Shown one piece after another: positions 1-64,000 of a stretch of DNA of 64,000 nt. The position numbers and the translations under genes were made by a program. The notes beneath the pieces were generated by a model that saw only the letters and a program-made list of their open reading frames with translations, did no database searches and had not been told where the DNA came from. This stretch comes from Kineosporia corallincola (GTDB taxonomy: Bacteria > Actinomycetota > Actinomycetes > Actinomycetales > Kineosporiaceae), in contig NZ_JAHBAY010000008.1 in NCBI RefSeq assembly GCF_018499875.1, positions 124,001 to 188,000 on the forward strand, in the 5' to 3' direction. Each line of letters starts with the position of its first letter. Positions within the stretch are counted from its first letter, which is position 1.

Positions 1-390
1 GGGCTGTCGCCGGTCGATCTGGTCCTGTCCGTGTTCGGGGCGCTCTGGTACTCGGATCCCGACGTCCTTCTCCCCGCGATCGTCGCTCGGTTGCGTCCGG
101 GCGGGGTGCTGGCAGCCTCGGTAGGCGCGCCTCGTCCACTGGATCTCCCTGGCCGGCGGGTCGATCACTACCGAGCAGAGGACGGACGTCGGTTACCGGT
201 GATCCACTACGTCTACGGCCCCAAGACCTGGGCCGCTCTGCTGGACCGGCATGGCCTCACCCTGCAACACCTGGTCGCGGTCACCGGGCCGACTGGTCAC
301 ACGACGCTCGTCTTTCGGGCTCAGTACCAGCAGGAAGAGAGCACTTGCCGCCATCAACAGACCACAGGCGGCGAACGCTCCAGGCGGTGA
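1..390 (+). CDS. SAM-dependent methyltransferase, C-terminal part (5' end outside window)
   Basis: The frame is open from the first base of the window to a TGA at 388-390, so the N-terminal part with the SAM-binding motifs lies off the left edge. The visible residues (LVLSVFGALWYSDPD, then LRPGGVLAAS) resemble post-motif strands of class I methyltransferases, where the LRPGG turn follows motif III. Substrate cannot be inferred. The recognisable family part ends near base 327 (LVFRAQ); the last 20 or so residues are low-complexity and overlap the 3' end of the opposite-strand exporter gene by about 200 bp, so one of the two tails is probably an extension past an eroded stop. Whether this gene belongs to the flanking chromosome or to integrated DNA is unknown. 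Confidence 0.55.
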   Translation, partial: GLSPVDLVLSVFGALWYSDPDVLLPAIVARLRPGGVLAASVGAPRPLDLPGRRVDHYRAEDGRRLPVIHYVYGPKTWAALLDRHGLTLQHLVAVTGPTGHTTLVFRAQYQQEESTCRHQQTTGGERSRR

Positions 391-1500
391 GACAGAGACA
401 AGGATGGGCAGGCTGGCCATAGCGAGCATGCCGCCGACGTGGATACCGGTGGTGTAGAGCGTCATCGCTCGTAGCCGCTCGGGGCCGGCCAACAGGGACA
501 ACCGGGTTCGCAGCGTCACGTCACCGATGGGGACAAGCACGCTGAACGCTGCGGTCAGGATCAGCAGCACGGGGAGGTTCCCGGCAGCAGCGAACCCGGC
601 CAGGATCAGACCTCGGACAATCCACGAGGACGCCAGGATGGTCAGCCATCGTCCGGGCAACCGGGTGTTACCGACCAAGAGATTCCCAGCCAGCGATCCG
701 ATGCCGAGACAGGTGATGACCAGGGCATACGCGTCCGGTCCAGCGTCGAGCTGGGTGGCCAGTAGCACCGGGACCCCAACCGTCGTCACCCCGTAGAGGG
801 CTTGGCCGATGTTGTCGATCAGCACTGACCAGGCAAGAGCCGGATGCCGGCCGGCCACTGCGCGCGCGGTCGGCGCGTCCTCGGTGGCCTTGGGATCGCT
901 TGAGGTCGTAGGGACGGGTGCCAGGCTCGGTGCGTGTCTCGCCAACCATGCCAGGGCCAGGGCGGATACGCCGAACGTGGCTGCGTCGATGTAAAAGAGG
1001 ACGTCCGTGGCGACCACGGTGAGGATTACGGCGGCGGCCCCTGGGCCAACGATCCATGTCACCCGGCCGGTGACGTCCATAAGCCCGGTGACCGGGCGGA
1101 CCTGCTCGGCGGGGACCAGCTCGGGCAGCAGTGCGGCTCGGGCAGGGTCACTCAGGGCGTCAGCTGTGCCAATGCCGACGATGACCACGAGGACGCCGGC
1201 CAGGCCGAGTGAGTCCCATAGCCAGGGCAGGGCAGCGACGAGAGGGATCTGTACTGCCTCGATCCTGGCCAGGGCCCGAAAAGAAGCTATGCGGGCGATG
1301 ATTCGTCGACCAAAGAGCCCGATCAGGATGTGCGGGACGGATTCGGCGATGACGACGATGCCCAAAGCGAGCGCTCCGGACTTCTCCCACGCTGTCCAGG
1401 CGAGTGCGAGAGTGAAGAACCTGTCGCCAAACACGCTCAGCAGCTCGGCTAGCCAGAGCACGAGCACGCGGCGATGGCGAAGCAATCGGATGTACTGCAT
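193..1500 (-). CDS. MFS transporter (exporter-like)
   Basis: A 435-residue protein with the hydrophobic periodicity of a 12-helix major facilitator. It starts with a short basic cytoplasmic segment (MQYIRLLRHRR) followed by helix 1 containing FGDRFFTLALAW. A loop rich in S/T/P/D near residue 205 probably separates the two six-helix halves. The ATG at 1500 is preceded by a GGGGGAAG ribosome site six bases upstream. The organisation resembles the MFS_3 (EntS-like) exporter group, so efflux is more likely than uptake, but the substrate is unknown. The last 35 residues are hydrophilic and overlap the convergent methyltransferase gene, so the natural C-terminus probably lies near base 300. Confidence 0.7.
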   Translation of the reverse strand: MQYIRLLRHRRVLVLWLAELLSVFGDRFFTLALAWTAWEKSGALALGIVVIAESVPHILIGLFGRRIIARIASFRALARIEAVQIPLVAALPWLWDSLGLAGVLVVIVGIGTADALSDPARAALLPELVPAEQVRPVTGLMDVTGRVTWIVGPGAAAVILTVVATDVLFYIDAATFGVSALALAWLARHAPSLAPVPTTSSDPKATEDAPTARAVAGRHPALAWSVLIDNIGQALYGVTTVGVPVLLATQLDAGPDAYALVITCLGIGSLAGNLLVGNTRLPGRWLTILASSWIVRGLILAGFAAAGNLPVLLILTAAFSVLVPIGDVTLRTRLSLLAGPERLRAMTLYTTGIHVGGMLAMASLPILVSVSPPGAFAACGLLMAASALFLLVLSPKDERRVTSRPGDRDQVLQGEAMPVQQSGPGLGAVDVVDHR

Positions 1501-1592
1501 GCGACTTCCCCCGAGGTCGGCACTGGAAGACCGGCCGAGACTAGAGGAAGTGGACGGCTACCCGCAGGGAAACCAGGCAGGTCCGGGGCTTG

Positions 1593-1760
1593 CTACGCCA
1601 GGTTCAGTTCAAGCTGAATGAAGACCGGAAGAGTGGGTTTGCGCACGCGAGGACGGGGCTTGCGCGGCGGCAGAGGACGGCGGACACGGGCGAATCGCCC
1701 CAGGGCATCACGCAGCAACAGAACGGGAAACCAGGAGTGCGGGGTGCGTCGGCGGTTCAT
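1593..1760 (-). CDS. Small basic protein of unknown function
   Basis: A 55-residue frame starts at ATG 1760 with a GGAGG ribosome site nine bases upstream. The peptide is strongly basic (MNRRRTPHSW, then several RxRRP and PRPR runs) and ends in the aliphatic tail FIQLELNLA. I do not recognise the family. Small basic proteins are common in actinomycete integrative elements, which supports a real gene, but a chance frame cannot be excluded at this length. It sits alone between the MFS exporter and a low-G+C unknown gene. Confidence 0.35.
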   Translation of the reverse strand: MNRRRTPHSWFPVLLLRDALGRFARVRRPLPPRKPRPRVRKPTLPVFIQLELNLA

Positions 1761-2091
1761 CGGCTCCGTCCTCCCTTTGGTGGTCTCGCCGCGGTGCCGG
1801 CCGTTCTTGCCGGTCCCGCTGCGGGCACCAGGTACCGCGTCCCGGGAGGCTCGCAATCAAGTTCGCCGCAGCGACCTCGTCTCCCGGCAGCTGCACGGAG
1901 TGCAGACCTGAACCGGGCTGGGACTGCGGACTTGATTGGGAGTCGGGACGTGGTACCTGAAGGTGAGCCAAGAAACAAAGATGATTGAGAAATGTCACTT
2001 ACGGCCAGAGCATCGAAAGGACATCCTTGAAGGAGGCCATTTGCTAGCGGATAACCAGATCCCCAAGCACGGAATTTCCCCTTTCATAAGA
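1761..2091. other. Intergenic, no gene recognised
   Basis: About 330 bp with no convincing coding frame. Base composition drops noticeably from about 1970 onward (runs of A/T in a background of G+C), in step with the low-G+C gene that follows. I see no repeat, tRNA or copy of the tRNA-Ile 3' end that could be the missing left attachment site. Confidence 0.4.
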
Positions 2092-3060
2092 TTATTCGGA
2101 CGATAGGCTATTGGGTTCTATTGATGGATCTGAAGCTGCGGCTTCGACAGCTCCCGATAAACTCATGAGCATTGCCTCGGGATCACGAAGGGCCATCCAA
2201 TCATTTCTTTCCAAGACATGCCGTTCGGTTGCCGTTAACGTTTTCACCTGGACGTGACTTCGACCGTTGCCGTCCGTGATCTTTATGAGAAGGACATCCC
2301 CAAGCACAGCGGCGAAGTTGTTAATACCTTCGGCTGCCTTCATCAGATTGAGAGTCGTCTGTGACCTCGTTTGATCGATAGCGGCCGACCTTTCATGAAC
2401 AAGAGCATCTTCTAGGCCCTGCGCAAGCCTTCGAGTCGCTCGCTGAGCCTCGTCAGGCGTGTAGTCAGCAGTCAATCGCACCCAAAATTTTTGATACCAG
2501 GAACCCTGCAGGGCTGGACCAATTTCGGATACTTCCTGCCCGGCCTCCACGGCCATATGCTTTAACGCTGCCACAAATGCACGGGCTTCCGCTGGCAGGA
2601 CCATTGAATCAACAATAAACAGGGCGCCATCCTGAGAATAGGGATGCTTTGTGATGCTTCTGCCACGATTCTCAGTCACGTCAAGGCGAGGAGCGAAGCC
2701 TACATACTCCTCTGGCTTCCAACCTGGCAGAGCCCCCATCCGAAGAAGGTTTCTCACCTGGCGAATTCGCGAAATAAGGCCGTCCACCACCGCCGCATGA
2801 CGGGTTTTATGGCTCTTCCCGTTACGCAACAGATCCACAGCATCCATCAACTGGTCACGAAGATCGCCCTCCGCGAGATCGGGGTGCCGAATGACAGTCG
2901 CGAAGGCGTGGAGCATCTGGTTATAAACTTCGGCACTGAAAGATCGATTGGGATCAGCCAAGGCCCATTCAATCGCCTGATCCGTTAGGTGAATAAGTAT
3001 GTGCACACGACGAACCAAGGAGTCGATCTCACTCGTTCGTGCATTGATAGGTGTCGGCAT
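2092..3060 (-). CDS. Hypothetical protein, low-G+C cargo gene
   Basis: A 322-residue soluble protein from ATG 3060, chosen because a GGGGGA ribosome site lies four bases upstream; longer upstream frames lack one. The N-terminal third looks helical (IDSLVRRVHILIHLTDQAIEWAL). The middle contains LFIVDSMVLPAEARAFVAALKHMAVEAG followed by a WYQKFWVRL strand, and the C-terminal third is again helical. No signal peptide or membrane segment is seen. I do not recognise a family. Codons are visibly richer in A/T at third positions than in neighbouring genes, a sign of recent acquisition from a different background. It follows the HTH/TPR regulator gene on the same strand with a 192-bp gap. Confidence 0.6.
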   Translation of the reverse strand: MPTPINARTSEIDSLVRRVHILIHLTDQAIEWALADPNRSFSAEVYNQMLHAFATVIRHPDLAEGDLRDQLMDAVDLLRNGKSHKTRHAAVVDGLISRIRQVRNLLRMGALPGWKPEEYVGFAPRLDVTENRGRSITKHPYSQDGALFIVDSMVLPAEARAFVAALKHMAVEAGQEVSEIGPALQGSWYQKFWVRLTADYTPDEAQRATRRLAQGLEDALVHERSAAIDQTRSQTTLNLMKAAEGINNFAAVLGDVLLIKITDGNGRSHVQVKTLTATERHVLERNDWMALRDPEAMLMSLSGAVEAAASDPSIEPNSLSSE

Positions 3061-3252
3061 TTGTCCCCCAGTCGCTAGCTCAAGAACCGAGGCTATACCT
3101 GTCGCGCTCTGGATCACCACGCTGCCGTAGAGTGTGACGGAGAGTCTGCCGTAGGAACATCCTTGACTAGTTGACAGCATTACTGTGCTAGACCGAACCT
3201 GCCACTTAGTTGCTGGGGCACCTCCAGAACCTTGGGGTGAGAACACGGTCCA

Positions 3253-4617
3253 TTAACTTGATTGGTCATTACCGATCATGCTTCGCATCCGCTCTTCGAG
3301 TTCCAGCACCTGTCGGTTCTGCTGGGAGCTCGTGAGCTGGCGTCGCACCTGCTGAACGCGGTCGTATCCGGTGGCGTACCAGGACTCGCTGAGCTGGTCG
3401 AGCGCCTGGCCGGCGTAGGTGCAGGCGGCCTCGGCATCGTCGTCGATGTGTGTGGCGGCAAGGTCGGCGTAGATCACGGCCTTCTGCTTCGCCGCGTCCG
3501 GCGCGAGCTGGGCCAGCGAGGTTTCCAGGTGGGCGCGGGCCTTGTCCGGCTGCCCCAGTACGTGATGCGCGTGACCGGCGAACCCCGCGAATCGCGAGGC
3601 GTCGAAGAAGTCCAGCCACTCAGGCTCCTCGCCCTCGTCCGGCAGAAGCCCTTCGGCACGGGACAGGGCACGGAGGCTGGTGGCCGGGTCGTTGACGCTG
3701 GCCATGACTTCAGCCTCGACGCAGCTCAGCCATGCCCGGGTCATGGGCCCCGTGTGGTGGCGGGAGTGGGCGACGGCTGCGGCCAGTGTTGCCCGGGCGG
3801 CCGACGCGTCGCCGTTGTGCGCGGCCAGGAAACTCACGTGGGCCAGTACAGCGGCGGCCAGGGCGTGATCTCCTGCCTCCTCGGTCGCCTGAAGGGCAAG
3901 GGTGAGGTCAGCCTCGGCAGGCTCGGCGCGTTTGAGGTCGAAGAACGCGATACGTCCGGCGAGCATCGCGGACTCGCTGAGGGCGACGGCCAGGCGGCGC
4001 GTTACGGCCTGAGGTCCGCCGGCCTTCAGGAGTTCTTGCCCAAGAGTGACGTGCGACTTTACGGACGTGTAGAGCGGCAATGGTGCGGTTGACCAGTACA
4101 GATGTCGCTGGCTGACGGTGATGGCCTCGAAGTCCTCGACCACTGCCGTGGATAAGCCACCGGATGAGTTGATCTGGTGAGCCAGGCGGGAAGGTAGCTC
4201 CGCCTTCTCCTCCAGCAGGGATGGGAGTAGTGGGGTAGCGCCGAACGCGAGTAGTCCCTTGAGGAACGTCTCGCGGTCCATGTCGCCTCGACCGCTGAAC
4301 ATAGAGACCAGCCTCCACAGCACTTCTATCCCGTCGTCGTTCTGGACGGGACGCATCGCAAGTTCTTCCGGATCGAGCAGTCCGAGCTGATCCGCCGGCA
4401 TCCCGAACACGATGACCAGGTACTTGCGGTATCGCGGTTCGGGGGCTCGTTCGCCGCTTTCCCAGCGGCGCACGGTGTTGCGCGAAAGGCCAGTGTCAGT
4501 CTCGTTCTCGGCCTTCATCGCCCGGACGATCTGAATCCGCAGTTCCTCGTGTGACCAGCCACGTTGCAGCCGTGCCCAGGCAAGTTGACGATTCGGTGGT
4601 CGCTGCCCGGACGCCAT
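3253..4617 (-). CDS. XRE-type HTH regulator with TPR-like C-terminus
   Basis: A 454-residue protein from ATG 4617, preceded by GGAGGAT at six bases. Residues about 10-75 form a helix-turn-helix of the XRE type (QLAWARLQRGWSHEEL, then LSRNTVRRWESGERAPEPRYRKYL). The remainder is a long array of Ala/Leu-rich helical hairpins typical of TPR repeats (for example DHALAAAVLAHVSFLAAHNGDASAARATL). This is the architecture of the actinomycete NsdA/BldD-like large regulators that sense a peptide or partner protein through the TPR part. It is divergent from the gene at 4850, and an inverted repeat lies between them, so autoregulation is plausible. Such regulators are frequent on integrative elements; its target is not evident. 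Confidence 0.7.
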   Translation of the reverse strand: MASGQRPPNRQLAWARLQRGWSHEELRIQIVRAMKAENETDTGLSRNTVRRWESGERAPEPRYRKYLVIVFGMPADQLGLLDPEELAMRPVQNDDGIEVLWRLVSMFSGRGDMDRETFLKGLLAFGATPLLPSLLEEKAELPSRLAHQINSSGGLSTAVVEDFEAITVSQRHLYWSTAPLPLYTSVKSHVTLGQELLKAGGPQAVTRRLAVALSESAMLAGRIAFFDLKRAEPAEADLTLALQATEEAGDHALAAAVLAHVSFLAAHNGDASAARATLAAAVAHSRHHTGPMTRAWLSCVEAEVMASVNDPATSLRALSRAEGLLPDEGEEPEWLDFFDASRFAGFAGHAHHVLGQPDKARAHLETSLAQLAPDAAKQKAVIYADLAATHIDDDAEAACTYAGQALDQLSESWYATGYDRVQQVRRQLTSSQQNRQVLELEERMRSMIGNDQSS

Positions 4618-4692
4618 TGCTGATCCTCCGTCGCCTGGATTCACGCTCGGCCCCATGGACCTCGCCTGACACTTCCTCGCGCTGAGAAGACC

Positions 4693-4729
4693 GTAACCGC
4701 CAGTCCTCTCTATAGCGCGGGGTGGTTAC
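4693..4729. promoter_or_regulatory. Inverted repeat between divergent genes, possible operator
   Basis: Arms GTAACCGCC (4693-4701) and GGTGGTTAC (4721-4729) match at 8 of 9 positions as an inverted repeat with about 19 bases between. The site lies in the 232-bp gap between the HTH/TPR regulator gene and the rightward gene at 4850. An operator role is inference. Confidence 0.35.
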
Positions 4730-4849
4730 ACGTGGACGTGTTCTGGGTGCTATCTGCCTGCCGATCTTCCGGCTTGACTTATCGCCGTCGGATGGAACTG
4801 GCATTTGCCCGTGGCACCTGAAACCGGGCATGGATATGGGGGACAGGCG

Positions 4850-5599
4850 ATGACGGTCAAGCCCATGGCGGTCGGATACCAGCGCGCAAGGGGCGGACCC
4901 GAGGCACCAGAGGTCGTCAACGGCCGGCGCGTGATGTCCGCCTTCGCCCGGCGTGAGGGCTACTCGCTCACCGAGGTCTTTGAAGAGAACGACCCGACCA
5001 AGCCGACTGCCGCTCTGAACGCGCTGGTGGACGTCATCAAGCGACTCGAACTGCGCGTGGTCATCGTCCCCAACGTCTGGCACCTGGGACGAACAGCGTG
5101 GACGCAACAGGCGACTCGTCGCCTCATCGAACGGGCAGGTGCCCGGGTGGACGTAGCGGAATCTCCGAGAGACGGGGGCGAGCCACGCAGGGGGGGACTC
5201 GCACCGACCGGGGACGACCAGACTCCTGTCCGGGCACCTGCCACACCACCTCACCGGGATCACCCGCGTCCTCGATTGGTGCGCATGGTTCCGCAGGTAC
5301 GCCGAACCGTATGGACCGGGCGACTGGAGGTTCCGCTCTCCGATCGTCGGGACGTCCGTACTGGCGCTCTCTCGCTCGTCGCGCGGCTGGACCATGTTCT
5401 GATCTGGCACGGTTCGCGGCTGCTGTGCGTCCTCGATCGGGACCGCCTGCGCCGATGGCTCCGTGATCCAGCGTCGGCCTACCCACAGGATGACGTCACG
5501 CTGTCGCGGACTCGGCGCGGTCGTCTTCAGTTGCTGTTTGACGGGGCTCCACAGCTGGTCTCGCGCGAAACCGTTCATCACCTCGCGGCGGTGGTCTGA
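4850..5599 (+). CDS. Resolvase-like N-terminal domain joined to an unknown C-terminal domain
   Basis: The frame from ATG 4850 (GGGGGACAGG upstream) codes for 249 residues. Residues 1 to about 112 resemble the short actinobacterial proteins related to the serine-recombinase N-terminal fold (AVGYQRA, then FARREGYSLTEVFEEND, LRVVIVPNVWHLGR, RLIERAGARVDV). The catalytic Ser of true resolvases is not in its usual YxRxS context, so recombinase activity is doubtful. Then comes a Pro/Arg/Gly-rich stretch of about 40 residues that looks like read-through sequence, followed by a compact second domain (VWTGRLEVPLSDRRDV, VLIWHGSRLLCVLDRDRLRRWL). A lost stop or an old frameshift between two formerly separate genes is likely. 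The next gene starts five bases after the stop. Confidence 0.5.
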   Translation: MTVKPMAVGYQRARGGPEAPEVVNGRRVMSAFARREGYSLTEVFEENDPTKPTAALNALVDVIKRLELRVVIVPNVWHLGRTAWTQQATRRLIERAGARVDVAESPRDGGEPRRGGLAPTGDDQTPVRAPATPPHRDHPRPRLVRMVPQVRRTVWTGRLEVPLSDRRDVRTGALSLVARLDHVLIWHGSRLLCVLDRDRLRRWLRDPASAYPQDDVTLSRTRRGRLQLLFDGAPQLVSRETVHHLAAVV

Positions 5600-5603
5600 C
5601 GCC

Positions 5604-5909
5604 GTGATCCCGGAGCAGAACACCCCTGACCTCGAAACTGTCCGCCTCGATCGGTCCAGCTTGGACGCGGCCTTGCAGGAACGCGGCCTGGTGGTGCTGG
5701 CGGTCGGTGAGCACCGGGCTAATCCCGAGGTGCTGACGGTGTACCTGAACGGTCCGTCCGGACAGTGGGCGAACGGCACCGCGCGAGACTTGATCGCCTC
5801 GGTCCCCGGCGTCATCGCGGTCACTGAATCCGTCCCAACTCCAACAATCTTGCTGGTCAGGGTCACCCCGCCCGGCCAACGGCGCCGGGGAGGCGATGCC
5901 GCCGGCTGA
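5604..5909 (+). CDS. Hypothetical small protein
   Basis: A 101-residue protein beginning at GTG 5604, only five bases after the preceding stop, so translational coupling is likely. It has an alternating hydrophobic pattern (VRLDRSSLDAALQERGLVVLAV, LTVYLNG, TPTILLVRVTPP) typical of a small alpha/beta domain, without signal peptide or membrane helix and without cysteines. I do not recognise a family. A strong hairpin follows the stop, which closes a two-gene unit with the resolvase-like gene. Confidence 0.5.
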   Translation: MIPEQNTPDLETVRLDRSSLDAALQERGLVVLAVGEHRANPEVLTVYLNGPSGQWANGTARDLIASVPGVIAVTESVPTPTILLVRVTPPGQRRRGGDAAG

Positions 5910-5918
5910 GCGCGATGG

Positions 5919-5962
5919 GCCGGATCGCCCTCGACTCTGGGGAGGGCAAAGGGCGATCCGGC
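5919..5962 (+). terminator. Hairpin after the 5604-5909 gene
   Basis: Perfect 13-bp arms (GCCGGATCGCCCT at 5919-5931 and its complement at 5950-5962) with an 18-base loop, starting ten bases after a stop codon. There is no T tract, as is common in high-G+C actinobacteria. Confidence 0.55.
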
Positions 5963-6097
5963 TGGAACGCTGTCACGTCCCGATGTCAGATGGTATCGGG
6001 CTGTAAGCACGTAATACGCAGATGGTCCTTTTCTGGGCGCGTCCCTGCTCCGTGCTTGGTTCCGATCCCGTGTTGAGCAAGGCACGGCTATCGGGAG

Positions 6098-6535
6098 ATG
6101 AGATTGGTTCCAGAGTCGGAAAATGGCTCCCCTGAGGACGGCTCGGCATCTGGCCGGCCCGGGCGTGATCGCGCCGGACGCTGGTGGTCTGGAGATGAGA
6201 AGGCGGATGCGGTCTGGTTCGCCCTGGCCGATGAGCTGGCCCGCAACCGTACGTCGGACCCCAGCGCGGAGCTGATCGTGCCTTGGCAGTCGACGACGGT
6301 GGGAGACGTTCGCGCTCTGATGGACGCCTACCGTGAGGCTCGGGCCCTGGTCCAGCGATTGCGGGCCGCACTGACCGCGCTCGGCCTGGGTGATCAGTTC
6401 CCGGGGCTCGGCGCCTCCGTCGATGCCGATGGCAAGGCGATCGTCACGCTGGGGGCGGTGTCGGTCGGCGCTGCCGAGCGGCTGGAAGCGGTTCTGCGGT
6501 CGAGTCCGCCGCCATCTGATCGCCGGGCAGCATGA
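6098..6535 (+). CDS. Hypothetical protein, helical
   Basis: A 145-residue frame from ATG 6098. The first 30 residues are charged and low-complexity (ESENGSPEDGSASGRPGRDR), followed by helices (EKADAVWFALADELARNR; VRALMDAYREARALVQRLRAALTALGL) that could form a short coiled coil. The C-terminal part has a small beta-like stretch (GKAIVTLGAVSVGAAERLEAVL). No known domain is recognised and no ribosome site of good strength is seen, so the start is uncertain. It lies between a terminator-like hairpin and a convergent lipoprotein gene, in the accessory part of the window. Confidence 0.5.
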   Translation: MRLVPESENGSPEDGSASGRPGRDRAGRWWSGDEKADAVWFALADELARNRTSDPSAELIVPWQSTTVGDVRALMDAYREARALVQRLRAALTALGLGDQFPGLGASVDADGKAIVTLGAVSVGAAERLEAVLRSSPPPSDRRAA

Positions 6536-6614
6536 CGGTCAGGAGCTGGGGAAACGTGGCTCCGCGCATCCCCGGCTGAGATTCGCGGTCTGGCCGCCGC
6601 GTCGTGACCGGCGT

Positions 6615-6636
6615 CCGCGCCGCATGCGCGGCGCGG
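6615..6636. terminator. Hairpin between convergent genes
   Basis: Nine-bp perfect arms (CCGCGCCGC at 6615-6623, complement at 6628-6636) with a four-base loop, lying between the stops of the 6098-6535 gene and the leftward lipoprotein gene. It could serve both strands. Confidence 0.45.
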
Positions 6637-6726
6637 GCGGCCCCGGACCGCGCCAGCGGTCCGGCTTGATGAAGTAAGGGCAACTTTCTACAGCTCACAC
6701 GCTGGACAGATCGACCCGACCTATCG

Positions 6727-7203
6727 CTATCGCAGGGATGCCGCGACGCTTGGGGCCGGGGTAATCGTGCGCTCTTCCGTACAGCGCTGGAATTCGAAAT
6801 CTGCGTATCGCGGAGCCCAGATGGGGCCGACGCAGTCTTGAGAAAGGACGCCTCGGGACCCTCCAGGGTCTTGGGTGGTGTCCGTTATCACCTGTACTCG
6901 CCCATCAGATTCGGCGTGGTAGGTCCGCGAGACGCTGCCGCCTTCAACCGATGGGCCTGCCAGTCGCAACGTGGCGGGTCTGTCGGCTGCGACGGCGTCC
7001 AGAAGACACGAAAAGACCTCTTCAGGAAAGAGTTGGCCTTGCTCGTGAACGTGCGAGCCACAGTCGACCGTCGTTGTTCCTGAACTGTCCGTAGCCGCTG
7101 TCGTCGCCGTTGATGCTGTGGTGGCTTCTGCGCCAGTCGATTCTGGTGCAGAGCATCCGGCGAGCATCAGGAGGAGGCTGCTCGCGACCCATCCGTTCCG
7201 CAT
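6727..7203 (-). CDS. Putative lipoprotein
   Basis: A 158-residue protein with a classical lipoprotein signal: basic start (MRNGW), hydrophobic core (VASSLLLML) and lipobox LAGC with the acceptor Cys at residue 17. A Thr/Ala/Ser-rich tether of about 30 residues follows. The mature domain contains four more cysteines (VDCGSH, FSCLLDAV, SQDCVGP, QRCTEE) that could form two disulfides outside the membrane. No family is recognised. It probably sits on the outer face of the cytoplasmic membrane. On an integrative element such a protein could act in entry exclusion or cell contact, but that is speculation. Confidence 0.6.
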   Translation of the reverse strand: MRNGWVASSLLLMLAGCSAPESTGAEATTASTATTAATDSSGTTTVDCGSHVHEQGQLFPEEVFSCLLDAVAADRPATLRLAGPSVEGGSVSRTYHAESDGRVQVITDTTQDPGGSRGVLSQDCVGPIWAPRYADFEFQRCTEERTITPAPSVAASLR

Positions 7204-7261
7204 CTCTGTCTGTCGGCGTGCTGCTGCGCCAACTTGAGCCCGCTGTCAAAATTCCGATGCC

Positions 7262-8119
7262 TCAAGCGGGGAAGCTGAGAAGCGTAGCCCGGTCTGCTGG
7301 GATACGGGTCTCCTCGACCAGGAGCGGGCGGGATTCGCGGCCCTGCGTTGTGCGGACGTGGATTATCAGGGGTACTCCGGGGCTGATGTTGAGGGTGGCA
7401 GCGTCGTCGGGGCGGGGCATTTCAGCACGGGTTCGGTCGGTCCATGCGAGCGTGTGACCGGCGTCGGTGAAGGCTTGATATAGCTCAGTTGGCAGTCGGA
7501 ACGGGTCGTCCTCCAGGTGGAGATCGTCCACGATGGCGAAGGGCAGCCAGGTGCGGTGCATGACCTGCGCTCCGCTGGTGTGCAGGAGCTGGCGCTCCAG
7601 AACGAAAACGGGCTCTGCTGGCGGAATCGCTAGTGCTTCGGCGTAGATCCCGGCGTTCGTCCGGTAGCGGGAGGGCGTCTCGACCTCAGCCCAGCCGTCT
7701 GTGTCCCAGGTCCGATAGTGGGGCCCGTCCGTGGCATCGATCTTGACGATGGTCGGGTCGAACTCAAGGCTGTTTCCCGCTGCGATCGTGTGGGTTTCGC
7801 GGACGCGTGATGCTCGGCCGTGTTCGGTGGTGATGAGGCCGGCTGCGCGGAGTGCGGCGATGGCGTGGCGGACGGTGATTCGGGAGACGCCGAACTCGGC
7901 GATCATCGCGGTCTCGCTGGGGATCGCCTCGCCGGGGGGAAGCTCGCCGGTCTCGATGCGTTCGCGCAGGGTGAGAGCGATCTGCTCGTAGCGGGGGAGC
8001 CTGGCCCGCAGGGCCCGAGTGGTTCGATCCGGTGCCCCGTGGCCGGCGATCAAGCTTTGAGTTGCGGGGGTCGGGGTGTCGTTGGTGGGGGTGGTCTCGT
8101 GTGTGGGCGGCTTGCCCAT
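7262..8119 (-). CDS. GntR/UTRA family repressor, KorSA-like
   Basis: A 285-residue regulator from ATG 8119 (GGAAGGGG upstream). The frame continues to 8230, but that start would lie inside the operator region. After a 50-residue Pro/Thr-rich leader comes a GntR winged helix (LPRYEQIALTLRERIETGELPPGEAIPSE, then FGVSRITVRHAIAALRAAGLI). The C-terminal part resembles a UTRA ligand domain (FVLERQLLHTSG, WLPFAIVDDL, RPLLVEETRIPADRATLL). In pSAM2-type elements the equivalent protein KorSA represses the pra activator gene and keeps the element integrated. Here it is divergent from the pra-like gene with repeated operator-like sequences between them, which fits the same role. Confidence 0.75.
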   Translation of the reverse strand: MGKPPTHETTPTNDTPTPATQSLIAGHGAPDRTTRALRARLPRYEQIALTLRERIETGELPPGEAIPSETAMIAEFGVSRITVRHAIAALRAAGLITTEHGRASRVRETHTIAAGNSLEFDPTIVKIDATDGPHYRTWDTDGWAEVETPSRYRTNAGIYAEALAIPPAEPVFVLERQLLHTSGAQVMHRTWLPFAIVDDLHLEDDPFRLPTELYQAFTDAGHTLAWTDRTRAEMPRPDDAATLNISPGVPLIIHVRTTQGRESRPLLVEETRIPADRATLLSFPA

Positions 8120-8230
8120 TGGCGGTGCCCCTTCCCTGCTGCGATCTGCGGCGTCGCGCCTGATCGTCCTTGGTGTGTCAGCCCGGCCCTGGGTGGCGTG
8201 TGCGGCTGTGTCCGGCGATGATCGGCTCAT

Positions 8231-8312
8231 CTACTCGTCATCATAAGTAGTTGACTCCGGGGCGTCCACGTCGTCTACTCGTACCTGCACTCGTCATAAC
8301 GAGTTGATGAGT
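8231..8312. promoter_or_regulatory. Divergent promoter with putative KorSA-type operators
   Basis: Three near-identical octamers occur: TACTCGTC (8233-8240), TACTCGTA (8276-8283) and CACTCGTC (8288-8295). Two inverted repeats are built on them: CTACT/AGTAG (8231-8250) and ACTCGT-CATA-ACGAGT (8289-8304). A possible promoter toward pra has TTGACT at 8251-8256 and TCTACT at 8274-8279, spaced 17 bp, so a repressor bound here would cover it. Binding by the adjacent GntR protein is inference. Confidence 0.55.
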
Positions 8313-8338
8313 TGCTTCACGGGAGGCTGGTGGTCTGG

Positions 8339-8734
8339 ATGAGGACAATTCCGGTGGACGTCTCGGCGTTCGAGGCGTGGTTGTGCGTGATGCTCCCCGA
8401 GCCCCGGGTGGCGAACCCCGACACGGGGGAGCTGCGGAAGGACCGGGAGAGCGGTCAGACGATGTACCAGGTCGGGGTCTGCGCGATCCAGGGACGCAAT
8501 TCCTCGGTGATTCAGGTGACCGTCGTCGGGGAACCCCAGGGCCTGACCCTGGGTGCTCCAGTGAAGGTGGTCGATCTCCAGGCGACGCCGTGGGATCGCG
8601 ACGGGCGATCCGGGGTGGCTTGGCGGGCCTCGGCTCTGGCTCCGCTCCAGGCTCCGACGGGTGGCCGGGCTACAGCTGGGGCTCCTGGCAGCCCGGCTGG
8701 TTCGGGTGCTGCGGGTCGGGGTGAGGCCCGATGA
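8339..8734 (+). CDS. pra: Pra-like replication activator of an integrative element
   Basis: A 131-residue protein from ATG 8339 (GGGAGG about 11 bases upstream). The start MRTIPVDVSAFEAWLCV and the later segments VIQVTVVGEPQGLTLGAPVKVVDLQATPW and RSGVAWRASAL resemble, from memory, the Pra family of pSAM2-like elements, which switches on the replication and excision genes. The last 25 residues are Gly/Ala/Pro-rich. It is the first gene of the rightward transfer and replication operon, directly downstream of the operator region, and its stop overlaps the start of the next gene (ATGA). Confidence 0.65.
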   Translation: MRTIPVDVSAFEAWLCVMLPEPRVANPDTGELRKDRESGQTMYQVGVCAIQGRNSSVIQVTVVGEPQGLTLGAPVKVVDLQATPWDRDGRSGVAWRASALAPLQAPTGGRATAGAPGSPAGSGAAGRGEAR

Positions 8735-10248
8735 GGTCGTTCCTGGTGAAAGTCGCTGCGGTGCTGGCCGTGCTGTGGCTGTTCAGTCGGGTTCGGGGTG
8801 TGATGTCGGGGGTGTTCGGTTCGGCGACTCCGGTGGCGTGGCTGGTTCTGCTGGTCACGCTGGTGTTGGTATGGCAGTTCTCGCTGCGGCTGCGGGAGGC
8901 TCGTCCGTGGTCGTGGTGGCCGGCCTTCGGGGCACCGGTTGCGGTGTTCTGGATGCTGCGGACCTGGGCGGCAGCCTGCGAGGAACTCGGTCTGTCGGTT
9001 CCGGAGGCTCGCTCCGGGCGGTTCGGGCTCATCAACGGCCCGGCCGGCGGCCTGGTCGTGAAGGGTTCGCCTCTGAAAGTCGTTGCGCCACGGCGGGTCG
9101 GACTGAGGGTCCGGGATAACGGGCTGGAGGTGCGGGTGCGCCTGGCGCCGGGGCAGACTCCGGTCCAGTTCGAGCGGGCGGCTGAGGGTTTCGCTCATGC
9201 CTGGCGGGTTCATCGGGTTCGGGTCAAGATCCCTCGGCCGGGATTCGTGAGCCTGATCGGGCTGGGCTTCGACCCGTTGCGGCATCCCAAACCTCGCCGG
9301 GATGCGCCGGCGGTCCTGGCCGCTGCGGAGATGCCGGCCAGTCCCGAGGACGGGCAGGAACGCGCCGAGTACCCCTCGGAGCTGGCGCTGCCGACGTCCT
9401 TCGAGGCGACGCCGGAGGACCTGTCGGTGAACGTAGGTATCCGGGAGGACAGCCAGGCCTGGCTGCTGGATCTGATGCGGCGCCCGCACTACCTGGTGTG
9501 CGGAGCCACCCGCTCGGGCAAATCAACACTGACAGTCCGGCTCATCGCCGAACTATCGAAACGCCCCGTCGGTCTGGTCGGGATCGATGCCAAGAACGGC
9601 ATGGAACTGTCCCCGTTCGGACCACGCCTGTCGGCCCTGGCCGTCAACCGCGCCGAAGCCGTGGCCGCGATCGAGGGCCTGCTCGGAGTCCTGGAGCTGC
9701 GCTCCATGACCTGCCGCGATCACGGAGCCCGATCGATCTGGGAACTGCCGGCCTCGGTCCGGCCGTGGCCGATCGTCGTGGTCGTCGATGAGGTCGCCGA
9801 ACTGATGCTCGCTGCCGACAAGGCTGGCAAGGAGGAAGCGGCTCGCTGTATCCAGGGGCTGATCCGGCTCGGGCAGCTCGGGGCAGCGCTGGGGATCCAC
9901 CTGTGGGTGTCCGGGCAGCGCTTCGGATCCGATCTCGGCCCGGGCGCAACGCTCCTGCGGGCGCAGTTGGCGGGGCGGGTGTGTCACCGGGTGGCCGATG
10001 CCGAAACGGCCGGGATGACGCTGGCCGGCCTCCCGGCAGAGTCGGTGCTCGAGGCGCAGAAGATCCCGGCTGACCTGGCCGGGGTCGCGGTGGCCGGGGA
10101 CGACTCCGGGGCCTGGCACCTGGTCCGCAGCGATCCGCTCGACATCACCGAAGCAGCCGCGATCGCGGGCCAGTACGCGAGCCTGCGCCTGGATCTGCCC
10201 GAGGTTGAGGGCGGCGTACAGGCCGTGCGGATGGGCGGTGGCTGGTAA
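8731..10248 (+). CDS. tra: FtsK/SpoIIIE-type DNA transfer ATPase (Tra)
   Basis: A 505-residue protein. The N-terminal 80 residues hold two or three hydrophobic segments (FLVKVAAVLAVLWLF, VAWLVLLVTLVLVWQF, PVAVFWMLRTW) that anchor it in the membrane. The motor domain carries Walker A GATRSGKST at residues 258-266 and Walker B WPIVVVVDEVAEL near 345. In pSAM2-type elements this single protein moves double-stranded DNA between mycelia, unlike type IV secretion systems. The length equals the usual Tra proteins of such elements. It overlaps pra by four bases and the next gene by one, so these are one transcription unit under the pra promoter. Confidence 0.85.
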   Translation: MRSFLVKVAAVLAVLWLFSRVRGVMSGVFGSATPVAWLVLLVTLVLVWQFSLRLREARPWSWWPAFGAPVAVFWMLRTWAAACEELGLSVPEARSGRFGLINGPAGGLVVKGSPLKVVAPRRVGLRVRDNGLEVRVRLAPGQTPVQFERAAEGFAHAWRVHRVRVKIPRPGFVSLIGLGFDPLRHPKPRRDAPAVLAAAEMPASPEDGQERAEYPSELALPTSFEATPEDLSVNVGIREDSQAWLLDLMRRPHYLVCGATRSGKSTLTVRLIAELSKRPVGLVGIDAKNGMELSPFGPRLSALAVNRAEAVAAIEGLLGVLELRSMTCRDHGARSIWELPASVRPWPIVVVVDEVAELMLAADKAGKEEAARCIQGLIRLGQLGAALGIHLWVSGQRFGSDLGPGATLLRAQLAGRVCHRVADAETAGMTLAGLPAESVLEAQKIPADLAGVAVAGDDSGAWHLVRSDPLDITEAAAIAGQYASLRLDLPEVEGGVQAVRMGGGW

Positions 10249-10445
10249 TGGACCTGGCCACCCTCGGCTTCCTGGTCTTCGGTGCCGTGCTGTGGGCGAT
10301 CTGGCGATCCGGAGAACTGCGCGGCTTCCAGGTCCTGGCCGCCGCGCTGGTCGGGTTCTTCCTGGCCAGCTCCGCCATCGCCCCATCCATCTCCACCGCA
10401 GTTCAGACCGTGTTCGACTGGGTCAGCACCTGGAGCATCGCGTGA
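10248..10445 (+). CDS. Spd-like small membrane protein
   Basis: A 65-residue protein whose ATG shares a base with the tra stop (TAATG). It has two hydrophobic stretches (LATLGFLVFGAVLWAIW and VLAAALVGFFLASSAIA) and an amphipathic end. Position and size match the SpdA/SpdD spread proteins encoded just after tra in Streptomyces plasmids, which act in intramycelial plasmid spreading. Sequence similarity to a named member cannot be checked here. Confidence 0.6.
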   Translation: MDLATLGFLVFGAVLWAIWRSGELRGFQVLAAALVGFFLASSAIAPSISTAVQTVFDWVSTWSIA

Positions 10446-10615
10446 ACCACCACCAGCCGCGCCCGACGTCGTTCCTGCGCGGGTTCGCGGACGTGGACTG
10501 CCCGGCCTGCCGGGGCATCGGGGAAACCTCCATCCCGGCCTGGGACCGCACCTGCAAGAACGAGAACGGCCGGCAACTACGATGCCGCCGCTGCCGAGGC
10601 ACCGGCCTGCTCTAA
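10442..10615 (+). CDS. Small CxxCxG zinc-ribbon protein
   Basis: A 57-residue protein starting at GTG 10442, overlapping the previous stop by GTGA. It has two CxxCxGxG half-sites of the DnaJ zinc-finger type: CPACRGIG near residue 20 and CRRCRGTG near the C-terminus, so it probably binds one zinc ion. Small proteins with this signature are regularly found in the tra-rep interval of actinomycete elements; their function is unknown. It has no room for other domains. Confidence 0.6.
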   Translation: MNHHQPRPTSFLRGFADVDCPACRGIGETSIPAWDRTCKNENGRQLRCRRCRGTGLL

Positions 10616-10650
10616 ACAGCCACTCCAACAGCCAAACTCGGGAGGTCATC

Positions 10651-10800
10651 GTGTTCATCACCAGCATGACGGGCTGGCCCGTCCAAGGTGCTCACCCCAC
10701 CTCGGACGGGCCGGGCACCCCGGCAGCAACCGTGAAACAAGCAAGAACCGGTAGGTGGTTGAATGGCGAAAAAGACTGCAAGGAAACAGAAGAACGATAG
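10651..10800 (+). CDS. Possible small protein upstream of rep
   Basis: A 49-residue frame from GTG 10651 with a good GGAGGT ribosome site four bases upstream. It starts MFITSMTGWPVQ, becomes Gly/Pro/Thr-rich and ends with a charged tail (KDCKETEER). It overlaps the first 38 bases of rep in another frame. The ribosome site is the main support; the peptide itself resembles nothing I know. It may only be a leader that couples translation into rep. Confidence 0.3.
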   Translation: MFITSMTGWPVQGAHPTSDGPGTPAATVKQARTGRWLNGEKDCKETEER

Positions 10801-12238
10801 TCAGCAACTCACGCTTGGCCTGGGCCTGGCCCCGGAACTGGCCGAGCTGATCGAACAGGTCAACCGTCCCGATCACCGCGCCTGGCTGGATCAGGTGCAG
10901 CGTATCGGCGGCTGCTCCCATCCCCTGCACATGCGCGGCTCCACTCGAATCATCGACAAAGCCACCGGCCGCGTCGACCGGGAGTTCAGCAGCCGCGACG
11001 CCCCGGACGGCATCATCCTCGTGCGCTGCCGCAACCGCCGCGCGGCCGTCTGCCCCTCCTGCGCCCGCATCTACCAGGGAGACCTGTTCCAACTGGTCAA
11101 GGCAGGGTTGGCCGGCGGCAAAGGCGTTCCCGAATCCGTCAGTGCTCATCCCCGGGTGTTCGTGACTCTGACCGCCCCGTCCTTCGGCGCCGTCCACAGC
11201 TCCCGTGATGTCGGCCGACGACAGGTCAAGCGTGGCGGGCACCGTGACGGCAGGGGGGTGTGCCACCCTCGGCGCGGCCCGGACTGCGAACACGGGCGCC
11301 CGACCTCGTGCTTCGCCCGGCACGCCGACGCTGACCCTCATGTCGGAACCCCGCTCTGCGCGGAGTGTTACGACTACCGGGCTGCCGTCGTCTGGCAAGC
11401 AAACGTCGGACGCCTGTGGGAACGGTTCTGCATCTACCTGTCGCGTCACCTCGCCCGGCACAGCGGCATCTCGCTCCCGATCGTGCGGAAGATACTGCGT
11501 CCCTCCTACGTCAAGGTGATCGAGTTCCAGCGGCGCGGCCTGGTCCACGTCCACGCTGTAATCCGCCTCGACGGACGAACCGACTCCTCGGACATCGCTG
11601 CTGCTCCATCCTGGGCAAGCGCGGCGGTGCTGAGGGAAGCGGTGATCTCGGCCGCTGGCGCTGTGCTCATCGCCCAAGAGGCCGGTGACGCTGGGGCCTG
11701 GTCGCTGCGGTGGGGTCCGCAGGTGGACGTGCGCGACATCGGCGAACACCTCGAACGCGGAGAGAGCATCGCCAAAGTCGCTGCCTACGTGGCCAAGTAC
11801 GCATCCAAGGGCAGCGAAGAGACCGGATGGAACCCGCAGAACTGGCAAGAAACTCCTCGCGGACGCCACGCCGCGACGATGGTCCACACAGCTTGGGCGC
11901 TGGCAGAGTTTCCCGAACTGGATGGCCTCAAGCTGCGCAGATGGGGCAAGGAACTCGGATACCGAGGGCACGTCTCGTCCAAGTCGCGGCAGTACTCCAC
12001 CACGCTCGGCGAACTGCGCGCCGCACGAGGCACCTACCGCCAACAGGCTTCTGCCGGCACCGACGCAGAACAGACGGTCAGCTCGGACGTGATCGTCCGA
12101 TCGTCCTGGCAACTCGTCGGCCACGGGTACAACAGCGGCCAGGCACTGCTTGCCTCGCAAGTGGCCGGCGAACGGGAAAGCTCTCGCTTGGCAGCCCGGG
12201 ATGCCCGAGCAGACCATGCCGCGTCGGAGGCCACGTGA
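10763..12238 (+). CDS. rep: RepSA-type replication initiator
   Basis: A 491-residue protein of the family that starts rolling-circle replication of pSAM2-like elements. Cysteine motifs near residues 97-100 (CPSC) and 199-202 (CAEC) suggest metal binding. The HUH motif is VHVHAV (H262, H264). The Tyr motif YVAKYASK lies at 342-349, with Y342 or Y346 as the candidate nucleophile. The C-terminal 90 residues are Arg/Ala-rich and variable in this family. Length is as expected and no disruption is seen. It lies downstream of tra and spd and overlaps xis, the order of AICEs. The matching double-strand origin is often located within or after rep, but I could not identify it. Confidence 0.8.
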   Translation: MAKKTARKQKNDSQQLTLGLGLAPELAELIEQVNRPDHRAWLDQVQRIGGCSHPLHMRGSTRIIDKATGRVDREFSSRDAPDGIILVRCRNRRAAVCPSCARIYQGDLFQLVKAGLAGGKGVPESVSAHPRVFVTLTAPSFGAVHSSRDVGRRQVKRGGHRDGRGVCHPRRGPDCEHGRPTSCFARHADADPHVGTPLCAECYDYRAAVVWQANVGRLWERFCIYLSRHLARHSGISLPIVRKILRPSYVKVIEFQRRGLVHVHAVIRLDGRTDSSDIAAAPSWASAAVLREAVISAAGAVLIAQEAGDAGAWSLRWGPQVDVRDIGEHLERGESIAKVAAYVAKYASKGSEETGWNPQNWQETPRGRHAATMVHTAWALAEFPELDGLKLRRWGKELGYRGHVSSKSRQYSTTLGELRAARGTYRQQASAGTDAEQTVSSDVIVRSSWQLVGHGYNSGQALLASQVAGERESSRLAARDARADHAASEAT

Positions 12239-12534
12239 GCATGGCCGGCGAACTGCTGAATCCTGATGGGGATCGCCTTCTGACCCTGACAGAACTCTGC
12301 GCGTGGCTCAACATTACCGAGCGCCATGCCCGGAAACTGGTCGAGCGAGACGCTATTCCATACCGCAAGATCGGCCACCTTCTGCGATTCAGCGCCCGCG
12401 AGGTAGATGCCTGGTCTCGGCCGGATAGAAGGCCAGCAACCGAGCCGCAAATTGTCATTGAAACGCCTGTCAAGCGTCCCCCAAGACCCAGCAGTTCGGC
12501 GCCGCTTCGACTTCCAAAGTCGCTGCTGGACTGA
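12235..12534 (+). CDS. xis: Excisionase-like HTH protein (Xis)
   Basis: A 99-residue protein from GTG 12235, which overlaps the rep stop (GTGA) and has GGAGG four bases upstream; ATG 12241 is an alternative. It carries a MerR/excisionase-type winged helix: LLTLTELCAWLNITERHARKLVERDAIPYRKIGHLLRFSAREVDAW. A basic Pro/Ser-rich tail follows. In AICEs this small DNA-bending protein acts with the integrase to excise the element from the tRNA gene. The order rep-xis-int is that of pSAM2. Confidence 0.75.
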   Translation: MSMAGELLNPDGDRLLTLTELCAWLNITERHARKLVERDAIPYRKIGHLLRFSAREVDAWSRPDRRPATEPQIVIETPVKRPPRPSSSAPLRLPKSLLD

Positions 12535-12628
12535 ATTTTTCCCAAGAGCAAAGGCATCCCACCTGGTAGGATCACTCTCAGCAACTCTTCGGTGGGCGTT
12601 GAGTTGCACCCAATAATTGGAGATCGAA

Positions 12629-13885
12629 ATGAGCCGCAAGGACTCATCAGCGTTGCCGAGTGGCATCACTCGAAAGACGCGGACCGTCAACGGCGAAAAA
12701 GTTGAGATGACGTCAGCCGACGGGACCCCTATCTTCCGGGTTCGCGCCTGGGACGCCGTGCTGAAAAAGCAGGTTGAGCGAAATGTGGTCGGCCTGCGCG
12801 AAGCCAAAGCGGTGCTCGCCGAATTCAGCACGGCCAAGTCGAGGCCGGGACCGATCCAGGCCGAGAAGATCCGTTTCGCCGATGTCGCCGCACGGTACGT
12901 GGTGGCTTACAAGACGAAGCGTGACGGTACGCCTCGCCCCAAGTCGTCGGTGGCGAAAGAGCGGAATGTTCTCAATGCCTACTTGCTGCCGACCTTGGGC
13001 CGGGCTTGGATCGGCGACCTTGATCTTCCGGACCTGAACAACTGCATCCGAAGATTGAAGCTCCAGGACGGCGCAGACGCCTCCCCAAGTACGAAGGGAA
13101 CCGCAGCGGCTGTCCTCAGGCGGCTATTCATCTGGGCTCGTGAGGACCGCCTCATCACGATGAATCCGGCGCTGGAGCTTCGCACGGGCTGGGGTGCTCC
13201 AGCTCGGCGGCGCGTGGTTGTTCCGAGCATCCCGCAGGTAACCCGCTTGGCGAGCGCCCTGGACCATTTCAAGCCGGGCTTGGGTGACGTTGCTGTCGTC
13301 ATGGCCTTCGTCGGGCTTCGCTGGGAAGAGATCGTTGCCGTTCCTGCGGATCAGGTGGACCTGGACCGACAGACAATGCTGATCAACCGGACCGCGAGTG
13401 AATCTGGCGGACGGCGCGATGTGCGCGAGGACATGAAGACTGCTTCGGGGGTCAGGACGGTGACTATCCCGGACGTTGCTGTGCCGGCTGTCAGGCGTCT
13501 TCTAAAGAAGGGGGAAGCCGGACGGCTGGCGAGTGAGGGCAAGCACTACAGCCGCTTGGTGAACGGCGATCGTGGTGGGTTCTTGGGCTATGCGACCTGG
13601 CGGAAGTTCCTGGCCCTGGCTCAGGGCTTCACCGCTGGCCATGAGGACGGGATGGTCAAGTACACGGCTCACGAGCTGCGCCACGTCTGCGCGTCGCTAC
13701 TGATCGCTTCTGGAGCCAGTGACCTCCAGGTGGCCTACCAGATGGGGCACCGGCGGATAGAGACCACGAAGAACATCTACGGGCACCTTTTCATCGAAGA
13801 CCGGTCAGCGCTGCTCGTCGCGATGAACGCAGCGGTAGGGCGCCTGCAAGTGGCCTCGGACGAGTCAGCAACAGCTGCCGCCTGA
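12629..13885 (+). CDS. int: Tyrosine site-specific integrase
   Basis: A 418-residue integrase from ATG 12629, chosen over ATG 12617 because GGAGAT lies four bases upstream. Residues 1-70 form an AP2-like arm-binding part (GTPIFRVRAWDAVLKKQVERNVVGLREAKAVL), residues 80-175 an SAM-like core-binding domain, and residues 200-400 the catalytic domain. The catalytic set is complete: R231 (GLRWEE), H348 and R351 (HELRHV), H374 (MGHRR) and Y384 (YGHLF). The gene lies next to tRNA-Ile and reads toward the 3' end of that tRNA, as expected for an enzyme that integrates there. Intact motifs suggest the element is still mobile or was until recently. Confidence 0.88.
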   Translation: MSRKDSSALPSGITRKTRTVNGEKVEMTSADGTPIFRVRAWDAVLKKQVERNVVGLREAKAVLAEFSTAKSRPGPIQAEKIRFADVAARYVVAYKTKRDGTPRPKSSVAKERNVLNAYLLPTLGRAWIGDLDLPDLNNCIRRLKLQDGADASPSTKGTAAAVLRRLFIWAREDRLITMNPALELRTGWGAPARRRVVVPSIPQVTRLASALDHFKPGLGDVAVVMAFVGLRWEEIVAVPADQVDLDRQTMLINRTASESGGRRDVREDMKTASGVRTVTIPDVAVPAVRRLLKKGEAGRLASEGKHYSRLVNGDRGGFLGYATWRKFLALAQGFTAGHEDGMVKYTAHELRHVCASLLIASGASDLQVAYQMGHRRIETTKNIYGHLFIEDRSALLVAMNAAVGRLQVASDESATAAA

Positions 13886-13958
13886 GCAAACCCACTCTCG
13901 AAAGCCCTCGAAGCCATGGCGGCCTCGGGGGTTTTCGCATGTCTACCTGGGCAAACAG

Positions 13959-13993
13959 CGAACGCCCCAGGAGGTGGGCTCCCGGGGCGTTCG
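13959..13993. terminator. Hairpin after the integrase gene
   Basis: Ten-bp perfect arms (CGAACGCCCC at 13959-13968, complement at 13984-13993) around a 15-base loop that itself can pair (GGAG with CTCC). It lies between int and tRNA-Ile, so it may terminate int transcription or shape the attachment region. Confidence 0.5.
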
Positions 13994-14083
13994 GTCTGCG
14001 TGGCCTCAGAAACTAGGGCTTCTGTAGGGCCAGCGTTAGGGCTATCGATCTGTCTTGCCAGCGTTCCAGCTGGTCAGACTGGG

Positions 14084-14130
14084 TGGGCCTAAGTGGACTT
14101 GAACCACTGACCTCTTCCTTATCAGGGAAG
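14084..14130. other. Probable attachment site (attR) within the tRNA-Ile 3' half
   Basis: AICE integrases recombine within the 3' half of a tRNA gene, and int lies about 200 bp away facing this end. The site is inferred from position only, because the partner att copy was not found in the window, so its exact borders are unknown. Confidence 0.45.
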
Positions 14131-14157
14131 CGCTCTAACCGACTGAGCTATAGGCCC
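14084..14157 (-). tRNA. tRNA-Ile (GAU anticodon)
   Basis: The minus strand folds as a full 74-nt tRNA with discriminator A at 14084 and no encoded CCA. The acceptor arms GGGCCTA and TAGGCCC pair. The D arm contains AGCTCAGTCGGTTAGAGC, the anticodon loop is CTGATAA (GAU), and the T loop is TTCAAGT. The gene is the insertion target of the integrative element and remains intact. It is downstream of gyrA and the DUF3566 gene, a usual place for tRNA-Ile in actinobacteria. Confidence 0.95.
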
Positions 14158-14244
14158 TCCGCGAGTGCGTCACCCGTGGTGACGACCGCCTGAGAAGGTT
14201 ACCGCAGTGGGCCCGGCTCCCCCAAACCGGGCCCCCGACGAATC

Positions 14245-15501
14245 TCAGTCGTCGGACAGAGTGACGCGCACACCGCCGACGAGACCGGAGCTGAGGTTGT
14301 ACAGCAGCACCGACACGGTGGACAGCGCGGTGAGGATCAGCGCGTTCACCGCACCCAGCACGATGCTGATCGACAGCACCTTGCCGAACCCGACGTAGTC
14401 GTAGATGTCGAAGCTCGACTCGGCCGTGTCCAGACCCAGCGTGTTCAGCATCTCGTTGAGCGAGTCGAACACGCCCATCGCGCTGAGCACCATCCACAGC
14501 ACGCAGACGGCGATCACCAGGGCGATCGCGGCCGCGACGGACAGCAGGAACGACACCTTCAGCGCCGACCAGACGTCGATGCTGGCGACCGTGAGCCGGG
14601 CGACACGCGGGGCGTCCGGGTCACCCGAGCGGTCGTCGCTGTTGGCCTGGAAACCGCTGGAACCAGCCTCGGGACGACTGCCGGAGTAGTTCGAGTCCCT
14701 CGCGTCCGCGGCTCCCGGACGCGGCTGCGTCATCGGGCGGGGCGTGGTGGAGGGACGCGGACTGGCCGGGGCCGCCGGGCGGGCGGGAGCCGGCGCAACG
14801 GCCGACTTCGCGCTGGGCGACTTCGCACCGGGCGCGGGCGCCGCCGCGGGGCGGGGCGCACCGGCCGGCTTGGAGCCGCTCGCGGAACCGGAACCCGCAC
14901 CGTTCGAGGACGACGAGCCGCCCTGGCCCGGACGGCTCGGCACGCTGGAACGGGCATTGCTGCCACCGGCGGCGATGGCGCGGGCCGCGGCCGACTCGGC
15001 CGGGCCGCTGCCGGCCGGCTTGGCCGGCGCCGACGGCGGGCGGGTCGCGTCGCTGGAGGAGGACGGGCGGCTGCCCGACGAACCCGACGACGGCGCGGAA
15101 CCCGCGGGACGCTTCACCGGCGGCGCGCTGTTGCCGCTCGCACCCGAGCCGAGGGCCGGACGGTTCGGCGGAGGGCTACCCGCCGGGCGGGCAGACGGGC
15201 CGCTCCCTGGCTGGTTGTTCCGCGGCTGACCGGACTGGCCCGGCTGACCGGGGCGGGACGGGGTGCCGCTCACCTGGCGGGGGGCGGCGTTGGACGAACC
15301 GGACGAGGAGCTTCCGTTGCTCGCCGGACGCGCGGGCCCACCGTTGCCGGTGGGTCGTCCCTTCGCCGGTGTCCCGGACGACGAGGGCTTGTTGCCCCCG
15401 CCGGAGACACTGGGCGATGCATCGGTCGTCATCGGAGAGGCTCCCCCACCCGGTTTCGGTGCTGACGTGCTCGCCGGTCGGTTCTCCTTGTCCGGACTCA
15501 C
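14245..15501 (-). CDS. DUF3566 membrane protein with long disordered N-terminus
   Basis: A 418-residue protein from GTG 15501 with a strong GGAGGTGA site. Residues 1 to about 295 are low-complexity Ser/Pro/Gly/Ala/Arg, without structure. The C-terminal 120 residues match DUF3566: ARLTVASIDVWSALKVSFLLSVAAAIALVIAVCVLWMVL is the first membrane helix, and FGKVLSISIVLGAVNALILTALSTVSVLLYNLSSGLVGGVRVTLSD the second with the family's terminal motif. The family is found just downstream of gyrA throughout actinobacteria; its role is unknown. The disordered part is much longer than in most members. It lies between gyrA and tRNA-Ile, separated from gyrA by a hairpin. Confidence 0.85.
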   Translation of the reverse strand: MSPDKENRPASTSAPKPGGGASPMTTDASPSVSGGGNKPSSSGTPAKGRPTGNGGPARPASNGSSSSGSSNAAPRQVSGTPSRPGQPGQSGQPRNNQPGSGPSARPAGSPPPNRPALGSGASGNSAPPVKRPAGSAPSSGSSGSRPSSSSDATRPPSAPAKPAGSGPAESAAARAIAAGGSNARSSVPSRPGQGGSSSSNGAGSGSASGSKPAGAPRPAAAPAPGAKSPSAKSAVAPAPARPAAPASPRPSTTPRPMTQPRPGAADARDSNYSGSRPEAGSSGFQANSDDRSGDPDAPRVARLTVASIDVWSALKVSFLLSVAAAIALVIAVCVLWMVLSAMGVFDSLNEMLNTLGLDTAESSFDIYDYVGFGKVLSISIVLGAVNALILTALSTVSVLLYNLSSGLVGGVRVTLSDD

Positions 15502-15652
15502 GTCTCACCTCCACGCTCAGCAGCCGGCGGTACACGCCGTCAGAAATTGGTCAGATTCACAAGGATCGGCGATGCCGAACATGGGCACCAACAACACCCG
15601 TTTCAAGCCGATCCTAGCGCTCTACGGTTGGATTCCCGACCCTAGAGCATGT

Positions 15653-15702
15653 CATCCCGGCCGTCTTGTGAGGGAGCTGTTACACACGTGACGGCCGGGA
15701 TG
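15653..15702 (-). terminator. Hairpin downstream of gyrA
   Basis: Thirteen-bp perfect arms (CATCCCGGCCGTC at 15653-15665, complement at 15690-15702) with a 24-base loop, ten bases beyond the gyrA stop. There is no T tract. It probably ends or attenuates gyrBA transcription before the DUF3566 gene. Confidence 0.55.
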
Positions 15703-15711
15703 GACAACCGA

Positions 15712-18372
<2,661 letters not shown>

Positions 18373-18473
18373 ATCGATCCTTCGTTCTCACCCGGCGCCT
18401 GCGCAGCCGGTTTTCGATTGAGGACGACGAGAGACCCGGACGGGCTCCTCGTCGTCCTCCGTTCGAGCTCAGC

Positions 18474-20846
<2,373 letters not shown>

Positions 20847-21656
20847 TCACCCGTACGTGTCTCCTGGGCCCTTGGATCCGGGCGCCACCCGGGGCCCGTG
20901 CCGCCACGACGGCGCCGACGGGCCCCGCACCACGATCCGCGTGACAGTGCCCTCACCCACCTCGCGCGCGAGCAGGCCGAGCAGGTTGTTGCTGAGCAGG
21001 CGCACCTGCGTGGCCCAGGCCGATGAGTCGGCGCCCACCGTGAGCACGCCGTCGACGAAGCTGAGCGGCTGACAGTGCCCGGCGACGTCCGGGCCGACGA
21101 TCTGGTCCCAGCGGCCGAGCACCCCACCGACAGCCACCGTCTCGGTCCAGCCGCGCTCCGCGATCAGCCGGCCCATCACCTTGTCGATGCCCTGTGGATC
21201 ACGGGCGTCGGGGTGTGCACCGGAGCGGGTGTTGGCTCCCTCACGACGTTCCCGGGCCCGGGCGGCCGCTCCCACCCGTCCCGGTGCCCCCGGTTTATCC
21301 CCACGTGCGGCGGCCGCCGCTCGCGCTCTCCCCAGGGCTGCGCGGACCGCGTCGGCGCCGTTGTCCACAGCCCCCTGTGGATTATCTCCGGTGCCTTGAC
21401 CTGCGCGGACACCTGAAGAACCGGGTGCGGGAAGGATGACGTCACGGCTGCGGTCCACACCTGAACGAGACTCCGTATCCACACGGTTTTCCACAGTGGG
21501 GACGGCGTGTCGGCGACTTCTTTCCACAGGCTGGGCGGCGTTTCCCACAAGGTGTGGGGAACTTGTGGATAAAGGCTGTTCTTTGTTCGTGGCCGAGTTG
21601 TTGCGAGCTCCGGGCCTGCGCCGTTCGTTCCGGTCTGCCCTGCCGTCAGTGGACAC
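20847..21656 (-). CDS. DciA-like DUF721 protein
   Basis: A 269-residue frame from GTG 21656, overlapping the recF stop by 11 bases. The conserved DUF721 part is the C-terminal half: [39 protein letters not shown], then [25 protein letters not shown] and the terminal [12 protein letters not shown] found in actinobacterial members. DciA proteins promote loading of the replicative helicase DnaB. The first 95 residues are low-complexity and their DNA is crowded with DnaA-box-like sequences. A downstream start at GTG 21368 ([18 protein letters not shown]) would make that stretch intergenic. Position between recF and gyrB is the conserved one. Confidence 0.8.
21361..21572. promoter_or_regulatory. 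DnaA-box-like cluster in the 5' part of the DUF721 gene
   Basis: Within 212 bp: TTGTCCACA (21361-21369, perfect), TGTGGATTA (21376-21384), GTATCCACA (21475-21483), TTTTCCACA (21487-21495) and TGTGGATAA (21564-21572, perfect). The imperfect ones differ from TTRTCCACA by one base. Such density is not expected by chance in this G+C-rich DNA. Function is inference. Confidence 0.55.
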
Positions 21657-22815
21657 GCGTCACCGACCCCTTCACCACGTCCACCCGGCCGCCGCTGAGG
21701 GCCTTCGGCACGTCCTCCGCCACCGCGGCCGTCACCAGCACCTGTTCCGCGCCGGCCACCAGCTCGGCCAGACGCTCCCGGCGGCCGGCGTCGAGCTCGG
21801 CGAACACGTCGTCGAGAATCAGGACGGGCTCGGCCGACTCGTCGCCGTCCCCACGCAGCAGGTCGTACGAGGCGAGCCGCAGAGCGAGAGCGAACGACCA
21901 GGACTCGCCATGACTGGCATACCCCTTGGCCGGCAGACCCCCGAGGTTCAGCAGCAGGTCGTCGCGGTGCGGCCCGACCAGGCTGATCCCCCGGTCCAGC
22001 TCGGCGCCGCGCTGCTCGTCCATCGCGGAGAGCAGCCGCTCGCGCAGGGCGTCCCGGCCGGGCACGTCCACCTGCACGGGAGTGTCCGAGGCAACGCCGC
22101 CGACGTCCTCGCCGAGCGTGCTGCGGTAGGTCAGGGTGGCGTGGCCCTGCCCCAGGCTGACCGACTCGTAGGCCGAGGCGACCAGCGGGGTCAGCGCCCG
22201 CACCAGGTACAGCCGGCCGAACAGCAGCTCCGCGCCGACGGTGGCCAGGTGCGTGTTCCACACGTCGAGGGTGCTCAGATCCGGCTTCCGGCCGGCCCGC
22301 CGGGCCTTGCCGGCCGTCTTGAGCAGCGCGTTCCGCTGGCGCAGCACCTTGTCGTAGTCGGACCGCACTCCGGCGAACCGGGGGGCCCGCAGCACCAGCA
22401 GGTCGTCCATGAACCGGCGGCGGCCGTCCGGATCGCCCTTGACGATGGCCAGGTCTTCCGGAGCGAAGAGCACCGTGCGCAACATGCCGAGCGCGTCCCG
22501 GGCCCGGCTGACCGGCGACCGGTTGATCCGGGCGCGGTTACTGCCGCCGGACACGATCTCCAGCTCGACCATGGCCCGTCGTTCGTCCCGCTGGATGGCC
22601 GTACGCACCACGGCACGGGTGGAGCCGGCGCGGATCAGCGGGAAGTCCGAGCTCACCCGGTGGCTGGAGTGTGAGGCCACGTAGCCGATGGCCTCCACCA
22701 GGTTGGTCTTGCCCTGCCCGTTGGGTCCGACGAAGGCGGTCACCCCCGGCTCCAGCGGAAGCTCGGCGCTCTCGTAGGAACGGAAGTCGGCCAACGAGAG
22801 ATGGGTGACGTGCAT
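21646..22815 (-). CDS. recF: DNA replication and repair protein RecF
   Basis: A 389-residue RecF from ATG 22815, the start that gives the family N-terminus [19 protein letters not shown] and has GGAGCC upstream; the frame is open further but has no support there. Walker A is GPNGQGKTN (30-38). The ABC signature region is near [11 protein letters not shown], Walker B is [18 protein letters not shown]. RecF is an SMC-like ATPase that with RecO and RecR loads RecA on gaps at stalled forks. Its position after dnaN and gnd, overlapping the DUF721 gene, is the usual actinobacterial order. Confidence 0.95.
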
Positions 22816-22933
22816 CGGGTCGGATCGGCTCCAGTCCGGGACGGAGGATGAGCTGGGTGGCGGGGGCCGTCGTCCATGGTCGTCCGGCGGGCGGGCGGAG
22901 TCCAGCGACCGGGGCGCCGCCCCGGAACAGGCA

Positions 22934-22967
22934 GAGCCGCCGGGCATGGGTTGATGCCCGGCGGCTC
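22934..22967 (-). terminator. Hairpin after gnd
   Basis: Fourteen-bp perfect arms (GAGCCGCCGGGCAT at 22934-22947, complement at 22954-22967) with a six-base loop, 20 bases past the gnd stop and 120 bp before recF. No T tract. It suggests that dnaN-gnd and recF-DUF721 are at least partly separate units. Confidence 0.6.
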
Positions 22968-22986
22968 GCCGTCGTTCAGGTGCGAA

Positions 22987-23901
22987 CTACTTCTGGGTGG
23001 AACCGGCGCCCGACGTCGGGCCGGCAGCCGTGGTGGCGTGGCCACCGAACTGGTTGCGCAGCGCGGCGACGGCCTTCATCGCCGGGGAGTCTTCCTGGCG
23101 GCTGGTGAAACGGGCGTACAGCGCGGCCGTCATCACCGGCGCCGGGACGGCGTTGGCGATGCACTCCTCGATCGTCCAGCGACCCTCACCGGAATCGTTG
23201 ACGTAGCCGGTGATCTGGGAGAAGCCCGGGTCTTCCTCCAGGCCCTTGACCAGCAGGTCGAGCAGCCAGGAGCGAACCACGGTGCCCCGGGTCCAGGCCT
23301 TGAAGCTGCCGGTCACGTCCTTGACGATGTCCTTGGCGGCGAGCAGCTCGTAGCCCTCGGCGTAGGCCTGCATCAGGCCGTACTCGATGCCGTTGTGCAC
23401 CATCTTGGCGTAGTGCCCGGCACCGATCTCACCGGCGTGGACGAAGCCCTCCTCGCGGGGGCCCTCCGGGCGCAGGGCGTCGAAGACCGGCATGGCGCGC
23501 TCGACGTTCTTCGCGTCACCGCCGACCATCAGGCCGTAGCCGTTCTTCAGGCCCCAGACGCCACCGGACACGCCGCAGTCGACGTATTCGACGCCCTTGG
23601 CGGCCAGCGTCTTGGCGTGCTCGAAGTCGTCACTGAAGCGCGAGTTGCCACCCTCGATGACCAGGTCACCTTCGGACAGCAGGTTGCCGAGTTCCTCGAC
23701 GGTGTTCCGGGTGATGTCGCCCGAGGGCACCATGACCCAGACGATGCGAGGCGCGGGCAGGGCTTCGACCAGTTCCTTCACCGAGGCGACGTCGCTGACG
23801 GCCGGGTCACGGTCGTAACCGGTCACCTTGATGCCGGCCTCGGTCAGGCGCTTGTACATGTTGCCGCCCATGCGGCCGAGGCCGATCATTCCGATGTGCA
23901 C
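22987..23901 (-). CDS. gnd: 6-phosphogluconate dehydrogenase, decarboxylating (short form)
   Basis: A 304-residue enzyme from GTG 23901 that oxidises 6-phosphogluconate to ribulose 5-phosphate and CO2 in the pentose phosphate pathway. The Rossmann motif is MIGLGRMGGNM (residues about 5-15). Catalytic and substrate motifs are EGGNSRFSDD, CGVSGGVWGLKNGYGLMVGG, and GHYAKMVHNGIEYG with the catalytic Lys. The 300-residue length fits the NAD-preferring GndA-type short enzymes, not the 470-residue form. It starts 20 bp after the dnaN stop, so it is co-transcribed with dnaN, as in streptomycetes. Confidence 0.93.
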   Translation of the reverse strand: MHIGMIGLGRMGGNMYKRLTEAGIKVTGYDRDPAVSDVASVKELVEALPAPRIVWVMVPSGDITRNTVEELGNLLSEGDLVIEGGNSRFSDDFEHAKTLAAKGVEYVDCGVSGGVWGLKNGYGLMVGGDAKNVERAMPVFDALRPEGPREEGFVHAGEIGAGHYAKMVHNGIEYGLMQAYAEGYELLAAKDIVKDVTGSFKAWTRGTVVRSWLLDLLVKGLEEDPGFSQITGYVNDSGEGRWTIEECIANAVPAPVMTAALYARFTSRQEDSPAMKAVAALRNQFGGHATTAAGPTSGAGSTQK

Positions 23902-23920
23902 GGGGTCTTTCCCTTCGGGC

Positions 23921-25051
23921 TTAGCCCGCGATTCGCACCGGCATCAAGAGGTACCGATAGCTGCTGTCGTCCGACCCTTCCGGGTCGGTTTGCGGCGACA
24001 GCACCGCGGGCTTGGTGGGCTGTGTGAATGACAGGCGGACCAGGGGCGAGTTCAGCGCCCCGAGGCCGTCGAGCAGGAACTGCGGGTTGAAGGCAATTGA
24101 TAGTTCGTCACCAACCAGGGTCGACTCAACTGCCTCCGACGCCTGAGCATCTTCTCCTTGCCCAGCCTCCAGCGTGAGGAGTCCCTCCGTGAAGGTCAGC
24201 CGAACCGGAGTGTTCCGCTCCGCGACCAACGCGACACGTTTCACCGCGTCCGTCAGAGCCTGCGTTCCCACCAGCGCGTAGGTCGCCACGGAATCGGGGA
24301 ACAACGCGCGGACCTTCGGGTAGTCGCCTTCCACCAGCAGTGAGGTGGTGCGGCGGCCGCCGGCCTCGAAACCGATCATCTCGGTCGCTCCGCCGGTGGT
24401 GAGTGCCAGGGTGACGTCGGCGCTGGTACCGAGGGCCTTCGCGACGTCGGAAAGGGTGCGTGCCCGGACCAGGGCGACGCTGCTCTGACCTGGGTCGCCA
24501 GGATGCCAGGGCAAAGTACGCATCGCGAGCCGATACCGGTCCGTGGCCAGCAGCGTGATCTGGTCACCCTCGATCTCGCACCGGATGCCGGTGAGGATCG
24601 GGAGCGTCTCGTCCCGGCTGGCTGCGATGCTGACCTGCCCCACCGCCTGGGTGAAGATGTCGCCCGCGACCGTACCCGATGCGTCCGGCATGACCGGAAG
24701 GGTGGGGTACTCCTCCACCGGCATGGTCAACAGGGTAAAACGGCCCGATCCGCAGACGACGGAGACCTTGGAGCCGTCCGTGGTCACGTCGACCGGCTTG
24801 GCCGGCAGCGAGCGGCAGATGTCGGCCAGGAGCTTGCCGGACACCAGAGCGGTGCCCGCGTCCATCACCTCGGCAGCGACCTCGACGCGTGCGGAGACCT
24901 CGTAGTCGAAGCTCGAGAGCCGCAGCACCCCGACCTCGTCCGCCTCGAGCAGGAGACCTGCGAGGACCGGGACAGGGGGGCGGCTGGGCAGCGCACGGGC
25001 TGCCCAGGCAACTGCGTCCGCCAGCGCGTCGCGCTCAACCCGGAATTTCAC
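23921..25051 (-). CDS. dnaN: DNA polymerase III beta sliding clamp
   Basis: A 376-residue clamp from GTG 25051 (MKFRVERDALADAVAWAARALP), chosen because GGAGGGG lies six bases upstream. The longer frame from 25066 lacks a better site. It has the three repeated clamp domains (about 1-120, 130-250 and 255-376). It forms the homodimeric ring that holds polymerase III on DNA. The C-terminal segment YRYLLMPVRIAG carries the conserved LMPVR end of the hydrophobic cleft that binds clamp-binding motifs. It is the first gene leftward of oriC. Confidence 0.96.
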   Translation of the reverse strand: MKFRVERDALADAVAWAARALPSRPPVPVLAGLLLEADEVGVLRLSSFDYEVSARVEVAAEVMDAGTALVSGKLLADICRSLPAKPVDVTTDGSKVSVVCGSGRFTLLTMPVEEYPTLPVMPDASGTVAGDIFTQAVGQVSIAASRDETLPILTGIRCEIEGDQITLLATDRYRLAMRTLPWHPGDPGQSSVALVRARTLSDVAKALGTSADVTLALTTGGATEMIGFEAGGRRTTSLLVEGDYPKVRALFPDSVATYALVGTQALTDAVKRVALVAERNTPVRLTFTEGLLTLEAGQGEDAQASEAVESTLVGDELSIAFNPQFLLDGLGALNSPLVRLSFTQPTKPAVLSPQTDPEGSDDSSYRYLLMPVRIAG

Positions 25052-25900
25052 GGGTAACCCCTCCACAACTGGCCGATGACTGATGGACGACGCACACCCG
25101 TGAGCCCGGCGGAGGCGCCGGGCTGGGAGATGTGTAGTTCTTGCCCGCCGACACTACGCGAGTTGGCGAGGCGAGAGGAACTCGATCGGCGGGTCGCGCC
25201 CATCCGTGCGGTGTGCATGCCCGTTGCCGGCGCCCGGCTGCCGGGGCTGCTGAAAGGCCGCTGGGGGCCGTGGGGGCGATTCGGCGGCCGGGAAGGCCTG
25301 GACGCCGGATTGGTGGCTTCGTGGGGCATCTGGGCGTGCGGGGTGGCGGGGTTTGTGGTTCATGGACGACGAAGCCTCCGCGTCACCCCCACGGGGGACG
25401 TGAACACCGGCCGACTCCGGAACGGGCGCCCGGGGGGTGTAGCCCTCATGCCGGAGCACGTGGTCACCAGGCCATCGCAGACGGTGCCGCCGAAGCGCCC
25501 CACATCGCCTCACGGCCAGGCGAACAGGACCGCTTTCGCCATCCCGGCCCACGCAACGTAATGCCCGTGGCGCAATCGTTTTTCGCCAGACGCCAGAGCA
25601 GCCCCTGAGCCACCGGCAATCCATCACTCGTCACCCGTGGCCGACGCCACGACGCGGGTCGGTCCCGGGCCGCCGGATGGTCATCCCTGTGCGTCATCCC
25701 GGTGCGTTCCGGGTCTGCGCGTCAGAAACCACGCCCCCACCCCGTCCCGGAATCAGCGTGCGCCAACCCCCGACCGCTCCGTCACCGTTTCCGCCCGAAC
25801 TCACTGGGCTCATCCCAATCCGCCCCGGCACGGACCCCGCCCCAGCACCGACCCCGCTCACGCCCGACCTACACGGTCGCCACGCCTCGCCCGGCGACCA

Positions 25901-26065
25901 CCTCACCTCGCCTCACCTCGCCTCACCTCACCTCGCCTCACCTCGCCTCACCTCACCTCGCCTCACCTCGCCTCACCTCGCCTCACCTCGCCACGCCTCG
26001 CCACGCCTCGCCACGCCTCACCTCGCCACGCCTCGCCACGCCTCGCCACGCCTCACCTCGCCACA
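25901..26065. repeat. 33 tandem pentamers CCTCA/CCTCG/CCACG
   Basis: 165 bp read as 33 uninterrupted 5-bp units, nearly all CCTCA, CCTCG or CCACG. The left half alternates CCTCA/CCTCG; the right half is dominated by CCACG/CCTCG pairs. The complementary strand therefore has GG every five bases. It sits 260 bp from the first DnaA-box-like site. Confidence 0.95.
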
Positions 26066-26179
26066 CCACCACGCCCGCTCCGCCATGCCCCTGCTGCCGG
26101 CCACTCCATCCATGCCCACCGTCGTTACGGGCTCACGCCGACGCACCCAGTTGCCGATAGGGCCTCGACAGCCACAGTC

Positions 26180-26214
26180 ATTCGAACATATGTTCGTAGT
26201 ACAAGTGTTCGAAT
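26180..26214. promoter_or_regulatory. LexA-type SOS box within a larger inverted repeat
   Basis: The 14-bp perfect palindrome CGAACATATGTTCG (26183-26196) matches the CGAAC-N4-GTTCG SOS box of Gram-positive bacteria. It is embedded in a longer inverted repeat with nine-bp perfect arms ATTCGAACA (26180-26188) and TGTTCGAAT (26206-26214). No gene starts within several hundred bases on either side. Confidence 0.7.
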
Positions 26215-26340
26215 CTCCGTGTCTCTTTCCCCAACCCACAGGGCGGGCCGAGCTCGCTCGAAGCTCCAGCCCAAATGTTGGTGGATCGATCAAACTCTCG
26301 AGCAAAACAGTTTGGTGTTTGTAGTAACGCTTGTGGATTC

Positions 26341-27031
26341 TGTGGGTAACCCTCGTTTTTGCTGGTCAGCGCGCTAGGGGCCTGTAGATGGATGGTGGAT
26401 GAATTCGCCGGATCGGTGAATGACCCGTGGATAAACCCGTGGACTCCCACAGGGTTGTCCACGGTTATCCACCGATCGTCCCCAGCTGTCCACAGTTTGC
26501 CCCCAGGTTTTGGCCCTTCATCCACGCAAAAATTCACGGTGCATCATCTCGAGTTGTCCACGGGGTGGAAAAAGGTTGTCCACGGGGTGTCAACAACCCG
26601 GTCGGCCACTAGAACCGAACTACAAACTTTTGTCGTTTTGGCCGGTCGGAGCCCAGCTTCCAAAAGCGCAGCCCTGTTGGTAGCGCCTGTGGACAACCCG
26701 GCGCCGTTCGCCACCATCCACAAAGTTTTCCCCAGCTGTGCGTGATTCGGAGACTTTATCCACGGGTGTGCACAACGTGTCGGTCCTGTGGATAAGTACC
26801 AGACTCGAGACCAGCAAAGGGCTTTCGCTGACACGCGCCCGTGGCATGGCCTCTCCTGCAACGGTTTTCCACAGAATCCATCCCCACGTTGTGCACACTG
26901 TGGACAGCTGGTCTGCCTAAACCCTCGGACCTCCGGACGGCAGCATCCCTCTTTGTCCCTGTGAGCTGCGAGAAGAGACTTCCCAACAGGACGGACCCGC
27001 CTGCCCGGTGCAGCTGCCGGTCTGTGGAAAA
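26341..27031. promoter_or_regulatory. oriC: DnaA-box cluster of oriC
   Basis: Boxes matching TTRTCCACA or its complement: TGTGGACAA 26688-26696 and TGTGGATAA 26787-26795 are perfect. One-mismatch boxes include 26341-26349, 26426-26434, 26455-26463, 26465-26473, 26486-26494, 26554-26562, 26576-26584, 26756-26764, 26865-26873, 26889-26897, 26899-26907 and 27023-27031. Both orientations occur. The variant TTGTCCACG is used three times. This density and position between dnaN and dnaA identify the origin. Confidence 0.9.
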
Positions 27032-27577
27032 TACTGTGGGCACTCGTGAGTAGGGTCTGCCTTCCGACGCTCCCGTGCCCTCAGAGCTCCTCGCGAGGGC
27101 CTCTAGCCGACAGCTGAGCGGCAAATGCGCTCGACAGACGTGAGGCTCATACTTCGGGACGCTTCCGGGTCCTCACGAGCTCTCGGCACCACCCTGTGCA
27201 TGGTCAGGCCGACGTTTTGCAGGCCCGCAGCCGTCTGCCACGACGGGGTGATGCGCCATCCGTGCTGTCTGGGCGAGACGGGGAGCTGCCCTGGTCGACC
27301 TGTCACTGAGCCGCCCTCGCGTCATCCGCATGACCTCTGAGGGCGTCCGTTCAGTCTGCCTGCTCCCACCGCCTTCTGCACCGGGGAGGAACCCGGCCGG
27401 CGCCAGATCCGGTGCCGGACAGCACCACTTGCCCGGGACTGCACGTCCTGCCGTCATGCCCGCTCACCGGCACGAACCCTGAGACCTCAGACCGCCTGGC
27501 CGAAGGGCAGGCGGTTCCCACCGCGGCGCAGCGCCTACGGCGAGGCCGGTTCGGTCTTGCGTCGTCCTCAAACAAAA

Positions 27578-27618
27578 CAGTTATCCCCCGGCACAGCCAT
27601 CGGGCCGGGGGATAACTG
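27578..27618 (-). terminator. Intrinsic terminator of dnaA
   Basis: Fifteen-bp perfect arms (CAGTTATCCCCCGGC at 27578-27592, complement at 27604-27618), an 11-base loop and a T-rich tract (TTTTGTTT on the minus strand), 12 bases past the dnaA stop. Confidence 0.85.
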
Positions 27619-27630
27619 GTGAAGCGCAGG

Positions 27631-30174
27631 TCAGGCCATGCGCGATGTCTGCTTGATGCGGTTGGTCAGCTCGGTGACCTGGTTGTAGGTGGAGCGCCGC
27701 TCGGCCATCTGCGTGCGGATCTTACGATCGGCGTGGATCACCGTGGTGTGGTCCCGGCCGCCGAACAGCTGGCCGATCTTGGGCAGTGAAAGGTCGGTGA
27801 GTTCGCGGCACAGGTACATGGCGATCTGGCGGGCGTTGCTCAGCGTGCGCGAGCGGGAAGGACCGCACAGGTCCTCCATCGTGACGCTGAAATACGCCGC
27901 GGTCTGGGCCATGATCGTCGCCGAAGTGATCTCCGGGGTGTCGTCAGCGGGGATCAGGTCCTTCAGCACGATCTCGGCCAGTGCCAGGTCCACCTGCTGA
28001 CGGTTCAGGCTGGCGAACGCCGTCACCCGGATCAGCGCACCCTCGAGCTCGCGGATGTTGGTGGAGATCCGCGAGGCGATGTACTCCATCACGTCGTCCC
28101 GCACCTCGAGGCGCTCACCGATCGCCTTCTTGCGCAGGATGGCGATCCGGGTCTCCAGGTCGGGCGGCTGCACGTCAGTGATCAGGCCCCACTCGAAGCG
28201 GGACCGCATGCGCTCCTCGAACCCGGACAGCTGCTTCGGCGGCAGGTCGGAGGTGATCACGACCTGCTTGTTCGCGTTGTGCAGCGTGTTGAAGGTGTGG
28301 AAGAACTCCTCCTGCGTCTGCACCTTGTTCTGGAGGAACTGGATGTCGTCGATCAGCAGCACGTCGACATCACGGTAGCGCCGCTGAAAGGTGCTCGCCT
28401 TGTCGTCGCGGATGCTGTTGATGAACTCGTTCGTGAACTCCTCCGAGTTCACGTAGCGCACGCGCACCCCGGAGTACAGGTTCATCGCGTAGTGCCCGAT
28501 CGCGTGCAGCAGGTGGGTTTTGCCCAGGCCCGACTCGCCGTACACGAACAACGGGTTGTAGGCCTTGGCAGGAGCTTCCGCCACCGCGACCGCCGCCGCA
28601 TGGGCGAACCGGTTGCTGGCACCGATCACGAAGGTCTCGAAGGTGTACTTCGGGTTCAGCCGGGCCGGTTCCACGGTCGGTTTCGCGGTGGCACGGTGCC
28701 GGGCCGGCCGGTCCTCCGGGTGCGGTACCGGTTCACCGGAGGACGCCGGGGGCTGGCCGGTGGCCAGACCGTTCGGGTTGTGCACGCCCAGCGGGCTCGC
28801 GCTCGGCTGGATTCCCTGGCCGCCGTGTTCCCGCTGCGGGTCCCGGCCCTCGCGAGGATCGAACCGCTCCGTGCTCACAGTGAAGGCCGAACCCGGCGCG
28901 CTGTCCAGCGGCTTGGCTCGGTCGAAGTTACGGATGTCGATGATCGAATCCGACCCGTCGCCGGGCCGACGCGAGTCATCCCGGAAACCGTTGTCTCCCT
29001 GAGGATTTCGTTCGCGCCCGAGGGGCGCGCCAGGAACCTCGTGACGGAAACGGCCGTCGCCACGACGGTCCGGACCGAACGAGTCCGGGGCGAAAGAGTC
29101 ACCCGGGTAACCGAAGAGGTCTTCCTGAACGCCGTCGACGGGCAGGTTCTCCCGCTGATCGTCACGCGGGTCCGGGGTTTCGCCGTCCTCAAGCTGTTCG
29201 TTCTCGCCGAACCGGGCACGCTCGCGCACCGGCCGCTCGAACGGCTGGTCCGCCTGGTCGGCACCGTGGTCGTAGCGAGAACTCTCCGAGCGGCCGTCCA
29301 GCTCTAGACGGGGGCCGTCGTAGCGCGGGGTGGAGAAGCGGTCGGTGCCGTCGTCGAAGCGGTCGGTGTCGGGCCGGTCCTCGTCGTGGGTCGGCTGCGA
29401 CAGGTCGGACTCCGGACGAGGCACGTCCTGCGGGTCGCCGTCGTACCGGTTGTTCAGGCGCATCTCGCGCCGGCTGCCGTACCGCGGGCGTTCGCCCTCG
29501 TACCGGCCGTCGTCGAAACGTCCGGACCGGTCGGTCTCGTAGCGGTCGTCATCCGGGCGGGCACCGGGGTAGGCGCCGAACTGGCCCGGGTAGTCCTGCC
29601 GGTACTCGGGCTGGCCGGGCGGGAACTCCGGCTGATACTCGCCCTGGTAGCGGTCGAAGTGGCTGCGCTCGGCGCGATCGGTCCCGTCGGGGCGCAGGTC
29701 CCTCATGTCCGGCACAGGGCGTGAGGACGACGAGGAGCCCCGGGAACCCGCACCGTCCGCCGGAGGATCCGCCCGGAAGTCCGCACGCGGCGTGCCGAAG
29801 CCGGCCTCGCGTGACATCGGGCCACGCACCTCGTAGGTGGCGTTCTCCTCGCTGTCGAACATGCGGATGCCACCGGCCGGGGTGCGGACGTGCACCGGCT
29901 CGCTGCCCGCGAGGGAGGAGTCGACCGTGACGGCCAGCCGGATCGGGATGCCGAGATGCTCGGAGAGGAGGCCGGTGATGGTGTCCCGGACGCGCTGCTC
30001 CAGAATTTCCTTGGTCAGGTCGTTGGGGACCGCCAGGATCGCCGTGCCGTCGAGCAGACCGACCGGCCGGGCGAGCCGCACGAAGGCACGCTGCTGCGGG
30101 GTCACCCCCACCGAATCGAGCGAATCGAGGGCCCGGCGCCAGACTGAGGGAAAGTCCTCGTTCGGCGTTGCCAC
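27631..30174 (-). CDS. dnaA: Chromosomal replication initiator DnaA
   Basis: An 847-residue DnaA from GTG 30174, where GGAGGTGA lies six bases upstream; the frame continues upstream without support. Domain I is residues 1-85 ([21 protein letters not shown]). Domain II spans about 88-505 and is very long, acidic and rich in Arg, Tyr and Asp (repeated RYD/RYE/DDRYE-type segments). Domain III starts at 506 with Walker A GESGLGKT (546-553) and Walker [10 protein letters not shown]. Domain IV ends in the DNA-binding signature [10 protein letters not shown] (301-310 of the last 342). Typical lengths are about 510 in mycobacteria and 650 in streptomycetes, so this is unusually large. DnaA opens oriC and probably represses its own promoter through the boxes upstream. 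Confidence 0.96.
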
Positions 30175-30914
30175 GCCGCTCACCTCCGTTACCCGCCCGT
30201 ATCCGGTCGTTCGTCCACAGCGTTGTCCACACCCTGTGTATGAACGAGAGGCCGGACCGGTCAAGTGTGCACTCGAGCCCGGTCGAACCCGCCGGGCACC
30301 CCCTCCACCGTCGGCGGCAGCACCCGGTTTGCGAATCCCCCAGAAGTCAATGACCAGCCAGTTCGGCGTGTCGTTGCGGGTCACGGAAGCGCAAGAGAGG
30401 ACCATAGCCCGTTGGGCCGCCGGATGGGTGCGGCACGAACCGTCCCGTGCGTCGAGCGGTGTCCCGCCAAATCCGGTACGCCCGGTCCCACCAGCCAGGT
30501 TGTGGATAACTTCGGGAATCCGATCCGATCCCGCAAGCAGGCACTGATCCGCAGGTGGCGGCGACTTCCGGGCAGAACGGGCCGGGGTGCAGTCCCGGTG
30601 CCGTCGACCGCCCGACCCGAGCCAGGGGAAGCACCCGATCGGACCCGCACCCGTGTGGTGCCAGGAAAGCTGCGTTGATCCTGGCTTTGATCGGTGCTTT
30701 GATCGACTGAGCGCCGTAGCCGAGCCCCGCCCTGTGGATGAGTTTGACCGAGGGCGTGTGCGCCCGTACCGTGAGAGGGCTTGACGGCGACCTCTCTTCG
30801 CATGTCCACACAACCCGTGTGGGCGTCCGATGGAGGTCGGTGTCAGCGGTCGTCATGACATTCCGTCATCGGCCGCGCCGACTACTTAAGCACTGACTAT
30901 CTGGGAGTCCTCAC
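30175..30914. promoter_or_regulatory. dnaA-rpmH divergent promoter region with DnaA boxes
   Basis: 740 bp between divergent genes. DnaA boxes: TCGTCCACA 30211-30219 (one mismatch), TTGTCCACA 30223-30231 (perfect), TGTGGATAA 30501-30509 (perfect) and TGTGGATGA 30732-30740 (one mismatch). The first pair lies about 40 bp before dnaA and fits autoregulation. No gene is seen. The core promoters could not be assigned with confidence. Confidence 0.6.
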
Positions 30915-31052
30915 GTGAGCAAGCGGACGTTTCAGCCGAACAACCGGCGCCGTTCCAAGACGCACGGTTTCCGCCTGCGTATGAGCACCCGCGCCGGCCG
31001 CGCCATCCTGGCCGCCCGCCGCCGGAAGGGTCGCGCGGAACTCTCCGCCTGA
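30915..31052 (+). CDS. rpmH: 50S ribosomal protein L34
   Basis: A 45-residue, very basic ribosomal protein from GTG 30915 ([20 protein letters not shown], ending [11 protein letters not shown]). It is the full L34 length and has all conserved positions of the family. It belongs to the large subunit near the peptide exit tunnel region. It is the first gene of the rightward cluster; rnpA starts 21 bases after the stop. Its start codon sits in a CTCACGTGAG palindrome that resembles half of a parS site but lacks the flanking TT/AA. Confidence 0.95.
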
Positions 31053-31073
31053 CCCGACCGTCTCGGTCTCGGG

Positions 31074-31460
31074 GTGCTTCCCAGCGCTCATCGGATGCGT
31101 CACGGCAGTGAATTTTCCACTGCCGTGCGCAAAGGCCGTCGCGCCGGTCGGCAGACCCTGGTCATCCATCTGAACCGCACCGGTTCGGATCCGGCCTCTC
31201 CGGCACGAGTTGGTTTCGTCGTGTCGAAAGCGGTCGGCCCGGCGGTGGTGAGGAATCGCGTGAAGCGGCAACTGCGTCACATCACGAGAGAACGCCTGGC
31301 GGCCTTGCCGTCGGGCGCGCTCGTCGTGGTGCGGGCGAATCCGGCTGCCGCAGGTTCACCGAATCTCGCAGCCGACTTCGACAGCGCGCTGTCCTCCGCC
31401 CTACGCAACTCGTCCGGTGGCGGTGCCTCAGGGCGCCGGCCCGGGGGCCCTCGTGGCTGA
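31074..31460 (+). CDS. rnpA: Ribonuclease P protein component
   Basis: A 128-residue basic protein from GTG 31074 that assists the RNase P RNA in 5' processing of tRNA precursors. The family start MLPSAHRMRHGSEFSTAVRKGRR is followed by RVGFVVSKAVGPAVVRNRVKRQLRH, which contains the RNR signature helix. The C-terminal 15 residues are Gly/Arg/Ser-rich and variable. The yidD start overlaps its end, so the two are translationally coupled. The gene order rpmH-rnpA-yidD-yidC is universal in the phylum. Confidence 0.95.
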   Translation: MLPSAHRMRHGSEFSTAVRKGRRAGRQTLVIHLNRTGSDPASPARVGFVVSKAVGPAVVRNRVKRQLRHITRERLAALPSGALVVVRANPAAAGSPNLAADFDSALSSALRNSSGGGASGRRPGGPRG

Positions 31461-31911
31461 GTTGCCGGCGAAGAGAGCCTTACGCCGCGGCGCGGGGCTC
31501 CTGGGCCGCGGCCTTCATTGGCTCATCGGCGTCCCCAGGCTCCTGCTCATCGGATTTCTGACCGTGTACCGCTGGCTGGTCTCCCCGATATACGGCGAGA
31601 CCTGCCGTTTCTATCCGTCGTGCTCGCTGTACGCGCTCACAGCCGTGCAGCGGCACGGAGCCCTCCGCGGGTCCTGGCTGGCCGCCCGGCGTCTTCTGCG
31701 CTGCCATCCCTGGAACCCGGGTGGTGTCGACCACGTTCCACCGGTCAGGAGCAAGGCCGGATGCGAGCACGGGGTGACTGCTCCAGCCACTCCTTCTGCC
31801 GTTCCGGCGTCACCCGCTGCCGAGCCCGACTCGCCTGAGCCTCGGGCGAACCGCCGGGTGGCTCCCACTGACCAGAACTGCGCGCCGTCCACCCCGCGAC
31901 GTGCCGCCTGA
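31453..31911 (+). CDS. yidD: Membrane protein insertion efficiency factor YidD
   Basis: A 152-residue protein from GTG 31453, which overlaps the rnpA stop by eight bases; GTG 31417 is an alternative. After a basic start and a hydrophobic helix (LLLIGFLTVYRWLVSPIYG) comes the YidD core CRFYPSCSLYALTAVQRHG, LAARRLLRCHPWNPGGVDHVP, with three conserved cysteines. YidD sits peripherally at the membrane and assists YidC-dependent insertion. A Pro/Ala/Ser-rich tail of about 50 residues exceeds the usual 80-residue core. The yidC gene starts 15 bases downstream. Confidence 0.9.
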   Translation: MAELPAKRALRRGAGLLGRGLHWLIGVPRLLLIGFLTVYRWLVSPIYGETCRFYPSCSLYALTAVQRHGALRGSWLAARRLLRCHPWNPGGVDHVPPVRSKAGCEHGVTAPATPSAVPASPAAEPDSPEPRANRRVAPTDQNCAPSTPRRAA

Positions 31912-31926
31912 TCCGGCGAGGAGCCG

Positions 31927-33036
31927 ATGCAGATCCTGAGACCCCTCGAGTACGTCGTCGCCTGGATCATGGTGGCGTGGCACTCCCTCTGGAGCGCGAT
32001 CGGCCTGCCCGAGGCATCCGGCTGGACCTGGGCGCTGTCGATCGTCGGCCTGGTGGTCGTCATCCGGATCGTCCTGATCCCGCTGTTCGTGAAGCAGATC
32101 AAGGCTTCCCGCGGGCTCCAGCTGATCCAGCCCGAGCTGAAGAAGATCCAGAACAAGTACAAGGGCAAGACGGATCCTGAGTCCCGTCAGAAGATGACGC
32201 AGGAAACGATGGCTCTGTACAAGGAGACGGGCACCAACCCGTTCGCCTCGTGCCTGCCGATCCTGCTCCAGGCGCCGATCTTCTTCGCCCTGTTCCGGGT
32301 GCTGAACGGCGACATGGCCATCGGCCCGCTGAGCGCCGAGCTGCGCCAGCAGCTCGACAACTCGACCCTCTTCGGATCGGCTCTGTCGGACACCTTCCTC
32401 GGGTCCACCGACATCGGCACCAAGATCCTGACGGTCATCCTGATCATCATGATGTCGGTCGCCACCTTCACCACGCAGCGCCAGCTGATGATGAAGAACA
32501 TGCCGGCGTCGGCTCTGGACAACCCGTTCGCGCAGCAGCAGAAGATCCTGCTCTACGTGCTGCCGCTGGTGTTCGCGGTGTCCGGGGTGAACTTCCCGAT
32601 CGGTGTGCTGCTCTACTGGCTCACCACGAACGTCTGGTCGATGGGGCAGCAGTTCTACGTGATCCGGCGTATGCCGGCCCCGGGTTCACCCGCCGAGAAG
32701 GCCCTGAACGAGCGTCGTGCCAAGCGTGGAAAGCCGCTCCTGGGCCTCGGCGCCGCACCCGCGGTCGACGAGACGGACGAGGAGTCGGCCCCGCAGCCGG
32801 CGCAGCGCGTCCAGCCGAAGAAGCAGACCAAGAGCCAGCGATCCAAGTCCGGTGCCCCGGCGGCTTCTGCCTCGCAGCAGGCGAACGAGAATTCGTCAGC
32901 GACTGAGCCTGGTTCGCCGGAAGAGGCCGCGCAGCAGGCTGCACCGGTCAAGCCCAAGTCCGGGCGGCAGAAGAACGGCAACCAGAAGGCATCCAAGGCG
33001 CAGGGCCGTGCGCGTGGAAAAGTGACCGAAACGTAA
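31927..33036 (+). CDS. yidC: Membrane protein insertase YidC
   Basis: A 369-residue Oxa1/YidC insertase. A first hydrophobic segment (LEYVVAWIMVAWHSLW) is followed by TM2 (WALSIVGLVVVIRIVLIPLFVKQIKASRG), which carries the conserved Arg in the hydrophilic groove. The cytoplasmic coiled region (LQPELKKIQNKYKGK-like) and later membrane segments (FASCLPILLQAPIFFALFRVL; LTVILIIMMSVATF; VLPLVFAVSGVNFPIGVLLYWLTTNVWS) follow. The last 100 residues are a basic, Ala/Gln/Lys-rich tail that may bind ribosomes. It inserts membrane proteins alone or with SecYEG. Confidence 0.95.
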   Translation: MQILRPLEYVVAWIMVAWHSLWSAIGLPEASGWTWALSIVGLVVVIRIVLIPLFVKQIKASRGLQLIQPELKKIQNKYKGKTDPESRQKMTQETMALYKETGTNPFASCLPILLQAPIFFALFRVLNGDMAIGPLSAELRQQLDNSTLFGSALSDTFLGSTDIGTKILTVILIIMMSVATFTTQRQLMMKNMPASALDNPFAQQQKILLYVLPLVFAVSGVNFPIGVLLYWLTTNVWSMGQQFYVIRRMPAPGSPAEKALNERRAKRGKPLLGLGAAPAVDETDEESAPQPAQRVQPKKQTKSQRSKSGAPAASASQQANENSSATEPGSPEEAAQQAAPVKPKSGRQKNGNQKASKAQGRARGKVTET

Positions 33037-33101
33037 GGTGGGGCATCTCCTGGCCCTCAGGCCGGGGGAGTCCTGGCAACTAACGCCGGGAACAATCGGC
33101 G

Positions 33102-33143
33102 TCGCGACTGGAACCCTTCCTCCGGGGAGGGTTCCAGTCGCGA
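33102..33143. terminator. Hairpin between yidC and jag
   Basis: Sixteen-bp perfect arms (TCGCGACTGGAACCCT at 33102-33117, complement at 33128-33143) and a ten-base loop, in the 210-bp gap after yidC. No T tract follows, so it may be an attenuator or RNA-stability element rather than a full terminator. Confidence 0.55.
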
Positions 33144-33245
33144 ATCGTTCGTCAGACAACATGGAATTCATGTGGCCGGTCGTTGGGGACGACCGGTGCC
33201 AGGCTTGCCGTTCGGCGAGCCGGCTGCGATGTGAGGAGACGGTTC

Positions 33246-33887
33246 ATGGAGAGCGGCGAACAGGCCGAAGCAGTGACAGTGCAGGACCGTCCCGCGGACG
33301 ACATGGAGCCCACGACGGCTCCCGGCGACTCTGCCGAGGCTTCCGAGGAAGACGCTGAGACAGCTGGCGCTGCCGCTGGCTCAAAGCGGTCCTCCCGCTC
33401 CCGGGCCTCCATCAAGGATCTGGAAGAAGAGGGCGAGGTCGCGGCCGACTACCTCGAGGAGTTCCTCGACATCGTGGACGTCGACGGTGACATCGACATC
33501 GACGTGGAGAACGGCCGCGCTTCGGTCGCGATCGTCAGCGACGGCGGCAACGAGCGTTCCCTTCGTCGCTTCGTCGGTTCCAACGGCGAGGTGCTTGAGG
33601 CTCTCCAGGAGCTCACCCGCCTGGCGGTCCAGGCCAGCACGGGAGAGCGTAGCCGCCTGATGCTCGACGTGGCCGGCTACCGCGCCCAGCGTCGCGCTCA
33701 GCTCACCGAGAAGGCCACGAAGGTCTGCGAGCAGGTGAAGACCTCGGGCAAGTCCGTCGCGATGGAACCCATGAGCGCCTTCGAGCGCAAGATCGTCCAT
33801 GACGTGGTGGCCGAGGCCGGCCTCAGCAGCGAGTCCGAAGGCGTCGACCCCAACCGGCACGTCGTCGTCCTGCCGGCCGAGTCCTGA
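33246..33887 (+). CDS. jag: Jag/KhpB-type KH-R3H RNA-binding protein
   Basis: A 213-residue protein from ATG 33246 (GAGGAGA six bases upstream). The first 60 residues are acidic and low-complexity. A type II KH-like domain follows (AADYLEEFLDIVDVDGDIDIDVENGRASVAIV, then RFVGSNGEVLEALQELTRLAV). The R3H domain is near the C-terminus (MSAFERKIVHDVVAEAGLSSESEGVDPNRHVVVLP), with the R-x3-H arrangement in FERKIVH. In other Gram-positive bacteria KhpB with KhpA binds RNA and affects cell elongation and division. It lies between yidC and rsmG, in the conserved place. Confidence 0.92.
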   Translation: MESGEQAEAVTVQDRPADDMEPTTAPGDSAEASEEDAETAGAAAGSKRSSRSRASIKDLEEEGEVAADYLEEFLDIVDVDGDIDIDVENGRASVAIVSDGGNERSLRRFVGSNGEVLEALQELTRLAVQASTGERSRLMLDVAGYRAQRRAQLTEKATKVCEQVKTSGKSVAMEPMSAFERKIVHDVVAEAGLSSESEGVDPNRHVVVLPAES

Positions 33888-33892
33888 CCTCA

Positions 33893-34630
33893 GTGTCCAT
33901 CGAACCCACAGAGGAAGAGGCGGCTGCGGCCCGGACAGTGTTCGGGCCCCGCCTCGACCTCGCGTATGCGTACGCCCAGGCGCTCTCCACCGCTGGGGTC
34001 GAGCGTGGATTGATCGGTCCGCGTGAGGCTGAGCGCATCTGGGAGCGTCACCTCCTGAACTGCGCCGTTCTGCAAGAGTTGGTTCCGGCCGACGCTGAAC
34101 TCGGTGACGTCGGTAGTGGCGCTGGTCTTCCTGGTATCCCGGTTGCCATCGCCCGCCCCGACCTGACGGTCTACCTGATCGAGCCGATGCTGCGCCGCAC
34201 CACGTGGCTGCGCGAGATCATCGCCGAACTGGACCTCACCAACGTTGAAATCATCCGCGCCAAGGCTCACATCGTCGCGGAGTCCAAGCAGCACTTCGAT
34301 GTCGTCACCTCACGCGCTGTTGCGGCACTTCCCACGCTGGCGGCTTGGTCCATGCCACTGGTGAACAAGGACGGGCAACTACTGGCGATCAAGGGCGACA
34401 CGGCGGCGGAGGAGCTCGCTGCGGCCGGCGATGTGCTGGCTGAGCTAGGAGCCTCTTCGTCCGAGGTCGTGCGGTGCGGCGAAGCCGTGCTGAAGACGCC
34501 TACCACTGCTGTACGCATCGTGGCGGGGCGCCAGGGACAGCTGCCCAAGAAGAAGGCCGCTGCGGCTTCAGGCGCGCCTAAGAAGAAGAAATCTCCTGCG
34601 GGCGGCTCGTCGACCGGCAAGCGCCGCTAG
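33893..34630 (+). CDS. rsmG: 16S rRNA (guanine(527)-N7)-methyltransferase RsmG
   Basis: A 245-residue enzyme from GTG 33893, five bases after the jag stop. It methylates G527 of 16S rRNA with SAM. The binding motif is DVGSGAGLPGIPVAIARPDLTVYLIEP, followed by RRTTWLREIIAELDL and VTSRAVAALPTLAAWSMPLV, all as in the GidB/RsmG family. The core ends near residue 215; after it comes a Lys/Ala/Ser/Gly tail of about 30 residues with KKK and KKKK runs, absent from typical members. A strong hairpin follows the stop. Normally parA comes soon after; here it is 9.7 kb away. Confidence 0.95.
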   Translation: MSIEPTEEEAAAARTVFGPRLDLAYAYAQALSTAGVERGLIGPREAERIWERHLLNCAVLQELVPADAELGDVGSGAGLPGIPVAIARPDLTVYLIEPMLRRTTWLREIIAELDLTNVEIIRAKAHIVAESKQHFDVVTSRAVAALPTLAAWSMPLVNKDGQLLAIKGDTAAEELAAAGDVLAELGASSSEVVRCGEAVLKTPTTAVRIVAGRQGQLPKKKAAAASGAPKKKKSPAGGSSTGKRR

Positions 34631-34650
34631 CTCAGCTCCGGCTGCACCAC

Positions 34651-34689
34651 AGCGAGGGCAGGGATCAGAATCTGATCCCTGCCCTCGCT
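34651..34689. terminator. Strong hairpin after rsmG
   Basis: Nineteen-bp perfect arms around a single central base, 34651-34689, 20 bases past the rsmG stop. No T tract follows. It closes the rpmH-to-rsmG cluster before the gene-poor region. Confidence 0.75.
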
Positions 34690-34795
34690 GCGTTAGCGCC
34701 CATAACGCCGAGTTCCCGGTCGTCGTTACTTTACGTTGCCAAAGTTCGTCGTCCCTCGAGTATTCACGCAGCTCACTCAAGCCTGTGGGCAGAGG

Positions 34796-35080
34796 TGTGG
34801 ATAACTCGTGTTGGGTTGTGTACTTCAAAGCCCTTCCCACAGTCGAGCTCTGCGGCTGTGAAGCCCTTTGCCATGACGCGCAAGGTTTTGACCTGCGCGT
34901 TTCCTGACCCTGCGGGTGTCCTAGGCACTGCTTGAGCGGCCGACCACAGAGCGCCTGTATCTACACAGCGCTGTGGAAAAACCTGTGGTGGGGTGGGTTG
35001 AAGCCGTCGACGGACGACGCTTATGCACAGGCCCTGTGTGGACGAACCTGTTACGAACTGCGATGTTCACCTGTGGACGA
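34796..35080. promoter_or_regulatory. DnaA-box group downstream of rsmG
   Basis: TGTGGATAA 34796-34804 is perfect. TGTGGAAAA 34972-34980, TTATGCACA 35021-35029, TGTGGACGA 35037-35045 and 35072-35080 have one mismatch each. Five sites within 285 bp, about 8 kb from oriC. Confidence 0.5.
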
Positions 35081-35731
35081 ATGACAAGTTCTCCGAGCTC
35101 TGGCCTGCTTACGCAGTCTTCCTTCTGCTGACGCAGAGCTGCACAGCGCTGATCTGCATGCCGCAGATCCTGTAATTCGCTTGGTTGCATTAGCCGGTTT
35201 CAGGAAGGCGTCTCCTCCGGCCTGGGCCAGGACGGCCGCGACCAGCTTCAGTCTGGTGTTGGAGAGAAGAGCGGGCACGCGAATGAGGAGCTGATCCCCC
35301 CGAGGTTTGCGTGCTATCCGGGCGAGCGGCGTTTCAGGCGTCTTATGTCTTGTCAGCAGCTCTTGGTCAACCTTGGTGAGCAGAAGAGCATGAGAAGTGT
35401 TCCAGAGGGCCGCTACGGCTGATTTGAGGCACTCGATGCTTCGAGTCGGGGGAAGTTGACCTAAATCTCGCGATTGGGCTCACCGAGGGGCTTCGGTGGG
35501 CTGATACGCCTTCGGGCTCTCTGGCTTTCTGGCTCTCGGGATCCCGCCCCGGGCCGGCCCGACCTATGCGCTTAACTGACTCCTGAGCACCTGAAGCTTC
35601 CTGACTTGCTTGCGCCCTTCACCACGTACGGCATGGCAGCGGAGTGTGTATGCGGGAGGGTCTTGGATCTTTGGACGTGCCTCTTCGATGTTCGTCCTAG
35701 TGCTTGCTGACCGCTCAGGTGATGCGGCTTC

Positions 35732-35745
35732 GTTTCACGTGAATC
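35732..35745. promoter_or_regulatory. parS: parS site
   Basis: GTTTCACGTGAATC: 13 of 14 matches to the ParB-binding consensus GTTTCACGTGAAAC. Confidence 0.8.
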
Positions 35746-35929
35746 ACGAGCTCCGGCGCGGCGCTGGGACAGGCACCCTGTTTCCCGTTCAAGAAGCCCT
35801 CAAGCTGGCGATCCGGGTGTTCGAAGCTTCTACCGGGCTCTCAAGCAACCAGCTTTTCAGCGCCGCGCGGCGGCACGCCTGCCCAGCATTGGTCGCGGAG
35901 CTCATGCCGAGTACATGAGCCATCCTGAC

Positions 35930-35943
35930 GTTTCACGTGAATC
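35930..35943. promoter_or_regulatory. parS: parS site
   Basis: GTTTCACGTGAATC, the same one-mismatch variant as the site 198 bp to the left. Confidence 0.8.
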
Positions 35944-36955
35944 AAGACCCAGGTGCCCTGCTAGTCGAAGCCCTGATGATGCGTGTCCGCACCCTCCTTA
36001 TTGAGTGACGCCTGCGTGAGTGAAGCTGCCTGAATGGTGTTGCAGCTAGGCCTAACCAATCTCTTGGTCCTGAGGGGACCTTGAAGAGAGCGCCAGGCGC
36101 TTGGCCTCCACCTGCGCGACTGGGCGCTCTCAGCTGACGGGCCATCGACCCTCCCACCTGCGGAGCAGCCTTCCGACGACAGTGTCTGAAGTCCCCACGG
36201 GTAGGGTCCGGACACCCGCAACACTGGCCAAGGATTAGCTGATGCCGCGGGGACTGGCCAGTGTCCCGATCCTGAAGTCATGTGGGCGAGGTCCATGAAG
36301 TAATTGATTTGGGTTGGTCGACGAGAGACCCGCTGGCCGGGGCGATTCATGTCCTTGCAACTGACGCACCTTGCCTGCCCAAGCGAAAGGATGACCGGCG
36401 ATCTTTAGGCTGACTGGGGCGTTCTGGAAGCCAGCATCCAAGACATGAGGTTCTCCTGCTGGAGAAGTCCATCGTCGGTGGAGGCCGGCCGGTTTCTCTC
36501 CTTGACCAAAACCATGACTTCGCATTCGAGTGGCAGTTGATCCAAGAGGCGTCTTAGCCAATTACCACGGCTCCAGTCATGATTCCGCCATGACTCAGGC
36601 TCCAAGCGACTGCAAGATCGTGGACAGTCTCGGAAAGCGGCGAGCGGTTGGACCTGCTCAGCGACGCTTCTCTTCCCGCAAGACTCAGGCGGGCAGTCCC
36701 ACGGGTCCACGAGTTGGCCAGCCGGCGTTCTGCGCTCTGTCTCATAGCGAAGCTGGGTGGTCTTGGACGCAGATTCGGCTCTGTTCCGATGTTCAACTGA
36801 ATGCGCAGCATTTGGGAACTAACAGATAGGCATGACGAGGAGAGTATGCGTGATTCAGATGTTGGACTGATCGAGTCAACGATCGCAGCCAGCGAATCAG
36901 AGCGAATCACTGAGCTTGCGCAAATGCTGTTCGCATCGACAAGAAGTGCGTCGGC

Positions 36956-36969
36956 GTTTCACGTGAAAC
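36956..36969. promoter_or_regulatory. parS: parS site, perfect
   Basis: GTTTCACGTGAAAC, a perfect 14-bp match to the consensus palindrome. Confidence 0.92.
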
Positions 36970-37252
36970 TGGTACCGCACCACGCCGAGCGGCGTTGATC
37001 GATGCCCGGAGCACGAGGCATGAGAGGCGAGAAACGAAGGGTTCGCCCATGCTGCTGCCGCAGTTCGATACAACAGGCCCCGGAAGGCCTGTACTAGTCA
37101 TGAAGCCTCGATTCACCGTTGTCGACGCGATGATCCGGCCCCGACCAAGGCGCGTAAAGATCCCAAGCATGGTCCGACGCTCTTACCTAGTCCAATGGTC
37201 ATGTTAGTGAGCCGGGCTCATGGGTTGGGGCCGCAGAAGTCAGCGTCGTCAC

Positions 37253-37266
37253 GTTCCACGTGAAAC
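37253..37266. promoter_or_regulatory. parS: parS site
   Basis: GTTCCACGTGAAAC, one mismatch. It is the last site to the left of the IS insertion. Confidence 0.8.
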
Positions 37267-37638
37267 ATGCCAATGTTCCGACACCCTGGCACGGGCACAG
37301 ATCAGGACGCACTCGGAGGCCCAAACTGCGGAGTCGCCAAGTCGAGCAAGGTGAAGCTCTGCTCGCGTACTTCGTCGCACGCCTAACCTGATGAATCATG
37401 GTGCGGCTAGCCGTCAATCAATCGGCGGCACGATATATGTCTGAGCCCCCATGGCATATCACAACTGCGAGGGCCCCTCGGCCGGCCTGCCGTAGCGCAC
37501 CGTCGGACGGGGCCGAACTTTCGCCCGTGCATGATTGCTGATCTTGATCATTAGCGCTGGAATCGCACATGGTTCGTGTGCTCCAGCCGCGTCTGTGGTG
37601 AATCCACGACCCATCGTCCAACATCTACCGGTCGGCTA

Positions 37639-38577
37639 CTAGGGCGTGTTTTGTAAGTCGCGGAGCCAGATGTTGATGCAGGCGATCTGGACCACGGCTT
37701 CGTAGCGCAGAGCCAGCTTTTCGTAGCGGGTGGCCAGGGCGCGGTGCTGTTTGAGCTTGTTGATGGCGCACTCGACCGCATGCCGTTTCTTGTATGACTC
37801 GGCGTCGAAGGCTGGGGGCCGTCCACCGTGGCGGCCCTTGGCTCTGCGGTTGGCTGCCTGGTCCCTCTTGACCGGGATACAGGCCCGGATACCGCGTCTG
37901 CGCAGGTAGGAGCGATTGGCCCGGCTGGTGTAGGCCCGGTCGGCCCGCACCTCATCAGGGCGGCAACGCGGCCGGCCCCTTCCCGGCCGGGGCACCCTGA
38001 TCGCCTCCAGGACCGCCTGGAACTGGGGAGAGTCCCCGCGCTGGCCCGCGGTCAGGATCACCGACATCACCTTGCGGCCCTGCTTAGCGGCCAGATGCAG
38101 CTTCGTCGTCCAACCACCCCGCGAACGTCCCAGCGCATGATCGGCCGGTTCCGGCCGACCGGGTGGGCCGGGCGGCTCGGCCTGGGCCTGCGCATCACGG
38201 CGGGCGCCGGCCGCGTGCTGATGCGCGCGCACGATCGTGGAGTCGACCGAAACCTCCCACACGATGCTGCCGTTCGCATCGCCCCACGACTGCAAGGTGA
38301 CCAGCAGCCGGGCCCAGATCCCAGCCCGCTGCCACTGCCGGAACACGCCATACACCCGCTGCCACGAGCCGTACTCGCCCGGCACGTCACGCCACGGCGC
38401 TCCGACCCGGATCCGCCAGCGGATCCCGTCGATCAACTGCCTCCGCGTCCACTTCGGCGGTCGCCCCCACCGGCCCAGACGGCCCTTGACCTGTAGTAAC
38501 GGCCTCAACGCCCGTTCCATGACACACCACTGCGCATCCGTGAGATCAGCCCGCCCAGACACAGGTATCCTGCTCAA
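37639..38577 (-). CDS. IS5-family transposase
   Basis: A 312-residue DDE transposase from TTG 38577, chosen because GGAGG lies five bases upstream. The N-terminal DUF4096-like domain (LTDAQWCVMERALRP, RQLIDGIRWRIRVGAPWRDVPGEYGSWQRVYGVFRQW) is followed by the RNase H-like catalytic part: first Asp in VSVDSTIVRAHQHAAGA, second in VRADRAYTSRANR, and the Glu region in HAVECAINKLKQHRALATRYEKL. The sequence is complete and undisturbed. The stop codon TAG lies in the CTAG that borders the element, so translation ends in flanking or target sequence. Its G+C is much higher than that of the surrounding region, consistent with recent insertion. Confidence 0.9.
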   Translation of the reverse strand: MSRIPVSGRADLTDAQWCVMERALRPLLQVKGRLGRWGRPPKWTRRQLIDGIRWRIRVGAPWRDVPGEYGSWQRVYGVFRQWQRAGIWARLLVTLQSWGDANGSIVWEVSVDSTIVRAHQHAAGARRDAQAQAEPPGPPGRPEPADHALGRSRGGWTTKLHLAAKQGRKVMSVILTAGQRGDSPQFQAVLEAIRVPRPGRGRPRCRPDEVRADRAYTSRANRSYLRRRGIRACIPVKRDQAANRRAKGRHGGRPPAFDAESYKKRHAVECAINKLKQHRALATRYEKLALRYEAVVQIACINIWLRDLQNTP

Positions 38578-38710
38578 GAGGCCTCCGTTTGTCCCAGTTC
38601 TTCTTCGCCGTTGAACCAGGCAAACGGAGACCTCGCCTGTCTCCTGGGAACGAAACTCCTTACTGCATCACGACTGCATCAAACCGGCAGAGCCACTTGT
38701 GAAACACGCC
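37643..38710. mobile_element. IS5-family insertion sequence
   Basis: Ends are imperfect inverted repeats: GGCGTGTTTTGTAAGT at the left and, read inward from the right, GGCGTGTTTCACAAGT. Both ends are bordered by CTAG (37639-37642 and 38711-38714), which fits a four-base target duplication of the YTAR type used by IS5 relatives. It contains a single transposase gene and splits the gene-poor parS region. Confidence 0.85.
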
Positions 38711-38900
38711 CTAGCAGCGCTGCTGGATTAAGGTATGCCGCTCGCCACGCGTCACTCGCGCGAATCGAGCACGATTAGTTCGCGATGTCACGGCCACAGT
38801 CGTGGTGAGCCGAAGTGCAGTGATTGAGATAGCGCTGGAGCTGAGTGCCCGGAGATCGAAGACAACGGGCCTGGTCCTTCAGCCTTGAACCTTCGCGAAG

Positions 38901-38914
38901 GATTCACGTGAAAC
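38901..38914. promoter_or_regulatory. parS: parS site
   Basis: GATTCACGTGAAAC, one mismatch to the consensus. Confidence 0.8.
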
Positions 38915-41323
38915 AGACATGCAAGGCAACTTCAGGTCGCCGCCCAATAAGCGGATCCCACGACAGGTCCTTCCAGACCGCGTACTCGTGGCTCAAGCAA
39001 CCCTTCTGATGGCGGGCGCGAGCAGGACGCTGGAAGCGCGGACCGTGTGAACACCGCTGTCACTTGCAGCGGTCGGAGGCAAGACGGTTCGATTCCCAGA
39101 CCGCCGCCACACACCCTGGGTTGATGAGCTTGCACGATACTCGGGCGCCATGCGAGAGGGCGATGATCAACGGGCCATAACCCTTCTTCACCGGGTCGGA
39201 GGCCTGCGTGCGTGACCGAATCATGATGGCAATGCGTTCGCTCGTTACACGGCCACTGGCGATTGATCCCGGACCCAGCCGTGACCCGCGCGATCGGCGG
39301 GGCTCACAACCCTCGATTAGCCGGAGGAGACGGCAAGCGAATTCTTGGGCTCTGCGGATCTGTGCCGAGGCGCCCTGGATCCTTGGCGAGGGAAGCGCGC
39401 GTCCACAGTTCACCGATCTTGCGCTTCTCTGTTGCTGAACAAGGTCACGACAGGAACCGGCAAGATCAGGTTCTGGGACAAGCATCAGGAAGTGTTACGG
39501 GTCTCCGAGTTCAGGGCCAGCTATACCCGATCGACGAGATGGCACGACCCGGCCTGCTGGCCGCGGTCCCGATTTGATCAGATCGGGCTCTTGGCGATCC
39601 ATCCATCACGGCACGATCTGAAACCAGGCAGTGCATCGCGACCCGATCTACGGTCGCGGACAGGCTGATTCCGCATCGACGTGAAGGACTCCTAGACGAG
39701 GGTCTCTCCCTATGGCAGATGAATCCGCCTAGAAGGAGCGGCGTCGATGCCCGACGAGGCGAAGACTGGCCGCAGGCAGTCAAACCGCGCCAACCACGCT
39801 TCTTGGGCCAGCCTCATGGAGAGCGAGTTCGGTCCCTCCGACGTCGACGCCGCCTCAAAAACTCCCGGAAAGTACGTGGTCCTGAAGCCGGCTACCAAGG
39901 CCTGCCAACTCTGCGGCCCGCCCTGTAAGCATTCATGGCTGGTGCCTCCAAGCAAGTGCAACTGGACCTCAAGCTTGGCTGGGGCCGTGGTATTTAGAGC
40001 CGCAAGATGAATCATGATTGATCGACGAATGAGGGCCCTCATTGACGCTAACCAAGGCTTGAGACGGGAAGCGGTGGCTGAGTAGCCGACGAAGCCCTCG
40101 TCACAAAGCAATGAACGAGAGCAATCGGGTCAGCAATCAAGCGGAACCGGCGGGGACGCTTAATGGGACTGACTGGCCAGGCAAGATTTGCTGACGGCCC
40201 TGCTTGCGCTTGCTTCGGTGGATGAAGAGGTATTACGTGCCGGCAGCATAGACTGCCGCGTTTACCGGGTGATCCTTTTTAGAGCCGGGGAGCTGCGGTG
40301 CAACAGGAGAGAGCGAATACCAGCAGAGCTGAGCTGGGCACTCCAATGGAATGACCCAATCGATTGGTGAGCTCTCTTCCCTGTAGGCCTCGGATGCCTC
40401 GCCGGAGCTGATTCCGCATCTCAGACAATCGGCAGAGGATGACGAGGCGATGCCGACCATAGGCGCCGTCGGTGGCGCTCGGCTCACTTGATTGGACTCG
40501 ACATCTCGCGAACGGCTTCCGGCTCGCTCCGTGATGATAGATCGCGCCAACTGAGGAATACGGGCAGCAGCCAACTGACGCCGTTCACGTTATAGGCGGC
40601 CAGCAACAGCAGCCCTCGGCGGTGCATGAGTCGCTGCCCGGGAGACATCACCTTTGTAGCGGGCCATCGCTCAGACCTTACGATGCCCGAGGCCGAATGC
40701 GCTTCGCACGCTTGACCACGACCGGCTCCGCAGCCTCGGCGACCGGCATCGGCCACGGCCCACGCACCGGCTTCGGTGCGAACATGCCACCGGCGCCCGC
40801 GTTCGCGTCTGCCCATTCAGGCTCGTGAACCTCGTGGTCGACATGCCCGCCTGCTAACAGATCACCTCGAGTTCTTCGAAGGGCCCAGGGGGTGCACAGC
40901 TGACTTCTTCTAGGCCCGCAGCTTCACCGCCGCCGCCTGGTCTAGCACCTTAGGTGAGATCGGCGATCCGCGCCGAGCTGCTGCTATCGGCTCGATGCCT
41001 GGTTCGATACCGGCGACAGGCCGGCCTTGAGGAACTGAACGTTTGCACGTGCCGTCGGACTGCTCAGAGACCTTCGCCTGGCGGGCGGCTTGGACGACAG
41101 TTCATCTCACCGGCCGTATCGACAGGATGTTCCGTTGCTTCCCGACCGGTGGCCGAGAGGACGAGGCATGATCGACATGCTCTCTTGCTGGTCAGAAAGA
41201 CAAGGAACTACCTCTGCCAAGAATCATGACACGCGCGGCAGGGAATGCTGGACAGTCACGCAGAACTGGTTGCTGCGGACGCCAATCTGGTCCCGGCGCC
41301 GATGTGTAGCCGCGAGCAGGAAA

Positions 41324-41337
41324 GTTTCACGTGAAAC
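41324..41337. promoter_or_regulatory. parS: parS site, perfect
   Basis: GTTTCACGTGAAAC, a perfect match. It is 2.4 kb from the nearest parS to the left, the widest spacing in the array. Confidence 0.92.
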
Positions 41338-43134
41338 GACTAAAAGCATCCCTTGCTGTGGCGCCGACAGGCCTCATCCTCCGCGGCCCTCTGGTGAGCC
41401 AGGATGATGCTCGCCTCAGCTGCTTCGGATGCCGGACCGTCGGTCCCGCTCGACGTGAGGTGCTGAATGGGGCGACCGTGGCCGACACCGTTCGGATTGT
41501 TCAACTTCGGGACCCGACAGTTCCATGGTTGAGCGATGCTGTTCTGCCCGTGCCGGTTCAGCAGCAGCCGACAACAACCGCGTCTTGACGGATAGAAATG
41601 GCCCCGTAGTGCGATCACCGACTCTACCGCCTGGAGCAGAACGCGATTTTCCCCAAGTGCATAACCCTTGTGGATATCCGATCTTGAATCCTCTGCAAGC
41701 GTCGCAAGAGGAAGAATGAGCAGTTCAGCCCGTGGACGGACACGCGATCCAGGCTCCACGCGGGGCCATAAGTTGACCTCTTGTGGATTGTTGGTTCTTC
41801 ACAGCGGGAGGAGGATGCCGAACTAGGTCGGCTTGTGCAGTCTTGGCTCAGCCATCCACTCCATCCACAAGCTGTGGACATCGTGGTTGACGGCGACCGC
41901 AGGCGTGGGTGAGGGCAGCCGCACGTATTTGCCAGACTCTGATGGTCACCGGAATGGGGTGAGGTCGCCCTCGCGAGCTCGCTCGGGCACAGCGGTTGCT
42001 GAATGGGACAGCTCCTCATGATCGATCTACGGCGAATCATCCGCTGGCACTTGCTCAGGGATATAGGCCGGCATGCAATTCTTGCCGCTGCCGCCCAAGG
42101 GCACAGGACATTGTCAGCTGGCAGCAGAGCTCGATATCTACACAGAGGCTCTGCCAGCACGGCTCTTGTCCCATGCGCTGTCGTCCGCCGGTAATCGGTG
42201 AGACGTGAGGACGTTCGGTACCGCTTGGCCCGCAGAGAGAATCGAGCTCTCTGGCCGAGGTATCGGTGTTGATGAAGTGCGATAGGCCGTTGGGCACTTT
42301 AACGCGATGACCGTACGCGATGACTGCTTGGCCGCAGCGGTGGCCTGGCCTCGTTGTCGCCCCAAGCGCAGACTTCCCTGACGCGAATGCGGCGAGTCGT
42401 TCGTGGGTTGCACTGTCGTGTCTTCGAGTCGGCGCGAGTTGATGTTGGTCGCTCCACACTGGTACAGGTAGCCAGTTCTGACGACATGGTTGGAGTAGCT
42501 CGAAGCGGTCTAGCGCACATCCGCAGCGGTTCGTGAACTGGGTCCGGAAAGGCTCCGCTCAGGATCCTTGGGTCGGATCCGTCAAACCTTCATGTTGTGC
42601 ACGGCCAATAGGTACGTGTGCCTGGTGTGGTGCTTGCAAGGATTGACGAGGATCGGCCCGCATCGGGCCCAGCGGCGGCAAAGAGACTCGATGGCGAGGA
42701 ATGGTTCGATCAGATTGGCACTGCGGATGTCGAACGGTCGACCGCGAAGCGTCAACCCAGGGGATGATCGACACCTTGCTGGATGATTTTTCGGTGCCCA
42801 TATTGGCCAGCGGTATGAGACGACCGCATTCTTCGTTCTTGCTGAACTCTTAGGCGTCAGCGACTCTTGCCATTGCGCACCGCACCTCTGACAGATGAGA
42901 GGCGTAAGAAGCCGGCCTAAATGGTCTTGTCTTGTTGGGACGAGATTGGGTCTAGTCCTGATAGGCCATGTGCGGGGAAACCTAATTGGGTGCCGCACCA
43001 GCAATCTTGGAGAGCGTGGCCCGCAAGCTGTGCGCGGTCTGCGTCTCGCTGCGGCAGCTGCATATGGCCGCCGAAGCGATGTCCCACGGCAAGAGTGATG
43101 CTGAGGTTGGGAGCTTGAACGAAACCAACGGATG

Positions 43135-43148
43135 GTTTCACGTGGAAC
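43135..43148. promoter_or_regulatory. parS: parS site
   Basis: GTTTCACGTGGAAC, one mismatch to the consensus. Confidence 0.8.
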
Positions 43149-43576
43149 GGCAGTCCATCGAACCGATCATCTGCGGGCTGGGGGAGAGAGAAGGCACTTG
43201 CCTGCGACGAGGGGGATTGAGAGTTCGAGGAGGAGATGAAGAGCGGGTTGCCGCGATAGGCGATTTCCGTTGTGCGGGTGCCCCATGGAGATACCGAGAG
43301 GACGCAATGGTCGTCGCAGCGGTGAGGGGGCCGATTCTCCCGCTGGCTAGTGAGGCGAGTTGGCGCCTTGGGAGGGCTGGGAAGTGCAGTCGACGGTCTG
43401 AGCGCAATGAGATCGATAGCGCTTTTAGTCCTGAGCGATTCGCTGTCTGAGGGACAGGGACTGGAGGCGTCATTGGTTTGCGAGCTTGCGAGCGTAAGGC
43501 ACCATGCCGAATGGGCGCCTTCTGAAGAGGATTCACGGAGTGAGCCAACATTGCTTGGGGAAGGCGTTAGCTCTTC

Positions 43577-43704
43577 GGTGCGGAGGTGCGGAGGTGCGGA
43601 GGTGCGGAGGTGCGGAGGTGCGGAGGTGCGGAGGTGCGGAGGTGCGGAGGTGCGGAGGTGCGGAGGTGCGGAGGTGCGGAGGTGCGGAGGTGCGGAGGTG
43701 CGGA
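43577..43704. repeat. 16 perfect tandem copies of GGTGCGGA
   Basis: 128 bp made of exactly sixteen identical 8-bp units, without a single substitution. It lies between the parS sites at 43135 and 43858. The spacing of GG pairs would allow two-layer G-quadruplexes. Perfect identity indicates recent expansion or strong homogenisation. Confidence 0.97.
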
Positions 43705-43857
43705 GCTGACAGCTGTCCAGTAATCCGAAGGAGTGCCTGATGTCGAGCTGAGGTGCCGGGCCGCGCATCGACTATGTGTGGACTGTCAGCTCAGGTGGGT
43801 CGGGACTGCCGCGGTTTGAGATTCTCCATGCGCGGTGCTTTTAGAAGTGCAGGCTAC

Positions 43858-43871
43858 GTTTCACGTGGAAC
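43858..43871. promoter_or_regulatory. parS: parS site
   Basis: GTTTCACGTGGAAC, the same variant as at 43135; the two sites flank the GGTGCGGA repeat. Confidence 0.8.
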
Positions 43872-44101
43872 CGAGCTTTGGAGCGCTTGGCTCAAGACGG
43901 GCTCGTGTGACCCAGCGGGCTTCCGGCCATGGGGAGTGGCGCTGGTCCGAGGATTTGCGGTGCGCCCTGCGTGATCTCGTAGGTAACGTCTCGTCTTCGT
44001 GATTGACTAGGCCAGTCACGAGTAGTGCACCTTCGGCGACAGCAGGTGCCTGTCCGGGGACCGCACAGCCATCAGATCTATTCACAGCGGCCGAGTTCGG
44101 T

Positions 44102-44254
44102 TGTGGACAAGTGGATGAGTATCTGACCGCACGACGTATGCAGCGCACGTGTTGAACTGGGCTCTGACCAGCTCTGATGTTTGCAATCTCGAGATCCATC
44201 GGCGGGGGCCAAGCTCTTCTCGATTATCCACAAGCCGGCGCAGGCTGTGGATAA
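44102..44254. promoter_or_regulatory. Three perfect DnaA boxes upstream of parA
   Basis: TGTGGACAA 44102-44110, TTATCCACA 44224-44232 and TGTGGATAA 44246-44254, the last two facing each other 13 bp apart. They end about 60 bp before the proposed parA start and could link DnaA level to parAB expression. Confidence 0.6.
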
Positions 44255-44312
44255 CGCTCCTTGATTGGGTCATGCGGGGGTGGGCTCGGAGCAGTCGACG
44301 GAAGGGATGTTG

Positions 44313-46895
44313 GTGAGTGAATTGGGCTGGCCCTCGGTTGCACTGAAGCGAATGGCCAACGGACTCGGGTGGCCGAAGGCCGATCGTCGCTTGGTTTCCC
44401 GTGAAACATCTCCTCCGGATCAGTCGCTTCAGGGCGGAGGTCAGACTGCAGGCATGTCTGGCTCGCCAGCTGACGAAGCGCACTTAACCGTCGCTGCGCC
44501 CAACGAAGGCGTGGAGAGGGCTAGTCGAAAGGGAAGCCTTGACCCAGTGAGGTCAGCGCAGGGCGAGCCGCTCCAGCCGGTAGAGGGAGAATCGGCACGG
44601 ATTGGGGTGCCGGGGCGATCTCAGGGCGGCGCTGTCGAAGAGGCGGCCTCTGGAGCCCGGGCGCTTGAAGGCAGCGGAGCTAGTGGGCTTGCCGGAGCTA
44701 CTTCGCCTGGTCGAAGGCCGTCACTTCGCGATCGAATGGATCGAGCAGCACTGCGCCAATCGTCTCGCGCGGGACAGCTGGCGTCTGCGGCTTCGGGCAA
44801 GGATCTCAGCAGTGAAGGTGTGGTTCTCGCTGAGAGTGCTCCGCAGGATGCGGCTGGCGGTGGTCCTGCTGCGTCGGCGAGTGCATCAGGTTCCGGAGAG
44901 CCTTCGGCTGCGGGGCCCGGCGCAGAGGTTGACCCGGACGTGACGTCGGGACAGGTCGTTGAGGTGGGCGCTTCTCGGCCAGGCAGTTTCAGTGAGTCAA
45001 TCGGCGATTTGAGCAGCGAGCTTGATCGTGTAAGTGAGAGTAACGAGGGACCTGCTGCGCCAGGCCACCCGATGGCCATGATGGGCCCCTCTAGGTCTGG
45101 CTCTGTCGGGCCTGGTGTTGGGACCGACACCCTTGACGCCGACGCTCGTGAAGACAGCATCGGAACTGAGTCTCTTAAGGCTGTCAGTCCCGACTCACAG
45201 CAGGCGGAAGAGGAGCGGGGTGATCAGAGGCATTCCGATCTGCGGAGAAATCCGGAGCTCCGGCCGGCCGAGGTCATCGACCTTTCCGATGCTTCCAGGC
45301 CAGCACAGAACTCGTCCGACGACGATCGCCGTCGGCTCATGGATTCACGTGAAACCGGGCACGAAACACGACAGAACCCCGCGAACGTGAAGGAGCTGGC
45401 GACTGAATCGGGCGCGCTGAAGCCGCAGATGCCAGTCCCGGCGCTTGTAGATCTCCGAGACGATGATCTCCCGCCGGCCCCCGTAGATCGGTTCAACACA
45501 GGGGGAGGAGTTTTCTCCCCGGAGGGATACGATCGGGGTGGTAAGCCCGTTGGAGTTTCTGGTCAGCAGGTAGCCACCTCCTACGCCCTTGACGCCGTAG
45601 CGGGGTATGCGGGCCGGGCCCATAGTGAAAATGGTTCCCTGTTCGATATGGACCGGGCCGAGCAACACGGAAGTGCTCCGGCCAAGGATCACCAGCACGT
45701 CAACGCCACACCAGGCGGTAGTCGGACCGGGGCAGAAGCTCCGAGTCATCCATCATCATCACCAGAGGTTCGGATGTCAGCGAGCAACGAGCCCAGCACT
45801 TCGGACACCGAGGCCGGATACTCGATGTCTGTCACCCGTCCCTGGCTGGGCGTAGATCCGACTCCGGGAACCCGGCAGCCGGTTCAGCGCCCCGTCGAGG
45901 CCCGGGAGACTGCTGGGGCCACCACTTCACCCGCCACGGGAAGCCAGCCGTTGGTCGAGTCGATCTCACTGCTGGACGACTCGACGCCACTGGCTCTCGA
46001 AGTCGCGGAGGACACCCGCCGCCGTATCGCACTTGCGGGTCGGCGGTTCCCGCGGCCCAAGGAGACGCGGGTGCTGACGGTGTCGAACCAGAAGGGTGGC
46101 GTCGGTAAGACGACCAGCACCGTCAATCTGGCCGCAGCTCTGGCTCAGGCCGGGCTGCGCGTGCTGGTGCTCGACATCGACCCTCAGGGCAATGCGTCCA
46201 CTGCTCTGGGCATCGATCACCATGCTGAGGTTCCCAGCGTCTACGACGTGCTGGTTGAAGGCATGCCCCTGAAAGAGGTGGTGCAGAAGTGCCCTGACGT
46301 CGAGAACCTCTGGTGTGCCCCCGCCACCATCGATCTGGCCGGCGCCGAGATCGAGCTCGTCTCTCTCGTCGCTCGCGAGTCGCGGCTCCAGAAGGCTGTG
46401 CAGACGTATCTGGAGGAGCAGGAAGCAGGGCCGGGGCGTCTCGACTACATCCTGGTCGACTGCCCGCCCAGTCTGGGGCTCCTGACCGTCAACGCGTTTG
46501 TCGCGGCCCAGGAAGTGCTGATCCCGATCCAGTGCGAGTACTACGCGTTGGAGGGGCTCTCCCAGCTGTTGCGCAACGTCGACTTGATCAAGGGCCACCT
46601 GAACCCCAAGCTTCACGTCTCGACGATTCTTCTGACCATGTACGACGGTCGTACCCGCCTGTCGTCGCAAGTTGCGGACGAGGTTCGGGCACACTTCACC
46701 ACCGAGGTCCTGAAGACGACGGTTCCGCGTTCGGTCCGCATCTCCGAGGCTCCGAGCCACGGTCAGACGGTCATGACGTACGACCCCGCGTCGAGTGGGG
46801 CGTTGTCCTACCTGGAAGCGGCAAGGGAGCTCGCGGAGCAGGTGCTGGATGAGAGCGAGCGGTCGCAGAAGTCTGACCCGGCCAACCGTTCTTGA
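44313..46895 (+). CDS. parA: Chromosome partitioning ATPase ParA with giant N-terminal extension
   Basis: An 860-residue frame from GTG 44313 (GGAAGG seven bases upstream; TTG 44265 is an alternative). The ParA/Soj domain occupies the last 285 residues: deviant Walker A KGGVGKT at 594-600, DIDPQGNASTALGIDHH, DYILVDCPPSLGLLTVNAF and the C-terminal RSVRISEAPSHGQTV. ParA binds DNA non-specifically as an ATP dimer and moves ParB-parS complexes. The extension is low-complexity (Ser, Gly, Pro, Glu, Asp) and its codons are less G+C-biased at third positions than those of the ATPase part. Two parS sites lie in frame and encode VSRET (28-32) and DSRET (344-348). A much later true start near 46000 is the alternative. 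Confidence 0.85.
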   Translation: MSELGWPSVALKRMANGLGWPKADRRLVSRETSPPDQSLQGGGQTAGMSGSPADEAHLTVAAPNEGVERASRKGSLDPVRSAQGEPLQPVEGESARIGVPGRSQGGAVEEAASGARALEGSGASGLAGATSPGRRPSLRDRMDRAALRQSSRAGQLASAASGKDLSSEGVVLAESAPQDAAGGGPAASASASGSGEPSAAGPGAEVDPDVTSGQVVEVGASRPGSFSESIGDLSSELDRVSESNEGPAAPGHPMAMMGPSRSGSVGPGVGTDTLDADAREDSIGTESLKAVSPDSQQAEEERGDQRHSDLRRNPELRPAEVIDLSDASRPAQNSSDDDRRRLMDSRETGHETRQNPANVKELATESGALKPQMPVPALVDLRDDDLPPAPVDRFNTGGGVFSPEGYDRGGKPVGVSGQQVATSYALDAVAGYAGRAHSENGSLFDMDRAEQHGSAPAKDHQHVNATPGGSRTGAEAPSHPSSSPEVRMSASNEPSTSDTEAGYSMSVTRPWLGVDPTPGTRQPVQRPVEARETAGATTSPATGSQPLVESISLLDDSTPLALEVAEDTRRRIALAGRRFPRPKETRVLTVSNQKGGVGKTTSTVNLAAALAQAGLRVLVLDIDPQGNASTALGIDHHAEVPSVYDVLVEGMPLKEVVQKCPDVENLWCAPATIDLAGAEIELVSLVARESRLQKAVQTYLEEQEAGPGRLDYILVDCPPSLGLLTVNAFVAAQEVLIPIQCEYYALEGLSQLLRNVDLIKGHLNPKLHVSTILLTMYDGRTRLSSQVADEVRAHFTTEVLKTTVPRSVRISEAPSHGQTVMTYDPASSGALSYLEAARELAEQVLDESERSQKSDPANRS
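44394..44407. promoter_or_regulatory. parS: parS site inside the parA frame
   Basis: GTTTCCCGTGAAAC, one mismatch. It encodes VSRET near the ParA N-terminus, a coding use of parS that I recall from streptomycete parA. Confidence 0.75.
45342..45355. promoter_or_regulatory. parS: parS site inside the parA frame
   Basis: GATTCACGTGAAAC, one mismatch, read as DSRET in the same frame and register as the site at 44394. Confidence 0.78.
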
Positions 46896-47143
46896 GAGGA
46901 CGCAGGACGGCTCGGTCAGAACAACCACAGGATGTTCAAGCGAGAACGAAGCCTGAGCGTTCGGCATCAAGGGTTCAGGGCATCGACCTGAGGCCGCACT
47001 GCCGAGTCGGGAATCGGGGCCGTGCCTGGCGCACGAGCCCGATCGGCAGACGCATCAAGCTATTGACGGGGTTCACAACCACAGCCGACCGGCGCAAGCA
47101 CGGGGCAGAGCGGAATTACCATGCGTACTGACGAGGAGCAGGT

Positions 47144-48322
47144 GTGAGCGACAAGCGAAGGGGCTTGGGGCGAGGCCTCGGAGCGCTGATTCCTCCGCCT
47201 CCGGCAGCCCGGCCCGCCGGTGACCGTCCGGTGGATACCGCCTTCTTCAACGAGCGGCAGGACGGCGACGCTCCTGCCGAAGCGCAGAAGGCGGCTTCAG
47301 AGGGTGCTCCGGCCACCTCGGCTGACACCAAGTTGACGGACTCCAAGTCGGCGGACAGCTCCGGTGAACAGCAGCCGACGACCACGTCGGGCGACGCCTC
47401 GGCGGACACCGAAGCTGCCAAGGCCGAGGAGCTCCCCCCGGTCCAGGCCAAGACACCGGACCTGGTGCCGGTGCCGGGTGCCTACTTCACCGAGCTCCCG
47501 GTCGGCGCGATCGTTCCCAACCCGCGCCAGCCGCGTACGGTCTTCGACGAGGAGGCCATGACCGAGCTGGTCCACTCGGTCAAGGAGATCGGTGTTCTCC
47601 AGCCGATCGTCGTGCGGTCGGTCCCTGCCGCCGAAGCCGGTGGCGCCACCTCGTACCAGCTCATCATGGGAGAGCGCCGATGGCGGGCCAGCACGTTGGC
47701 CGGCCTCGAGCACATTCCGGCCATCGTTCGCGACACCAACGACGATGACCTGCTGCGGGACGCGCTGCTGGAGAACCTCCACCGCAGCGAGCTGAACCCG
47801 CTGGAAGAGGCCGCGGCCTACCAGCAGCTGCTTGACGACTTCGGTTGCACGCACGAGGTGCTCGCCACCCGGATCGGTCGCTCCCGGCCGCAGATCAGCA
47901 ACACCATCCGGTTGCTGCGCCTGCCCCCGGCCGTGCAGCGTCGGGTTGCCGCCGGGGTGCTCTCGGCTGGGCACGCCCGGGCGCTTCTCGGCCTGGAGAA
48001 CGCCGAGGCGATGGACAAGCTCGCGACGCGCATCGTGGGCGAAGGGCTTTCCGTGCGTGCCACGGAAGAGGCCGTCGCCATCAGCGAGCCCAGTGATGAG
48101 GCTGCACCGAGCGCCCGTCGTAAGCCGCGGGCCGGCAATCGCAACGTCGAGCTCGACGATCTCGCGGGCCGTCTTGCCGACAAGCTGGATACCCGCGTGA
48201 GCATTGCTCTGGGTCGCACCAAGGGCAAGCTGAGCGTCGAGTTCGCCAGCGTCGACGATTTGAACCGCATCCTCGACATCCTGGCTCCGGAGACCCGGAA
48301 GGCTTTCCAGAACGGCGAATAG
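47144..48322 (+). CDS. parB: Chromosome partitioning protein ParB
   Basis: A 392-residue ParB from GTG 47144 (GAGGAGCA upstream). Residues 4-16 ([13 protein letters not shown]) form the conserved ParA-stimulating start. An acidic, low-complexity linker spans about 20-105. The CTP-binding nuclease-like domain starts near 118 ([22 protein letters not shown]) and carries GERRWR at 176-181. The HTH that reads parS is near 230-260 ([22 protein letters not shown]). The C-terminal dimerisation domain includes [29 protein letters not shown]. It clamps on the parS sites to the left and spreads along DNA. It follows parA by 249 bp. Confidence 0.96.
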
Positions 48323-48340
48323 ACACCGAGCAAGAACCAA

Positions 48341-48376
48341 GAGGGGCACCGATCTGATCGGTGCCCCTCTTTTTTC
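48341..48376 (+). terminator. Intrinsic terminator of parB
   Basis: GAGGGGCACC (48341-48350) pairs with GGTGCCCCTC (48360-48369) around a nine-base loop, followed by a run of six Ts. It lies 18 bases past the parB stop and also faces the convergent ddl gene. Confidence 0.9.
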
Positions 48377-48501
48377 ATGATCATTGAGGCCGTCAAAGCG
48401 GCTACCTCAGGCTCCTGAACGGGATAACGCGATCGCGCCAGGTGTAAGCCAGTCGCGCGCCGGTGATTGCTGAATCACATAAGCTGACAAAACCGGTCAA
48501 G

Positions 48502-49452
48502 TTATGATGGGGGAGCCAGCGCCGTTTCTACAAGGTCGCGATAGACCTGGGGCGCCGACAGGCCTGCCGCCTCGATCGACATCGGTAGCAGTGATGTCTC
48601 GGTCATTCCCGGTGCCACATTGACCTCGAGGAACCAGGGAATCCCCGAGCCGTCGACGATCAGGTCGGTGCGGGAGACATGTCGCAGACCGAAGGCCTTG
48701 TGCGCGGCGAGGGCAGCGGTCTTCACGGCCTCGACCGCGCTGTCGGGCAGCCGCGCCGGACAGAAGAACTCGGTGGCGCCGGCCACGTACCGCGCGTCGT
48801 AGTCGTAGAACCCGGAATCCGGCACGATCTCCACCGGCGGCAGGGCGATCGGCCCGGTGCCGGTGTCGAGCACGGTGACCGCCACCTCAACGCCGGAGAC
48901 CTGCTGCTCGACCAATGCCACGTCGCCGTACGCGAAGCAGTCCACCATGGCCCGGGGCAGGCCGGAGGCCTCACGGACGGCGCTGGCGCCCAGCGCCGAG
49001 CCACCCCGGGCCGGTTTCACCACGAGGGGCAGGCCGAGTCGTTCCACGATCGACGTCAGCACCCGGTTCGCGCCCAGCTCACGGAAGATTCCGTGGGGCA
49101 GGGCGACGAACCGGGGCGTGGACAGTCCGGCCTCGCCGGCAGTGCCCTTCGCCACGGACTTGTCCCAGGACAGGCGGCAGGCGGCGGGGTCGGAGCCGAC
49201 GTAGGGCACACCGACGAGCTCGAGCACGTCGCGCACCGCGCCGTCCTCACCACTGACGCCGTGCAGCAGTGGCCAGACCACATCCACCTGGCCGGAACGC
49301 AGGGTGTCGAGCAAGCGGTCGTCGACATCCGTGACGGTGACCTCGCAACCGGAATCACGCAACTCCTCGGCGACCCGGCGGCCCGATCGCAGCGAGACCT
49401 CACGCTCGTGCGAGAGGCCGCCCGCCAGGATCAGAACCCGCGGCGACAACAT
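48502..49452 (-). CDS. ddl: D-alanine--D-alanine ligase family protein
   Basis: A 316-residue ATP-grasp enzyme. The start is taken at ATG 49452 (GGAGG ten bases upstream); ATG 49461 sits too close to that site. The N-terminal glycine-rich segment is LILAGGLSHEREVSLRSGR. Other motifs are LLHGVSGEDGAV, the ATP-grasp lysine in LGLPLVVKPARGGSALGASAV, EVAVTVLDTG, and the metal-binding end IPWFLEVNVAPGMTETSLLPMS. It joins two D-Ala for peptidoglycan precursors. At 316 residues it is shorter than the main 360-residue actinobacterial Ddl, so it may be a second, divergent ligase. It follows the aminotransferase gene by about 60 bp and is probably co-transcribed with it. Confidence 0.82.
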   Translation of the reverse strand: MLSPRVLILAGGLSHEREVSLRSGRRVAEELRDSGCEVTVTDVDDRLLDTLRSGQVDVVWPLLHGVSGEDGAVRDVLELVGVPYVGSDPAACRLSWDKSVAKGTAGEAGLSTPRFVALPHGIFRELGANRVLTSIVERLGLPLVVKPARGGSALGASAVREASGLPRAMVDCFAYGDVALVEQQVSGVEVAVTVLDTGTGPIALPPVEIVPDSGFYDYDARYVAGATEFFCPARLPDSAVEAVKTAALAAHKAFGLRHVSRTDLIVDGSGIPWFLEVNVAPGMTETSLLPMSIEAAGLSAPQVYRDLVETALAPPS

Positions 49453-49509
49453 GGTTTTCATACCTCCGACGAACACAGCAGACGACGAGCGAACACAGAA
49501 GAAGCGGGA

Positions 49510-50823
49510 TCAGGTCAGGTCGGGGCCGGGTGAGTCGACCACCGAGCCGGGCCGCGGCCGCCTCGGCGCGGCGCCGAAGGTGGCCTGCACGTCGAGTTCC
49601 TGGTCGATGACGCCGGCCAGTCGGCGCACACCCTCGCGGATGCGCTCCGGCGACGGATAGCAGTAGGACAGCCGCATGTGGTCGTGGCCCTGAGCGTCTG
49701 CGTAGAAGGCGGTGCCGGGCACGTAGGCGACGCGAGCCGTGACCGCGCGTGGCAGCATGGCTTTCGTGTCCAGACCGTCGGGGACCCGCACCCAGACGTA
49801 GAAACCGCCCTGCGGACTGGTCCACGACGAGGTCGGCATCATGTCGCCCAGGGCATGGAGCATGGCGTCGCGGCGTTCCCGGTAGAGCTCACGGAACACC
49901 CCCACCTGATGCTTCCAGTCGTGTTCGGCCAGGTACGAGGTGACCGCCATCTGACTGAACGAGCTCGGGCAGAGGATGGCGGATTCGCTGGCCAGTACCA
50001 GCTTCTCGCGTACCGCGTGCGGGGCCACGGCCCAGCCGACCCGGAACCCTGGGGCGAAGGTCTTGGAGAACGAGCCCAGGTAGATGACACCGTCCGGATC
50101 GAGTGAGTGCAGCGCCGGCACCGGGTCGCCATCGAAACCGAGCAGTCCGTAGGGGTCGTCCTCGAGCACGAGAACACCGAAGCGGCGGGCGATCTCGACA
50201 ATCTGGGGACGCCGCTCGGGGGACAGCGTGACGCCCCCGGGATTGTGGTGGTTGGGCACCGTGTAGAGCAGTTTGACGCGCTTACCGGCACGTTTCAGGG
50301 AGACCAGGGTGTCGGACAGCGCCGAGGGAATCAGGCCCTCGCCGTCCATCGGTACATGGACCACGTCGGCCTGGTAGGAACGGAACACACCGAGTGCTCC
50401 CACGTAGCTGGGGGCCTCGGCCAGCACCACGTCGCCCGGATCGACGAAGATGCGGGTGACCAGGTCGAGGGCCTGCTGGGAGCCGGTGGTCACGACGATG
50501 TCGTCGGGGTGCGCGGTGACGCGGTTGGGCACCATCACGTCGAGGATCCGGAGGCGCAGTTCGGGATCACCCTGACCTGAGCCGTACTGCAACGCGACCG
50601 GCCCGTTCTCGGCGACCAGGCTGGAGACCGCGCGGCCCACGACGTCCATCGGTAGAGCAGTGAGGTTGGGCATGCCACCGGCGAGCGAAACCACTTCGGG
50701 ACGACTGGCCACAGCGAACAGGGCGCGAATCTCGGAGGCCGTCATGCCGCGGGTGCGGGCTGCGTATGACCCGAGCCACTGGTCGAGTCTGGAACCCTGG
50801 TTACTGCCCTCACCGGTCTGCAT
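49510..50823 (-). CDS. PLP-dependent aminotransferase (class I/II, MocR-like without HTH)
   Basis: A 437-residue aminotransferase from ATG 50823. The PLP lysine is in YLGSFSKTFAPGFRVGW. Other fold-type I motifs are TTGSQQALDLVTRIF, LYTVPNHHNPGGVTLS, VLVLEDDPYGLL and the C-terminal DHMRLSYCYPSPERIREGVRRL. It most resembles the LysN/2-aminoadipate and branched-chain aminotransferase group, whose catalytic domain is shared by MocR regulators, but it has no GntR domain. The substrate is unknown. It is located between parB-ddl and a divergent GNAT gene, as in several actinomycetes. A large inverted repeat 80 bp upstream may control it. Confidence 0.85.
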   Translation of the reverse strand: MQTGEGSNQGSRLDQWLGSYAARTRGMTASEIRALFAVASRPEVVSLAGGMPNLTALPMDVVGRAVSSLVAENGPVALQYGSGQGDPELRLRILDVMVPNRVTAHPDDIVVTTGSQQALDLVTRIFVDPGDVVLAEAPSYVGALGVFRSYQADVVHVPMDGEGLIPSALSDTLVSLKRAGKRVKLLYTVPNHHNPGGVTLSPERRPQIVEIARRFGVLVLEDDPYGLLGFDGDPVPALHSLDPDGVIYLGSFSKTFAPGFRVGWAVAPHAVREKLVLASESAILCPSSFSQMAVTSYLAEHDWKHQVGVFRELYRERRDAMLHALGDMMPTSSWTSPQGGFYVWVRVPDGLDTKAMLPRAVTARVAYVPGTAFYADAQGHDHMRLSYCYPSPERIREGVRRLAGVIDQELDVQATFGAAPRRPRPGSVVDSPGPDLT

Positions 50824-50902
50824 GGTGCGTACCCACCTTCGTCCGTTCGCGGTGTCTGACGTGGGAAGCAGACCATCAGGTATCAGGGCCCCTGTCCACG
50901 GT

Positions 50903-50928
50903 GTTACTTTCAGTAATCAGAAAGTAAC
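50903..50928. promoter_or_regulatory. Perfect 26-bp interrupted palindrome, possible operator
   Basis: Arms GTTACTTTC (50903-50911) and GAAAGTAAC (50920-50928) are perfect inverted repeats around AGTAATCA. It is A/T-rich in an otherwise G+C-rich gap between divergent aminotransferase and GNAT genes, which is the usual setting for a regulator site. No regulator gene is adjacent. Confidence 0.55.
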
Positions 50929-51058
50929 TGCATGACGTATTCACGTGGCCCGCGTGACACGCCTACGATCTTTTTCGCCTGACACCCTCGTCAGTACTCT
51001 GCTGTGTGCCGAGGATCAAGGCACAGCCACCACCGATCACCGCCGCAGGAGCTACTGG

Positions 51059-51721
51059 ATGAGCCGGAGGCTCGCACCGCTCACGCTGGACAACCTCTCC
51101 GATCTTCCGGGGACGTGTCGGCGTTGTGTCACCTGGGAACTCGATCCGGTCGCAGCCGAACAGGCGCGCAAGACGGGGGACACCGGCTTCGAGAAGGAGG
51201 CCTGGATCTCGGGAACCCTGCTGGAGTGGGGTTCCTGTGGCCGGGTCGCCTACGTGGACGACGAGCCGGCCGGTTTCGTCACCTACGCGCCGCCCGCGCT
51301 CGTGCCGCGGGCGCTGGAGTTTCCCACCTCGCCGGTCAGCGGCGACGCCGTGTTGCTGATGACGGCCCGGGTGCTGCCCCGGTTCGCCGGTGCCGGGCTG
51401 GCCCGCATGCTGTTGCAGGCCACGGCGAAGGACCTGAGCCGTCGCGGGGTACGGGCGCTGGAGGCGTTCGGGCTCACGGCGGGCGGGGGGATGACCGCGG
51501 ATCCCGCCGACGAGGACAAGGAGAAGGCGTCCTGCCTGGTGCCGGCCGACCTGCTGACGGCCGTCGGGTTCAAGACGGTGCGCCAGCACCACCGGTTCCC
51601 CCGGCTTCGGCTGGAGCTGAAGACCGCCATCTCCTGGCGGGAGGACGTGGAACTGGCCCTGGAGCAGATTCTCGGGACGGTGCGGCTGCCCGCGCTGTCG
51701 GGAACCAGCGTGGCCAAATAG
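51059..51721 (+). CDS. GNAT family N-acetyltransferase
   Basis: A 220-residue protein from ATG 51059 (AGGAG seven bases upstream). It starts with MSRRLAPLTLDNLSDLPGTCRRCVTWEL, as do the GNAT proteins that lie next to parB in actinobacteria. The acetyl-CoA region is near residues 98-130 (LMTARVLPRFAGAGLARMLLQATAKDLSRRGVRALEAFGL), although the usual Q/RxxGxG/A loop is only loosely kept as RFAGAGLA. Two Cys at residues 21 and 24 form a CRRC pair. The acceptor is unknown. The gene ends at a perfect palindromic terminator. Confidence 0.8.
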   Translation: MSRRLAPLTLDNLSDLPGTCRRCVTWELDPVAAEQARKTGDTGFEKEAWISGTLLEWGSCGRVAYVDDEPAGFVTYAPPALVPRALEFPTSPVSGDAVLLMTARVLPRFAGAGLARMLLQATAKDLSRRGVRALEAFGLTAGGGMTADPADEDKEKASCLVPADLLTAVGFKTVRQHHRFPRLRLELKTAISWREDVELALEQILGTVRLPALSGTSVAK

Positions 51722-51770
51722 CAAAACACCGGTGGCCTCCTCGAATTCGAGGAGGCCACCGGTGTTTTGC
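51721..51770. terminator. Bidirectional terminator, 50-bp perfect palindrome
   Basis: 25-bp perfect arms without any loop base, centred on TTCGAA (51743-51748), ending in TTTTGC on each strand. It begins at the last base of the GNAT stop and ends four bases before the stop of the convergent cwlM-like gene, so it can serve both. Confidence 0.92.
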
Positions 51771-51774
51771 GTGG

Positions 51775-52992
51775 TCAGCGCTGACGAGCGAAGGCCTGTA
51801 CGTCGCTCAGCTTCAGGGTGCCGGTCTCCGCGTCGTTCTCCGCCAGGTAGAGCCTCTGGACGGCGAACAGCATGGATTCCGCGATCAGCGCCCGGAAGTC
51901 GGCGTCGCCCAGGTGCTCCGCGTCGCCGGTGTTCGTCAGGTAGCCGAGGGCCAGGATCACGGCCGGCATCCGGGTCAGCCGGACCGGGTCGTAGGAACAC
52001 GGATGACTGCGGTCGTCGAGCAGACCGGTCCGGGCCACGATTTCGCGTTGCAGCAGCACCGCCAGGCGCTGCCCGACCTCGGAGTGCTGGCCGACGCGTC
52101 CGCCGCCCCAGTAGAACGTGGCCACGCCGGACGCCACCGGGTTCGCATGCCGCTCGGTGATCAGGGAGATCACCAGGTCGGCGCCCTCGGACTCGGCCAG
52201 GGCGACGCGGTCCTCGGTGCTGATGTCCTCATCGGGCCGGTGGCTCAGCCGCACCCGGGCGCCGACAGCGGTGAGCCGTTCGGCCAGGCGCAGCGCCACG
52301 TCGTAGGTGACGTCGGCCTCGGTCACGCCGAGGGCACCGGGAGTGCGGTCGGAGCCGGGGTCGAGCACCACGGTCTTGCCGGCCAGGCTGACGCCGGCCA
52401 TCGCGACCGAACCGCGGGACCGCAGGGCCCAGGCGTCACCGCCGGAGACGGAACGACCCAGGGAACCCAGGGCGGTGAAGGTGGGACGGCCGCAGATGCC
52501 GTCAGGGGGCAGGCCCAGACCACGCTGCAACTCACGCAGCGAGGACTCGGTGGCCGGCCCGAAGATGCCGTCGACCGGGCCGGCGTGCAGCCCGAGAACG
52601 ACCATCCGCTCCTGAAGGGCCGCCACGTCGTCCCCACGCATCCAGTGCCCGGCGGTGAGGAGCAGCGTGCGGTCGCCCAGATGCCAGCGGGCACCGTCGA
52701 GAGCCAGTGCGGTCTGCGGACCGACGACGCCGTCGGCGACCAGGCCCCGGTCTTGCTGGAAGGCGCGGACCGCGCTGTCGAGGACCTTGTCGAAACGGGA
52801 CTCCTCGGCGGACGGCTGGCCGGGGGCCAGGACGCCGGCGCGGATCAGCAGGGCGCGCAGTACCGGTACGAGTTCGTCGGTGTCACCGAGGTGGAGGGGG
52901 CGTCCCGCGCCGGACCTGCCCATGAGCATGCTCGTGGGCAGGTCCGAGGCGGACGGCACTCCGTTCGGATGGCGGGGGGAAGGGCTCACCAT
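51775..52992 (-). CDS. cwlM: CwlM-like amidase-fold protein, catalytic residues lost
   Basis: A 405-residue protein from ATG 52992 (GTG 52989 possible). Two peptidoglycan-binding domains (about 35-105 and 115-180; motifs FQQDRGLVADGVVGPQT and LQRGLGLPPDGICGRPT) precede an amidase_3 fold (205-390). Zinc and catalytic positions are changed: the LDPGH motif reads LDPGSDRTPGALG, the SxH strand reads VISLITERHANP, and the E of the LVExGFLSN motif is gone in VILALGYLTN. So it should not cleave peptides. In mycobacteria CwlM is a non-catalytic regulator that activates MurA and contacts MurJ after phosphorylation, and has the same neighbours trxA/trxB. No signal peptide is seen, fitting a cytoplasmic role. 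Confidence 0.85.
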   Translation of the reverse strand: MVSPSPRHPNGVPSASDLPTSMLMGRSGAGRPLHLGDTDELVPVLRALLIRAGVLAPGQPSAEESRFDKVLDSAVRAFQQDRGLVADGVVGPQTALALDGARWHLGDRTLLLTAGHWMRGDDVAALQERMVVLGLHAGPVDGIFGPATESSLRELQRGLGLPPDGICGRPTFTALGSLGRSVSGGDAWALRSRGSVAMAGVSLAGKTVVLDPGSDRTPGALGVTEADVTYDVALRLAERLTAVGARVRLSHRPDEDISTEDRVALAESEGADLVISLITERHANPVASGVATFYWGGGRVGQHSEVGQRLAVLLQREIVARTGLLDDRSHPCSYDPVRLTRMPAVILALGYLTNTGDAEHLGDADFRALIAESMLFAVQRLYLAENDAETGTLKLSDVQAFARQR

Positions 52993-53004
52993 CGTGTGCT
53001 GTGA

Positions 53005-53340
53005 TCAGTTCAGCCAGTCGGACAGTTCGCGGAGCAGAAGCGGCTTCGGCTTGGCACCGATGATCGACTTCACCAGCTCCCCGCCCTGGTACACGTTCAG
53101 CGTCGGGATCGAGGTGATGCCGTAGGACGCCGCGATCTTCGGGTTCTCGTCGGTGTTCACCTTCACCACGGTGATCTCGTCGTGCGCGGCCGCGATCTCG
53201 GCCAGCACCGGCGCCACCTGGAGGCACGGTCCGCACCACGGGGCCCAGAAGTCGACCAGCACGGGCTTGTCGGACTTGAGCACCTCGGCGTCGAAGGTGT
53301 CGTCCGTGACGGCCTTGGGGGCGCTCGTCGTGTCAGCCAT
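53005..53340 (-). CDS. trxA: Thioredoxin
   Basis: A 111-residue thioredoxin with the active site WCGPC near residue 36 ([20 protein letters not shown]) and the cis-Pro in [14 protein letters not shown]. It has the standard single-domain length. It reduces protein disulfides using electrons from the thioredoxin reductase encoded just upstream. The cwlM-like gene starts 12 bases after its stop, so trxB-trxA-cwlM form one leftward unit, the same as in mycobacteria. Confidence 0.96.
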
Positions 53341-53482
53341 CGGTTCTCCTCGAAAGTGGCGGCTTTAAAGCAATTTCAGCAACAGCAGAGCTGTGGGCAG
53401 ATCTGGACGATGATGCCGGACCGGAATGGTCGCGGCGGGGAGGACGGGCCCGCGAGTCGCCTCGCGGGCACCGTCCGGAGGA

Positions 53483-54505
53483 TCAGTGGACGACCGAGCT
53501 CCAGTTGGCCACCGTCTCGGCGCGGCTGGCGGCGGCGCTGGCCACCGAGTCGTCGCCGAGGCCGGAGGTGACGTCTTCGACGGCGGCGAGGAAGCGCTCG
53601 GCGTCGATGGCGGCCGTGGTGCCGGAGGCGGCGGCGGTGATCGCCTGCTGGTACTCGTGGTCGACCACGTCACCGGCGGCGAACACCCCGGCCACGCTGG
53701 TGCGAGAGGAACGGCCCTCGGTCTTGACGTAGCCGGCGTCGTCGAGCTCCAGCTGGCCCTTGATCAGGTCGGTGCGCGGGTCGTGACCGATGGCAACGAA
53801 CAGGCCGGTGATCTCCAGGTCGCGCTCCTCACCGGTCACCGTGTCGCGCAGCCGGACACCGGACACCTTGGCGTCACCGTGGATGTCGACGACCTCGCTG
53901 TTCCAGGCCCAGCGGATCTTCGGGTTGGAGGTGGCGCGCTCCTGCATGATCTTGGAGGCACGCAGCGAGTCACGGCGGTGGATGACGGTGACCGAGCGGG
54001 CGAAGCGGGTGAGGAAGGTGGCCTCCTCGAGCGCGGAGTCGCCACCGCCGACCACGGCGATGTCCTGCTCGCGGAAGAAGAAGCCGTCACAGGTGGCGCA
54101 CCAGCTCACACCGTGGCCGGAGAGCACCTTCTCTTTCGGCAGGCCGAGCTCGCGGTAGGCCGAGCCGGTGGCCAGGATGACGGCCCTGGCCCGGTAGGTG
54201 GTGCCGTCGTGGAGCTTGACCTCCTTGATGTCACCGGTGGCGTGCAGCTCGGTGACGTCGTCGGGGATCAGCTCGGCGCCGAACTTCTCGGCCTGGCTGC
54301 GGAGCTTGTCCATCAGTTCCGGGCCCTGGATGCCGTCGGGGAAACCCGGGAAGTTCTCCACCTCGGTGGTGTTCATCAGGGCGCCGCCGGAGGTCACCGA
54401 GCCCTCGAAGACCAGCGGTTTGAGGCTGGCGCGGGCCGCGTACAGGGCAGCGGTGTAACCCGCCGGCCCCGAACCGATGATGATGACGTTCCTGACGTCG
54501 CTCAC
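53483..54505 (-). CDS. trxB: Thioredoxin reductase
   Basis: A 340-residue flavoenzyme from GTG 54505 (GGAGAAGAC upstream; the longer frame to 54589 has no family similarity). FAD motif: [27 protein letters not shown] motif: [21 protein letters not shown]. The redox pair is CATC in [12 protein letters not shown]. The FAD-binding end is [34 protein letters not shown]. It passes electrons from NADPH to thioredoxin. The C-terminal 25 residues are Ala/Ser-rich. A SigR/SigH-type promoter lies about 50 bp upstream. Confidence 0.96.
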
Positions 54506-54556
54506 GTCTTCTCCAAGTCCTGGCTCATGCACTGGGTAGTGCCTGCTCGCTGTAGA

Positions 54557-54583
54557 ACCGATCGGGTGGTCGTGGTGTTCCCG
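54557..54583 (-). promoter_or_regulatory. SigR/SigH-type promoter of trxB
   Basis: On the minus strand GGGAAC (54578-54583) is followed after exactly 18 bases by GTT (54557-54559), matching the GGGAAY-N18-GTT consensus of disulfide-stress sigma factors SigR and SigH. It is about 50 bp before the trxB start. In Streptomyces the trxBA operon is a known SigR target. Confidence 0.7.
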
Positions 54584-54630
54584 GCCCACACCGTGCGCGG
54601 GCTCAGCAGAAGCCCCAGGTCAGAGGCGTC

Positions 54631-56184
54631 TCAGGAGTTCACATCGACTACGGCGATGGTTCCGTCGTTATCAGGTTGACAGGTGCGGGCGACGATCCAA
54701 ACGTCGTATCCACCACTCGTACCCGGCAGCACGATGATCGCCGCCTGCTGGCCGTTGTAGGTGGCCAGGTCGACCGCGACCGGTTGCGCACCCTGTTTGT
54801 CGATCGCCGCGAGGCAGGCCTCAAGATTTTCCTGCGACTTCAGCAGCTCACCGTTCTGGGTGCCCGAGGCCGCCGCGTCCGAGGTGCCGCTCTCGCTCTG
54901 GGCCGACAGCGTGGACTCGCCGCTCTCGTCCACCGCCTCGCCGCTGGACAGCGCCTTGTTCCGGTTCTGCACCAGGCTGCGGACCTGCTTCTCCAGGGTG
55001 GCCTGCTGGTACTTGGTGCCGGTCTCCTCCACCGTGGTGAGCAGCGGGGTGCTGGCCGTGGACGCGGCGCCGCCGGACGACTCGCCGCCCGAGCCGTCGC
55101 TGCTGACCTGCCAGAACACCAGGCCGCCGGCCAGGGCCATGAACAGCACCACGGCGGCGGCGAGCTGCGGCTTGATCTTGGGCAGGCGCGAGGGCGCGTC
55201 GGCCTTCTGCTCCTCCAGGGCCTGCCGCCGCACGCGGACGGTCTGCGTGCCGCCCTCCATGCGGGTGAGCTTGCTGGGCTCCTTCTCACCGCGGACCGGA
55301 CGCATCAGCCGGGTCATCGAGGAGGTTTCCGGCCCGGGGGCGGACGCGGCCCGGGTGCGGCGCTTGCGCACCGGCTGGGTCAGCTGCGTCATGTCCGGGT
55401 CGTAGGGCTCGTCGCGCACCGGCGGCTGGAGCGTGGTCGGGTCGCCGGCGGGGAAGCTCGCATCGCCGCCTTCGGGCCGCTTGAGCGGGCGCACGGTGTA
55501 CGACGAGGTGTGCGGCGCGGGCTGGGCACCCTTGCCACGGTTCTTGCCCCGGGACAGCTCCGGAGGTGTCTGCGGCTGGGGGCCGGTGTCGGGCGACCCG
55601 GTCTGCCGCGGACCGGTCTGCTGGGGACCCGTGTGCTGGGGGCCGGTCTGCGGGCTCTGAGGGCTCTGCGGGCCGGTCTGGTAGCCGGTCGGCTGCGGGC
55701 CGGTCGGACGGCCCGCACCGGTTCGCTGGGGTCCGGTCTGGTAGCCGGGCTGCGGGGACTGCGCGGGACGACCGGGCTGGTTCTGCCGACCGGACGGGGC
55801 GTCCTGACGCATGTGGCCGGTGTTGATCGGGCCGGTGTGGGCACCGCCACCGGCAGCGCGACGTGACCGCGGGCGTCCCTGAGGTAGTGGTTGCGACTGA
55901 GGAAGGGGCTGGGACTGGGGCAGAGGCTGCGAGACCGACTGTGGGGCACGACCCTGCCTGGTGGCGGTCATCGCCTGCTCCAGCCGGGCCAGCACGTGGG
56001 GCGGCATCGGCTCGCGCGGGGCCTGGCGCAGCAGGGTGCGGACGCTCTCGGCGCTGGACAGCACCTCGGAGCACCGGGCGCAACCCATCACGTGTGCTTC
56101 CACCTGGCGGGCCACATCGATGGGAAGGGCGTCGGCGGCAAGGTCGGCGAGAAGGTCGTCCTCCGGGTGCGCGGGCATGCTCAC
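54631..56184 (-). CDS. Membrane anti-sigma factor (RsmA-like) with zinc-finger start
   Basis: A 517-residue protein from GTG 56184, which overlaps the sigma gene stop as GTGA. The anti-sigma zinc-binding motif HVMGCARC (H-x3-C-x2-C) lies near residue 32, within a helical domain (PEDDLLADLAADALPIDVARQVEAH). Residues about 85-200 are Pro/Gln/Thr/Gly repeats (TGPQ and PLPQSQ units). A membrane helix occurs near 345 (LAAAVVLFMALAGGLVFW). The extracytoplasmic part ends in a small beta domain (AVDLATYNGQQAAIIVLPG, VWIVARTCQ). It should hold SigM inactive at the membrane; the linker is far longer than in mycobacterial RsmA. Confidence 0.82.
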   Translation of the reverse strand: MSMPAHPEDDLLADLAADALPIDVARQVEAHVMGCARCSEVLSSAESVRTLLRQAPREPMPPHVLARLEQAMTATRQGRAPQSVSQPLPQSQPLPQSQPLPQGRPRSRRAAGGGAHTGPINTGHMRQDAPSGRQNQPGRPAQSPQPGYQTGPQRTGAGRPTGPQPTGYQTGPQSPQSPQTGPQHTGPQQTGPRQTGSPDTGPQPQTPPELSRGKNRGKGAQPAPHTSSYTVRPLKRPEGGDASFPAGDPTTLQPPVRDEPYDPDMTQLTQPVRKRRTRAASAPGPETSSMTRLMRPVRGEKEPSKLTRMEGGTQTVRVRRQALEEQKADAPSRLPKIKPQLAAAVVLFMALAGGLVFWQVSSDGSGGESSGGAASTASTPLLTTVEETGTKYQQATLEKQVRSLVQNRNKALSSGEAVDESGESTLSAQSESGTSDAAASGTQNGELLKSQENLEACLAAIDKQGAQPVAVDLATYNGQQAAIIVLPGTSGGYDVWIVARTCQPDNDGTIAVVDVNS

Positions 56185-56951
56185 CACCCCTCTCCTGCTC
56201 GGCTGCGTCCTCGTGGCGGTTCGTCGGATCTGACGCTGCCGGCGCCTCTGGGGTTCCCGGTGCGTCCGTCGGTTTCGGACTCGTAAGGGTCGTTGCGATA
56301 GGGACTGGGGCGTGCGTCGCCGATGAAACCCGGTGACGCGGTGGTGCCTCGCCCGCTCTGCCGATCATGGCTCTGACGTGCGGGAGGACGGTGCGGTGGA
56401 CCGGCCGGTGCAGGCGGCTGGCCGCGCAGGATCTGGGCCAGCGCCACCCTCGCACGGGAGCAGCGCGACTTGACCGTGCCTTCCGCCACACCGAGCAGCT
56501 GGGCCGCCTCGGCCACCGGGACGTCTTCCAGATCGACCAGTACCAGGGCCACCCGCTGGGCGTCGGGGAGCTTGGCCAGAGCGGCACGCACGTCGAGACG
56601 CGCGACCGTGGCGCCGTGCTCGTCGCGGTTGCCCATCACGTCGCGCTCGCCCAGGGGGACACTCGGGCGAGCCGCGCGCCGGCGTAACCGGTCCAGGGCG
56701 GCGTTCACCACGATCCGGTGCAGCCAGGTGGAGACCGCCGCGTCTCCCCGGTAGTGGTCGGCGTACCGCAGCGCCGAGACCATCGCGTCCTGAACGGCGT
56801 CTGCCGCCTCTTCCGGGTCTCCCGTGGTTCGCAGTGCGACTGCCCAGAGCCGGTCGGCATGCCGCCGGACGATCATCGCGAAGGCGTCCGGGTCGCCGGT
56901 GAGATGGGCGGCGATCAGACGACGGTCGTCGACCTCGCCGTCGTCACTCAC
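56181..56951 (-). CDS. sigM: ECF RNA polymerase sigma factor SigM
   Basis: A 256-residue ECF sigma factor from GTG 56951, which overlaps the upstream stop as GTGA. Region 2 covers DPDAFAMIVRRHADRLWAVALRTTGDPEEAADAVQDAMVSALRYA, and VSTWLHRIVVNAALDRLRRR. Region 4 is ALAKLPDAQRVALVLVDLEDVPVAEAAQLLGVAEGTVKSRCSRARVAL. After the core (ending near 190) comes a 65-residue Pro/Arg/Ser tail not found in typical SigM. The neighbours (murJ, pseudokinase, anti-sigma gene, trxB, trxA, cwlM) are those of mycobacterial sigM, so the name rests on synteny. Confidence 0.88.
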   Translation of the reverse strand: MSDDGEVDDRRLIAAHLTGDPDAFAMIVRRHADRLWAVALRTTGDPEEAADAVQDAMVSALRYADHYRGDAAVSTWLHRIVVNAALDRLRRRAARPSVPLGERDVMGNRDEHGATVARLDVRAALAKLPDAQRVALVLVDLEDVPVAEAAQLLGVAEGTVKSRCSRARVALAQILRGQPPAPAGPPHRPPARQSHDRQSGRGTTASPGFIGDARPSPYRNDPYESETDGRTGNPRGAGSVRSDEPPRGRSRAGEGW

Positions 56952-59900
56952 GTCAGTCGCACCTCTGAGACCTCTAGCCGGAAATCGCCCTCGACCGAGG
57001 GCAATTCGGTGAACCATAAAATGACGTACTTCGCCGGATCGACATCGTCGTCGGTGTCGACCGTGACCGTGCCGTCCTCGATCGAGCCCGAGCCGATCCG
57101 GGTCGACGAGTCGTAGTCCGGGCTGTCAGCCGTGCGCACCTGCACCCGACCGCCAGTTCCGGCGACATCGATCTCAGCAGACCCTACCGCCGCAGAACGC
57201 CCCAATTCGATCGCAAGCCCCAGGCCTTTCTTCAGGCCCCCGAAAGCGGCACTTTCGTACCTGTCCGATTCCCAGTGGGTGCCGTCTTTGCCGTCGACCG
57301 CCAGGGGCGCCGACGCGGAGTCCTCGTCGCCGTCGCCCTCCGGGTCGATGGCCGTGGCGGTCTTGATCTCGACCTCGGCGGCTTCTTCGGTGGGCGTGGC
57401 ACTCGGTTCGGCCGTGACCTGGGCGGTCGCCTCGGGGGCGTCGCCGGTGGCGGCCGGGGCGGTGGTGATCACCGGGCCCTGTTCGCGTAGCGCCACCGGC
57501 TCGTCGGAGCCGGAGAACAGGCCGCGCAGCTGCCAGGCGGCCAGCAGGAGCAGCACCAGGAACACCACACCGATCCCGGCGAGCACCTTGCGGGACTGGT
57601 CTTTCGGCGGTGCGTCGGGCGGGATGACGATGGGGAACGGGCCGCTCGACTCCAGCGGTGAGGGTGGGCGGTCCGACCAGCGGTCTTCCCAGGGCAGCCG
57701 GGAGTTCTCGGCCGCCGGGCCGCGGCCCGCCGCCGGCCCTCGGTGTCGTCCCGGACCGGCCGGTCGCTCCGCACCCATGCCGGAATGCTGGCCCGAGGCG
57801 TCGTCCGGTGCCACTCCAGCGCCGGGCGCGTCGCCCCCGGGTGCGGTGGGAGAAGCAAAAAGGGACGGCGGAAGACCCGGACCGGCTCCTGGCGTGATCG
57901 GTCGGGCCACCGGGTTCGGGCCGCCACCTTCCACGGCCCCGTCGATCGGCCGGGAGGTCGGTCGCCCGGCCCGGAGCCCGGCGGCGGTACGAGCCGCCGC
58001 CGCGGTCGGGATCGGGCCGCTGTCCAGCGGATTCGGCGCGGTGCGCGGCGGCTGGGCGAACTGCGCGGGGCGCGCTGCCGGGCGCCCGGGTCGGCCGGGC
58101 GGGCCTGGTGTGTTCTGGAGGTTCTGGGTGTTCGGGGGGCCGCTCTGCTGCTGGTTCGGGCCGGCTGCCTGACCACCCGGCGCGAGTGCGCGTGGCGCGC
58201 CGAGCTGCCTGGCCTCGCGCAGGGGTGCGGGGGTGAGGTCGGTGTTGGCGGCGGCCTCGACGCCGAACATGGCGTCGGTGCGGTCGTCGCCGCCACGCTT
58301 GAGCAGCGGGGGCAGAGGCATCGAGCCGGTCATCGCCACGCTGGGCGTGGGGAAGATCGACGCGGTGCGCCGGATCGGCCGACCGTGCTCGTCGTGGGGG
58401 CCGTCCTGGGGGCGGGTGGGGCGTGCGGTGCCGGGGTTCTGCGGTGAGGAGAAGGGGGCAGGACGTGCCGGGCCGCCCGCGGCGGACGGCGGGAGTGCGA
58501 TCCGGCCGCCGGGCGGCGGGGGCGTGGCGGAACGGAAGGCGGCCGGATCCTGGGCGGGCGACGCGGGCGACGCGGGCGACGCGGGCGACGCGGGCGACGC
58601 GGGCCCGGCGCCGGGCCGGGAGCCGGGCGACTGCGGTGCGTCGGCGAAGGAGGCCGGCGTGCCAGGGCTCTGCCCGGCCGGGCCGGAGCCGATGGCGGGT
58701 GCGGACGACGGGGGTTGCGGGCTCGAGGCCAGGCGGGAACGTGGGTCCGGGCGGTTCGCGGACGAGGGGCCGGACGGCTGGGCGCTGTCTTGCTCGTCCG
58801 GTGCTCCGCCGAACATCGCGTCGGTGCGGCTGTTGCCCCTGACTCGCGGCGGCAGCGGCATGGAGCCGGTGATCGCGACGCTGGGCGTGGGGAAGATCGA
58901 CGCCGTGCGGCGCTGCTGGCGGCCCTGCTGATCGTCCGGATTCTCTTGAGGGGCAATCGCTTTCGCGGCGGGACGGTTGGTGGTCGGAGGGCCGGCGGGT
59001 GGCCGGTCGGCAGGCGGGGGGATGCGACGGGTGATGTCTTCGGGGGTGACCGGGCGCTGGGGGGTGCTCGGGCGCTGAGGTGTGCCTGGGCGCACCGCGG
59101 AGGAACCGCTCGGCCAGGCGCTCGGTGCCTGTGCGCCGGCGGCTGACGGACCGGCGGGGAAGAACCGGCCGAGCGCGGTCGGGGGCAGGGTGGCGTCCGG
59201 GTCGGGGGCGCCTTCTTCCCGCTCGCGGCGGCGGGGGTCGAAGAGGCTGTCACCGGCGGCGGGCGGCCAGGACGCGGGGGCCACCCGGGTGGGAACGGCA
59301 GGCGGGTTCGCCGGCGGTGTGCCGGGGGCGGGTGAGCCGGATGCGGCAGGGCTGGACGCGGCGGGGCCGGGTGCAGCGGGACCAGATGCAGTGGGACCAG
59401 GTGCTGGACGGCTGGACGCGGCAGGACGAGACGCGGGAGAGCCGGACGCGGGAGAGCCCGATCCGGCAGGACGAGACGTGGCCGGGCCTGATGTGACCGG
59501 GCCTGATGCGACCGGCCCGGATGTGACCGGGCCACCCGGACGGAAGCCGGCTGCGGGCGTCTGTCCCCGTTGCGAGCGACTTCGCATGACCAGCGCGGGA
59601 TTCGGGTGGGCCGGGGTGGCCGGGTCGCGGGGACGGCTGGCCGACCGCAGCGGTGCCTCGTCGGCACTCGCCCAGGGCGCGAGCATGCCGACCACCTCGG
59701 CCGGCGTGTGCGGGCCGCTGTCGAGCGGGCCGAGCGTGAGCACGCACAGCCGGTTCAGGTCGCCGGGGATGTCGGGGATCAGCTCGGACGGGGCGATCGG
59801 GCCGCCGTCCGTGGCCCGCGGTGCGGCGGCGAAACCGGTGTCACCCAGCGGCCAGCGCCCGGTCAGCCCGGCGTAGAGCAGGGCGATGAGGGCCCGGGCG

Positions 59901-60415
59901 TCGTCACGGGTGGCGGCGGCCGCACCGGCCGGGTCGAGCCCGGCGGCGGCCGCCTCGACCGCGACGCCGGACAGCTTGATGGTGTTGTCGTAGCTGATGA
60001 TCACCGAACGCGGGGTCAGCCGCAGGTGGTGCAGGCCGCGGGCGGCGGCGCCGCGCAGGCCCTGGGCCACCTCGCCGACGATGCGCCGGACCACCGGCGG
60101 CGCCAGCGGCGCGCGCTCGATCAGGTTGGCCAGGGTGTCGCCGTCGACGTGGCTGCTGACCACGAAGGTGATGTCGTCGTGGGTGCCGACGTCGAGCACC
60201 CGCACCAGGCGGGGGTCGTCGATGAGGGCGGCCCGGCGCGCGGCGTCGGCCACGTCGGCCGAGTACGGGTGGCCGGGCCGCATCACGCGGACCGTGACCG
60301 CCCGGTCGAGGGTCAGGTCAGCGGCCCGCCAGACCGATGAGTCGGTGTTCGCGTGGTACCGGTCTTCGAGCCGGTAACGCCCGGCCAGGACGGTGCCCCG
60401 GGTGGCAGTGGACAA
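56948..60415 (-). CDS. Membrane pseudokinase with Pro-rich linker and extracellular discoidin-like domain
   Basis: A 1155-residue protein from GTG/ATG at 60415. Residues about 12-260 have a Ser/Thr kinase fold, but the catalytic loop reads LHHLRLTPRSVIIS in place of HRDxxxxN, and the DFG position reads LSG, so it is a pseudokinase. Residues about 270-900 are Pro/Ala/Ser-rich, with two copies of a roughly 40-residue motif. A membrane helix (VLAGIGVVFLVLLLLAAWQL) lies near 920. The last 200 residues resemble a galactose-binding, F5/8 type C-like domain (TAIDPEGDGDE, DGKDGTHWESDRY). Mycobacterial MviN carries this pseudokinase and outer domain fused to MurJ; here they are a separate gene after murJ. 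Confidence 0.85.
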   Translation of the reverse strand: MSTATRGTVLAGRYRLEDRYHANTDSSVWRAADLTLDRAVTVRVMRPGHPYSADVADAARRAALIDDPRLVRVLDVGTHDDITFVVSSHVDGDTLANLIERAPLAPPVVRRIVGEVAQGLRGAAARGLHHLRLTPRSVIISYDNTIKLSGVAVEAAAAGLDPAGAAAATRDDARALIALLYAGLTGRWPLGDTGFAAAPRATDGGPIAPSELIPDIPGDLNRLCVLTLGPLDSGPHTPAEVVGMLAPWASADEAPLRSASRPRDPATPAHPNPALVMRSRSQRGQTPAAGFRPGGPVTSGPVASGPVTSGPATSRPAGSGSPASGSPASRPAASSRPAPGPTASGPAAPGPAASSPAASGSPAPGTPPANPPAVPTRVAPASWPPAAGDSLFDPRRREREEGAPDPDATLPPTALGRFFPAGPSAAGAQAPSAWPSGSSAVRPGTPQRPSTPQRPVTPEDITRRIPPPADRPPAGPPTTNRPAAKAIAPQENPDDQQGRQQRRTASIFPTPSVAITGSMPLPPRVRGNSRTDAMFGGAPDEQDSAQPSGPSSANRPDPRSRLASSPQPPSSAPAIGSGPAGQSPGTPASFADAPQSPGSRPGAGPASPASPASPASPASPAQDPAAFRSATPPPPGGRIALPPSAAGGPARPAPFSSPQNPGTARPTRPQDGPHDEHGRPIRRTASIFPTPSVAMTGSMPLPPLLKRGGDDRTDAMFGVEAAANTDLTPAPLREARQLGAPRALAPGGQAAGPNQQQSGPPNTQNLQNTPGPPGRPGRPAARPAQFAQPPRTAPNPLDSGPIPTAAAARTAAGLRAGRPTSRPIDGAVEGGGPNPVARPITPGAGPGLPPSLFASPTAPGGDAPGAGVAPDDASGQHSGMGAERPAGPGRHRGPAAGRGPAAENSRLPWEDRWSDRPPSPLESSGPFPIVIPPDAPPKDQSRKVLAGIGVVFLVLLLLAAWQLRGLFSGSDEPVALREQGPVITTAPAATGDAPEATAQVTAEPSATPTEEAAEVEIKTATAIDPEGDGDEDSASAPLAVDGKDGTHWESDRYESAAFGGLKKGLGLAIELGRSAAVGSAEIDVAGTGGRVQVRTADSPDYDSSTRIGSGSIEDGTVTVDTDDDVDPAKYVILWFTELPSVEGDFRLEVSEVRLT
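58262..58375 (-). repeat. Copy B of a duplicated linker motif in the pseudokinase gene
   Basis: Encodes RRTASIFPTPSVAMTGSMPL followed by PP and, ten residues on, RTDAMFG. It matches copy A at 58802-58915 in both DNA and protein, with about 540 bp between the copies. Confidence 0.85.
58802..58915 (-). repeat. Copy A of a duplicated linker motif in the pseudokinase gene
   Basis: Encodes RRTASIFPTPSVAITGSMPL followed by PP and RTDAMFG, differing from copy B mainly by Ile/Met and in the spacer. It is the only strongly conserved stretch in an otherwise low-complexity linker, so it is likely functional. Confidence 0.85.
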
Positions 60416-60628
60416 GCCCGCGCACTCCTTCCAGCCCGACGGCAGCTCTACGGATTCCCTGTTCCATCGTAGTTCTCCCGCTCGCCCCGGAACGAGATGT
60501 CACGCACATCACGGGCGCTTGAGACCCTTTACGAGCATTGCCGGTGACACGCAGGAACTTGGGAGTACGTAGCGTGAGTGCGAGGTTTCGCCGTCCATGC
60601 TCGGAAGATAAGAGTTCGCCGTGAGTTC
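60416..60628. other. Gap between murJ and the pseudokinase gene
   Basis: 213 bp without a coding frame. A promoter for the pseudokinase-sigM-rsmA genes may lie here. GGAAC on the minus strand at about 60450-60454 has no -10 partner at acceptable distance. Confidence 0.3.
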
Positions 60629-63508
60629 TCAGCGCGCCGAGTGGCGCGCCAGGGTGGCGGGGGACGAGGGCAGACGGCGCAGGATCGGCCCGGCGACGTC
60701 CTCGATCTCCTTGACCCCGAGCATGCGCATGCCGGACACGTAGATCGTGAGCAGGAAGACGCCACCGATGACGACGGCGATGATGCAGGCCAGCCATCCG
60801 TCGCCGAGGAAGGCGTGCACGGACTGGGCCATCAGCCAGGCGACCACACCGCCGACCGCGGCCACCATGATCATCTCGACGTGTGCCCGCACCACCTGCT
60901 GGGCGTCCAGGTCGCCGAACCGCTGCCGCAGGATCCAGTACGACAGGCCGGCCCCGACGATGTTCGACAGGGCCATCGACAGGCCCACGCCGACCACGAT
61001 GTATTCCGGCGCCCGGTCACGCAGGGCGAACAGCGAGATCAGGTTGCCGGTGGCCCAGGTGGCGCTCGCCGCGATCTGGATGAAGAACGGCGTCTTGGCG
61101 TCTTCGAAGGCGTAGAACACGCGCTGGAACAGGTACTGCGCGCTGTAGGGGATCAGGCCCAGCGACATCGCCATCACCACGTAGCCGATACCGGTGGTGG
61201 TGGCCCGGTCGTTGCCGGGGAACATCGAGGCGGTGACGTCGGTACCCAGCGCCAGCAGACCGGCGGTGGACACCACCGTGGCCAGGCCGGTCAGCCGCAG
61301 GCCCAGGGACAGGTCGGCCCGCACGTCGCGGATCCGGTTCTCCGCCGCGGCGTTCGACATCCGGGTGAACAACGCGGTGACCAGTGAGACCGCCACCAGC
61401 GAGTGCGGCAGCACGAACAGCAGCTGGGCGTTGTCGTAGATCGCCTTACCGGTCTTGATCGCGGCGTCGGGCCGGTCTTCGAGCAGCTTGCTGGCGGTGG
61501 TGGTGACCTGCGAGATCACCACGAAGGCGATCTGCTGCACGACGACCGCGGCGAAGGTCCAGCCGGCCACCTTGCTGGCCGAGGCCAGGCCGACGCCGCG
61601 CAGACCGAACCTCGGCCGGTAACGCACGCCGGCCCGGCTCAGCATCGGGATCAGGATGACGGCCTGGGCTGCCACGCCGAGCGTCTGGCTGCCGGCCAGC
61701 AGGCCGATCTTGGTGGCGTCCCAGCTGTCCACCGGCTGGGTGCCCTTGTGGTAGATCACCATGAAGGCGACCAGGCCGGCGATCGACACCACGTTGTTCA
61801 TCACCGGCGCCCACATGAACGCGCCGAACTTGCCCCGGGCGTTCAGCACCTGGCCGAGCAGGGTGTAGAGGCCGTAGAAGAACACCTGCGGCAGGCACCA
61901 CAGCGAGAACGCCGCGGTCAGGCTGACCAGTTCGGCGTCCCACTTCGACGAGCCGTAGATCTTCACCAGCAGCGGCGACGCGAGGATCACCCCGACGGTG
62001 ACCACCATCAGCATGCCGAGCGCCGCCGTGAGCAGGCGGTTGATGTAGTCCTCGCCGCCGTCCTTCTGCTTGGCGGCCCGGGCGATCTGCGGCACCAGCA
62101 CGGCGTTCAGCACGCCACCGGCCAGCAGGATGTACAGCGCGTTCGGCATGATGTTGGCGACCGAGAACGCGTCGGCCGCGCCGGCCCCGCCACCGGGTGC
62201 CACCACGGCGACCAGCACGGCGGCCCGGACGAATCCGAGCAGCCGGGAGGCCAGCGTTCCGGCCGCCATCAGCGCACTGCTGCCGAGCAGGGACGACGTG
62301 CGCGAGGCCGGTTTCTTCGTCTCGGCCGGCGCCGGCGCCGCCTCGGGCTCGGCGTAGTCCTCCTCGACCTCCGGCTCGGCGTAGCCGCGGTCGTACTCGG
62401 GCACCGGCTCGCGCTCGCGCCGGCGGGACCGGGCCGGCGGGGCCGGCGGCATCGGACGGCGGGGCGAGCGGGCGATCGGCGCCTGGATGGCCTGCAACGG
62501 CTGGGTGACGTCGGCCGGGACGACCGGGCCCTCGAGGCCGAGCAGGCTGAGCGAACCGGTCAGCTCGGCCGGGTCGAGGCCGGACAGGTCGTACGGGTTC
62601 TTGGCCGGGGTCTGCGGCGGCGGGCGCCAGCCACGGCGTGACGACGGTCTCGGCCGCGGCGTCTCCGGGTCGAGCGGGTGGAAGTAGGGCTGGTCCTCGT
62701 CGTACGCGTCGTCGTACCGGTCATGACGCTCGTCGCGGCCCTCGTCGTAGCCGGCATCGTCGTAGTAGCCGTCGTCGTGGCGGGAGCCGTCGTCGTACGC
62801 GGCCGGGCCGCCGTGGCCCGGAGTGCCGTGACCGGGTGCGTCCCGGTCCTGGTCGTAGGGCTCGTACCCGTCGGAGTACCCGTCCGGGTACTCATCGGGG
62901 TACCCGTCCAGGTGCCCGGGCTGGTGTGTGCCGCGTGAGCGCTCCGGCCGGTACGGGTGCACGGGAACCGTCGGGTCGGCCGGGGCCACCTCGGGGGCGG
63001 CTGGCTGCTGGCGTCGCGACCGGCGTCCCTGGACCATCGGACGGGTCGGCTCGGCCGGCGAGACGGGCACGCCACCCGGGTCGGACCGGTACGGCTGCTC
63101 CTGGTCGAACGGCTCGTCGTGGGCGTCGTACCGGTCGTACTGAACCGGCTGTTCGTACTGCGACGGCCGGTCCTGCGGCTCGCGCGGGCGACCATCGCGC
63201 CGGGACGACCGGCGCGGGCGCTCGGGCGGCGGCTGGTTCCACCAGGCGTCCGCCGGTCCGCTGGTGCGCTGCGACCCGGCCGGGCGCGGCGCCTGACGGT
63301 GCCGGTCCTCGTGCTGGGCCGCGTACTGGGCCTCCCGCTGTGCCGCGTAGGGGTCCTCGGCGTACGGGTCCTCGGGGCGGTGCCCTTCCGGGGCACCGCC
63401 GTACTGCTCGTCGTAGTGGTCCGGGTTGCTGTCAGCCCGCCGGCGGCGCGTGGGCCGGTCCGGATCGGCAGGCGCAGGCGTGGCGTCGTCTGACGACCAG
63501 CCGCTCAC
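60629..63508 (-). CDS. murJ: Lipid II flippase MurJ (MviN) with long acidic N-terminus
   Basis: A 959-residue protein from GTG 63508 (AAGGAG five bases upstream), overlapping the preceding stop as GTGA. Residues 1 to about 405 are disordered, rich in Asp, Tyr, Arg and Pro (many YDE/DGYxD segments). The MurJ core starts at SRTSSLLGSSALMAAGTLASRLLGFVRAAVLVAV and has 14 predicted membrane helices, including ADAFSVANIMPNALYILLAGGVLNAVLVPQIARA with the conserved N and R residues of the substrate cavity. It flips lipid II to the outer face for peptidoglycan synthesis. The pseudokinase gene follows 214 bp downstream. Confidence 0.94.
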   Translation of the reverse strand: MSGWSSDDATPAPADPDRPTRRRRADSNPDHYDEQYGGAPEGHRPEDPYAEDPYAAQREAQYAAQHEDRHRQAPRPAGSQRTSGPADAWWNQPPPERPRRSSRRDGRPREPQDRPSQYEQPVQYDRYDAHDEPFDQEQPYRSDPGGVPVSPAEPTRPMVQGRRSRRQQPAAPEVAPADPTVPVHPYRPERSRGTHQPGHLDGYPDEYPDGYSDGYEPYDQDRDAPGHGTPGHGGPAAYDDGSRHDDGYYDDAGYDEGRDERHDRYDDAYDEDQPYFHPLDPETPRPRPSSRRGWRPPPQTPAKNPYDLSGLDPAELTGSLSLLGLEGPVVPADVTQPLQAIQAPIARSPRRPMPPAPPARSRRREREPVPEYDRGYAEPEVEEDYAEPEAAPAPAETKKPASRTSSLLGSSALMAAGTLASRLLGFVRAAVLVAVVAPGGGAGAADAFSVANIMPNALYILLAGGVLNAVLVPQIARAAKQKDGGEDYINRLLTAALGMLMVVTVGVILASPLLVKIYGSSKWDAELVSLTAAFSLWCLPQVFFYGLYTLLGQVLNARGKFGAFMWAPVMNNVVSIAGLVAFMVIYHKGTQPVDSWDATKIGLLAGSQTLGVAAQAVILIPMLSRAGVRYRPRFGLRGVGLASASKVAGWTFAAVVVQQIAFVVISQVTTTASKLLEDRPDAAIKTGKAIYDNAQLLFVLPHSLVAVSLVTALFTRMSNAAAENRIRDVRADLSLGLRLTGLATVVSTAGLLALGTDVTASMFPGNDRATTTGIGYVVMAMSLGLIPYSAQYLFQRVFYAFEDAKTPFFIQIAASATWATGNLISLFALRDRAPEYIVVGVGLSMALSNIVGAGLSYWILRQRFGDLDAQQVVRAHVEMIMVAAVGGVVAWLMAQSVHAFLGDGWLACIIAVVIGGVFLLTIYVSGMRMLGVKEIEDVAGPILRRLPSSPATLARHSAR

Positions 63509-64000
63509 CTGTTCTCCTTCGGCCTTGTCGGGCTGCGACGCTGCGCCCCTTTCGATGCGGCCATCGTCGGTACCGAACTGGACTTCTGCTCCTGCATACC
63601 GTGGGGATCACCCGGCTCCGCGGAGGTTGACCGGATGCCGGGCGCGCGACGTACGTCGTCCCCACTACTGGAGCCTTCTGGACTTCTTTCCGTTGCGCCA
63701 CCCGAGGCCCCGGCTGATGCGCCGTCCGTCACACCCGGCGTGATCCGGGGGATCGGCGAGGTGATGGCCTCCCGCTGTGCGGCCTCCCGGGTCTCCTGCG
63801 CCGCGGCCTCCTTGGCGGCCTTGCGGACGGCGCGGGCCGCGTCGTCGTCCACGTCCGGAATGGTGTGCAGCGGCACCCGGGGACGGGTGCGGTTGCGCCG
63901 GAAGCTGCGCAGCAGGCCGAACAGGAGCAGCAGGACGAGCAGGACGGCCATGCCGATCAGGCCCCAGCTCTCCCAGTTCGGCCGCACCTTGACCTCGAAG
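63505..64000 (-). CDS. DUF6049-like membrane protein, C-terminal part (5' end outside window)
   Basis: The frame is open to the right edge, so only the last 165 residues are visible. A membrane helix (WGLIGMAVLLVLLLLFGLLRSF) is followed by a basic stop-transfer segment (RRNRTRPRV) and a cytoplasmic tail with a helical stretch (DDAARAVRKAAKEAAAQETREAAQREA) and then low-complexity Ser/Gly. Position directly before murJ, with a GTGA overlap, and the C-terminal membrane anchor match the large secreted DUF6049/Rv3909-type proteins of actinobacteria. The extracellular part that would confirm this is not in the window. Confidence 0.6.
   Translation of the reverse strand, partial: FEVKVRPNWESWGLIGMAVLLVLLLLFGLLRSFRRNRTRPRVPLHTIPDVDDDAARAVRKAAKEAAAQETREAAQREAITSPIPRITPGVTDGASAGASGGATERSPEGSSSGDDVRRAPGIRSTSAEPGDPHGMQEQKSSSVPTMAASKGAQRRSPTRPKENR

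Follow-up and report, generated by a model that had tools for sequence, protein, structure and literature searches.

The coupling of ParA to cell poles and to other machinery varies among actinobacterial genera, according to the available text of PMC9298525. The same text describes the ParA N-terminus of Mycobacterium smegmatis as required for DivIVA binding, and reports that another ParA did not gain DivIVA binding when 20 N-terminal residues of this protein were grafted onto it. The M. smegmatis protein is the nearest precedent for the locus analysed here, and an imperfect one because of the outcome of that graft.

We analysed a stretch of 64,000 nucleotides (hereafter the window) from an 8.2 Mb genome in 53 contigs. 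Its ParA does not have the usual length of about 300-400 residues: it reaches 860, which we take as a descriptive feature and not as a function. Comparisons involve five other genomes of the genus, further members of the family and wider samples; family and genus labels used below (f23, f34, f54, g1, g6) are internal codes.

Reading frame and anatomy of the long ParA

The window's parA encodes a ParA/MinD-type ATPase domain with a deviant Walker A motif (AAA_31, E 6e-56), in which KGGVGKTT occupies residues 594-601, counted from GTG 44313 (Table 1). Solved relatives align from residue 569 at the earliest (best PDB match 8ray), and Pfam gives no match in the 585 residues preceding the domain. 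An earlier note on this DNA had claimed a long N-terminal extension, and the extension is real: the frame is open from GTG 44313 up to Walker A, which starts at residue 594 of 860, and it extends from stop to stop over 44265-46895.

Table 1. Location of the features discussed, in window coordinates.
Feature	Coordinates	Strand	Description and evidence
rsmG-parA gap	34631..44312	.	9.7 kb, gene-poor, 8 parS-like sites; motif scan, ORFs
IS4/5-type transposase gene	37639-38577	-	inside gap; Pfam
Ribosome binding site GGAAGGGA of long ParA	44300..44307	+	5 bases before GTG
Long ParA	44313..46895	+	860 aa + stop, GTG start; ORF, genus comparison, Pfam AAA_31 at residues 586-768
Tandem GWP box MSELGWPSVALKRMANGLGWPK	44313..44378	+	residues 1-22; dN/dS 0.09, profile matches in ParA N-termini of other families
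parS-like site GTTTCCCGTGAAAC	44394..44407	.	read as VSRET, residues 28-32; motif scan, genus comparison
Hypervariable low-complexity linker	44412..45461	+	genus alignment
parS-like site GATTCACGTGAAAC	45342..45355	.	read as DSRET, residues 344-348; in genus otherwise only in G001
Conserved block B (DDLPPAP to DRAE)	45462..45662	+	residues 384-450; dN/dS 0.31
Conserved block C (EVRMSAS to WLGV)	45765..45854	+	residues 485-514; codon conservation
Candidate short ParA, internal ATG	45774..46895	+	373 aa; GAGG five bases upstream, suggestive only
ParA ATPase domain	46068..46838	+	residues 586-842; Pfam AAA_31 (E 6e-56), structure matches
parB	47144..48322	+	ParB_N, HTH_ParB, ParB_C; directly downstream of parA

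The start context is common to the six genus genomes (the window and five others): a Shine-Dalgarno site is followed by GTG AGx GAx TTG GGC TGG CCC TCG. The letters GGAAGGGA of the ribosome binding site are found in five of these genomes, the sixth (G003) having AAGGAGAGGA, and in-frame stops upstream of the start occupy different positions from one genome to another. All six retain the start codon and the reading frame of the arm, and frameshifts, which the earlier note had named as a possible objection, are absent from the five other genomes. The extension as a whole varies from 334 to 945 codons across the genus, and ParA itself from 646 to 1258 aa in the other five genomes. At the level of the family, stop-to-stop ParA frames span 656-1314 aa in 13/13 genomes.

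Over the 548 codons of the extension, stops number 16 and 29 in the two alternative plus-strand frames and 10-13 in each minus-strand one, whereas the ParA frame has none. None of 200 dinucleotide shuffles of this stretch was open (mean 12.0 stops). The extensions of the other five genus genomes are likewise free of stops, and their shuffles were open only for G005 (1/200). With 15 pairs pooled, residues 1-22 have a dN/dS of 0.09 and two proximal blocks have values of 0.31 and 0.27; the stretch leading up to the ATPase domain gives 0.025 and the core 0.05. Third-position G+C (GC3) is low, as had been claimed (0.60 in residues 1-548 vs 0.81 beyond), although the sample on which that claim was based (45055-45159) is shifted by one base relative to the frame, its true count being 23/35, not 22. 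In period-3 signal, the extension (with medians of 4.2-5.1 in five genomes) ranks between the gap (1.8-2.4) and the window's parA core, parB and rsmG (6.2-11.3). Linker gaps are in multiples of three in two cases out of two for the closest pair, G004/G002, the sole clean result, the linker nucleotide alignment of the other 14 pairs being unreliable with many gaps that are not multiples of three. A search of Rfam returned a single sub-threshold match, which we take as chance. Comparison thus shows the long ParA to be, as far as genomes can tell, a protein of 860 residues translated from GTG 44313 and, short of a measurement on the protein, we regard the question of whether the arm is translated as settled.

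The build of the arm is modular: a tandem motif at the N-terminus comes first, then a hypervariable low-complexity linker and two conserved blocks, which lead to the ATPase domain. The window's LGWP-type motifs correspond to residues 4-7 and 18-21; as the defining feature of a ParA with a GWP box, we propose a pair of such motifs close to the start and separated by about 8-28 residues. The linker cannot be aligned between most species. Of the description of the arm as acidic and low-complexity, the second term fits the linker well, while acidity is only mild (net charge -25 over 548 residues). In an AlphaFold2 model, the ATPase domain is mostly well predicted and nearly all of residues 1-546 have a pLDDT below 50, a value which is no proof of disorder as the alignment used held no relatives of the arm. 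The arm is very long and probably floppy. The pattern of conservation shows an arm selected at both ends, with the sequence and length of the linker free to vary.

parS sites in the arm and in the rsmG-parA gap

The window contains 10 parS-like sites (at most 3 mismatches; 0.07 expected), all at 35731-45356: eight lie in the gap between rsmG and parA and two in the arm. The latter two encode VSRET at residues 28-32 and DSRET at residues 344-348, just as the earlier note had it. The first is kept in all six genus genomes, with the same codons (GTT TCC CGT GAA ACA), and the adjoining linker turns over. Its variant, GTTTCCCGTGAAAC, occurs in the coding arm and in 0/45 gap sites of five genomes; this may reflect an accommodation to codon usage (TCC for TCA), or the variant may bind ParB more weakly. 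The peptide encoded by parS is unlikely to be a target of selection, as the second site is common to only 2/6 genus genomes.

In-frame parS sites are no novelty: outside the family, such a site (at most 2 mismatches, in the open frame, no more than 300 codons before Walker A) occurs in 124 of 143 ParA loci, a non-random set with many Streptomyces. What is special here is the length of the arm and its conserved tip. That both in-frame sites of the window fall in the same register had also been noted, and they do; this is weak evidence, as the third register contains TGA and only two registers are therefore open to a coding parS. Family counts are 28 for VSRET, 3 for FHVE and none for the third register (related genomes, not independent, with the whole stop-to-stop frame used for G006, G008 and G009), and those of the wider set are 158, 65 and 1, many of the 65 possibly sitting upstream of the true start. 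In genus g6 (L026, L027, L028), a one-mismatch parS-like site, read as VARET, is found within the ParA ATPase core, 2190-2253 bases after the parA start.

The rsmG-parA gap spans 15.2-17.8 kb in four other genus genomes, and 8-10 parS-like sites are present in each of the five genomes compared (the contig of the sixth ends too early). Where rsmG could be located in other members of the family (five genomes), the gap is 0.5-5.0 kb long, as measured to the upstream stop of the ParA frame in G006 and G008. The window's gap has one transposase gene, one ORF opposite it and three others among ORFs of at least 150 aa; Pfam gives no match for these four non-transposase ORFs, and tblastn did not find the transposase in the corresponding stretch of four other genus genomes. 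At E 1e-5, blastn detected no gap match between the window's genome (G000) and G003, G004 or G005, nor between G003 and G005; the closest pair, G004/G002, is the only one sharing gap sequence (6%). This gap looks like a fast-evolving regional centromere. Two local features were also recorded: an octamer, GGTGCGGA, with 16 perfect copies at 43577-43705 in the window's gap, and one stretch with a gene-like period-3 signal (9.6) in the gap of G004.

Distribution of the tandem GWP box

The box is present in 11 of the 13 family genomes; G008 and G009 have a long open frame without recognisable tandem box. The tandem motif is also seen in N-terminal ParA frames of many families of the class. A profile of 36 positions, built from 13 ParA N-termini and used at E 0.001, matched 15 of the 197 class genomes in a whole-genome search, and 182 gave no match (about 39 candidates scored per genome). 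Fourteen of the 15 matches lie upstream of parA on the same strand (five placed by coordinates and nine by inspection, two of the nine in another frame), and nine of these 14 genomes contributed no row to the profile; the match in G222 has no ParA adjoining. At the level of the order, 16 of 149 genomes matched at E 0.001, 15 of them upstream of ParA by coordinates (exception: G015). All these counts are lower limits, as the profile misses visible boxes, for example in G016. In a sample of the phylum, 4/198 genomes were matched; one of the four is not of this class, and we attribute its match, in a frame of 43 codons, to chance.

When nine genomes were searched at a loose threshold, with the best 150 candidates of each considered, ParA was the best match in eight and no non-ParA match fell below E 0.004; G177 gave no clear box match among its 150 candidates. 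Within the limits of these searches, the tip is shown to be clearly found only on or beside ParA. On a ParA tree of 83 rows, the state of the box is clustered but patchy, with 20 changes vs a shuffled mean of 31.1, an overstated number of changes as four rows of the window's family are labelled 'none' and two of these (L009 and L019) carry the box in longer loci; in L022 and L023 none was found in the longer loci either. We found no description of the GWP motif in print among open-licence PMC papers, and sequence comparison yielded no binding partner for the box.

The box does not always belong to the ParA frame. A tandem GW pair lies upstream in 42 of 184 distinct ParA loci (a non-random set, in which some family genomes, including that of the window, were scored as box-less since their first locus was short): it is in frame with ParA in 36 loci and in another frame in six. 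The six out-of-frame boxes belong to families f54 (2), f23 (3) and f34 (1). In each of them the stop of the separate frame overlaps the likely ParA start, as GTGA, ATGA or ATGACTGA, these starts being our own choice from the letters. A sequencing error is an unlikely cause in f23 and f54 because more than one genome is involved in each, while the case of f34 rests on one genome. As this overlap recurs in f23, f34 and f54, the box looks like a unit travelling with ParA, fused or not. The coexistence of fusion and separation would suggest contact between box and ParA, or a common partner. Two f23 loci (L209 and L210, in G198 and G215) have a separate upstream frame in which two GWP motifs, one at each end, are about 80 residues apart; another f23 genome, G181, has no GWP-bearing upstream frame.

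Candidate roles of the arm and comparison with known systems

The best explanation, to which we give a probability of roughly 0.6, is that the arm is a tether ending in a GWP docking peptide, its DNA doubling as the parA-proximal end of the parS array. A docked tether is proposed because purifying selection at both ends flanks an unalignable middle. The bivalent tandem GWP peptide, at the extreme N-terminus, would be joined to the ATPase by a presumably flexible linker whose sequence and length, judging from the conservation pattern, should hardly matter. Through this tether, the motif most likely docks ParA, either to a partner at the pole or on the nucleoid or to ParA itself; during segregation, the ATPase would then be held near its target or clustered by it. 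At the DNA level, the arm may serve as the parA-proximal end of the parS array as well: the conserved parS, 81 bp inside parA, would load ParB, and ParB bound to this first site may damp parAB transcription. Of the two interpretations offered in the earlier note, that of a disordered ParA arm holds up as regards a protein arm, given the conserved tandem GWP tip and the proximal blocks under purifying selection. Its other interpretation, a centromere that has spread into parA, agrees with a linker hypervariable in length and with parS sites in both linker and adjacent gap, and so holds in part too, but in-frame parS sites are usual for actinobacterial ParA (124/143) and are not what is odd here.

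A broader proposal, which we advance tentatively as a little short of an even bet, is that Actinomycetes have, in the tandem GWP box, a so far undescribed docking module dedicated to ParA. The box would exist either as an upstream microprotein whose stop codon overlaps the start of parA, or as a fusion to ParA with about 50 to 970 residues from box to Walker A; in this family, the fused form would have absorbed part of the centromere, one stretch of DNA thus being both tether and parS array.

The tether could coexist with a second product, an idea that we consider doubtful yet the best surviving of the alternatives. One mRNA would give both the long ParA from GTG 44313 and a box-less ParA of 373 residues from ATG 45774, mixed dimers setting the docked fraction. 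The earlier note had named a start mapped near 46000 as another possible objection; no in-frame ATG or GTG exists there, the last two before the ATPase domain being at 45774 and 45825, and ATG 45774, which lies in block C, is a possible additional start. This ATG has a GAGG five bases upstream in 6/6 genus genomes, and block C contains a run of 14 successive degenerate codons identical across the six; with 0.37 per column as background, the probability of such a run at any one place is 8.6e-7, uncorrected for search. This background is however uneven, 10 unchanged codons in a row being found inside the ATPase domain as well. Codons near the ATG vary more at first than at third positions (0.16 vs 0.11), a pattern which may fit an initiation region, and across the six genomes 72-93% of sequence windows have stronger mRNA structure than the one at the ATG, a mild effect. 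These signals, present in genus g1, are unspecific in g6, where divergence is low across the whole proximal region and the core and mRNA structure is not weaker at the ATG. An ATG with a Shine-Dalgarno match of at least 4 bases can be picked at -74 to -107 in 13/13 family genomes, but across genera it was chosen by eye. The Shine-Dalgarno energy (-7.0) is unremarkable and does not surpass the values for start-like codons lying in frame within the ATPase domain (best -6.9 to -10.4 in the genus). A scan of the coding strand for sigma-70-type promoters detected none. In families whose box is separate, ParA appears to be translated from its own start.

The GWP peptide may instead target ParA itself, in an inhibitory or clustering role, rather than anchor it to a third protein. 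We regard this as unlikely, although a peptide that belongs to ParA in some lineages and is the product of a neighbouring frame in others shows the pattern expected for parts that work together. Aromatic pairs on a flexible linker, moreover, resemble proteins of the sticker-and-spacer type.

Clearly less probable still is a pure by-product of the centromere, with a parS region that has extended into the 5' part of parA and an arm that is tolerated as in-frame filler. The fast turnover of the gap (blastn matches are almost absent among genus genomes), a linker as hard to align as the gap, and the location of 10/10 of the window's parS-like sites in gap and arm all point that way. Purifying selection on the box and on both blocks argues against it, as does the fact that the box is common to families with short linkers or with a separate box. 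ORFs are often overlong in GC-rich genomes and GC3 is low in the arm, but an artefact (a misplaced start or an overlong frame) is rejected as hardly credible, given no stops over 548 codons vs 10-29 in the other five frames, a frame kept intact in six genomes and dN/dS well below 1.

For actinobacterial genera, there is little explanation of how ParA is coupled to the poles and to other machinery. The conserved tryptophan motif of ParA N-termini, in some lineages a separate mini-gene beside parA, offers a concrete handle that lends itself to mutation, to exchange and to use as bait. The arm, for its part, illustrates the extent to which a centromere region can turn over while the gene at its edge stays in frame.

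Long disordered protein parts may be common in this genome. In the window's DnaA and MurJ frames (27631-30813 and 60629-63508, minus strand), counted from provisional starts, the first Pfam domain comes only at residues 719 of 1060 and 444 of 959, respectively; much of the stretch ahead of it is low-complexity by eye.

The locus resembles those of chromosomal ParA/Soj ATPases (e.g. structure 1wcv) in its ATPase domain, its Walker A motif KGGVGKTT, the order rsmG-parA-parB and the presence of parS nearby, and differs from them by the 585 residues without Pfam match before the domain. ParA proteins of Streptomyces and other actinobacteria share with it an in-frame parS (VSRET) before the ATPase domain, mostly in the same register, but their leaders are shorter and the Streptomyces frames compared have no GWP motif. 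Long, disordered and lineage-specific N-terminal arms are known from another segregation protein, mycobacterial FtsK, whose extension is positively charged and is described in the available text of PMC13277299 with no mention of centromere sites. The ParA of M. smegmatis, finally, has an extension before the ATPase domain proposed as a lineage-specific contact; it comprises 20-25 residues, vs about 585 here, and no GWP box is mentioned in the available text (PMC9298525).
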